Positions 1-64,000 of a stretch of DNA of 64,000 bases are shown in pieces. The notes below the pieces were generated by a model. It did not search any database, was not told the DNA's origin, and worked only from the letters and a program-made list of their open reading frames with translations. Source of the stretch: Apostichopus japonicus. Lineage: Eukaryota > Echinodermata > Holothuroidea > Aspidochirotida > Stichopodidae. How positions within the stretch are numbered: position 1 is the stretch's first letter; each line of letters starts with the position of its first letter. The DNA is taken from positions 8,939,001 to 9,003,000 of the forward strand of contig NC_092568.1 of NCBI RefSeq assembly GCF_037975245.1, given 5' to 3'. The translations under genes were made by a program, and so were the position numbers.

Positions 1-1521
1 CTGGACTGTTCCCCTGAAGAAAGCTTTACTTCTGGATTTTTACTCAAAAGTCATCTAGCCATGTAGTCCTCTGCACGCACGATTGTGCTAATAACGAATT
101 TGAAATTATTTGTGGTGTTGAAAAGGGGAGCGGGGATGTGCACCCCACCCCTTGTATTCGCACCTGAACTGCATTGACTTGTGACATTTTGATACAACAT
201 ACAATTATTGTCATGCATAAAAGCAATATATACCCATTTATTTATATCGTGACCTCAGGAGGGACGGGGGAGGGTGGGAGGGGGGGTGGTAACGTAGTTG
301 ATATACCAGTGTTATTTCATCTCTACTTTCTAGTGCTGTTACAACGTTGTTTATTAACGAGAGCTCTAGTTTACCAGCAGACAAAAATAAATATCAAATT
401 TCGTGAAAAAAAATGATAAAAATAGATTTGTCTTGAGCGAAAATATTGATAAGGTAAGACTTTTCACAATTATTGTGAACGATTGGAAAATGTATAGAGC
501 TATAGAAATCTCCGGTGTTTGGCGATATTAAAAATGGCAAATACATGCGAGATAAGAAAGACTGTCTTTCAGGAACAATTCAATGTATAAAACTCTCAGA
601 GCCCGAGTTATGGAGTTCGTGTCGGTCTAAAGCGAGGGCTTATACGTATATTCTGACGTCACCACTTCTAGATATGCAAACCCTAATTTAACAATAATTC
701 TAACGAGCATTATAGACCTTGATTTGTTATGTATGTTTATTGCTAGTACGATGTCAATCGTTTTTTTCCTCAAGTGAGAAAATTCTGAACGTGAGTGAAA
801 CATTTATAATAAGTATAAACTTGACGATGGTTCATCTTTTTTGTCAGGGAGAGTAGGCACAGAGGATTATATCAGTGGCGCGCGCAAGGGTGGTGGAGGG
901 GATCAGCGGACCAGTAAAGGGAGATTAAGCATTTCGCACCTCACCTTTGATGTCGTGAAAGGGTAAATTATTTTTCAATAAAAATTGAATTGTGCAGTTT
1001 GCTCATGTTTCTGTTCTTCATTTTTGATCTTATTCTTCTCCCAGGTTGATGCTACATCACGAACCATCAGATAATAACAACAGCATACTATATCACGTGA
1101 CCACAATAATATCATTATTCAACAATAAAATAAAATAAAACCACCCACCCACACGCACGCACACACACACATGCACACACACACGTAGAAAATATTTGTT
1201 CCCGTATTCGCAATATTAGAAAACGATAACTTGGAAGTTGGAACTGAATACAATATCTACAGTTGGCCCTTCTCGAATTATCGATTCTCGCTTGAATTGA
1301 TCAGTATATATCAGATAATAAATGAATGCACGTGGAAGAAATGACATTATTTTTCTTCGTGACAGAAAACCGTCCTCATTAAATTCATAGTAGTTGCGCT
1401 TTTATGTGGTTATCTTTAGTAATCACGTTACGTTACAGCCTACTTGTCTTAAAGTGGTACGGACACTTAGCCAATTTGCCCCACATTCAGTACATTTGTT
1501 GTGTGTGATAATCTCATTCAA
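1..1521. other. gene-free stretch
   Basis: I see no supportable exon on either strand. The stretch is AT-rich with a short CA/CG-type microsatellite near 1141-1186 and a G-rich run near 259-290. A segment at about 126-170 resembles one at about 54276-54318 (shared GCACCCCA-type and TTCGCACCTGA words) and is probably the end of a dispersed element. Confidence 0.6.
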
Positions 1522-1850
1522 TTCTGTTGACATTTTTCGAAAAGCTCTTTTCGTTTCCAATATTTTTAAATCTGGGAAACTCAGTAAATATGTCCAAACT
1601 ATGACGTGGAGTATTGCGCTCATCAAATTTCTCATTTTAGTCTTTAATAAGTTAACCCTAATTACAAGCCCACGTGTTTCATTTGGATAATGAAAATAAT
1701 AATAATAATAAAAATAATAATAATAATAAAATATTTCGTAGGCCACAATTCTTTCTCCAGTGTCCTGGAAACGAAGGTTGTCAAAAACAAAGGGCTAACA
1801 GAAAATTAGGCAGTCACTCCCTGTACATCATAAATTTGCTTAATTAGCTT
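1522..1850. repeat. dispersed repeat, copy 1
   Basis: This segment is clearly similar, in the same orientation, to 24729-25092. Shared landmarks in order are TTTCGAAAAGCTCTTT, GCGCTCATCAAA, TAATAAGTTAACCC, TTACAAGCCCAC, GAAACGAAGGTTGT and AGAAAATTAGGCAGTCACTC. An AAT-rich microsatellite sits in the middle of this copy (about 1688-1732). No coding capacity or terminal repeats are evident, so the class is unknown. Confidence 0.7.
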
Positions 1851-2032
1851 ATGTTCCAAAGCAATTATATTTCAAGGACAAATCAACAAGATATTTATAA
1901 TAGGAAAATAAATCTTTTGAAGAAGTAAACGAGGAGGGGTGGGGGTATATCTACTAAAACATGTAACATTCAAATTCGAGGTTAGAACAATATTGAAATG
2001 GGGTTTTTCACCAAACAGCGTGGAATAGTATA

Positions 2033-2197
2033 CAAATAATGAATGGTTTCCATTCGTGCAATAGTGCAAATGTTTCATGAGTTGAAAGATGGAATGTTCC
2101 ATTCAACGAGGCTGCGCCTCGTTGAATGGAACAAATTACATCTTTCAACGAATGAAATATTTGCACTATTGCACGAATGGAAACCATTCATTATTTG
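2033..2197. repeat. near-perfect 165-bp hairpin, MITE-like
   Basis: The two arms run from CAAATAATGAATGG at the left edge to CCATTCATTATTTG at the right edge, meeting at a short centre near 2115 (AGGCTGCGCCT). The arms pair almost continuously with only a few mismatches. This is the shape of a fold-back MITE or palindromic element. Target duplications are not clear. No other copy is seen in the window. Confidence 0.75.
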
Positions 2198-3249
2198 TTT
2201 TATACAACATATAATATTAAGATGGGTAAAATGCACTCATGCAACAGATTGTTTTGAACAGACAGGTTTCTCTGCTCTCTTACCATTGAAAAAAGTGCTA
2301 CCAAAAAAGTATAACGCATGGTTCTATCATCATAGCGTGCAATAGAGCGGATTTTGCATGCAATCGACGAGCAATTGACCAATCAAATGGCCGGAATATA
2401 ATTAGGTGTTGTATAATTGTCTCTAAGATATATATTACATGGCCTTCCGGAAACCCTTCTAAACACCATAGACTCATCAATCAGATTACTTGAACTAGTA
2501 AACCAAAAATGACAAAAATCAATTAAAACACGTAGCACCCGTAAATAAAATATTGATAACACTTGTCAATGAAATACGGGTAGAGTGTCATTCATAAGGG
2601 ATCATTTCTCTATGAAGTTATTAGAAGTTTGTAAAACTGTGGATTAACATTACCATGTGTGCATGGACTGACGTCATAACGAATCGTAGCCTTGGATGGG
2701 TAGTCAAGCATCTTCCATCCTTGGAAAACCAGATTAGCATATATAAAACATAAACAAAAAACGTGTATGATTTACATTTAATATTTACCGATCCATTTAT
2801 TTTCCATTGTAACATTTTATCAGCACTAGAATTGTCCAAGCTTAAATAGACTGCTGGCTGTGCAATGTAAACAACAGGTGAGACATAACTTTGATTCAGT
2901 ACATTAATGACAAGCGAACATTAAAGGAGCAATCCACACAAATGGATGTTTTTATCTTCCACTTTTGCTGCAATTGATGATGTACCACGGAGTCTGTTTT
3001 GTTTATTTAAAGCTTACACAGTCATATAGAGATAACTATATAAAACAATTAAATACATAAATAGTTTTTATTTTCGCGCTTCGTAAAGGTGTACATACCA
3101 GCGATATACATTGAGGTAAACTGTCCCCTCAAAGAAAAAAACACAAGAGGTGGGGGGCGGGGGGGGGCTAGAATATTTTCAAGAGAAACAACTTTAACTG
3201 GTGCTTTAACTGAGGAAATCCACAGTGACGTTTCCATGGCGATACCACT
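2198..3249. other. gene-free stretch
   Basis: No convincing exon is seen. A G-run lies near 3152-3168. The right edge borders the decayed third intracellular loop of the GPCR pseudogene. Confidence 0.55.
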
Positions 3250-3717
3250 TTAAGAATCAGACCGACCTTTTACCTCAGTATCAGATGCCAAGCGATATCG
3301 ATGATTCGGTTTACCCTTCATACGTGGACATCCCTCAGATTGCGGTTGTGTTACGCTGAATGGTAACTGATCCGTAGTTGCACATTGTTCGTTCAAAGTG
3401 AATTTTTTACTCACCGAACGTGGACCTAAGTTGGTTATGCATGGTAAAATATATTTGAGCGTTGAGAACCGTCAAACTAAAGGCTGGTATCCAGAACTGG
3501 ATCGGAAAAGCGGTCACTGCTAGCACAAAGTACCTACCGTAACCAGGAGAACAGTTGGTCTGTACCTTAAGACCATTGACGTTAAAAATGGGCCAGACTG
3601 TGTCGATTGGCATCCAGATACAAAAAGATAAGAACCAACAAAAGACATTAATTCGAATTGCGACTTTCTTGCTTCGGTTTCTGTAATAGCTGAAGGGTGC
3701 AATGGTAGCGTAGAATC
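3250..3717 (-). pseudogene. rhodopsin-family GPCR pseudogene, 3' half (TM4-TM5, start of ICL3)
   Basis: Read on the minus strand from 3717, the frame gives FYATIAPFSYYRNRSKKVA, then a TM4 with the family tryptophan (FCWFLSFCIWMPIDTVW), an extracellular loop with a cysteine (VQTNCSPGYG), and TM5 with its proline (FPIQFWIPAFSLTVL). The frame stops after QLRSTFGE. A one-base shift there reopens a polar frame (RSVSKKFTLNEQ...) to a stop at 3250, so the loop carries a frameshift. No TM6 or TM7 follows. The missing upstream part (TM1-TM3, ending DRLY) lies at 16304-16680, beyond the 12.6-kb insert. It resembles the intact receptor at 46263-47465. It is a relic, not a working gene. Confidence 0.85.
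3710..3717. repeat. outer 8-bp duplication, left copy (GTAGAATC)
   Basis: It matches 16304-16311 (GTACAATC) at 7 of 8 positions. On the minus strand the two are GATTCTAC and GATTGTAC. Both read as the same position of the receptor coding sequence, straddling the R and F/L-Y codons of the DRY motif, so the duplication is confirmed independently by gene continuity. Confidence 0.85.
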
Positions 3718-4308
3718 CAGTAACGGACTGGCCACACGGGTATTTGGACATTGCCCGGTGGGCCGGTGGCCCGGTGGGCCGGTGGGCTGGGGAGCCTGGA
3801 AGAAATTACAGCCCATTTTCGCAGAAGTTATTAGAATACAGACGGGATGTGTAGAAATATATTTGGAACTGTCGGAATCAGCTCATGAAATCACCATGTT
3901 AGTTAGTCTGTTAGTTCGTAACAAAAGAACGTGCTATTAGCAACCCGTCCGTGCTAATGGACTTTATTTAGGTTTATTGCAATTTTTTGAAGCATGTTGT
4001 CACACAATGCTTGAAAAACTAAATAAAATCCAGTCTAAAACATATATTGTTGTCTATATTCGTTTACGTTTTTATCTTTCCTCAGTTTAATCGCGTGTTG
4101 CTTCTGGAAAATTATTTTTGGGTCATTTTTAAAGGATTATGGTTACCTACAAAATTGAGAAATATAGCACCATTTTGCATCTTAAACTTCAAAAAACTTA
4201 GACCCCTCCCCCAGGACGGCGATCACTATGTAAGTAGCATATCAATGAATAATGGGCCGGTCTAGGTGGGAAATGCCCGGGCCGCTTTTAAGACCCAGTC
4301 CGCCCCTG
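3718..4308 (+). mobile_element. hAT-like non-autonomous element, copy E1
   Basis: It begins CAGTAACGGACTGG and ends CCAGTCCGCCCCTG, giving roughly 14-bp terminal inverted repeats with the CAG...CTG ends common in hAT elements. It is closely similar along its length to 15704-16303, including the (GGGCCGGT)n stretch near the left end and the CCAGGACGGCGATCACTAT block near the right end. It has no transposase frame, so any mobility would need a transposase in trans. Its two 8-bp flanks do not match each other; each matches a flank of the other copy. Confidence 0.85.
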
Positions 4309-4316
4309 CTTACGGG
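4309..4316. repeat. inner 8-bp duplication, left copy (CTTACGGG)
   Basis: It immediately follows E1 and matches 15696-15703 (CTTAAGGG), which immediately precedes E2, at 7 of 8 positions. Confidence 0.75.
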
Positions 4317-4530
4317 TGTAGGGAGGTTGATGCAATATTCATCAACCATCAATTTCTCTCTTATATTTGCAATCGTTATGAGCAGTCTCAAAGCAAAAGT
4401 TTTTTTTTTTTAGGGGGATGGAGGTGGGGTGAGTGTGGCAGGGGGGGGGGGTTCAACATTACATAATAACATAAAGTCCAGCACAAAATCTCAAGCGTTC
4501 GAAGCATTTCCGTTTCATAGTAATGACTTT

Positions 4531-4784
4531 GGAGTGTTAGCTCAGTGTTTAACGCCGGTGCCTTTCAATCATAAGGTCCCCGGTTTGAGTCACTCCCAGG
4601 TTAATGTATGTCGTCCAGTTACAGAGTTGTTGACAATTAACAATTTATAATCTTGGACGTTAAATATGAATGTAAGAGACTGACTTCGGTCAGCTTGCGG
4701 CTTTGATAAGCCAATGAGGCTGCTTCGCGAGTTCCTGCTTGCAGGAGGATCTAATATACATACATGCATACACACATACATACA
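4531..4784 (+). mobile_element. tRNA-derived SINE, full copy
   Basis: The head (4531-4596) is tRNA-like. GGAGTG at the start can pair with CACTCC at 4591-4596; an A-box-like TTAGCTCAGTG and a B-box-like GGTTTGAGTCAC are present. A ~190-bp body follows, containing GTCAGCTTGCGGC and TTGCAGGAGGATCTAA, and ends in a CATA/ATAC-type tail. A shorter relative lies at 7911-8037. The body is not tRNA-like, so this is a SINE rather than a tRNA gene. Confidence 0.75.
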
Positions 4785-5104
4785 AACTTTGCAGCACACT
4801 TTTCTGCACGGGTTTGACCAATTCTATATATAACCTACTACAATCGCGTGCCGGTTATTCACCTTCAACATGAACGACGGAGAAGGGGGGGGGGGGGCTG
4901 AGGTGTGGATTTATCCGTCATTTTTAGTTTTGCCATGTCTAAACATGTATAATAATAACCCAGGCAGATGTTATCATCGAAAATTCGAGTCAATGTTACA
5001 AGTATATATGACTGCATAGCACATTGGTATACCAACGTTAAAGCAATGCCCGGTTTCATTTCTACGAGGAAATTGACATTCTGTGTTTTGTCATAGGCCT
5101 ACCA

Positions 5105-5360
5105 AATGTCCGTGGAAATTTTGGATTTTTCCTTAAAATTTTTGAAAAGGTCGAAAGTTTGAGGGAAACACCGAAATCATTCAACAGTTTATTGGACCTT
5201 TCGTTATGCCCTCATACACTCTCCTTCTTTATATAGTACCACCTAACTATGTAATTATCCCGAATTTTTAAGAAAAGTTGATATTTTGAGATTAAAATAG
5301 TCTGTTGACCATTTTGAGATAAAACGTTACAATTTCTAAGGAAATACATCGAAATATTGG
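5105..5360. repeat. degenerate GTCGAA/TTTTGAGAT-type repeat, locus 1
   Basis: Loosely repeated words such as GGTCGAAAGTTTGAGG, GATATTTTGAGATTAAAATAG and CCATTTTGAGATAAAA recur about every 20-30 bp. The same word set recurs at 43405-43870 and, on the other strand, at 58845-59150. It is too degenerate to call a clean minisatellite. Confidence 0.5.
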
Positions 5361-6550
5361 AAGATTTAAATTTGTGTCATGAGTGTGTCATTTTGTCAGG
5401 TCATGATGACAAAGTGTTGCCAGGAGGTGGAAAAACGGCTCTTCCCTTAGATATTTTATTTTTCTCTATTAATTTTTCCTTCTTTCATTTCAAGCTGAAT
5501 TTACACTTGACACTGAAGAATGGAAGCATAACTTATTACGTACATGCTCAGAAATTCAACATGTTCGATTTACCATTATTTTGTGAAGCCCAACTTTATA
5601 ACGGGAAATAGGTAGCGTACTGCAATAAATAATAAGTCTATAAAAATCAATGCAAATGATTTGTTCAAGCTATCACCTCTGTCTGTCAAAGAACTGTTAA
5701 GTTGCTATTTCCCTGCAGGGTGGAATTAACATGTTCTTACCTTTTGGGGGTATGTCGTTCATCTCTATCACATAGACACTTGATAATGGTTGGGTGTGCT
5801 TTTGCTACCTAAACTAAGACTCTTCTGAGAAGGGTATGTAAATATATTATTAGAGAATTATCCTGTACACAAGCATTAACAGATGCCAGTAGCAGCGGCG
5901 AATTAGGTATAGGAGCCTGACATTTTATGGAAACAGCCAGATGCGATTGAAGGATCTTGTGGAGGAGTCGACATTCCAGCCCTCTCTCCTTGCGCACGCC
6001 ATTGGATTTTAGTGTGGTTGCCAGATAATGGTACCGCTTGGAACCACATCGTGACCGGGTTTGCGTTACTTTTACCAAACAGCGTAATACAAAAACATAA
6101 GTGGATCTATCCACTTGTACAAATAACGAATTGTAAACGAATTTAATTTAATATTTTGCTCATTTGGAACCCACGAAAGGGGTTTCTTATATAATCGTAC
6201 CTGTTCCTACCGAGGGGATGCCATTACAAGGTGCTTTTTCCTTGAAGAGGTCGAGTTTGATTTCCAAGAATGCGAGAAAATATGCTACCAAAGTTGATTT
6301 TGCAGCAATTGATAATAATGAAAGCAAATAAGCCTCACGGACCTACCTCAAGTAAGAATAAATTAATGTCAATATGCTTAATGTCTTTTCGTCGTTATAT
6401 ATACATTAATTGAATGTTTGATACGTGTTACCGGAAGCCGATTAAAGCGCTAAATGTTCACTGTGAATTATCGACTGCTCATATAGCGTAAACATCTTGT
6501 CGTATAGATTTGAGAAGTATGAAAGCAAATGCACCACTTGAATGGCATTA
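5361..6550. other. stretch without a recognisable gene
   Basis: A minus-strand open frame of about 100 codons (5809-6114) contains a basic segment (TRSRCGSKRYHYLATTLKS). I recognise no family and see no splice context for it, so it is not called as a gene; it could be a fragment of a repeat. Nothing else stands out. Confidence 0.4.
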
Positions 6551-6560
6551 ATCTCTATCT

Positions 6561-6745
6561 CCTCGGCCTTTTGGCTAAGATCATGTGTAGTATCTGTTCT
6601 TTTCCAGGAATGGTGATGCACACCTGACGATGATCACACAGTCACAGTCCCGATGCAAGGGGACTTGGGTTAGAAGCGGATCAGTCGTTCAGTAGTTTGG
6701 TTTTCGTGCCCAGGTTCTTTCCTGGGCGACTTTTTCTTAAAAAGT
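6561..6745 (+). mobile_element. U2 snRNA-headed SINE-like retroposon, copy a
   Basis: The first ~43 bases (6561-6603) match nearly base for base the start of spliceosomal U2 snRNA: CTCGGCCTTTTGGCTAAGAT, then GTGTAGTATCTGTTCTT, including the branch-site recognition sequence. After that the sequence leaves U2 and has no U2 Sm site or stem-loops III/IV. The remaining ~140 bp is shared with 7037-7210 and ends with a CCCAGG-loop-CCTGGG hairpin. The element is flanked by an exact 10-bp duplication, ATCTCTATCT at 6551-6560 and 6746-6755, which points to retroposition. It is not a working U2 gene. Confidence 0.8.
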
Positions 6746-7036
6746 ATCTCTATCTATTGTTATAAACTTGTTTCGAATAAGGAAGATGTGGTTCGTCAAT
6801 GAGTATCGATAAAGTCCATTAGTGCGTTACGTGGTCGACATACCGGGGACTACTTGGTATTCCAGAAATGGCAGTTATCTTCATCTGTTCATTGTTCATC
6901 AAAACGCAGTTCATTGACTTATGAAACAAATAGAATAAAGGACAACTAATCGGATAACATTCTTCCGAGATCAAACTAGTTTTATCCTTAATCGTGTACA
7001 ACTAACAGATCGACCGAAGAGTTGAAGGCATCACCG

Positions 7037-7210
7037 AAGATCATATGTAGTATCTGTTCCCTTTCGAGGAGATTTGTGATACACACCTGACGATGATCAC
7101 ACAGTCACCGTAGTCTCAATGCAAGGGGACTGGGGTTGAGAGCGGATCAGACGTTCGGTGCTTTGGTTTTCATGCCCATGTTCATTCCTGGGTGACTTTT
7201 CTTAAAAGTA
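7037..7210 (+). mobile_element. U2-headed SINE-like retroposon, copy b (5'-truncated)
   Basis: It starts inside the U2 part (AAGATCATATGTAGTATCTG) and continues in parallel with copy a: CACACCTGACGATGATCAC, ATGCAAGGGGACT, AGAGCGGATCAG, GGTTTTCATGCCCATGTT and CTTAAAAGTATC. Loss of the 5' end compared with copy a fits target-primed reverse transcription. Flanking duplication is weak (GGCAT on both sides). Confidence 0.7.
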
Positions 7211-7910
7211 TCCCCGGCATTGAATCATGGGAGAATGATCGACCGATATATTTTGCTGTAACTTGATAACTCTCTTAAATAATAAGGCAGAATTTTAGTC
7301 TTGATATATTATAATACAAAGAAAACAGACAACTTTGAGTCCAATAATGTTTCTGTAGCTATTCCAGTATTTTTCAAGAGATGTTTCGTTAAAGATACTT
7401 ATTTCTGTAATATTCGTTTAGGCTAACTTGATGGTGACGTCGGCTCCTCATTGCAGTTCTTATAGTTAATGTTGATCCGTTGGTTTTGAGGTCAACCAGA
7501 ATACGTTCGTTAAACTTCATATTAGCAACAGAGCACCCTTGGATGGCATTCAACACCATTTGTCATTAATAAAATTTGTAATAATTATAAACATGTCATT
7601 TGAGACCATGTAATCTTAATTTCTCCCATTGAGTTGTGTAGTGCAACCGAGGAACTATAGTCTGATGGGCTGTGTAATAAAGTAAAAGGTCCAGTCACTA
7701 TAACTAGTGAACCTCAACTGTTTAAAGGGTCATTCCAAAAACAAACAAAAAATAAGTAATTGTGTTATAGGAATACAATCCTAGCTAGACAGAGAGCAGT
7801 GGTTTTTAACGGCAACGGTCCACGGCATATCAAAGTTAATTTTGTTCCTGAAGTTATCAAAACACAAAACGGGGTATTTGGCCCATTACATAAAAATACA
7901 TTCCACCTTA
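7211..7910. other. gene-free stretch
   Basis: No exon, RNA gene or clear repeat is seen between the second U2-headed element and the truncated SINE. Confidence 0.5.
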
Positions 7911-8037
7911 GGAGTGTTAGCTCAGTGGTTAACGCCGGTACCTTCCAATCATAAGGGCTTTGGTAAGCCAATGAGGCTTCTTCGCGAGTTCCTGCTTGCA
8001 GGAGGATCTAAAATACATACATACATACATACATACC
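7911..8037 (+). mobile_element. tRNA-derived SINE, internally deleted copy
   Basis: It matches the start of the SINE at 4531 (GGAGTGTTAGCTCAGTGGTT through CAATCATAAG), then jumps to the 3' body (GGTAAGCCAATGAGGC, TTGCAGGAGGATCTAA) and ends in an ATAC repeat. About 120 bp, including the B box, is absent, so this copy should not be transcribed from its own promoter. Confidence 0.75.
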
Positions 8038-8078
8038 TTCAGAGTGACAAAAAAAAACGGCTTTAAAAGAAAGAATTC

Positions 8079-8645
8079 GATGGCGCTAGTTTGAAACAGG
8101 GTGTTTTTTAATATAAAATAATTATATGGCTCTTAAAGGCATCCGTATATTCACTTTCAGGAGAATAACGCCTCATTAGGCCACGTATTCAGTGGACATG
8201 GGCTGCAAGCATGCCGGTCGCAGAGATGTCACCACCTCTGGCCAAAGGCAAGGATTCACGCACGCCACCTAGTACGCTTCTGGTCGATTTGACCGACCCT
8301 CTGCGCATCCTCCCGGGTTCTTTTGCGACAACAAGGGAGACATGGTACGGGATCCTAGGCCACAAAAAAGCACCATGCCACAACCTCAGGTATTATCGCC
8401 AGAGGCCTGTCTTGAACCCTAGCCACGATTTACACGACCGACAAGGAATGAGTCTTTCGTCACCCTCTATAGCATCGGCCACCACATCAGCTAGTAAATT
8501 AGATAGTTGAATTAATATATCAAGACTTCAGCGTGGACTGCTGAAAGAGAAAAAGAATTTTAAACGTGTATAATCATTGATGGAGTCGAACTCAGTTCAT
8601 CAGGTTACCAGTCCACTGCTCTACCCACTGAACCATTTGACGAGT
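8079..8645 (-). mobile_element. long tRNA-related SINE-like repeat, copy 1
   Basis: It matches 42527-43095 over its whole length, from GATGGCGCTAGTTT at the left to a tRNA-like end at the right. Shared blocks include AGGATTCACGCACGC, GGTCGATTTGACCGACCCTC and GGGATCCTAGGCCACAAAA. On the minus strand the right end (about 8574-8645) reads like a tRNA: A-box-like TGGTTCAGTGGGTAGAGC and B-box-like GAGTTCGACTCC. The head therefore lies at the right and the element runs on the minus strand. Open frames inside it are incidental. Confidence 0.7.
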
Positions 8646-10834
8646 TAACTTTCAATCAGCTAAAATTGGTATTGTTGGTTGGATACAATCAATTTGTAAC
8701 AGTGAACGACACTGCCTTCAACGAAATCACTCTCTATTCATCCTGTTTTACTCTCATTAGAACAAAGATCTGAATATCTTTATTTACAAGAAGCTCACGC
8801 TTGTGTTTGTTTACATTGCAGCAAGTAGTAAGAATGTCGTTTCCTTCCAAGACGTAAATGTACAATAGGCTTATGCCACGATACTATCGATGACTTCGAA
8901 GCAAGCAATAACAGAAAAACGGATTCCGTGAAATCGTCTTATTCACAAAAGGTTGCTTAAGATAATGCTCGCAAGAGAGTTCTTGCTGTAAGTTGTGTCC
9001 TTTAACAACTATATTCTATGCAGACGATCATGAACTGGAGTAAGCCTGAAATTTCAACAAACAATACATATTCACATTTCAGTAGCGTTTTGAATGAGGA
9101 AGGGACAATGCTTAGTAAGTCAAACACGTTAACTTCATGTAACTAATCTTATTTAGGGATCTGAATGGCTGGAAATAGCACAGTTATTCGAAACCCGAAA
9201 GAGGATTCATAGGTTTTGAGTTTATGCAAGTAGATTTGGGAAACACGGGGATCGGGAATTCGTCAACTACAAGACTTTGTTTAGTGCGCAGCCTGCTTGA
9301 TGTACTTATTGATCCTCTGAAACTGCGGAATTTGCGTGGATAGGTCCCCCCCCCCTCCCCGCCCCTAAATGACTGTGCTCCACACATATACAGAAGTGTG
9401 TATTTAGCTTAATACACAATGTTAGAACCATCTTTATAAATATCAAATTTTGATCTAAGCATCCAACTTGGATGACAAGGTTGGGACGGTGACGAGGATG
9501 GGGTTAGGGTGTTTTTATAGCTGTTATATGTGCAATAAAAGTTAACACTATGAGTTGGTCGACTACATCAACAGTTATAATCACTCATATCAAATATAAG
9601 TTATAGAAAATCATTCTTGTAAGAAATTCCAACTGAAAATAAACACTCTATCCAATCATAAAAGAGCTTTACATGCTGCTTGATTCTTCAACTGATTTAA
9701 AGTTAATGACATTTGATCGAAAGAAAGTGAATAATACAACCGTGACCCACCTCTTTTCAATCTTTCAATCGCATGTACTATGCGATTGGCAGGGGCTCAC
9801 CAATAGGGGATTCTCCATAGCAGGGATTCTCCCATTGTGCGAATGAGTGAGGGTTAAACTAATGTACGTAACCATGGTATTAGGAACTGGTATTACCATT
9901 GGGTAACAAGCAAATGTGGCACGCTCACTCCAATGCATGATAAGCAATTATTGGCTTAATTGTTATCAACTTGAATCGTACTATTGTTCCAAATTAGTTG
10001 ACAAAGAAATAGGGAATTCTTGCAGCTAAGATTACAATTGAAATTTAACAGATAGTAGTATACTTTGCATATATAAGACATGATCCCGCCAGAAAGAATC
10101 TTTGATAATATTACCGTCTCGTTTCAATCTGCCCGACGTTTCATTGAGTGACGTCACACATTAAATTGTTATCAGATACCTTATTTTTTTGAGTAACCTT
10201 ACAATGTGTTTCTGTCAGGATGTTTAGAATTCAACGCAAAAAAAAAACAAATGCAAACAAACTTTTATAATCAGAAAATCAGTTTTCATATCTGGGCTTA
10301 ATTTGACATAATTTCGTTACGTAACTAACCTGGCTGTACATTTCGAAGCGGTTATAGATAGATCACGGAAGTCGAGTCGTCTCCAAGTTATTTGCTAAAA
10401 AACATCTCAATAACATACCAAACGATTTTGAATAACAGTTGGGAGAGGTGAGATTGGCAGACGTTCTCTAATATCTTCTCCCCCAAACACACCCCTCCCT
10501 CTTCCCCTTCCCCGCCCCCCCCCCCCTCTCTCCCTGTAAAACTATTCATGTCAGTAGGCAAAGGTATGTCTTAAATGTGAACTAACGGAAATATGGTTGT
10601 TGTTGATTGGTTGCTTTCTCTGAGATATAATGACAGCTTGTATCATTCTGGCCCCTTCTTCTGCTCAGAAAATTGCTCGTTTCCGAAATCAGACATTGAT
10701 AAAGGGACTTAGTACCACCCCAGGGAACTGGTAATGACTTCAATACTTTCGCCGAGTTGATAAAAACAACAGCAAATTGTATATCGTACTTATGTCAATA
10801 TTTAGGACGTATGTAATGTTACTATCATCAATTT
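8646..10834. other. gene-free stretch
   Basis: No recognisable exon is seen. It contains pyrimidine-rich tracts (poly-C near 9348-9365 and 10498-10530) and AT-rich sequence leading into the LINE. Confidence 0.5.
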
Positions 10835-13800
10835 TTATAGGGACCATATTGGTAGATGCATCATAGCAGATATTTCGATTGAGCATACTCATTTAACTCT
10901 TGTCTGTAGCTATGGTCCAAATCTCGATAATCCTTCTTTCTTCAAGAGTATTACGAGCCGATTACATAGCTTCAATGGTCAGTCTATTATATGGGGTGGC
11001 GACTTCAACTTTGTTTTTAATCTTAGTATATTGATAAGCAAGGGGGGCAGCCCAGAACAAACTTCCACGCCAGAGATGAGTGCCTTTTAGGAATGGCAGA
11101 ACACGATCTCATTGATATTTGGAGAGAGAGAAATCCGTTGAATAAGTCCTTTTCTTGGCATTCGTCTGTTGGTAATATTTTTTGTAGGCTGGATTTCTTC
11201 CTTATATCTCGGTCGTTGGTTAACAAGGTTACTAATATTTGCTTCCAACCCCCTATCCAGTCGGACCATTCTTTAGTTGTTTTAGCGCTGTCATTATCTG
11301 ACGTCCCACGGGGAAGAGGCTTTTGGAAGTTCAATAATTCTCTGTTGCCTGACCCGGCGTATGTGGAGGCCACAAATATTTTTTTGACAATTTCATTGAT
11401 AGCACATTTCATCTTGACCCTGCTTCTCGCTGGGAGTATATAAAATACAAAATTCGTTGTCACACTATCTCTTACAGTAAACGGAAGGCATATATTTCAC
11501 GTAAGGAAGAACATGAAATGCTCATGTTGATTTCCGACCTTGAGCAAAAAATAGTCATTGACACCTCCGCCGAAATACGCCGCCAACTGCATGAAGCCAA
11601 GGATAAACTTAATCTTTTGTATCGTAATAAGTTGGAGGGCATTATTGTTCGGTCGAGAGCGAAATGGGTAGAGTCAGGGGAGAAGAATACCAAATATTTT
11701 TTAAACCTGGAACGTCGTAATAAAACTAACAACACTATAAGCAAACTCGTTGTTAACAATCATCATATTTCTGGTAACGAGAATATATACTGTTCGAAAT
11801 GAAAAGGTTCTATGAAAGTTTGTATTCTAGGGTTTTTTGCGACATAGGAACAGTATTCAGTAATATTCCTGTTTTTAATCCCGATGGAAACGATTTCAGT
11901 CATTGTGATGGCGATTTAACCCCCGAAGAGTGTTATAATACTTTGTTATCATTGTCTAATGGTAAATCTCCTGGTTCAGATGGTTTTTTCCACTGATTTT
12001 TATAAGTTTTTCTGGCCTACCATCGGTGACCTTGTTGTGGGTTCACTCAATTATGCTTTTCGCAACAAAGCACTGTCTTGTGAACAGAGCAGGGGTATCA
12101 CCACTTTGATTTGTAAGCAAGATAAAGACCCACGTTATCTCAACAATTACAGACCCATTACATTGTTAAATACGGATTACAAGATAGGAGCTAAATCCTT
12201 GGCGAATAGATTAAAAAGTATTATTCCACACATAATTGGTGAACATCAAACTGGGTTCATCTCAACTTAGATTTATTGGCGAGAACATTCGTTTCATACT
12301 AGATCTAATAGATTACACTTCCGACACGCACAGGCCGGGTCTTCTGCTTTTCATTGACTTTGAAAAGGCTTTCGACTCCATGGACTGGAATATCATTGAT
12401 AGATCTCTGGTCTATTTTAATATTGGGCATACTTTTCGTCGTTGGGTTTCCACTTTGTATGCGAATAGTGTTTCCTGTGTTTGTAACAATGGGTATTCCA
12501 CTGGTTTCTTTCCAGTAAAGAGAGGCGTTAGGCAAGGCTGCCCACTGAGTCCATATCTATTCATAATTTGTGCTGAAATACTATCCAGGTCTATTTTAAA
12601 TAACAATAATATAGGAGGGATCAATGTTTATGATAAGTGTTTCAAAATGTTACAATATGCTGACGATACTGTAATTTTGACTGATGGGACCAGGGAATCA
12701 ATTATTGAGCTAAACAATACTTTTAATGTGTTTAAGTTAGCCTCTGGACTCAAAATAAATTATGGAAAGACAAAGGTTTTTCCCAGTAGGCGATATGATC
12801 ATGACCCCCCTTGATTTCTTAGTGATTTTAATCTCAGTATTAGCAAGGACCCTATTCATTTCCTTGGTATTAGTTTCACACATAATGGAGACGATCTTTT
12901 CAGATTGAATTACATTCAGAAGCTCTCACGACTGAAAAGCCAGCTTAGGATTTGGAGCTCAAGGGATTTAACCCCTATTGGCAGGAACGTCGTGGTTAAA
13001 TCTTTTGCTATGAGTCAATTGGTGTATTTATTCCAAGTTCTCCCCAATCCCCCTAAGTATTTCATGAAAGAGATACAGGACATTATATTTGACTTTGTTT
13101 GGCGTGGTGCTCCAGATAAAGTGAGGCGTGTAACTATGATCAATACTGTTGTTCGTGGTGGCTTGAAAATTATTCATGTTGACACTTTTGCCAATGCTCT
13201 GAAGACTTCGTGGATTAAGCGTTATTGTGATCCTACAGCTATAGGATTCTGGAAAATATTTTTCGATTATCACTTGACCCCCTTTGGAAAACAATTCTTA
13301 TTTCGTTGTAATTTTAAAGGTACCGATATCGCCCATATTAGGAATACTTTCATTAAACAGATTTGTACAGCCTGGGGGGTTGCCAATTTCGCTATTCCGA
13401 CTAGCTATTTTGGTGATCAGATCATTTGGAATAACTCACTCATTAGAATTGACAATACAACAATCTATGATCGGAGGTTTCATTTGGCCGGGGTTACTTA
13501 TGTGAAAGACCTATTAAATGAGGAGGGGTCATTCTTTAATTATGTTCAATTCATTCGTAAATACAATATCCCTAGTTTTCCCTTCACTCGGCTGACAGGC
13601 ATTATTTCCGCTATTCCCCGTGATTGGAAACGGTAGATGCAGGAAACAGTCGATCGTTCTAGTGAAGATTCGGTTATCGATCGTTTATCCAGTATCACAA
13701 GTGTTTCGAGGCTGATATACCCACGTTTAATCAGACATATCTCACTTCCGCCACGTGCATGTGTAAAGTGGAATGCCTCCTTCACATTAACGGAAGATTA

Positions 13801-14829
13801 GATTTTTACACCGGGTATTGGGTACAAATAAGTTATTGTACTATATGAATAAAGTCGACTCACCGCTCTGCATTTTTTGCCATATTGAGACAGAGAGCGT
13901 GGAACAGCTGTTTTGGAGTTGCCATATTACATCTAGTTTTTTGCTAGATGCAGAACAGTTATTCTTCGGACGACAATTTATTTTGACAAATCGTGATTTC
14001 TTTTTTGGTTATAATTTGGTCCTGGACCAACCTATGAACTTCTTCATTTTGCATTGTAAATATTATCTGTATATCTGTAAGCAGAATGAAACTCTTCCTT
14101 CAGTTAATGACTTTTATTATAGAATGAAGTTTGTTATGAAGGTGGAGTCTTGTATAAATTCGAAAAATGGTTGTACAAAGAAAGCGAAGACAAGATTCAG
14201 TATGTTGAAAGATCTGTTTAATCATATCCCCGCAATATTAGGGAACTGATATTTTACATATGAACAAATATGCTAGATATGCTACTAATATGTACACTTT
14301 TAGAATATCTGTTTAATACAAGTTACATTTTGCTTATTATTTGTTTATAATTGTATATATGTATAACCTATGTTATTTATTAATACTAATAGTTATAATA
14401 ATATTAATAATAAAAATTATAAACATTTAATAATTATAATAAAAATATTAATAAAAATAATAATAATAATTATTATGATAATATGTAACATATTAATATT
14501 TGTGTATGCATGTATATATACATATATATTTGAATGTATATATATTTAGGTATGAATGTACATATATATGTGTATATCTATGTATTTATGTATGTGTACT
14601 GGTATTTATTTGTTCACATATATTTATAAAAGAAGCGAGGGGGGAAAATACTCAGTTCGGAAACATTTTTTTCTCATTATGTAAATAGTTGCTTTGTAAC
14701 ATTGAGCTGACATAACAATTTAGTAATCAGAATTGTAAATAATGTAAAAATTGTAATTGTAATAATAATTTAAACAAGTGTGTACCATATGTTATGATAC
14801 TTTTGAATAAATGAGATTGGAAAAAAAAG
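10835..14829 (+). mobile_element. decayed L1/Tx1-like LINE (endonuclease, reverse transcriptase, zinc knuckle)
   Basis: Successive open segments in different frames give one LINE ORF2. First comes an AP-type endonuclease part (WGGDFNF at 10992-11012, later QSDHSLVVLAL). Then comes reverse transcriptase with GKSPGSDGF, YRPITLLNTDYKI, LLFIDFEKAFDSMDW, GVRQGCPLSPYLF, catalytic YADD at 12656-12667 and GLKINYGKTKVF. A CxxC...C zf-RVT type knuckle (LCIFC...FWSC) lies near 13866-13925. An AT-rich 3' region ends in AATAAATGAGATTGG plus an A-tract at about 14829. The endonuclease N-terminus is missing. At least seven frame changes or stops mean it cannot encode an active enzyme. It lies within the composite insert. 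Confidence 0.9.
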
Positions 14830-14945
14830 ACCTAAACAGGAATGTAGCGAGCTACGGGTTGGAGCTATTCTAATCCATATTTACTTTTATTGCTTGTTGT
14901 TCTATTCATTCCTAGTTTAAAAATATTCACTAAAAAAAAAATTTG

Positions 14946-14946
<1 letters not shown>

Positions 14947-14993
<47 letters not shown>

Positions 14994-15021
14994 GAGAGAG
15001 AGCGCGCGCGAAAGAGAGAGG
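14947..15021. repeat. (TA)n microsatellite followed by (AG)n/(CG)n
   Basis: About 40 bp of alternating TA changes directly into AG, then CG, then AG dinucleotides. This is simple sequence. Confidence 0.9.
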
Positions 15022-15695
15022 ATAAATAGGAATATTCGTTCAACCTGTTAACTGATCCTCAAATACAGATGTGGTTTATTGTTTCTTTCTTTGCATTACT
15101 GCGATTTTCTCTGCTTTGCCTGGACTCAGTCTGCGGACATAATGTTGCCCAGAGGCTATACGAATAAAGCTGGTTGGGTGAATTGCTCCATTTGATGTAT
15201 TTTTAATCCAGCTACAAGTATACTACGAACTGATTTAATAACCATAATGAAATTGACCCAAAGTAGAATTCACAACCGTGAATTTGATATAGACTCGAAG
15301 AGTAACCACAATCTGTCACAAATATATTAAGTATTTGTAAGAATTCGAAGTGAATATACCTGGAAATAATTATTTGAATGATTGGTGGGCCATACAAACA
15401 TATATGTAAGGGAGGATTTAACCTAAATTTTTAGCATGTGTTATGCCAGTATTCCACATAATTTCAAAATAAAGAATTTACAATGAAAAGAAGAAAAAAA
15501 ATATTTAGGACGTATCATAACCTCGTGTTAATACACAACTGACGAAAGCGTAGGCAATAAAAAGCAAATGGTGTGGGTGTTTGGTATTTTATATATAGTA
15601 GATAACTCCCGCGCATCATATTTCCATACGATAATAATAAACTATGGAATTGCGGAGTAAATTTCACCATGGCTTACACAAGGGATCGAACATTA
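15022..15695. other. gene-free stretch
   Basis: No exon or repeat family is recognised between the microsatellite and element E2. Confidence 0.5.
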
Positions 15696-15703
15696 CTTAA
15701 GGG
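15696..15703. repeat. inner 8-bp duplication, right copy (CTTAAGGG)
   Basis: It immediately precedes E2 and matches the 8-mer immediately after E1 at 7 of 8 positions. Confidence 0.75.
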
Positions 15704-16303
15704 CAGTGGCGGACTGGCCACACGGGCATTTGGGCAGTGCCCTGTGGGCCGGTGGGCCGGTGGGCAAGGTAGCCTGGTAAAAAGTACAGCCCATTTTCAC
15801 ATGAGTTAATAGAATACAGACGGGCTGTGTAGAAATATATTTTTAACTGTGGGAATCCGCTCATGAAATCACCATGTTAGTTAGTCTGTGTAGTTCGTAA
15901 CAAAAAACGTGCTATTAGCAACCCTTCCGTGCTAATTTATTATATTTAGGTTTTTGTCAATTTTTTTGCAAGCATGGTGTCACAAAATGCTTGAAAAACT
16001 AAATGAAATCCAGTCTAAAACATATACTTTTGTTTATATTCGTTAACGTTTTTATCTTTCCTCAGTTTAATCGCGTGTTGCTTCTGGAAATTATTTTTGG
16101 GTCATTTTTAAAGGATTATTGTTAACTACAAAATTGAGAAATATAGCACCATTTTGCATCTTAGCTTCACAAACTTTCAATAAAGAGGGGGAAGCCCCCT
16201 CCCCCAGGACGGCGATCACTATATGTATGTAGCATATCAATGAATAATAACCCGGTCTAGGTGGAAAATACCCGGGCCGGTTTTAAGACCCAGTCCGCCT
16301 CTG
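15704..16303 (+). mobile_element. hAT-like non-autonomous element, copy E2
   Basis: It begins CAGTGGCGGACTGG and ends CCAGTCCGCCTCTG. It lies in the same orientation as 3718-4308 and is similar throughout, with a few small insertions such as extra bases around GGGGGAAGCCCCCT. It has no coding capacity. Its right flank (GTACAATC) is receptor coding sequence; its left flank belongs to the cargo. Confidence 0.85.
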
Positions 16304-16311
16304 GTACAATC
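16304..16311. repeat. outer 8-bp duplication, right copy (GTACAATC)
   Basis: It pairs with 3710-3717. On the minus strand it is the last part of the codons for D-R-L-Y in the receptor pseudogene. Confidence 0.85.
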
Positions 16312-16680
16312 GATCAAAGCCAATGGCTACTATTGAAAATATAGATACATTAGTTAGTGAATGGTTCACACCTTGTGAAATCTTGCAACCATATAGAAAC
16401 CGAAAAACGGCCCTAAAGTTTCGACGACAGAGTGAACAGGAAGCACAATGATTCCATCAAGAAGATCGGCAAGAACCAAACTAATGATGTCATAGTTAAT
16501 GTACGTTCTAAGACGCTTTTCTTCATTAATTAAAGGACAGTTAAGTTAAACCGTTGATCGCAATAGTTGCCACGGTCAGGGAGTACCAAGGCAATGCATT
16601 GACGAAGGTTAAATCTTAGTTCTTTCTCAAAAGAGAAGTTGTACGGTTCCGCAGTAGTGATTTGTGTCTCATCAGTGATC
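16304..16680 (-). pseudogene. rhodopsin-family GPCR pseudogene, 5' half (N-terminus to TM3/DRLY)
   Basis: The minus strand gives a TM1-like segment (WYSLTVATIAINGLT), then after a frame change INEEKRLRTYINYDIISLVL and ADLLDGIIVLPVHSVV (TM2 with the LxxAD motif), then after another change CKISQGVNHSLTNVSIF and SIVAIGFDRLY (TM3). The TM3 cysteine lies 25 residues before the DRY arginine, the usual class A spacing for the conserved disulphide. At least two frameshifts and stops are present. The coding sequence stops exactly at the E2 boundary and resumes at 3717. The N-terminal exon limit is not defined. Confidence 0.8.
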
Positions 16681-18156
16681 TCCAAGATAATTGATACTCA
16701 TAAATCCCAGTTGCCAGAAATTTCAACTAGAAATACTTGCTTGAGAAATTGAAGCGTGGTTTGTTCTACCAAGAAGAATGCTTATATTTGCCTTTTCTTT
16801 AATTCAGTGTCTTAATTCAATGTCTGTCGTGAAAAGTTGCAAAATGAGACTTCCTCTCTCCAACAAGATTTCCTATTTTCAGATATGCTCTGAATAGGTT
16901 CTAGTCTAGTATTTTTTAATGTCGCTTATAGATCCAACCAGATGTTACTGTTCTTTTTGCCATGCGCATGTCTCAAGGAATTAGTTAGCTGTCACTTTCT
17001 ACAGTACCAATTAATTGTTGATGAATTCTACGTATAAGTGCGAGTAAATTCTGAGATTTCGAAATTATTTTACATTTTGTTTTTATTCAATGTTAAACTA
17101 GAGTTACGGGAAACTTTAGCACCATGGCAGTTTAATATATCATTTATCCCGGTTGATGTGATATCCTTTGGTTTTCCTCTACCGAATGAAAAAAAAAATG
17201 AGAGAAAAGTAAGAAAATACATAAACATAGGGAGGTGTTTCGATTTTTTTTAGGATATTAGATTAGAATCAGATTATGTTTAAATATCCTTGTATTTCAA
17301 GAGTAACATCCGTCGACATCACATAATTTCTACCACGAAAATAAACAAAACAATGAAAATAATATCAATTTTTAGAGTCAAAACACCATGAAAATAGTTT
17401 TGCAATGTTATTTTTAAACACAAAGGCTCAGACCTTGCAGGAAAGAGTAAATTTTAAATCTCCAATTTGCGTTCTTACTTAAAACTATGGATTGGTATTG
17501 GAAATCTACATAGTAGTGGTCGATGGTAGCAGGCAATATATGAAGCACATATTATATCTGTTTTTTTTTTAAAAAAGAGAAAACAAAAAGAGAAAATAAG
17601 AGAAAAAGAAGAAGACCAAGGTAACAGCAACAGCACAATATCACCATAAGTGAACAGAGTAACGCTAAATATAGCGGTAAATAAATATGTAGCACGTTAG
17701 AAGCCAGTCAACTAACCACCAAAATATATTCAAAGAAATATGGAAGATCGTAATATTAAGATATTAATAATGCAAATATCGCCTTTTTTTTAAACAATAT
17801 CTTCCTTTTATCATCAGTGTTTTGTTTGTGACGTTATATCACACTCAATCAAACTTTGAACCGTTCTTGCAATAGAAAGCTTTTATCACCCTTTTGCTCG
17901 TGGAATGTTAGTGTCAGAACATAACTAACGTAGTATTGCTTCGACTTCACATACAATTTCTATCTAATTTTTCTTATCAACAAATTGGTAGCATCTATTC
18001 TGGTCAGGTGAACAAGTGAAACATATATGCAAGTCAAATCATTTGATTTGATTGCCAAGACAAACAAATGTGACTCGAGTCCAAGTCATTCATTCAAGTC
18101 AATATCACAGAAAGAAAGAAATATATAATATTACACACACATATATATATATACAC

Positions 18157-18191
<35 letters not shown>

Positions 18192-18251
18192 GGTTGGTGC
18201 GTGTGTGTGTGTGTGTGTAATATATTTATTTCTGTGATATATATATATAGG

Positions 18252-18307
<56 letters not shown>

Positions 18308-21300
18308 TATATACATATATGTATACATATATATATTCTTTTCAATACTAGATTTGGTTTGTAGGCATATTATACTTCCTCATGGAATATAAGTTTATTT
18401 CGTGTACGTACTGAATACCGTGGCTACTTTTAATTTCATAAAGATCGTCAAGCGCGGCATGAACACGTACTTTGCACACGAAAAAACTGTTTTAATCAAA
18501 GTTGACCTTGCTTTAAATACATTCTAATCAAATCTACGCTTTAGGTATCTTTTAAAAATGGCCTCCAAATCATTATTTATTTTTATCACATTATTTCAGG
18601 TCATCGGTGACAACAAATAAAACGACTTCATCCTCGGTTCACTTATATTCCTCCTGACTTTATATATTACGACTCCAATATACGAACAAAAAAAAGAAAG
18701 GAAAAAAGGCATTTATTAGCTTTTAAAAATTTTAGTCGTGATGGGGGAGAAATATGAGAGAGAAGATACAGGCGAGAAGATGCGGAGGTAAAGATGAGTG
18801 TCAAAGAGAGATGGAGAAGGCGTGGATGGTATCATGACAGTTGCATATATGTTTGCGCATTGAATATTATCTATAGTTCAGTACCTTTTTTTTAATAATG
18901 TTTCAAAGAAAATCATGATTCTATTTTTAAGTTCAAGATGGTTTTCCTTTAAGAGACTGGCCAACATAGTAGGATATAGCTCAGTTGGAATTAATCCAGT
19001 AATCGTCGACAAATCGTTTTCGTCGGTGTCCTTCATGTAATTATAGAATGCACGCTTTATAATTGATGTACCTAATGCGCTCTTGGTAATTAACGAGATG
19101 ACACGAAACCTTGTTTGATTTAGGTTGAGAATTATATATGTTCCAACTCAATATAATCTCAATTATATATAATTATATATAATTATATTCATCAGTTGCC
19201 TTCCATTTCACGTAACAGAGTCTGTTCAAAGTATCTCTTTCGAGATCCGGCTTAAGGAATCACACATGATTCCGAGTTGGTTAGCATCAATTTTAATCTC
19301 TCTCAGTATATAATAGACATTTTGATTAATGGAACATTTGAGTGGGATTCGTGACACCTCAAATCCGCCAAGTACAAGAAATAGTTAGATTTTCATTCTA
19401 TCAGCGATATTAATTATATAAACTATATTAATACTATGATATGATATCTCCATGACAACCGTTACTTTATAATATAATCTCTAATTGCATCATTTCTAAA
19501 GTTAAAATCAGTGAAACTTGTGGCCATGATATTGAAGTTGAGCTAAAACGAAATGAAAAGTAACAATAAGAAAAGTTCTCGAGAATGCATCATGATATTT
19601 ACAAATCCATAAACTGTGTAGATCCTCGCCGGATAATATTTACCTTGCCTGGGCGACTTTGACTAGTGAAACCTTGCATTTGTATTCTCAACAATAGATG
19701 TATTTGTGTCATACAAACAACGTATACGTAGCTTGTCTCGTTATCATATGGTTGTATTATGACATAAGAGCTGTCGAAAACCATCAAAACGTTTTTTTTT
19801 TTTTCAGGCAATCATATGACCTTACCATAATATATGACAGCGTTGCGTAACCTGTGTTGTACAGAATCGCCCCCCCCCCCACCGTCGCTGAAGGGTACGA
19901 GAAAGGACTCCATGCAGGTGCGATTTAGCTGTAAGCATGAACAGTAAATTGGTCACACGCTTGATGTGCAATGACTTCATCCAATTAATTTACCTTTGCA
20001 AGAAAAATGACTCCTTCCTTAGCATCGTATAAGCACCTTTGAGTTTCTATATTTACATTAAAAGCGGTAACATGAACAGCTTAAGTAGGCTCTCATTGAC
20101 ATAATACACTATCCATCGCTTACGTTATAAATGAATAAAACAAACTATAAACAAATTGTCTTCCGGAAACAAGGAACAAGAAAAGAGTAGGCTCTTTAAG
20201 GATTGTGTATCACTTTATATATCTGTTTATCAGAATCTCATCAAAGTCGAATGAATAAAATCAGATCTCTTTATAACGTTCCTTTATCATTCAAATTATT
20301 CATTCATTATTTCATTATTGTGAGATGATTTCATTTCACTGTTTTTAATAAATATTTATAAATATTATAATAACATAAATCTATATAAATCAAAATGGAT
20401 CAAACCACCTCGGTACACCCCAGTCCGTTGCGTTCAATATTTGTAACGTTTGCAGCATACACAGTACTGAAATCATATAAGTTTCTAGAAATGAACCAAT
20501 TCTTTTCATTTTTTAACTTAAATCTGTTAAAGTATGTTGATAAATAATCTTCATAACATTCTGTATTTGTTTTATAATTCGTCTCTCATATATTTCAGAG
20601 GTGATACAGTTTAAACCAATTAATTGCGCTTGGGTTGTAACTTCATAATTATATGACTTTATTTACACTACGGGGTTTGCGGATTTAGATGCGCTTAATG
20701 GGAGATTTATTCATCTTTAAACCCAATATATAAACTCACGGATGTCCACACATTTAATAATAATGTAGGATTTTGTTTTATTTGCAATTCACTTCATCTG
20801 TTCTGGTGATTATTTTGGAACACAAAAGTTAATTGTTATGTTCTCAAGCTACCTTGTTCGTTTCTGGAAATAGTCAAGAGTATCATATCTTTATGTCTTT
20901 TTAATATACCTTTATATACAGGCGAAAAACACATTACAGAACACAATTAATTTTAGGAAAGAAATTATAACGTTTTAGATTCTTCCCAAGATCAATCAAG
21001 GAGAACTGGCGTCACACAAGGACATGGTAATTATAATATGTACTTATTGTTAAAACAGAACAAATACAAAAATCGAATAACAAATATTTATATCATTTTA
21101 ATATACCCTAATACTGTTTTTACAGAGCTCAATAAATGTTTTATCCAAATTTGATAATTTCGTAAGGCTATTGAGCCAATATGATATATCTAAAAGCTAT
21201 TTCTAAAAAACACAACTTAGAAAAAAAAAACCTTCCTATTGATGCGAAGGACGTAAGGATGGCGCCCTTTTGATTCCATACCAGGGAACCATAGTTCTAC

Positions 21301-22100
21301 AGTATATCGCTTTCTTGTCATTAAAATCTAAAAACTAAAAAATGAAAAATATTAGTATAAAATGTTAATGTCATTTAATATACATGAGATCATATAAAAC
21401 CCTATTCAAATGAAGATACGTTTGGTCGACCTCTTTGAACGAGTGATTTTAATACATGCCTGGTCACTGATATTTGGAGGTGGGAATTCTGAAACGTCTT
21501 TCAACCTTTAATTCAACAGAAAATGCCTGTTCGAGCATTTTGAATCAGTTTTAAATATCCATATAGAAATTCGACAACATTGATTTTTCTTCCAAATTTG
21601 ATAATTTTGTAATGGCTTATACAGTTTTATGGTTTTTGATGTTTCGAGGTATTTCATGAATTGCAACACAAGTATTGCGCTTAAAAAGTAATCCCTGCAT
21701 AATGCAGAGTTGAATGAATAATGTAAAATGAATAATTACATACATTAATATTCTGAACGTTTAAGTAGTAAATAATATATATTGGAAGATTTGTAACATT
21801 ATGTAATAGAATATCCAAATGGACATTTCAAATACATTGTAATAACACGCTATGACGTAATTATGGTTTTAGGGCCCTTTTCAAGAGTGAGAGCTGAGGT
21901 CCTTCACTGTTACTTCATCTAAACTGCACATTTTGTCTGGCTATCTTGCTTGACAGACAGTTTTGATCCGTTCGGTCCAAAGGTCAGAACCAACCCTTGG
22001 GGCCCAGGGATATCGAGGGGTGGGTGGCTTGTTCAATAAACCTCTTGAACCGCATATTACTTCGCCTCTGATAACATGCACGTTCGATGATTTTTAGTGA
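16681..22100. other. gene-free, AT-rich intergenic stretch
   Basis: No exon with supporting splice sites or protein similarity is seen. It contains a TA/TG hairpin (18102-18240), adjoining (TA)n to about 18345, and AT-rich inverted words near 19140-19190. The 3' untranslated region of the NLR-like gene must extend leftward from 22100. A minus-strand AATAAA (TTTATT on the plus strand) lies at 20777-20782, but its use is unproven. Confidence 0.5.
18102..18240. repeat. 139-bp inverted repeat containing TA and TG microsatellites
   Basis: The left arm starts ATATCACAGAAA and the right arm ends TTTCTGTGATAT. The arms continue through AATATATTACACACACA-type sequence into (TA)n, (TG)n and (CA)n. It looks like a small fold-back element whose centre has become simple sequence. 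Further (TA)n runs to about 18345. Confidence 0.6.
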
Positions 22101-25100
22101 TTACTTCAACTTTGTTGCCAGTTTCAGAACCTCCTGTGGCATCTTCAATATCCTCGCTGATGTAAGCCGAGCCTTTTGAAACTCTGTGTATCTGGGTAAC
22201 ATTAAAAATAGAAACACATGATAAGACAACATATTATACAATAATGCATGATATTGATATCAGCGGAAGTTATCATGAATACATTAAATTAACCTGTAGA
22301 CTGTGTTTGATATAGGTTTCTCTAGCAACTGTTACATCAATTATATGTAAGACAAACATTGCACTGTATTTGTATTTCAGTGAACGGAATTTGCAGTTGT
22401 CGCTCTCTTTTAAAATTGAATTTTCATATTGAATTATCTATCGAGTTGCAAACCTATAAACTAGAAGAACCAAAATGGAAAGACAACATTATAGTGCCAC
22501 TATGACGTCAGTGATTGGCTGCAGAAGATTAAAAAACAAATAGCGACTAACTAAAGTTTATCATGTTACGCGCATATCAGCAAATGAGAATAATAATGAT
22601 TAATATAAGTACATCGTTAATATAAAAATTCTTCTTCTTCTTCTTCTTTGTTGGGGGGTTCTAGGATAAGGATACGTAGTTTCAGTCAATATCCAAATGA
22701 AGTCAAATTTTAAAAATTACATATCTTGCGATATATTTCCTCAAATTATATTTAATATCTTATTTAGCAGGGCAACCCTCTCATTATAATTACACTCATT
22801 AAAACCTTGAAATATTGCACGATGTTTCAAAATTAAAAGACGGTGCAGATTATCATCTCAAGGGAAGCTCTTACTCTCCTCTCCATTCGAGCACCAGCTA
22901 TACCTATGCCTTAACCCCCCCCCCCTTCCTCCCCACCTCCCTCTTCTATATCCACAAATCTTTACATCTATCTTCATGGAATCTACCTTCACCAATTATA
23001 TGGACTATATCCAGCCTAAACAAGTTTCATGCAATCCACACACGTCTTATGCAATCCACACAAGTACAACTTTTTAATGTTCTACCCAGTTCACTATTAG
23101 ATTTCTACATTAATAATATAAGCTGCACACCTTCCGGTTACACATTGCACTATTTAAATGAAGAAAAATAAAACGCGAAATTACAACATTCTACAACATG
23201 ACATACCTTTCTAACTCTATTATTATTATTGCTATGTGTATTTGCGTGACACCGTTCCCTCACCCCAACCACCCTCCCCAAAAACAAAACAAACCAAAAA
23301 ACATACCAAGGACGTAAATTTGCCTATACACTTTACAGTCATAATGATAGCACTTTACATTTCACAAAACAAAAGTGTGTTATGCAATTGAAACATCTGG
23401 GACTATACAATATTGACAATGCTTAATCAATGATTAAAGAAAAAAGACATGTTTCACTTTTTTCGAAGTAGAACTAGGGTGATATCTATTCGAATCATCC
23501 TAGCTAGTGTTGAACTTTTGTAAACTGCTGTTATTGAAAATGATTAACCAGTGTATAAAAACACTGTTAAGTAGTGGTATTTAGTTATGACAAAGACTAG
23601 GACAAGTCAATTATACAGAGTGGAACCTATAGCGAAATACTTACCTCCAGTAAACACGAAACTTTGACACCTGAAAAAGATTACAACAATTTTGATAAAT
23701 TATGAAATGGAAGCTAATATTGTGGTTAAGCACTTGCTAATAAGTTATTGCTTTCGTCGCAAGTGGTCACAACACCGTGTATCAATGGTAAGCGTGCCCG
23801 TTTATGAATATTGTAACAGGAAATTATACAGTATTAATATTTTTATGATTTCGTGGGGTGGGGGAGGGGGAGGGGAAGGAGAAGGGGAGGGAGTGTGGGA
23901 TAAAGGTCCTAAATTTTGCTCCGCTGTGTGATCTGCTTGGGCTGACATTATCTAAAGTCTCTGCCAGTGTTGTAAAACAAACTGCTTTATAGAATGTTTG
24001 TTATTGAAATGAACTATGCCCGTGCAACTAATGGAATGTTTTAAGGCAATCTCCAAACAATTTGTTTTCTTTTAAATCAAGCAGGTCCTTTGAAAGTTGA
24101 GTGGTTTCTAAGTCTAGACTAATGAAACAAACGACGCTTGCAATATCGTGATATAAGTAAATCAAACTTGACAACTAACCTCTCCAGCATACTCTGCATC
24201 TCTGATATATTTCTTGGTATTACCATTCTGTAAATTGAAAGAGAGCCCCCACCAATGTTAACAAGATTAAGAGATCAACTAGATATCAATACTTTTGTAA
24301 ATGTGATTGTATTCAGCATGTCTTATTTACTTAGTATTCAAGACGAGAAATCATGTCGATGAATCGTAGCTTTAAAGTATGGGATACTCGAAACTTAAAG
24401 TACAAATAACATACTGCTTAAAAACTTGATACAAACGTGAATTGGCAGTCAACAAAATCTGATTGAAATCACAGAAGCCTATCTCTCGCTGGAGTATTTA
24501 TGATGGTTTTCGTAATGTTCAATTTGACAGTTCTTGCAGCCCTTCGTTAGGGAAGCATTTTGTAAGAATTGTAGTAACCCCCATTATTTCTTAAGCGGGG
24601 TGGGGGCTTTTACATAACATAAGAATACTTACTATCCAACGACCAGACTCAAGATCGAGGTTATACTGTAGGAAGGCGTCGCGAGGGTTCCATAAAACTA
24701 CAAGGAATAAAAATGTAAAGAATTTAAATTCTGTTGAATTTTATTTCGAAAAGCTCTTTCCGTTTCCAAGGTATACACATTTGACGTTATGATATATCTG
24801 GTGAAACTCATTAAATATGAACAAACGGTAACGTAGAGTCTTGCGCTCATCAAAATTTCTTATGTCAGCCCTTAATAAGTTAACCCGTAATTACAAGCCC
24901 ACATATATGATTTGAATAATGTGATGTTCCTTTTTTTAAGAAGACAATAACATATTTCCAAACAATCACCTAGAGCCACAAACATGTGCTCGGTGTCCTT
25001 GAAACGAAGGTTGTAAAAACAAAAGGAATAACATAACAGAAAATTAGGCAGTCACTCCCTTTACATCATCAACGTGCATAGTTAGCTAATTTTTAGTCAT

Positions 25101-28100
25101 CAATGAAACTAGAATTAATAGAAGACTGTAAAAAGGTCAATCTGTGAGGGATTTTGATGGGAGTTGCAGCTATTTTTATGATTTCGAATGCCTATCAGAG
25201 TGACTATGGCATTGTTGTTCCTATGTGTCCGTAGACTTTATTACAAACAATGCTGGTTAAAGAGTTGGTGGTCACAAAACTCGAATCGTGTAACTGTTTA
25301 CTTTTCTTTAGTTGTAAATAGAAGACAACGTCGGTTCTCCCAGGGTTGCTTGATGATTTGTTAACTCTGGCAAAATTTTGTTCAATTTTTACCAAGTTTG
25401 CAATATCGTGTTTTCATTTTATATACACTTAATGGTAAGAAGCTTTCTCAAGATATGATCTTAAATTCACGACAAAGGCAATGACTATAGGTCCAGAATC
25501 TGATGTCACTTCCGTTCCGTGACCGCTGGCAATTCCTGAGGAGCGCTTTGCGTGTCATCGAATTACTCAGATGCACTTTTTTTAGGTAGGAGAGAGACCT
25601 TCACCGAGGTGTATACAAATATATCTTCAACACATGATTATACATCGTTTTTGAAAAATCTATTATTGTAAGTGGTTTTCTGGTTTGAAAAATACTGAGT
25701 AATCTACTCTAGTATACCTTTGACGTTTTTCAGTTTCAGTTTTATTGGAACGGACGCAGCAGGAATAGACATCGGTAGTAAGCAGTCTCCAAACCTACGA
25801 ATTTAGAACAGAAAAAGAACAGGGCTAGCATTTCACATACAGCAGTTTGTCAGATTGAAGAAAAAAACAACACACAAAGTACACACAACCCTCATTAGAT
25901 TAACTAGATATACAGTAAGTTACTGCTAAATTCTACTACAAAAGACAAGAGTTGTTCGTCAAACATTAAACCTACTTGCACATAAACTAATATATTGACA
26001 TCATTAGCTATATCATTAATAACACGAGATTATGAGTAATTTAAGACAAACAAACAGTGGCTGAAATGGATGTTCCGCATCGTCGATATTCAAACTATAC
26101 CAAAGGAGAATGGGTGTAATAAATGTATTTAGGTTGTTTAACAACACTGCATATATATATCCATTTTCGATTTTTTTTCTTTCTTTTTTCTGTTCAATAT
26201 ATTTCCATACCAATACAATGTGACCACTGGTTAACAAAAACTATGTAATAGTATGACGAATGCTTTGACAAAAATGTATACGTATATCTTGTATATATTT
26301 GATCAATAGTGTTAATATCACTTGATATGATGTTATACTTTACCACAACTCATTCAATCTTTCTGATTTTTGTGCAAATAACAACACCCTAACAAAGTCT
26401 GTCTCCGTCAGTTCTCTGCCCTCTTCCTCTGTATTTATTCCTATCATCTGCACCAATGAGGGACACGCAAGACGGATCTTCGAGTTCAGACTGATGATGT
26501 TTTCATCACAAATCCCATCAAAGGATCGATAAAGGTGAAGACAGGATATTGAGATCTGAGCAAAGACAATATAATCTCAATTGTATACGTCATGAAATAA
26601 TGAATAAGCAAAAGCCTGGAGTTAATTTATGCAGAATATCACCGCACGTCAAAGTCATCCTACTGAATGAACGTTTATCAGTGCAAAGACGATAATGTGA
26701 TCTCGGCAGAGAAATAAAAAAGATGATAAAATGATACATACTTAAACCAACATTTCATCAGCTAAAGCTTGCTTATGGTAACATGAAATTTATCCAGGCG
26801 AAATCTGCCGATCCTGTTTTGAAGTACGAGATAATCTGGGACCTTATGGGGTTATTGGGTTATAACAGGAACACGTTTAATTGATTTAACCGGCTTATAT
26901 GATAGTCAACGTTTTATACATGAGTAATTATAGTATAGCTTATTTATTGTTATGCATAGATCAAATGGACCTAACGAATAATATTAGTGAATTAATTTGG
27001 TAATGGTGAATCTTTAATATACATTTGTCAGATTTATGTCAGACTCTATACTGGGCTCGACTCACGTCTAAATTAAACTTAATTTAATCAACTTTAAATT
27101 TTGTAAATTAATTGATTAATTGATTTCAAATGATTTCTTGGGTAAATAGCAGTTACATTCGACATTAGTCAACTTACGTTGCGTTTAGCAGCAATGTGTA
27201 GAAGCTGTACAATAGACCTGTGTTGTGATTTGGTGTCTCGTTTGTACAAATTTATTGTATCTGAACAGAACTGCGTAAGGGACTCGATGGAGTCTGTTGT
27301 CTGATAAAGAGAGATGAACGTGTAAAACATCTGAAAAATAATTTTCTGTCGCCTGCAAGGGATAAAAGTGGTCCTGCAGATGGTACATATTACACGTTAT
27401 TATACTGAATTAATCGATAGGGAACAGTAATCTGACTCTTAAGCATCGTGAGAAAGTTTGACATTTTCTAAAGATAAACTTCGGCACTTTGTTGAACTGT
27501 TCCATGTCTTACACCAGACACAATTCTTGACGTAGCTTAGATAATGTACAAAATAGGATAATTGGATATGGAAAGAGCCTTATTAAATGTGTTATAATAC
27601 AATTAAAACCGTCGTTCGATATATAGAAACAAACATCTCCTGGACAATCACTGACAATCATCCGTTTCCTGCGCAAAACTTGTTGATAGCTTTTCTTCAC
27701 CAATGAAACAGGAACTATAATTATTACTTCAAAGTCTGAAAGGGACATCAACAATGTCGCAAGTTTGACCAATACATTCGGACATGACGATCACACCAGC
27801 CTTATTATAAAAAAAATACAGTGACTAGACATAGTTACTCTAAAATTTTGTTAGTATTAGTTGCTTTTGCATAAATATTATCTCAGCAACCTGCTTACCT
27901 CCCACTCGCCGGACTGAAGATTCAATAGAAACCCTTGGTCAGATGGACGCCAATTAACTAAAAAATGATAAAAGCAAATAAAGTCATCGTTTACATTTCC
28001 GTTTCTGAAGAAACCAGTCTTAGAGATCGTTTGACAACAGAGGTATTGTAAATTCATGAAAGTTTTATCTGTTTATTGTAACGAACGCAGGAAAACAATA

Positions 28101-31100
28101 TTACAATTTACTAATTATTAACCAATGATACTATTTTATGGCATCGGATAAAGCAAAAGAAAACACTATAATTTCATTCTTAATGAAATTGTTTACCAGA
28201 CGGATTTGTGGGCATGTTTGCTTTTGTAGGTCGCAAATCATTGAAATTTTCAATATGAAAGAAAAGTAAAATTGCTGTTATCATCAAAACCAGATAGAGC
28301 TGAATGAGTGAATGTATTAGACATACCTTTATATGCATATTGTTTCCATTACCAGATCAGGATATTGTAATTAAAATGATCCCCTTGTATTTAATAACTT
28401 TAAATTATTTACCTTGGACTTTCCATGATCTCAGCCGTTGTGTTATTTTCTTGGGATCTATTGACAGAGGCAGCAAACAATCTTGAAACCTGTTTTCATT
28501 TTGTAGAGAGACGAAATAGACTCATTAATGATTGAGTTGAAGTTACCTACTATGAAACGTAAATTGTGAACAATCGATGCTTGGCTGAAATATCTAAAAC
28601 AATTGCCAAAATGAGTCTGTATTCATTTCTTTTGCTTAACTTATCCGGTACGGCGTGGATAGCTCTTTGCAGTACGAGTGACATTTCCCTGTTATCAGAT
28701 TATGCAGGGGGTAAAAACACCAACAAAATGCCAGCTAGTGTTATATTTAATACCCATTTATCTAAAATACGATACTTTCTTACCTTAGCTCTTTCATTTC
28801 GTCACAATGCTGTCCATAGCTAGCTATTCCAATAACGTCTTCTGCGGTCAAATCCCTTCCGTCCGCTTGAATTAATATCTTCTGTAATGATCGAATACTT
28901 GCTAACCTCACACCAGATTCCAATCTGATGGTGTCGTTTTCGTACTTACAGTTGGAAGGATCAAGAACTAAACATGGCACCGCAATCTGTGAAAGAAAAT
29001 CATTTAGAATGTAAGTCTCTATAGATATCATGATGACGATTATTTACAGAGTGCCTCCGCAACGTCTTCAATTAACTGCTCAGTAAATGGGCTGGTCATG
29101 GTCTGACACATTGCACAATGCATTTGTCGTAATGAATATCTTTTTCATTATATGCCTACCTGACAGTGAAACTATGAGACAAGTTCAGTATTTTGGTACC
29201 CAGGGAAGGCTTGTTACTTGTTTTATATTGTAATTTTCTTAAAAAGATTAATCGAAATTTGTGGGAACTAGCCTCGTTAATAGTCTCCCTGTTTTCTAGT
29301 GTCCCTTCATATTACGCTATTTTCTACAGTGTACTGTTTGTTATGTTTTCTTCTGTAGGATAATATGAGAAACAAATTTAAATTGACATGAACAGAAATT
29401 GAATTGTGTGCAATTATCAATTGCGCTGTTTTAAGTGTAATGTTTAAATGACGTTCAAATTAACTTGATTTGGTGCAATTTAGTTGCCTCTGACGATTGT
29501 AATTGTAAATGGTGTAATGATTGTAATGTTAATGGTGCCGCTTGTAATAATAAGTGATGGATAAATAAAGCTTCAACAACACCTTTTCGTGTCCAGAAAT
29601 ATTAGTCGTATTCATTGCTGAATTAGAGTTGATAAGGTGTGTATGGATATAGATAGGATATACTGTTATACAAATACAATGTTTGTAAATATCTCTCGTA
29701 AAAGGTACTTACACTATTGCTATTTGCAATGCCCAGTAACGTGACCGCTGACATCTTTTGTAATGTACTCTGTGTGCCACTAATCGAGAAAGCTTCGGAA
29801 CAAATCTTTCTTACAGAGTCCAAATCATCAGTCTGATGAAGAAATCGTATAATTTAATATCGTAAATGTTGTATAGTACAGTCAAATGCGATACAAATCA
29901 GATTAGAAAATAAAAATCTCAAATCTAACCTACCCGAAATGAGAGAGTATTTACACATTCAGGTTCTAGTTACAACAACATGAGGTCTCACAATCATTCA
30001 TTGATAAAAATTGTTAGTTCTCCAATCACAGTAAATCACCAAAATCCTAGAAGTAGGACATACGTTTTGTCCCTTGGAAAGTGTTTGAGAAAACATTTGC
30101 TGTTTTTCACTCGTTTTCGGTAATGTAAGTCATCTCTATAGTGTCCTTTACCTACCAAATTAAAGGACCGTTTTAATTATGATGGCAAACATTACTAAAG
30201 CATAAATTATGATATATAAGAGGATTTCAAAAATAGAATAATAAACATTAAGAAGGATCTATTGAAGTATGGATTTACGGTAAATGTAGTTCGTAACCTA
30301 TACAAAAATGGTAATAAACAATATTGAACTTACCACCCACTGACCCGAACTGAAATTCAGTAGGAAGTCATAGTTGAATGGACGCCAATAAACTACGTGA
30401 GTAATGGAAACATTCATGTATTAAATAAGGTAAAATTGAAAACTGAAAAATCAAACCAAAAAGGTAGTTATTTTCCAGTTCCATTTTGAAATTTTGTTTT
30501 TCTTGTGAGCAAGGCAAAAGCGGAATGCAATTCGTATTGTTCCTGGTAAATGCTGTAAAACTGACGGTGTTTTGATTATTCTAACATCCAAATATACGAA
30601 ACCATACACTAAATTTACAGTGGCTCTAAAGTCGCATAGTTAACAATAGTATTCTGAGTTCACAAAGTTGGAATATAGTGGCTTAATAAGCAACCAATTT
30701 TGAAGACTATTTATTTACCTTTCACACTCCAAGATTTCATCTTCTTCGGAATTCGTTTTGGATTGATAGACATCGGTACAAGGCATCCATCCAATCTTGG
30801 TAATTAAAAGAAGAACGTTATATTTATTAAGAAAATATGTAATTATTCCAATATTCATTGACAGGCCACCCAACACATATATTTTACACCTTTTACACTC
30901 TCTATAGCTATATGCTGTAATTTATTACATAGTGTTCTGGCTTAACTTGATGCAAAATACGGAACTTTCTGCATTCATTGCAATTATTACAATCTCCCAT
31001 TCTTAGCCTTTTTCTTTGTACGTGATGTAAGTTCCTGTTCGTGATGTATTCCTTAAGAAACAAGAAGAAGAAACAGTAAGAGGCAGCCAGTGAAACATGA

Positions 31101-34100
31101 GGTAATTCATAACCTATCAATTTTAACCAAGCAGTGAATTTAAACACCGTGCATTATCGAGAGTCATCATGGCAACCATCACATATGCTTCTATATGGGT
31201 ATCACATACTAGTCTTGTCTAAATTATGCAAAAAAGAACTTTCATATTTTGTTTTCTTTTCTTACCTTATTTCTTTCAATGATCTACATCGCTGTCCATA
31301 GCTTGAAATTCCTAAAATTTCTTCTTCAGTGACTTTCCTCTCGTTCAATTTTACCAATATTTTCTCGACTGATAATAGACTTGGTAGCACTAAACCTGTC
31401 TTCATTCTTATTTTACCCTTCTCAATTTTACATTTTGAGGGATTAATGACCAAGGGTTCCGCGACCTGAAGAAATATATTGATCATTCAAAAGTATAAAA
31501 AGGTAATATTTAAGGGAAAAGTGAAAGTGACAAAAGGTTTTAAAAAAAAAAAAGGTGATATGCATGCTTTTTCAGTACAATGTATCGCCAACACTGGCTA
31601 AATTACCAGCCAATACTCATAGCTAGTACAGTAACTACTGTTCATGTTCCACAACCGTGCATCAGTAACTACTGCGCTGTGTTCATAACACGGTAACATG
31701 TGTTACAGGTGGCACAGTAATTACTGCAAGTTTTTTGTTAATGCAAATTTAAAAATTTAATTTAAAAAATTAAAAAATTTTAAAAATTTAAAACAATTTA
31801 AATTTAATGTTTAATTTTTTTTAAATTACTACAAATTTTCACCTGTCGGACTCGTAGTTCAACGTGTAACAGCTTTGCAGTAATTACTGTGCCAACTGTA
31901 ACACATGTTACCGTGTTGCGAACACAGCGCAATAGTTACTGATGCACGGTTGTGGACCATGAACAGTAGTTACTGTACTAGCTATGAGTATCGGGTGAAA
32001 TTACAGGATTCTTCTAAGCATATTTTGTATCTTTGTGGATTCATATGAGCTTTACATTATATTACAGTAGGACTACAAATACTTCAATTTAGAAATGGGC
32101 ACAATTGGTCCATTTAGTAAAAGCTTGATTACATCTCTGAAAAGCAGAAAAACACCCTCATTTCTACTAACCATATAGGCTTTCGCCAATATGTATTCAA
32201 GACAAAACGGAAAAAACAGAATTGAATACTAGTGAATATGGTGTCAAATTATCATGGGAAATGTTACATCTTAAGTATTTATCTTACAAAGAACCTGTTT
32301 TATGAAAACTATGTGGGAAATAAATGGTGATCGGTGAGATCATTTTGGAACAAGAATGTGCCCCGACATTCCTCATGGTCCATTGAAACATCAATACAAA
32401 ACAAGAACAGTTTTAACATAATGATATCATCATGAAAATACAAAATGATTGCTAAATTGAACAAAATGTATACATAGGATCTCATGCTCTTCATAGCTAG
32501 TTACTTAAGAGAGATTTTAAATAGCAAAATGTTCCTTTTCCCTTATACATGACTTGGGCGTATTGGGTGTCTATATTCATAATCATTTGGTTCAGACTTC
32601 ATAGCGATTATTAACTTTGATATCTCTACAATAGTCAATAATTTCAGCATCTTAATCTGGATATAGCTCATAAGGGATCGAATCGTCCCATTAATTTACC
32701 TTCCAAAGACCGCAAGCAAGATCCAGTTGAAATGAGTAGCGAAATGAATTCCACAAAACTATTTGGGGAAGGAAACAAAAAGTGGAATCGATGTTGTAGT
32801 AATATAAACACATTAGGATAATAACCATCAGTCCATATCTCTGCAAGTGAATTACACGATTTCTATACAGACGTCTTACAATACTGAAACATCATGTTGT
32901 CGTTCGTAACAGTTTGATTCTTATATGGACCTTAAGAGAATAACGCTAACCCAGTAAGTTAATACATGTTAATATGGCAGAACTCCCGACTTCACAGTCA
33001 CGTTAGTTTACCAAAAACTTGAGCTTAGAAATGAGTTCCTTCAAAGTCGCGTATTGCCAGATGGACCGGCAAAGAAAAGATAATGTGCTCGTCTGCGGCA
33101 GAATGATGTAGCCATGGGCGCAGATCCTGGTGGGACAGCGGGACGCGTCCCACCAACTTTTTCAGTGGTGGGGACATGATATACCGTGTGCCCACCAATT
33201 TGTCTTGACCAAACGCTGCATTTCAAATTTCCCTGTATTGAACTTTGGCACAGTTTGATACAGCATTGTGCAAATGACATGCAGCAGTTCTCATTTTATT
33301 ATATTTATCCACAGTTGTTAAATATTGGACGGAAATCGCATTTGCGGCAGTCTTTATTTGTTTTCTGGGAAAGGACCCCAAGAAAGACTGATCTGCGCCC
33401 ATGGATGTAGCTGTGCTCAAGAGTACCTTATTAGGTCCAGAACACACCCTCATTTCGTGTCAAGAAGACATTGTTTGTTTGTAATTCAGTGATGATTTTT
33501 CAAATACCTTTGGTAACAGTAGAGTGACTTTTGTCATTAAGACAATTCAACAGAAAGGTTTTTTTGTATTTCTTAAAATGTTATATTTTTATTGTATATT
33601 TCAACAGAGGAAAGTTATATTTCTAAACTTCGATTTATGATGAAATTCTTACTAGTACAAAGGACATTGATACTTAAGATCATTTCCCCGATGTGTCAGA
33701 CCTCAAGGATGAAGCAACAATACTTTTACAATAACCTTAGTTCAGCTACGAAGCCATTTGTCCTTGTTGACACCACAAGCCACTTAATGTGACCACTTCC
33801 TGGTGTAAGAACAGTTTTTAGTCAGTCAAAGTTAGTTACTATCAACCAACCATATCTCCAGTTAGGGATTACATTTTCTGCTACTAGCTTATCCACTTGA
33901 AATGTTTTGGGAAGCTTTTTAGATTAGATGGAGATAATAGATAGAATACATATATAAGTAGTTGCTTACCTGGCACATTCCATGATTTAATGGACGGTGT
34001 TAGTTGGTTATTATTGAATGTCTGCGGCAAGGAGCAATCTTCAAATCTTTGTTGTAAAAACAAAAATAGCTACAAAGAACTTCGGCAATTTAATAATGGT

Positions 34101-37100
34101 TAAAAACATCTGTCATTGTTTACCGCCATACATTGGTCATTTAACCACATATATTAGACGATTCACAGCCAAGTATGGTGATTAGGTAAATCAAAAATAT
34201 TTCTAACATGCTCAAGCAAAGAAGTATCGCAATTATGAGAAACTGGTACTTTTTCATGTTTAAAATGGTAATATACTAAATGTGTATTTTTATATAAAAA
34301 AAAAAATGAAAAGCGTATCTTACCTTAGTTCCGTTAATCCATGACATTGTTGACCATAGCGTAGTAGTGCAATCACTTCTTCCTCCGTGAAAGCTTTCCG
34401 CTTCCCTTTGATTAGTATCTGTTCTACTGATGAGAAGCCAGGTAAGAGCACACCGGACTGCAGTATCACTTTCCCATGTCTAAAAGAAGCACAGGGTCCT
34501 TCTACTTTTAACACTGGTACTGGAATCTGTGATTGATAAAAAGTAAGAATGCAAATAGAATGAACGAAGAATGTTTATAAAACCCTTAAGAAAGTGAATT
34601 CATATATTATAGTTTCTGTATGACACATTGACATATTCCTTTGTCAGTTCTGGAAATCGTTCTGGCTGAATACATCTTTATAACATGACACTAAGTAATC
34701 AGAACAGAGAGTTTTAATCCGAACAGATAGTTTGAAACAATTAGTCAATAGCTTTACGACCAAATACTTACAACGTACCAACAAACATACCTGGTTTAAC
34801 TGAATCCTGATAAAAGAGGTACATATGTGTTTAGTTACCAGTTTGCGGTATAACAAAATATCCTGTATCTATCGTCCTATTGAACGTAGTAGAGCAACGC
34901 ATTTCTTCAAAAGTTTATCTGGTATCTGATGTTTGATTGCTTAACAAAATTGCTGAAAATGTTATGAATCTTTAGGTGAAGGTCACATCCTTATAACATT
35001 TTTTATCCCGAAGATATGATTTTTTTTTAAAATTATGTGACATATAATAAATGCATCTGACAACAGCAGAGTTGATGATGTCATTGGGGCACGCAGGGCA
35101 GCTAATAATATCTGTTTTTCTTTATAATTTGTAAATCATTTTATCCACAGTAGAAATAAGATACATTTTGATGAAATTCTAACTACAGAAAACAGCTAAG
35201 CAAACATTCCAAATTTGTCAGGTTTTCAATGATGATTCTACAAGAAGATTATAATAGCTTATGTAAAGTGTTTCAAGAACATTTGCCCAGATGACATCAC
35301 AGACCCCCTACTGTGATCCAACTTCCTGGAGTAGTTGAAGGTTTAGCTAGTAAAAAACAGGTTATATTCAATCATCCATATCTCGAGTTAGGTTGCAACT
35401 AGCAGAGTGAAATAATGTTTCTCTTCATTATAAGTTTCAAGTTGTTTGTAACCATAAAATCCTTTTAAAACGTGAATTATAAACGTACTTACCTTAAGTA
35501 ATACAAATACAGGTAGATTACGTTAGTTGCACATTTACCTTACTTATTATTTTGTGTTTACCTGACTTGTTGAGGCAATACTCAGAAGCTGAATCTGTGA
35601 CTTCTGTTGGAGTGTGCCATCAGTCGTTTTGATCACCATGCCATCCGAACAGAACGTTCTCACCAAGTCAACAACATAGTCAATTTCATTGACCTGCTCT
35701 ATGGAACAAACGGCTGCAAAGTAGTCTCCGCCTTCCCTTTTTTTAATGTATTTGATAATGTTTGCAGACGCTTTCTGATTCAGACCACATGCAAACCGAA
35801 ACAAAAATTGATGATCGGAATGGTTGATCTCTTTCAACTTATTCTTTATTGAAAAACTGAAGAAACTACCCAAGTTAGACGAAAGATAATTCGCTGCAAA
35901 CCATTCGACGAAGATGTTGTGATAGAATCTGACAAACATTTTCTTCACAATTCTTCTCAAGGTTCCCTTTCCGGGAATCCCTAAATTATCTTCTTCAATG
36001 AGAATCCCGATTGCGATTAGCTCGTTGAAACATTCGTTCCCAACTTTGCTCCTGAATTCGTTTTTCGGCCACCGAAATCGCTGGCTTCTGCCAGCTGTGA
36101 GACAATCGAATGAAAGTTTGTTGAGTCTGTCGTGATTCGGTAAGGTCGACGTTTCAACAGATGACTTTCCTGTCCTCATTTTCTTCTTCCACATGTGGTC
36201 ATAATAACACATCAATGTAGATTTAAAGAAGCTTGTCAGAGAGGCAAAGGGCTCCACATTTTTGTTGGACATGTGAGCAAGCATCAAAGCGAAAAGTGGA
36301 ATTTCACATATCTCACTTAGGACAGGATTACGAGTAAGAATATTCCGTAGCTGATTATCTGTTGGAGCTTCTTCAGGACGACGATTGGGTTGGATATAAT
36401 CAGCAACATCTTGCAGAAGCAAGATGGATTTGTTGTAACTAGGATTTACAGAACTTTTGGAATTCTCGTTTCCTTTATGCAATACATCATTGTGCTGCGA
36501 TTTATGCGTAGGGGCATGTCTCATTCGTTGAAAACGTGTCTGTTTGTCTTCAGGTTCAAGCCTCACTAACAGGTCATCACCAGCATTGAAAATGTTTTCA
36601 CGGATGTATGGTACATATTGTATCTTGCCGTAAAGTTCATTGACCACCGTTTTCCTCACTCCCTGAGTCAAAACGGTTTCGCCTGTCAGAAAGAATGCTA
36701 ATAAAATTAGATTTTAATAGTGTAGGAATATGCAGTATGTTATGTAGTATGGAATATGTAGTATGTTAATAACATATGCTGCTGTGAAATGTATCTTTAG
36801 TAGATGAAGGTTGGTTAAAGGGTAATATAGTAACGCTTCTGGCACCAAAACAATTAACCCTCAACGGATTTCAATAGTGCCGTAGATCTTTATCGTAAAT
36901 AGTTTCATTGGATTTTTTTTTATAAAATACAAACAAAGGGAAAGAATATGAACAGACGAGCCAAATGAATGATATCAGTGGCTAAACTTAATTAGAAAGT
37001 TGAAGAAATTGTATACCATATGACATTGGTTGTTTAAAATTATCTTCGTTTATCAATCAACATGCAACAAGTCCTGCTTAAACCGTATACCACACTTAAT

Positions 37101-37325
37101 ATAAAGTAATTTGTTTGCTTCAAAGCTGTTCATTCTATATGTTATGTTTTCTTGAAATTGGAAAGATGCAGACTACGAATTTTCTTACTACTGCAAGTGG
37201 TTCTTGTTACGACATAAACACCGAATCAAACGTATTAGTTGCGTTTTAGAGTCATGGATGAGCAGTACACCATACTTACTCATCTGTCGTGGTTTGGATA
37301 CATCTTCATTCCAGTTATTTGCCAT
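22101..37325 (-). CDS. NLR-like protein, NACHT C-terminal region without a P-loop, plus repeated four-exon modules
   Basis: Nineteen coding exons joined on GT-AG sites give 980 codons plus TAA. In reading order: 37280-37325, 35562-36682, 34324-34526, 33970-34046, 32700-32758, 31266-31465, 30719-30795, 30334-30392, 29713-29832, 28784-28986, 28413-28489, 27899-27957, 27178-27300, 26344-26555, 25718-25794, 24633-24697, 24180-24227, 23645-23670, 22101-22191. The lengths sum to 2943 nt and every junction keeps phase. The start is MANNWNED, after TTTCAG. Residues ~30-60 look pre-NACHT (YGKIQYVPYIRENIF). NPVLSEICEIPLFALMLAH (~134-152) and VRFYHNIFVEWFAANYL (~266-282) match the winged-helix/superhelical end of NACHT proteins. 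No GxxxxGK[ST] or Walker B is present. Residues ~390-926 are four D-A-B-C type units. NLRs sense microbial or danger signals in the cytosol; without an NTPase core this one may be a decoy or scaffold (inference). Confidence 0.8.
24633..27300 (-). other. NLR-like gene, repeat unit 4 (exons D3-A4-B4-C4)
   Basis: D3 (27178-27300) is TTDSIESLTQFCSD...IVQLLHIAAKRN. A4 (26344-26555) is the most divergent A exon (ACPSLVQMIGINTEEEGREL) and ends LNEL plus TG, so the junction codon is TGG (W) instead of AGR (R). B4 (25718-25794) is FGDCLLPMSIPAASVP...KNVKG. C4 (24633-24697) is VLWNPRDAFLQYNLDLESGR. Three short exons then make the C-terminal tail, ending in a basic segment to a stop at 22101. Confidence 0.75.
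24729..25092. repeat. dispersed repeat, copy 2 (intronic)
   Basis: This is the second copy of the 1522-1850 repeat, in the same orientation. It lies in the intron between exons B4 and C4 of the NLR-like gene. It carries the same ordered landmarks but lacks the AAT microsatellite. Confidence 0.7.
27899..29832 (-). other. NLR-like gene, repeat unit 3 (exons D2-A3-B3-C3)
   Basis: D2 (29713-29832) is TDDLDSVRKICSEAF...VTLLGIANSNS. A3 (28784-28986) contains IRSLQKILIQADGRDLTAED and IASYGQHCDEMKEL. B3 (28413-28489) is RFQDCLLPLSIDPKK...LRSWKVQG. C3 (27899-27957) is VNWRPSDQGFLLNLQSGEWE. This is the best-conserved complete unit, about 153 residues. Confidence 0.8.
30334..31465 (-). other. NLR-like gene, repeat unit 2 (exons A2-B2-C2, no D exon)
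   Basis: A2 (31266-31465) contains LLSVEKILVKLNERKVTEEE and ISSYGQRCRSLKEI. B2 (30719-30795) is RLDGCLVPMSINPKRIP...KSWSVKG. C2 (30334-30392) is VYWRPFNYDFLLNFSSGQWV. I found no D-type exon between C1 and A2. C ends and A starts in phase 0, so its absence keeps the frame. A fold-back element occupies part of that intron. Confidence 0.75.
31607..31997. mobile_element. 391-bp fold-back element with ~117-bp inverted arms
   Basis: The left arm (31613-31729) and right arm (31875-31991) are reverse complements with few mismatches: ATACTCATAGCTAGTACAGT on the left, ATGAGTAT closing the right. An AT-only spacer separates them. AAATTAC flanks both ends (31600-31606 and 31998-32004), a probable 7-bp target duplication. 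It lies in the intron between C1 and A2 of the NLR-like gene. No coding capacity. Confidence 0.75.
32700..34526 (-). other. NLR-like gene, repeat unit 1 (exons A1-B1-C1)
   Basis: A1 (34324-34526) ends EEEVIALLRYGQQCHGLTEL, then a split arginine codon. B1 (33970-34046) is RFEDCSLPQTF...IKSWNVPG. C1 (32700-32758) is VLWNSFRYSFQLDLACGLWK. Phases are 2 after A, 1 after B and 0 after C. The D-type segment of this unit is the tail of the large NACHT-region exon (DYVVDLVRTFCSD...QLLSIASTSQ). The acceptor before B1 is AAG, less common than CAG or TAG. Confidence 0.75.
33113..33403. mobile_element. hAT-like MITE, short copy, exact 8-bp duplication
   Basis: Ends are CATGGGCGCAGATC and GATCTGCGCCCATG, an exact 14-bp terminal inverted repeat. 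GATGTAGC occurs immediately outside both ends (33105-33112 and 33404-33411). The 8-bp duplication fits hAT-type insertion. The interior matches 56427-56983 in its left part. It lies in the intron between B1 and C1 of the NLR-like gene. Confidence 0.85.
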
Positions 37326-38072
37326 TTTCGAACTGAAAGAGAATAACACAATTTATGTTACATACAAGATACATTAATTTCCTTAAATGTTTTATGATTG
37401 ATTTCACTAGTTGTTTATCTTGTCATTCTAATTTAACTATTTACATAGTATAGAGGTAAGAGGGTTCAAGCTGAAGAGGGGTGGGGTAGGAGTGGGGTGA
37501 ATATGGGGTCAGGGGAGGTACAGTGAGAAAGGCAGTGAGACATGTAACTTTGATTTTATTGATCAAACCGCAAAATCACCCCCATGCGTCCTGACAAAAC
37601 TATTTTTTTGCATTCTGTAACACAAATTCCAGTACTTGAACGGGTTTCTGAACGAAAAGATAAGGAACTTGAATTACATTTTTTTTAATTCTCTCCAATA
37701 ATTTCTTTTAAATTTGTCAGCAAAAAGACATTTGGAAAATAACAAAAAAGCAGACGGTTGTTTAATAAATTTCAACAATGTGCAGATTCTCGGCCTGTTT
37801 TCCAATTACATTAATGATTACGATATATAATGCTCTCTGCATTCTTCAAACGAAACATGACAAGAAATGTTTTGGAACTCTTTTCCCGCAAAAAACCCCC
37901 CAAAAAACAGTCAGTGACATATGAAGGCCACTCCACACACTCCTGATAATGAATTCAGATAAACAGTTCCAACGCCACCATCGAATGAAATATCACCGTT
38001 TCGTTTCTTTCATTTTCACTTATTAAATGTACCTGATACTTAACAAAATATCTTTTCTTAATTTAAGCATAC

Positions 38073-38190
38073 CTGTTACGTTGAAGTGACACGTCCTTAC
38101 AGAAGTACTCCGAGTTCAAACTGCAGGATGGTTAAACCAACCGAAGCCATTACAAAATGACGGTTGAATGATAGACACTACAGATTAGTG
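38073..38190 (-). other. possible non-coding first exon of the NLR-like gene
   Basis: On the minus strand, CAACGTAACAG is followed by GTATGC, a plausible donor, at 38072-38067, about 740 bp upstream of the coding start exon (acceptor TTTCAG at 37338-37333). The right limit is a guess. This rests only on a donor-like sequence in the right place. Confidence 0.25.
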
Positions 38191-38372
38191 TTAACAAAGG
38201 TATCGCGTAAAAATACCAATGGGGCACCTACAGAAAACGAAACCTTAATAGTGTGTCAAAGTCCATCCCTTAAATCAACACAATAATCAAGTACCCGGTT
38301 AGTAAATAATCAGAGCAGATGCATTTTAAATGTACAATATAGTAATTGTATATCTATATATCTAATATATCA

Positions 38373-38447
38373 GGTGAAGGTATAGGAATCGAACCTCGGA
38401 CCTTCGTGTCACAGACATAGGTCCACACCACTAAGCCACAGTGATTC
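38373..38447 (-). mobile_element. tRNA-like sequence, probable SINE head
   Basis: On the minus strand it has A-box-like TGGCTTAGTGG and B-box-like GGTTCGATTCC at tRNA spacing over 75 bp. The outer ends (GAATCAC and CTTCACC) do not form an acceptor stem, so it is a tRNA-derived relic or SINE head, not a tRNA gene. Confidence 0.55.
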
Positions 38448-38623
38448 TACTTGTGTTGATGCGTATTATAGGCATTCCATAACTGTCAATGATAGCATAT
38501 TACGCACGTGTTACGATTGTACAGAGTGCATGCACCCCTAGTGCTTTTGAATGACTATGAATGACAATGTACACAGAATTACCACTTTTAGAGGCAAGTC
38601 AAGCACACACACGCATCTACACA

Positions 38624-38686
38624 TATATATATATATATAAAAAAAATATATATTAAAAAAATATATATATATATATATTTATAAAC

Positions 38687-38725
<39 letters not shown>

Positions 38726-38777
38726 GTCAGTATATAGTCAGTATATATATAGTCTATATATATAGTCTATATATATA

Positions 38778-38844
<67 letters not shown>

Positions 38845-38949
38845 TAGTCAGTATATATAGTCAGTATATATATAGTCAGTATATATAAATATAGTCAGTA
38901 TATATATAGTCAGTATGTATATAAAGTCAGTATATATATATATATAAAC

Positions 38950-39021
<72 letters not shown>

Positions 39022-39102
39022 AGTATATATATATATTGTCAATATATATATATATATATATTGTCAGTATATATATATAGTCAGTATATATATATAAAGT
39101 CA

Positions 39103-39162
<60 letters not shown>

Positions 39163-39200
39163 TCAGTATATATATATATACAGTCAGTATATATATATAA
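38624..39200. repeat. ~580-bp TA-rich satellite with recurring GTCAGTATA
   Basis: Almost pure (TA)n is interrupted more than ten times by GTCAGTATA or AGTCTATA and by AAATATA/AAACATA words. Long open frames on both strands here (Tyr-Ile repeats) are artefacts of the simple sequence. Confidence 0.9.
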
Positions 39201-39740
39201 TATTCTCTTTCTTGAAAACTACGAATATCTCTTGTCTTTAAGGTCTGAACAACATAACTTGATATGAAATGTAAAGGATACTGTATTAACATAAGACACT
39301 ATTGCTTTGCTTGTTCAGTTTGCAGTTATGCGGTTAGAAATGAAATATTGGTCCAAATAAAGGAACGTGTTTCGTGAAATAACGAATAAAGCCCTTTGGG
39401 GTTACGAGTTGGATACTTTGAGTGCTAAGTGGCATTACAGTAGTGGAAGCGCTTCATTGTTCACAAGAATTAGATCCCATTGACATGCAAAACTATATCG
39501 TAGATTAAATTGATCAGCTGTATACTTAGAGAAGTTGAAAGCAAACCAAATCTATTCACTGATATGATCGACAACTAATAATGGAATAAGTGTTTACTGC
39601 CTGATCAATAATGAGCTAATTGCACAATAAAATATGGAGTGTTGTTAATGTCTTCCGAATTGTAAATAGAATATTTAGCTGCTACAGGACAGTGACTTTA
39701 AATTCGACCAGTTTGGCAATAGTATAATTGCAGTACCTGA
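39201..39740. other. gene-free stretch
   Basis: Nothing recognisable lies between the TA satellite and the LINE target duplication. Confidence 0.5.
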
Positions 39741-39755
39741 ATGTTTAGTCTTCAT

Positions 39756-42083
39756 TTTTTTTAAGCCATCATTTATTGTTCATCTTTTGCAACAACAACA
39801 TTCATTACATATTTTTCCTTAAAGTACATAAGCGCAAACATTCTGCATTAAAACCTTTATGCATATAAACAAAACAGTAATGGCATAACAGCAACCACTA
39901 TTCTTCAAATAAAAATGGGTACGTACTAAAAGTGGCCTTTAAGGTCTGGAACGGAAACGGCCCAGGTAATTTGTTCTTATGTAATTGATGTTTTCCACTT
40001 GTAGTTGAAATTTGAACTTATACAAAAATTCGTTTACAATTAACGAACCATCGTTAACTTTCTTCGGAAAAATGTAATATTTGATATAAAAAATTAGAAA
40101 GTTCAATGGATGTTTTGATAACAGTTGATATCCAAAGAAAACATGGAAAAAACAAACTGTCTATTGAAAATGTTTTGCTCAACGTCTAAAATAAAGCTAG
40201 CACTAATATTACATTCCCAAAAAAAGATGTTCTATTGTTTCATCATTAACTCCGCAGAAATTACAACGAGGGTTATCTGTCATTTTCATTTAAAATAATA
40301 AATAATTTGTTCCCAAAATACGGTGAAGAAAGCGATACTGGAAATACTGTATCTTTGTTTCCCTTAAAGACTTAAACGGAATTGAAAGATAACATTCCAT
40401 TGACTCTCATTAAAATCAAACTTGTCATTCCATTTAACAATAGACTTAGGGCGAGTGATTACTCTTTGAATAAGGTGCTTATAAATGAACCGTGATTGAT
40501 ATTGAATAGCCTGAGTGTTCAATGTTTCAGGATTAGTAATACTGTGATTCAATGACCTTCTCCAATGACCTGGAATAGCACAAATGACACCATAGTAAAT
40601 AGTGAAAGGACAATTAATATGATACTTTTCTCTAAAGTCAGAAAAAGATAAAAGATTACCACCCTCATTAGTAAGATCGCTTACAAATTTGATTCCATTG
40701 TTACACCATGCTTTATAAAAAATAATACGATTATTCACCTTTATGTTGTGATTATTCCATATCACTTGACTTTCATAATTTTCAGTGACATCTTTAAAGG
40801 CGAAGAGAGTCCAGCCGTGTAAAATATCATTGATAAATACATTATTTGTGTGTATATCAACTGCCTAGTAATTACAATCAAAAACCAAATGGGCCCCATA
40901 ATCCTTAAGGTAATAATTAAAGTACAACTTCCAAAAAGCAGTGTTATTACTAGTATAACGCTTAACCCATGAACATTTTAAACCGTGTATGAAACTTTTA
41001 ATATGAGTTGCATTCAGCCCACCTTCTGGGATAGAGCTAATCAACGTATTACGTTTAATCTTGTATGGTTTCCCATGCCAGATGAATTTGAATAAAATAG
41101 TTTCCAATTGCTTGATAAACCAATCCGGGGGATTTGGCAAGCATTGAAATAAGTACAAAAACTGGGAAATACCAAAGCTTTTAACCAGAATAATTTTACC
41201 AATTGGGGTTAAATCACGACATAACCACAAATTCAAAATACTCTTTAGCCGAGATAATTTTGGCATAAAATTCAGCCTGAAAAGGCTGTCACGGTCATTA
41301 CTCACAACGATTCCTAAAGCAGTTACTTGGCTTTCAATCCACTTGAACGAATACAAATCAATCAAATTTGTTTTACGACCAATGAAAGGACCAAGAGGGA
41401 AAATATTGGACTTGTCAAATTTAATTTTAAGTCCTGAGGCCAATTCAAAATGCTTCAAAACTAAAACAGTCTCCTTTAATGAATTACAAGAACCATCTAA
41501 AAACAAAACTGTGTCTCTGCATACTGAAGGATTTTAAGCTCCTCATTAAGAACTGAAATACCTTTAATACTCTTATTAGCATTAATTTTCATAGCCAGCA
41601 GTTCTACACAAACTATAAAAATATAAGGACTTAAGGGACAGCCTTGTCTAACACCTCTAGTAATGTCAAAATAATGAGATGCAAAACCATTATTGCAAAC
41701 TGTAGCAGAAGAACATGCGTAGAGGGTACGAACCCACTGACAAAAGTTATCATTAAACTTGAATAAATGTAAGCAGTGAAAAATAAAGTCCCAATTCAAC
41801 CTATCAAAAGCCTTTTCAAAATCAATAAAAAGTAAAAATCCAGGGATCGAATTATTCCTACAATAGTCCATAGTGTCCAAAATACAGCGAATATTTTCTC
41901 CAATAAAACGATCTTTAATATAGTCTGTTTGACTGGAGCCGATGATCAAGTTAAGTACTTTTTTATTCTCGTTACGTTGCTAACACCTTGGAACAAATTT
42001 TGTAATCTATATTTAGAAATGAGATTGGACGAAAATTTTTGACCAAAGTATGATCTTTATCTGGTTTCGGAATAAGTGTTATC
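39756..42083 (-). mobile_element. 5'-truncated L1/Tx1-like LINE with broken YADD
   Basis: The minus strand starts within reverse transcriptase ([11 protein letters not shown]), then GENIRCILDTMDYC, LLFIDFEKAFDRLNW, GVRQGCPLSPYIF and KILQYAE, where one base is missing and the frame breaks. It resumes as FLDGSCNSLKETV and ELASGLKIKFDKSNIF. A zf-RVT-like CNFCGVNDETIEHLFF lies near 40215-40290. It ends AATAAATGATGGCTT plus an A-tract at 39757. The target duplication ATGTTTAGTC-N-TCAT is at 39741-39755 and 42084-42098 (14 of 15 match). Closely related to the LINE at 10835. Inactive. Confidence 0.9.
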
Positions 42084-42526
42084 ATGTTTAGTCATCATGA
42101 TAAAGTTCATTCCCGAGGGATTTTTATCTGTCTGAAAGATGTAAAGTTACTTTTTTATTTTTCATAGATATTCAAATTTCTGTTGAAGGACATCATTTTT
42201 TGTGTGTGGCCATATCAGACTTTAAAGATGTATTTTGTGAATGAAGCACACACTCACACACACAAGACCAGAATTTAATTTTTCCTTACTATTCCTTAAA
42301 CATAAATTCAATCTATGCTGATGAAGCCAGATTTAGTATTTAATCTTGTCCTCTAAAAGTCAAGCATACGATAAGTGAACGAATCTAATGCCTGTCGTTT
42401 CTTCACACAATGTTACATAAATTGTGTTGCTATCATTCCAGTGATGTATCTATGTCTTATTGTTTTATAAAGATCACTGAAAGTTTTGACCATTCAATTA
42501 CGTCTGTGTCGCGTGAATGAAAAATG

Positions 42527-43095
42527 ATGGCGCTAGTTTCAAACTCAAAGTTATCTGTTTAGAAAATACTTTTCTGTCCATTTAAAAGCATCCGTTCGTT
42601 CAGTATAAGGGGAGTAGCGCCTCATCAGGCCACCTATTCAATGAACAATGGCTGTACACATGCTGGTCACAGAGAGTGTTTCGACCCTCTGGCCATAGGC
42701 CAGGATTCACGCACGCTACCGAGGACGCTTCTTGGTCGATTTGACCGACCCTCTTCGCATCCTCCCGCGGGTTCTTTTGCGACATCAAGGGGAGACATGG
42801 ACACGGGATCCTAGGCCACAAAAAGTGCCACCGGCATAGCTAGCGTTGTGAACTCAGGTGTGCATTGAACCCTAGCATGCAACCAACAAGACGTGGGTCT
42901 CTCACCAATCTCAATCACGTTGGCCACCACGTCAGCTGGTTAAAATATATGTTTAAATTAATATATGGAGACTTCAATGACGAGAATGCGATAGGAAATA
43001 GAAGTATTGCATGAACCAATGTTAGATGAATTCGATCCCGGAACACCAGGTACCCAGTACAGAGCTCTACCCAATGAGCCACCTGACTACTTGTA
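42527..43095 (-). mobile_element. long tRNA-related SINE-like repeat, copy 2
   Basis: This is the second copy of the 8079-8645 repeat in the same orientation. On the minus strand the right end reads as a tRNA-like head, with A-box-like GGTGGCTCATTGGGTAGAGC and B-box-like GGGATCGAATTC. It is followed leftward by the shared body to GATGGCGCTAGTTT. Confidence 0.7.
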
Positions 43096-43404
43096 TCGTT
43101 TCGCTAATATTTATCTTGACTGTTCGACAATGTACGTTCATTGCTATAAACACCGCTACTGTCAACTACATTTTAAGACTTGAAACGCTGTTTAACTTGC
43201 TTACGCTTGCAAGCGGGGTTCTCATTTGACTTGACTAACCCCCTTGTAATGAAACTATATTCAGACCGAGAACAGCTCGAGGAAGTTATAACGTTAAACG
43301 AACAACAACTACTCACATTTCGTTTTTACAAGGCAGGGGAAACGCTTTGATTGGTCCAATACGTAAAGTGAATAAGATGATCTGTTTAGAGACCTGTTTG
43401 GCTT

Positions 43405-43870
43405 ATTTTGAGATCAAATAGTCGAAATTTTGAGATTTAATGTTAACACGCAATATATATTAAGAAATCAATGGAAAAAAATCCGTATCATAGTATTGGA
43501 GGATATAGAGGACGTTTTGGGATAAATTAGTTGAAATTCTGATTAAAGAAACCAGAAGCGTGAGGGCAAAGTCGGAATTTTTGGGGGAACGAGTAAAAGT
43601 GAAGATAAAATAGTCGAAGTCGAAAGTTTGGAATGAAATAGTTGAAATATTGAAATATATTACTTCAAATATTGAAATGAACAATGTCGAAATACTTTCT
43701 CTTGTAGGTAAAGATATCAAGAAAAATAAGTCAAAAATTGAAAAAAAAAATCGGTAACGAAGATTGACAATTCGAGCAAAAAAGTCGAATGTTTGAGAAG
43801 AATCCAAGCTCTGAGGAAAATATATGAATTTAGACACATAATAGTCGAACTTTTGAGATAATAGCTGAGG
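43405..43870. repeat. degenerate GTCGAA/TTTTGAGAT-type repeat, locus 2
   Basis: Words such as AATAGTCGAAATTTTGAGAT, AATAGTCGAAGTC, AAGTCGAATGTTTGAGAAG and AATAGTCGAACTTTTGAGAT recur along the stretch with drift. It is the clearest of three loci carrying this pattern. Confidence 0.6.
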
Positions 43871-46262
43871 AGAATGTGCCTCTGGGAAAATTCTTCAAAT
43901 TTTAAAATTGCTAACAATTTTCAGTGTGCTAAAATTGTGGGCCAATGCTGATACCTTTAATTAATGCACGAGTCTCAATATCGCTTTTTATGCTTGCATA
44001 TTATATATTTAATTAATAGAATTTTATATATTGAAAGATATGCTTCACAGTCATATTTTGCCATAAAAGAAACTGTTAGAAGTATTGTCTAACTCATGAT
44101 ATAAAGTTTCCACGGTTTTGTCATAACAATTAAATGTATAAAGATAACGTTTAACAAAATCGTACTGTAAACACAATGACTCTTCATTACACATACATTT
44201 CCAATCATCTGCGCATTTGTAGGATGAATTCCATATATTGAAAATAATTATTTGCACTTGAATTTTTTAGGGATGTCAGTAACATGTTATATATATATTC
44301 CCTACAAGCATGCCAGTAATGTTCATGGTACACTATAATCAAGTTTTCTTTTGAAATAAAACGTGTGATGCGCCCTCATTTAACGCCAGTTTCTTATTTA
44401 CGCACACCTCATAGAAAAATAAGTCAAAATAAAATTGTTATTAATTTGTTCCCTCTTCATTATTCCACTACGTCGAAAGAGATCAAGATTGAAACCTTAA
44501 GGAGTCCGTATGAGTTTAATCGCTGGCAGGAGGCTTATGTGTGTGGGTTGTATGTGCAAATTAACCGGACCGTTGGCTGTGACTAAAACATATCGTACGG
44601 ATGGTTCATACGAAAAGCGTGGCATCCTCGCATTGGACAATATTACGGTCTTTAAAGGCCTATTGCGTACAAAATGGTGTAATAGAAGTGTTTTGCTGCA
44701 TGGAAAGCGTGATTGCACAATGATATACCAACATCGGACAGAGTAATGTCATGTAGCAAATTAGTGCCCCATACTAACCATTACAGCCCCTTTTAATTCG
44801 ACCAACGTTCAATTTTCACTCTCATATTTCCTTGCAATAGTTCATTTTAATCGCGTTAAATCCTTGAGTATGTTTAAAATGTGTAAATGCCTTTTCGTGT
44901 TCGTACATATAGGGGTAGGTTGGGGGGGGGCATGGACTGGGTATGTGATTAGCTTGCGAAAAGAATAAAATATTCATCAAACAGTAGTATTTACATGCAT
45001 GTGTTTCTTTAAAAGGGAGGATTGGGCAGGCTTAGGCAACTGGTCATACCTTGAATGTTGGGTATAGTTTACGCTACTGACTCTTTTATTTTACACCAGT
45101 ACATCTATACATAACTCAGGGTTATGCAGAGAACCCGATTTACACGAAAACAGATTTAAAAAAATAAATAAATGTGGGACCACAAACGTGTATGTGTGTG
45201 TGAAATGTGTTTTCCGACTGCCCCCCCCCCAATATCCATGGGGATGTATTGCAATGACCTATCCTGCCAGTACTTTATTCGTTTGATTTTTCCATCTTAT
45301 GATTACCCATTTCATTTGGGGTAGGGGGTGGGAGACGATTGTGCGGGGAAACATGCAAAAGATATTTCACCAAAACGTTCTCTCTCCTTCTCTTATGCAT
45401 GCGCCCCATCCTAACCCCTGATGCACCCCATCCTAACCCCTGATGCGCCCCACCCTAACCCTTGATGCGCCCCACCCTAACCCCTGGTGTAAGACCATCG
45501 ATCACTGGAGTGTTTCCCTGTGAATATTCGTCTCGATGTATAACCACATACCATTTGTCCCCTCAAGGTTATTAATTATCCGATGAATCTGCTGCACTTT
45601 CCGCCAAGGTCAAACGCCAAAAATGGGCGTGGCAAAACGAGTTCAACAGCGTTATCATTATTAACTGCAACTTTAGTCGATTACTCATACACAGTGCAAG
45701 AAGGTCTATTATAAGTTAATATTAATAAGAATACTGAACGTTGCCATAGCAACTCGGTGCGTAGACTTTTTTTCATGTTTTGTATAGAGAAGTTCTTTTC
45801 TTTATTACTACAGAAAACCTAAAAATGATCAATACTCAATACTTGAATTTAACTTTTATTCTAGCGCTCGTTGAGACATACAACAGATCATGATGAAAAA
45901 TTGCCGTTTCCTTTACATTAAGAATTCAATGTGAAAGCAATTATCGTTTTTGTGGAACTGCCTATACGATGTTTCATCCGTCGGACAATGAGTTTGTTTG
46001 CCAATCGGAAGAACGGAAGTAGGCGTAATGAGGCAACTTATGTTTCCAATTCACACTTTGGATACATAACGGCTCGTGCACTTAAACTGTAATATTGCTC
46101 TCAGTAAAGACTATACAGTCAGCGGAAGAAAATTGTCATGTTTACCGTTGTCAAATTATTCGATGCATTCTATCAATTCAAAGAGGACATTTTGTGAGGC
46201 AACTCAGAGCTGCTAATAAATTCATTAATATCATTAGTGAGCTACGAGAGAGAAACGGGACC
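43871..46262. other. gene-free stretch upstream of the GPCR
   Basis: No recognisable exon is seen. Overlapping open frames at 44365-44746 on both strands show no family and no splice context. A four-unit minisatellite lies at 45399-45486 and poly-C/G runs near 45220 and 45320. The receptor's promoter and any 5' untranslated exon must lie here but cannot be placed. Confidence 0.45.
45399..45486. repeat. 22-bp minisatellite, four exact-length units
   Basis: Four consecutive 22-bp units start ATGCGCCCC or ATGCACCCC and end CTAACCCCTG or CTAACCCTTG. Units differ by one to three bases. Each contains a telomere-like CCCTAACCC or CCTAACCCC core, but the period is 22, not 6. Confidence 0.9.
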
Positions 46263-47465
46263 ATGGAGAGAAGTACACCATCAGCTGATCCGGGTAACCA
46301 GGATGTTAATTTGTTGCAGACTTCGTCATTTTACTGGTGCTTTACTGGTGTTATGATCGTGATCATGAATTTAACCGTTATAGCACTTTTCGTTCGAAAT
46401 CGTAAAACACTAACGGATTGGTTGCTCATTAACCTAGCTATTGCAGATGTATGTGTTGGTATCAGTATTATTCCGCTTCACGGTTTACCGTTGGGACAAC
46501 TAGAAGATTACAGCTCGTATTATTATTTATGTTTTATATCAGAATGTTTAGCCAACTGTTTCATGACCGTCGCCTCGCTGTGTCTCATTGCGTTGTCGTG
46601 CGATCGCTTGTATTATATCACTTCACCGTCGCGGTACAAAGACACTCAATGCAAAGGAAAGATCTTGTTGGTCAACATTTTATACTGGATCCTCTCATTC
46701 ATGGTTTGGATTGTTGTCGGTGTGTTGGTGACATCTTTGTCCAACGATATTAAAACCACTGGTGCAAGTTGTCCGATAGAAAGTGACCTTTCGAATGATA
46801 TACTCGGTGCCAAAACCATCGCTATTTTCTGGGCACCATTTTTCACCGTTCTTGTCTTGTTCTTACTGACGAGTCTAGGCAGATCACCTGAACCCACTTC
46901 CTCGATTGAGTCTAACGTAAGACCCAGGTCATACCTCCTCCGTGAACAGCAGCATAACTTAGCTTTTGATGGTGACATTTCATGCAGTGAGGGGACTAAC
47001 TTAGAAGATGGTGGAATATGGGTAGGGAAAGATAACCAAAATTTAAACACCGAAAATTACCGATCCAACGACCTTCAAGGTAGTGGGACCTGCACCCAAG
47101 ATCTTACTTTCGCCATCACAAGTGGATGGTGCGATTCACCAGAGGCATCACGTTCGTCATCTCATGCGCAAAACCGCATCAAGGAGAACAACAGGAATCC
47201 AGGCGAACTAGTCAATGGAGGACAGGAATCTTGGAATAGAAAGGATGGCAGCCCTCGTTTGATCTACTTTCTGTTTATAATTTTTGTCATTACGAGGATG
47301 CCATTGGCGACCTTCCAAGTTTACCTATTTATAAGTGATATCACGATTCGAAACACTTCGATTGTATATCGTATGGAACTTGCATTGTTGTTTTTGTTTT
47401 GTTCAAATAGCTTTTTCAACCCTATCGTATTAATAGCCTTTCGGAGAAAGTTTCGTCTTCAATGA
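46263..47465 (+). CDS. rhodopsin-family (class A) GPCR, orphan, single coding exon
   Basis: A 400-residue seven-helix receptor expected in the plasma membrane. TM1 ~23-45; TM2 ~52-72 with LAIAD (58-62); TM3 ~88-112 with C90 and CDRLY (113-117, DRY variant); TM4 ~133-156; C170 in ECL2 can pair with C90; TM5 ~182-204 with P191. A long polar third loop (~205-331) is of the kind seen in aminergic-type receptors. TM6 ~332-356 has P347 but lacks the toggle CWxP (it reads ITRMP). TM7 ~367-392 has NPIVLI in place of NPxxY. The chain ends eight residues later with no palmitoylation cysteine. I chose the ATG in ACCATGG at 46263; an in-frame ATG at 46095 would add 56 residues with no signal-like character. 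Ligand unknown. It resembles the broken receptor at 3250-16680. Confidence 0.85.
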
Positions 47466-47663
47466 GCAGATTCTGCTATGATTGAGATCAATCGGAATAA
47501 TTGACACGAAGAAGCACCGACGATTGGAAAGCTTACATGGGCACTTTGTGTGTAGTAAAAAAACTATCATGTACTTGTTATATAAGACTCTGCAAGGGTT
47601 GGGAATACGACAGTGGGGACGACCCGGGGACGCCACAATTACTGTCCTACTATGAAGTGAGCT

Positions 47664-47666
<3 letters not shown>

Positions 47667-47741
<75 letters not shown>

Positions 47742-47771
47742 TAAATTTGCCTCTCTATTCGCCTCATTCGC

Positions 47772-47851
<80 letters not shown>
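47667..47851. repeat. (TA)n microsatellite cluster
   Basis: Two TA tracts are separated by a short CTCTATTCGCCTCATTCGCC segment, about 200 bp downstream of the GPCR stop codon. More TA tracts occur near 47922-48045. Confidence 0.9.
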
Positions 47852-47855
<4 letters not shown>

Positions 47856-48639
47856 ATAAAAAAAACTTACTCCTTATTTGTCAATTATGAGTCATATCTT
47901 ATTTCTCTGGTTTTCTCTAATAATATATATACATATATATATATAATTTATGACCGACAAAATATCCCCGTTTTAATTTTGACAATTTTCTTGTATCAAA
48001 ATTCTTAATTTGGTTTATATATACGTATATATAATATATATATATATACAGACCAAAGACGCATAAACATTTTTTCCTCTTTGTACGTTTTTTCATGCAC
48101 TAAATTCACTCAGGTAACCTTGTAAGTTTCTTATAGATTATGAATCCACCTCTACATATACGTTTATATTTGAGCCGCATTTACAGCGGCTACGGACGGT
48201 CTTGATGTAAATTGTCAATAATGTTAGAAATATTGACGATGGTCTTTGTGTAAGTTTTTCTGTTGTGTTTGGTGTATTGATCGCACTTTTGCGTGTGTCA
48301 ACAATGAAGTGAGAAAAACACTCACTTCTTTCTATATGCATCTAGAGTTTCACTATAATCCTTGTGGGCTTACGTTTCTGAACGAATGAATAAATTGAAA
48401 TTGCACTTATTACTTATGTCGAATAAGCAAATTTCACATTTTGCCATTTCAACTGTATATTTCTACTAATACAGGAACTGACAGGTGCAGTTTCGTTTGA
48501 AAGAACCTCTATAGTGTGGAACTTCCTTAATCATCGGCAGATAAAATAGTTGTAATGTTAAACATGACAGTATTTTGTAAGCCTACATTTATTATGTTCT
48601 TGTGTGTCCGAGAGGCGAGAAGGATTGCAATGAGTCCAT

Positions 48640-48812
48640 ATTCGTACTCGAATTCAATTAAGTGTATAGTTGCATTCATTTGTACTCGCCAAGGTTTTGT
48701 TGTACTCGGGGCATATTGAAAAACTAGTAAAAAAGTACGATCGCGTACTCACATGCCTAGAGACTTGTACTTGTACTCGTGCTAAGGTAAATTCCTACGT
48801 GTACTCACCGTA
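48640..48812. repeat. cluster of GTACTC words
   Basis: The hexamer GTACTC occurs at least six times within ~170 bp (contexts CGTACTCGAATT, TTGTACTCGCC, TTGTACTCGGGG, GCGTACTCACAT, TTGTACTCGTGC, GTGTACTCACCG), along with related TTGTACTTG. Spacing is irregular, so it is not a simple tandem array. Confidence 0.55.
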
Positions 48813-49904
48813 GCCTGCCTGTTGAACTGTCTTACTGTAATGTCGGCAACTAACTTTATGAATGTCTGTAAATCAAGATATTTTCGAAGACAAAATTGTA
48901 TCGGAATCAAATTCAAAATCCTTAATTTTGGCATCTTGCAGCTGCTGAAAACGTTACTTAACTGTTATAAAACTTGAAACAGTCTTTGTCTTTCTCTGTA
49001 TACAGTTACTTGTGTTGCATGGTATCATATTATACATCAAAGAGATACCTCACAGAAAGTATATTAATGTAAACGCTACGATCTTGTTAAAATATGGTTT
49101 CTCATCAAAGTTTATTAATCACGAATGCAAATCACCTCATGTGACGCACTAAATTATCGAATTAACATCGACTATGTTTAAAAAAAAATTGACCGACTTT
49201 GTGTCCATCATTTAACGGAATCATTTGGTTTTTCTTCCTAAGTAAAAAACATCGTTTTATAATTGCAAGGTTGGAACGACTGGGTTGGATGGTAAGGGTC
49301 CTGCGGGATGGAGGCTAAGGGTCGCGGGGATGAACGGGTGACCGCAATAATTTTCGTGGCAATGATCTTCACACCCTATCTTTGTTCACCAGGTATATGA
49401 TTGCCTGCTCCCTCCGCCCGATCTGAAAACAAACTGTGTCGGGTTCACTGACGTGTGTTGCTTCATCGATCGTTATTCAACAAAGAATATGTCTCGTTGC
49501 AAGAAAAAAATCAGCGTTCCAAGGACGGCTAATTTCTTGCCACTCGCCGCGGGGCGGGATGTTGTTTAATAATTGCCTATGTTTAAATGACGATACTTCA
49601 TTTCAAATAATTGTCATTCGTTCGGAGACTGTGTGTACATAATGTTTTATTGATCACAAATAGTTTCAAACCAACAACATTTTATATTTTTATTTATTTA
49701 CTTATTGATTATTATTTAAAAAAATATTACAGAGCGAGGTTATATTACAATAGATGTGTTGGTATAAAATCTGTTATTTTTTCAAACAAATATACCACAA
49801 TATGCAGATTTTGGATATCACTAGACCAGGGCTTTCCAGGACAAGATTCGACCCGAGAATGATCTTATAATCTGGCGGACCCCACCAAAACAAAGTCAAA
49901 CCAT

Positions 49905-49990
49905 ACGCTTGCACTAATCGGGTTTCGAACCCTCCGTATATAAGGCCTTTTAGTATGGGCTTGAGCACTCTACCGGTCTCCCCTGCACAT
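49905..49990 (-). mobile_element. tRNA-like sequence, probable SINE head
   Basis: The minus strand has A-box-like GACCGGTAGAGTGCTCAAGC and B-box-like GGGTTCGAAACCC at roughly tRNA spacing. The flanks do not form an acceptor stem. Single copy in this window. Confidence 0.5.
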
Positions 49991-52362
49991 TTCATGAATC
50001 TACGATATATGTGAGATTTTGTATTATGTCTGCGACTCTGCTTAAACCAATATTTCTCTATATATGATCCTGTTAAATAAAAATGATTCCAAACTCCCGA
50101 TATATCTGTTCGTACGGAACATTTCACTAAAAATTAACGTAAGGTTACAAACCTATCGCGACGATAGAAACATAATTCCGTAAATGTATATGAATTTATC
50201 ATATAGAGACATTTAGACAGCTACTTTAAGTCACGCTCAAACTTCTAACACGATCATTACACAGAACTAATTGCAGACAGTGAATAAGTTCATGAAAATT
50301 TAGCAAGATTTAGCTCGATCTTAAATTTACACACACTGTTTAATAGTCATTAATTACACTCAATGAATATACTGCTATTCATGATAATATCTTTGAATGG
50401 CTTTTACCTGCAGGCTATCAGTGTACGAGGTGCTTTGGTGCATTTTAACCTTATAGATGGGAGTGATGGGCATTAAAGAAGACATAGTACACATAGTACA
50501 CATATTATATAGAGAACACAGTGTACTTAATGTTTTACAGTAGTTACTGTAATCTCTGTGTGAATCGGGTGTGTGTTGAAAGAAATCATTTTACGAAGTA
50601 ACTAACAGTTCTGTTAGTAGTGTCATTTACTCACAGATCTGAGAATTAAGGTATTGTGTTTTTGTGACCAACCTTTTGGAAAATTTGCGCATTCGTTTAT
50701 CTTCAGCATCAGGATAAAATTTGAAACTTCTTGTAAGTGTACAGTGTATGAGGTGTTTTAGTGCATTTGAATCTTATAGTTGAGATGGTCGATGGGGAAT
50801 TAAAGAGGTGGTGGAACTTTCAAAAGTGGCTCTTTAAGTAAATGAAATGAACACAGTTTTAACACGGCAGGAGTTTGAAGGAATTTCGGTCCTTTGCCCA
50901 TGTGTCCCTTGGTCCTCACTCCTACACCCCCCCCCCCCCGCACCATCGTCCTTGTTTTCAACAATTGGTCATTTGTAGCTAACCTAGTATATACGATAGC
51001 ATATACGAGAGAGCGTGATATAGATTTCACTTTTTAATTTCGCAAAATATGGAAAAGGGTACATTTCATTAAGAAAATGGGGAATTTTACTTCTGTAGGG
51101 ACAGTTCACAAATGGAGGGTAAGTTTAATTTATGAAAAGGGAACTTTTTCATATTTTTGATTAAGTAAGGGACACGACAGTACTGCTCCATGTACTCCCA
51201 CCCCCCCCCCCCTTCCAACTTACATGTGCATACATGGTGCAAGTTGGTTCCAAGTTCTATATGTTTAATGAACGACCATCCGGGGACAGACCGAAATTAG
51301 CAAGTGGATACTCGGAGCAGTACTTGGGATGTCTCATCGCTACCAAGTAATGGATGGGTCTAAGAACGACATGTAATTGCTAATAATTCCGAATGCAGCT
51401 AGGCCGATGTGTAGTTGCAGTATTTTACGATGGACAGCGCAATACTGTAACTGGCTGCGTATAGTTAACATAGGTGTTGTTTGTGTCACTTTAGAGCGAA
51501 CGAAAGTACACGGTTGCAACGGGTCGATTTTATCCTAAAGAAACAACCATAAGGGGTCCAGATGCTATGAGATATCGAGATTTTTGCCTGCGTAGCGAAC
51601 TATCGTTTTGAGGAACTTTGAATGTTCACATCAACTTTATTATTAAACAACGTTACATAGGTTTGGGACTTAGCAATCATTACTGCAGGCTAAAAAAAAT
51701 TCATTCGGAATAGTTGATTAGTGACGCAACAAGCTGTTGTTTACTTTACACAACGTATATTTTCAACGTGTAAAATTATCACAAGAATCGTGTTAAGTAG
51801 AGGGCAGGTGGAAGGGTGTTTTTTTTTTTTACATTTTTATCGATTTTACCCATCCTTGTATACGTTATACTTTCATGAATATATGAATACCTAACTTGCA
51901 GTTAAAATTCAGATGATGCCTGATGTGAGTTTTACTGAATGTCAGGGTGATTTTTGAAGGACATGTTTTTCATTGTTCTTTTTGCTATTGACAAATTCTT
52001 TTCTCTTGTATCCAGCTGGCGCGATTCTTGCTGTTCTCGTTTGACCTTGCAGTTCCATTGGACTGTGGCCAATAAGACGCCTTCACACGCGTCTTGAGAA
52101 CCTATGCTTAATAGATACAAACAATTTACTTAACACTTGTAGTTCAACTTCACTAAATATTGAAGGAGAAACAACAACAACAACTACAACAGCAACAAAA
52201 CAATACGTTGAGACTAACGATGATGATTTTGCAAGCCACATGCATTCTTTCCGATCTATGAAGTTAAAAGTCTAATTTCAATGCGGCGACTTTCGAACAG
52301 GAGCCGAAACTAGTCCCTTAGGAATAAAGATCTCCTCTTCTTATTGAGGACATATCATCGCA

Positions 52363-62762
<10,400 letters not shown>

Positions 62763-64000
62763 TGTAATCAGAGAAAGGGGAGGGGGTATAGGCATGCATA
62801 GAAAGCAATCAAAACAAGAACATATATCAATATTTTCATGACAGAAATTTTGTTGGCGCGTTACGACATTATTCGTATTTTAACGATATTGTTCAGATTT
62901 GTAACACCACACATTATACAAATTATTAGTTGGACAAATTTCCCAATTTCTTCACCGTGACAAAATGCTTTCTCTAAACTTTATTAAAATAAAAGACAAA
63001 TAATGTTCTTCCATTAATACATCAAATCTAACGAAATAATGTAGAAAACGGTCATGTATTGAGATATTATGAATTCCAACCCCCGGAATCCTCCTTTAAG
63101 TGTATATCTACGGTAACTCTTACATGCCATTGTCTACCATGCTTTGTATTCTAGCAAGACTGAGAAGACAAAGTACAATATATATCTATGCATTGTCTAT
63201 GTATTATGATATATTAAGACGAGAATAATAAAATAATAAAACATCTGTCATTTTACGCAGAAATCCATGTTTTGAACGAATCTAAGTAGACATACATTGT
63301 CGATTTCTGATGCGTATAGTGTCATTGAGAGAAGGAACCCTTTGTTTATTTTCAGGGTGAAGAGGAAATAAATGACACCATAAGGCCGCATTGATAAAAA
63401 ACCAAATAACAAACATTTAAGGAAACAGGGATATACTATTTGTCGGTTTATTCATAAAATATTTATACTAGGCTATATGCAACAAGCGAATTAGTCATTC
63501 TTTGGCGAATTAATCTCTTTCTGTCATTACACCACCCACACCCCCCCCCCTCCATCCCCAGGCTTCCTAGTAAACTTACACAAATAAATGTCGCGTGCGA
63601 GATTGATTCAATATAACCATATAGGAGTGCTGTTGTAGGATATATGAAAAGGAAATATACTAATAAAGGAAATTTACTTGCTCCATAAATGCTTTTTTTT
63701 TTTTGTGTGGTCACAATGCCAAAAGTCTCCCGTATGATGGTAAAAACCCATTTGTGCTTCGAAGGCTTTAATTAAAGAGTTCGGCCATTTTTTATGTTTT
63801 AATTCAAATAAAGAATAAAATATCTTAATTCGATTGCTCTAGACCTAATCTTCTTATACTTATACGAGTCCGGACGCGAAGTTGTTACTTTGTGTTAAAT
63901 TGGTGTTACTAATTGGGAGAAAGAAAAACACTTCACAGCTCTCAGAAAGTCGCACCGAATATGCACAGGCTGATGTGGAAAGTGGAACAAGGTTATTTGG
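62763..64000. other. 3' flank of the claudin-type gene, otherwise gene-free
   Basis: AATAAA at 62988-62993 is a candidate poly(A) signal about 226 bp after the stop codon. Beyond it I see AT-rich sequence, a C-run near 63541 and a T-run near 63692, and no supportable exon. Confidence 0.5.

Follow-up and report, generated by a model that had tools for sequence, protein, structure and literature searches.

Transposable elements can carry along DNA that lies between two of their copies. In bacterial composite transposons, two insertion sequences bound the intervening DNA and move it. Miniature inverted-repeat transposable elements (MITEs) of the hAT superfamily are short, have CAG...CTG terminal inverted repeats, generate 8-bp duplications and occur in many copies; to our knowledge, ordinary MITEs do not carry flanking DNA that they have captured. 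Larger units are described in maize, where, in the parts of the report drawn on here, composite insertions of Ac/Ds arise by alternative transposition and re-replication, with neither a circle nor a tandem array (PMC4270019). The re-replicated segments measure 4.8–18.9 kb, microhomology at end-joined junctions is 4 bp, 3 bp or absent, and half of the sequenced joints formed by homologous recombination (PMC4270019). Excision and reinsertion are likewise documented for 10.3-kb and 28-kb Ac macrotransposons near p1/p2, in the corresponding parts of a second account (PMC9910405). By title and abstract opening, the papers found on transposon composite insertion and re-replication concern maize and, in one case, Arabidopsis. 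A search whose scope took in little of the subscription journals returned no animal case of a macrotransposon or composite insertion, which leaves the absence of such cases unproven; in the portion consulted of the paper on Teratorn, an animal element, "macrotransposon" occurs only within the title of a maize article among its references (PMC10175614).

Here we describe a 12.6-kb insert in a 64,000-nucleotide stretch of the Apostichopus japonicus genome (the window). The insert is probably a single member of a family of composite DNA transposons, or macrotransposons, that end in complete hAT-like MITEs; the family would have been founded when a MITE in a dispersed repeat acquired switched flanks, and the whole unit would then have transposed.

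Crosswise duplications in a receptor exon

The insert is bounded by two complete hAT-like MITEs in the same orientation, E1 (3718..4308, + strand; termini CAGTAACGGACTGG...CCAGTCCGCCCCTG) at its left end and E2 (15704..16303, + strand) at its right end, which are about 87–90% identical and belong to one family. Their terminal inverted repeats begin with CAG and, counted by eye, agree at 13/14 bases in E2 and 11/14 in E1. With hAT-superfamily MITEs they share shortness, CAG...CTG ends, 8-bp duplications and high copy number (a 2-kb query containing E1 gave 3338 first-look candidates). The ends CAGTGGCGGACTGG are those by which an autonomous hAT partner would be recognised.

As an earlier note had observed, neither element has matching flanks of its own (1/8 and 2/8 positions agree), and the 8-mers pair crosswise. 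The outer pair joins the left flank of E1 (GTAGAATC, 3710..3717) to the right flank of E2 (GTACAATC, 16304..16311), and the inner pair joins the right flank of E1 (CTTACGGG, 4309..4316) to the left flank of E2 (CTTAAGGG, 15696..15703); each agrees at 7/8 positions. For random pairs of 8-mers from the window, agreement at 7 or more of 8 positions has a frequency of 9.1e-4, so that both pairs would arise by chance at about 1e-6, if independent, in line with the earlier judgement that chance is very unlikely. As a control, we examined 16 loci for own duplications and recognised both E ends at 11 of them. All five simple copies with both ends intact (L005, L007, L008, L071 and L072) have their own 8-bp target duplication at 7/8 or 8/8 positions. 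Another four loci lack one and carry a composite junction, two between E1 and the repeat (L002, L003) and two between the repeat and E2 (L070, L073). The last two, L045 and L046, are mutual duplicates in which the left end is degraded and the 8-mers do not match. L043 and L044 are also composite ends, like L070 and L073.

The outer pair is an insertion duplication in an exon of a rhodopsin-type receptor. The part of the exon before the insertion (...VAIGFDRLY) lies at 16304..16369 and the 3′ part (FYATIAPF...) at 3413..3715, both on the − strand. When the outer flanks are joined and one of the two 8-mers is dropped, the receptor sequence reads through in frame; the peptide across this junction scores 1e-12 against Pfam 7tm_1, compared with 2.4e-7 for the left half alone. 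The earlier note had taken the receptor frame as independent confirmation of the outer pair. Just upstream, inspection by eye shows an apparent frameshift, which suggests that this receptor copy is a pseudogene. A BLAST extension of the C7 copy described below into the receptor (16304-16340) was only apparent and was ruled out by reading the flank.

Switched arms of a dispersed repeat

The DNA between the MITEs derives from a dispersed non-coding repeat, R. Of nine reading frames in a linear C15 copy and the flank to its right, none had a Pfam match that reached the curated cut-offs (best 0.039). Among 40 listed copies of 80 candidates, 33 cover the MITE site, which is uninterrupted in 27 and filled in six; the 27 comprise seven read first and all of 20 further ones fetched and read (20/20). 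Two of the listed copies (L060, L066) had been flagged as carrying an E end by a loose regular expression, and by eye both are empty sites. In the empty C13 copy (L054), the site reads GGGATCGAACATTA-CTTACGGG-TGTAGGG, which contains both composite flanks and the 8-mer once. The inner 8-mer pair is therefore an old duplication left by the entry of one MITE into R, with its right copy at E1 and its left copy at E2.

The order of the cargo is switched relative to linear R: the right side of R (about 8 kb) comes first and is fused to the left side (about 2.2 kb). In the window, the right arm, the part that follows the MITE site in linear R, occupies 4309..9929 (+ strand) and contains a SINE-like insertion at about 4535-4785; a tRNA scan of the SINE-like pieces found no genes. 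The left arm follows at 9930..15703 (+ strand), broken by a LINE-bearing insertion at about 10790-15500 with degraded LINE-type reading frames at 10806..14249 (+ strand; Pfam RVT_1, 3e-26 for 12236-12811). This insertion is unmatched in the other R copies aligned. About 115 bp present in C7, C11 and C13 are missing from the window left arm at 10096/10097.

The novel joint between the arms (9917..9949, + strand) reads CACGCTCACT|CCAATGCATG, and the arms overlap there by 1 bp, the T at 9929 being common to both. Beyond this point both arms continue in non-composite copies, the left arm in C13 and C10 and the right arm in C13 and C15. The flanks of the donor element were thus switched and fused at a new joint. 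We had considered whether R might circularise by itself, its natural ends lying at 10096/10097, and dropped this reading because C13 places the joint at 9929 and both arms run past it.

Searching the genome for the joint 33-mer with up to three mismatches returned 23 loci, and a reversed-pattern control returned none; the window insert is therefore neither private nor an assembly error. E is repeated highly enough to misjoin an assembly, yet an artefact or a chance pairing of flanks is barely conceivable given the joint at 23 loci, the receptor frame restored on joining the flanks, the improbability of both 8-mer pairs, the perfect outer pair of a second copy (below), and LINE and SINE-like inserts that are private to the window copy among the copies aligned. 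For the structure itself, such explanations are effectively refuted.

Composite copies elsewhere in the genome

A second composite, with the order MITE-R-MITE and the same joint, lies at C7:12659557-12668562 and has AATACATC on both sides, an 8/8 outer duplication; it is itself duplicated with its flanks at C7:9.44M. Outer 8-bp target duplications around the element-cargo-element unit are thus present both at the window (7/8) and at C7 (8/8). The earlier note had proposed, as one option, that an element-unit-element segment moved as a macrotransposon out of a tandem array; the second site bears out the movement, and the array is not a requirement. Its other option, a circle carrying one element that recombined as a private event with an element resident in the receptor, is not supported, because C7 has the same composite with a different outer duplication and the joint occurs elsewhere too. 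Such a private event would predict a structure confined to the locus of recombination; instead, the joint is found at 23 loci, and composite loci group together in all three R segments analysed. For these trees, the window, C7 and C9 composite loci (with C11 in one segment) were tested against empty copies, and the two classes split in 3/3 segments (97/94, 100/99 and 100/100), with end branches of 0.033-0.047.

A third transposition site appears likely from two ends. E2|GTAGTAGA forms a right end at C7:9.537M, and GTAGTAGA|E-left lies at C7:12.7607M, within what appears to be a collinear duplicate; of the 17 genome-wide matches to this pattern, only this one has 0 mismatches. The 8/8 agreement here holds only across the two apparent duplicates. 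In all, E2 right ends adjoin eight different flanks: those of the window, of the C7 pair and of six others. For the six complete right ends, we predicted partner left ends as the same 8-mer followed by the E left end, with up to three mismatches. A properly placed partner was found for one of the six, C7:9.537M, only in the apparent duplicate. The C17 end has a 1-mismatch match 9 kb away on the wrong side, and no predicted partner was found near C8:10.94M, C7:14.33M, C5:2.31M or C15:13.10M.

The inner junctions accompany the joint at some of its loci. R|E2 is found at 13 loci (control, 0), and 13 of the 23 joints have it within 12 kb downstream on the same strand, where uniform placement would give about 2e-4 per joint. 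E1|R (E|CTTACGGGTGTAGG) is found at six loci, with a seventh, C9, identified by reading, far fewer than the joint-bearing loci, and lies within 15 kb upstream on the same strand at 6 of the 23 joints. Only at the window do both occur as exact junctions around the joint. In a larger set of 20 R|E2 places, the 12 kb upstream contain no joint in seven cases. Four of these are on C16; the other three, C7:9.537M, C7:14.33M and C17, have intact right ends.

Proposed founding and spread of the unit

The structure and distribution of the copies allow us to propose how the unit arose. A single MITE would first have entered R and duplicated CTTACGGG, as the flanks and empty sites indicate. That MITE, together with about 8 kb of R on its right and about 2.2 kb on its left, would then have been either copied or excised, and in the process the two R sides would have changed places and been fused at their ends; the resulting order, MITE-right arm-joint-left arm-MITE, is read directly at the composite. 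The most likely route would be alternative transposition, in which a hAT transposase takes the ends of two MITE copies in S phase, these copies presumably lying on sister chromatids or being neighbours, and the flanks would be re-replicated before end joining closed the broken ends. The whole unit would next have transposed by its outermost ends, creating new 8-bp duplications at the window and C7, and presumably at the third site, with the receptor exon among its targets. The SINE-like insert and the LINE would have entered the window copy later, since the other copies aligned at these places lack them.

This outcome resembles Ac/Ds composite insertions, as far as the maize account was consulted, in having hAT ends outside, an 8-bp target duplication, switched donor flanks and a new junction, and the lengths of about 8 and 2.2 kb stand beside 4.8-18.9 kb of re-replicated DNA (PMC4270019). 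The earlier note held that both of its options needed a circular or tandem donor. Because the cargo consists of two switched donor flanks, the described product of Ac/Ds composite insertion, neither is needed: switched flanks of one donor element and a 1-bp illegitimate joint suffice, judging by the same parts of that report (PMC4270019). Unlike the maize cases, which as described there are new alleles recovered, along with reciprocal twins, from crosses in which the element was active (PMC4270019), the family here is old and dispersed, has MITE ends and lies in an animal genome, and the formation of its founder is reconstructed. As with Ac macrotransposons, in the portion of the account used, two elements and the DNA between them move as a unit, and an 8-bp duplication or footprint marks the site (PMC9910405); here, by contrast, the family is dispersed and movement is deduced from target duplications. 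Bacterial composite transposons also mobilise DNA between two whole short end elements, but the ends here are MITEs of about 600 bp and the cargo is made of switched flanks.

Circle and tandem duplication both retain some probability at the founding step. A 10-kb stretch of R with one MITE may have been duplicated in tandem by end joining or replication error, after which transposase lifted out MITE-unit-MITE with no re-replication. This would yield the same joint, order and inner 8-mers, and the joint sequence fits it and re-replication alike. There are apparent duplications in which each unit has one E: C3:20.642/20.653M has the same flanks at each apparent unit, C17 has E2|GTTTGACC...GTTTGACC|E 9 kb apart, and C8:18.77/18.90/18.92M have one flank in common. 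BLAST maps of 11 R loci over 15-25 kb, however, showed no apparent tandem R-MITE-R array, and the donor was not found. We regard tandem duplication as a possible, though not the favoured, beginning.

Alternatively, R with its MITE may have been excised as an extrachromosomal circle, end-joined, and recombined with resident MITEs at several sites including the receptor. Such a circle should leave crosswise 8-mers wherever it integrated and one joint throughout, and corresponds to the first option of the earlier note. Derived states shared between loci were counted among seven simple copies and 13 composite ends. In E1, none is common between loci in the outer half and 10 are in the inner half (three without C9 and C16, which cover the inner half only), a distribution that leans slightly towards the circle. 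E2 shows the opposite, with three in the inner and six in the outer half, and the simple-copy control has eight over the whole length; taken together, the counts favour neither side clearly. The circle would also require repeated independent homologous integrations into diverged MITEs, and we consider it improbable. The tree of the MITEs was uninformative on the ancestry of E1 and E2: it is star-like (MITE median 0.046), so the two elements are not demonstrable as founder siblings.

Under the preferred reading, founding by alternative transposition and spread of the whole unit, the family looks like the outcome of composite insertion over evolutionary time, with MITE ends, in an animal, and with one joint at 23 loci. 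It would offer short non-coding elements a route to mobilise kilobases of DNA, and crossed 8-mers with a shared flank-flank joint give a sequence signature with which any genome can be scanned for families of this kind. Rather speculatively, composite formation may recur in this genome, with MITEs repeatedly capturing and reshuffling flanks and the composites spreading as macrotransposons; R would then be the successful case, and C17, with its two GTTTGACC flanks, a second, independent founder.

Crosswise duplications and the empty sites in repeat R

The 12.6-kb composite insert (3710-16311) is bounded by E1 (3718-4308) and E2 (15704-16303), two hAT-like MITE copies that lie in direct orientation relative to each other, are about 87-90% identical and belong to a family with 14-bp inverted ends, CAGTGGCGGACTGG...CCAGTCCGCC.CTG. 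The family is multi-copy in the genome holding the window (671.6 Mb, 35 contigs; window at C8:8939001-9003000): a 2-kb query holding E1 returned 3,338 first-look candidates, the best 40 of which were scored. Five simple copies were read whose termini are intact on both sides, and every one of them has an 8-bp duplication of its own, matching at 7/8 or 8/8. Such a duplication is absent at both E1 and E2, whose own flanks match at just 1/8 and 2/8. The earlier note was right that the flanks pair crosswise, with 7/8 agreement for the outer and for the inner 8-mers, a level reached by random window 8-mer pairs at a frequency of 9.1e-4. On the minus strand, the outer flanks minus one 8-mer fuse in frame, giving ...VAIGFDRLYATIAPFSYY..., and the joined peptide scored 1e-12 against Pfam 7tm_1 (rhodopsin-type receptor) compared with 2.4e-7 for the left half alone, which places the composite in a receptor exon. 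A receptor of this type points to an animal genome. An apparent nearby frameshift, judged by eye, marks this exon as an apparent pseudogene.

The cargo derives from R, a dispersed repeat with no recognisable coding sequence in the frames searched. R copies were found by a genome search with the left edge of the cargo, and the best 40 of 80 candidates were listed. In many of them the stretch that borders E2 on the left, up to 15703, continues straight into the one that borders E1 on the right, from 4309; among the 33 listed copies covering the MITE site, it was empty in 27 (seven from one set and 20/20 fetched and read in another) and filled in six. The copy on C13 reads GGGATCGAACATTA-CTTACGGG-TGTAGGG, containing both composite flanks and the 8-mer once. 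Because R sites are mostly empty and C13 has a single 8-mer, the inner pair is best read as the duplication from a single MITE insertion into one R copy.

Switched arms, the joint and possible routes

Relative to the linear C13 copy, the cargo begins with about 8.05 kb from the right of the site (C13 5305 to 13361) and goes on with about 2.25 kb from its left (C13 3066 to 5312). The arms meet at 9929/9930 in the joint CACGCTCACT|CCAATGCATG, identical in the window, C7 and C11. Past this point the right arm alone runs on as CACGCTCACTTCATA, and ahead of it the left arm alone has GTAACTAAT; one T is therefore common to both arms. Since both arms extend past this position in non-composite copies (left in C13 and C10, right in C13 and C15), the joint is a new illegitimate junction, not a natural end of R. 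Position 10096/10097 was rejected as the joint; there the window copy has lost ~115 bp that C7, C11 and C13 retain.

The left arm also holds an inserted degraded LINE (10806-14249; RVT_1 3e-26, weak zf-RVT), unmatched in the other R copies aligned. Two pieces, 4535-4785 and 7907-8041, belong to what we take to be a SINE-like repeat with tRNA-like promoter boxes; a tRNA scan of both gave 0 genes. The former is absent from the nine other R copies that span its position, and judging by the overlap of the alignments it may be flanked by a duplication of about 9-10 bp. A number of long R copies lacking the MITE lie on C15 at about 8.67-14.5 Mb; in the pairs compared, identity is about 91-98% over the longer aligned stretches, and one pair remains alike for >15 kb.

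In maize Ac/Ds (PMC4270019), reversed ends of two elements insert into unreplicated DNA, so that elements and flanks are re-replicated, and repair leaves a Composite Insertion, in which the two flanks, fused at a new junction, lie between two elements and the whole is enclosed by an 8-bp duplication. The structural features here match; the biochemical route is one that we infer: most likely, reversed ends from two MITEs would have inserted into unreplicated DNA, and repair of the re-replicated MITEs and flanks would have produced MITE, one flank, new junction, other flank, MITE. The main rival, in which end joining first duplicated R-with-MITE in tandem and macrotransposition came next, yields the same product, and a circle is possible chiefly at the founding step. 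A second composite, E-R-E at C7:12659557-12668562, is flanked on both sides by AATACATC (8/8), in agreement with the earlier proposal that an element-unit-element segment moved as a macrotransposon; for Ac macrotransposons, excision and reinsertion have been observed (PMC9910405). The accompanying claim that a circle or tandem array is required was too narrow, as re-replication of the maize type gives a Composite Insertion with neither (PMC4270019).

Dispersal of the composite

The junction of E1 with R occurs at six loci, with a seventh, partial, on C9; that of R with E2, taken as a 27-mer, at 13 loci; and the joint pattern at 23, 13 of them on C8 (control 0 in each case). A DNA search recovered the R-E2 junction in 20 of 40 scored rows (best 40 of 359 candidates). 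On the same strand as the joint, R-E2 follows downstream at 13/23 loci and E1-R precedes upstream at 6/23; among the 23, both are exact in the window only. Several loci are mutual duplicates (the C11 pair; C8:18.77, 18.90 and 18.92M, with a common flank), and independent insertions are therefore fewer than 23. The composite at C7:9.44M likewise duplicates C7:12659557-12668562, flanks included; in this pair, C7a retains E2 and has lost the left-arm edge and the first bases of E2. Eight different flanks adjoin the E2 right end (window, C7 pair and six more). The kind of structure is already known; the novelty lies in a composite with MITE ends, probably in an animal, that turned into a dispersed family.

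At C7:9.537M, E2 is followed on its right by the 8-mer GTAGTAGA, and at C7:12.7607M a perfect match to this 8-mer precedes an E left end. The latter place lies beyond a right-arm marker that is itself offset by ~3.2 Mb, as C7a and C7b are from each other. Genome-wide, GTAGTAGA plus E-left gave 17 matches (reversed control, 2); apart from the perfect one, five on other chromosomes had 1 mismatch. We read the two places as evidence of a third insertion, its two ends being seen in different members of an apparent duplicate pair. Apparent large collinear duplications (C7 9.44-9.55M and 12.66-12.76M; C11 6.19M and 9.44M; offset ~3.2 Mb each) carry composites along.

Partner left ends were sought at five other complete E2 right ends, and none was nearby at four; at the fifth, on C17, a 1-mismatch match lies 9 kb downstream, the predicted side being upstream. 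In this stretch (C17:28380053-28389721, minus strand), E2|GTTTGACC is followed after 9 kb by GTTTGACC|E in the same orientation, which may reflect tandem duplication or another composite. The joint was missing within 12 kb upstream at seven of 20 R-E2 places (the 20 among the best 40 of 359), three of the joint-less places having intact right ends (C7:9.537M, C7:14.33M and C17). The other four joint-less places lie on C16 (19.19, 19.34, 19.51 and 20.00M). From the partners not found and the joints missing, it follows that most copies have a left end that is lost, decayed or of another kind. Of the 27-mer loci, 7/13 showed the E2 right end (window plus six); at five (L074, L076, L077, L078, L082) it was absent from 141-161 bases at the predicted place, from which an indel could displace it, and the C1 locus lacks the last bases of E2. 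L043 and L044 (C1:10137390-10152930, minus strand) form an internally deleted composite, with the right arm joined to 15607-15703 and E2. Some 36 bp from the left flank of the upstream MITE also stand beside the downstream one, a pattern that gene conversion or template switching could give.

Origin and age

Derived MITE states common to loci numbered 0 outer and 10 inner for E1 (3 inner without two partial copies), and 3 inner and 6 outer for E2 (control, 8), counts compatible with either descent from a founder or recombination with resident elements. In R trees of three segments (window, C7 and C9 in all, C11 in one; midpoint rooting for drawing only), composite loci split from empty copies with support of 97/94, 100/99 and 100/100. 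The trees are star-like, with end branches of 0.033-0.047, and MITE end branches have a median of 0.046. The split, the similar branch lengths and the shared joint point to a single origin of the composite and to its spread at roughly the same time as that of the MITE.
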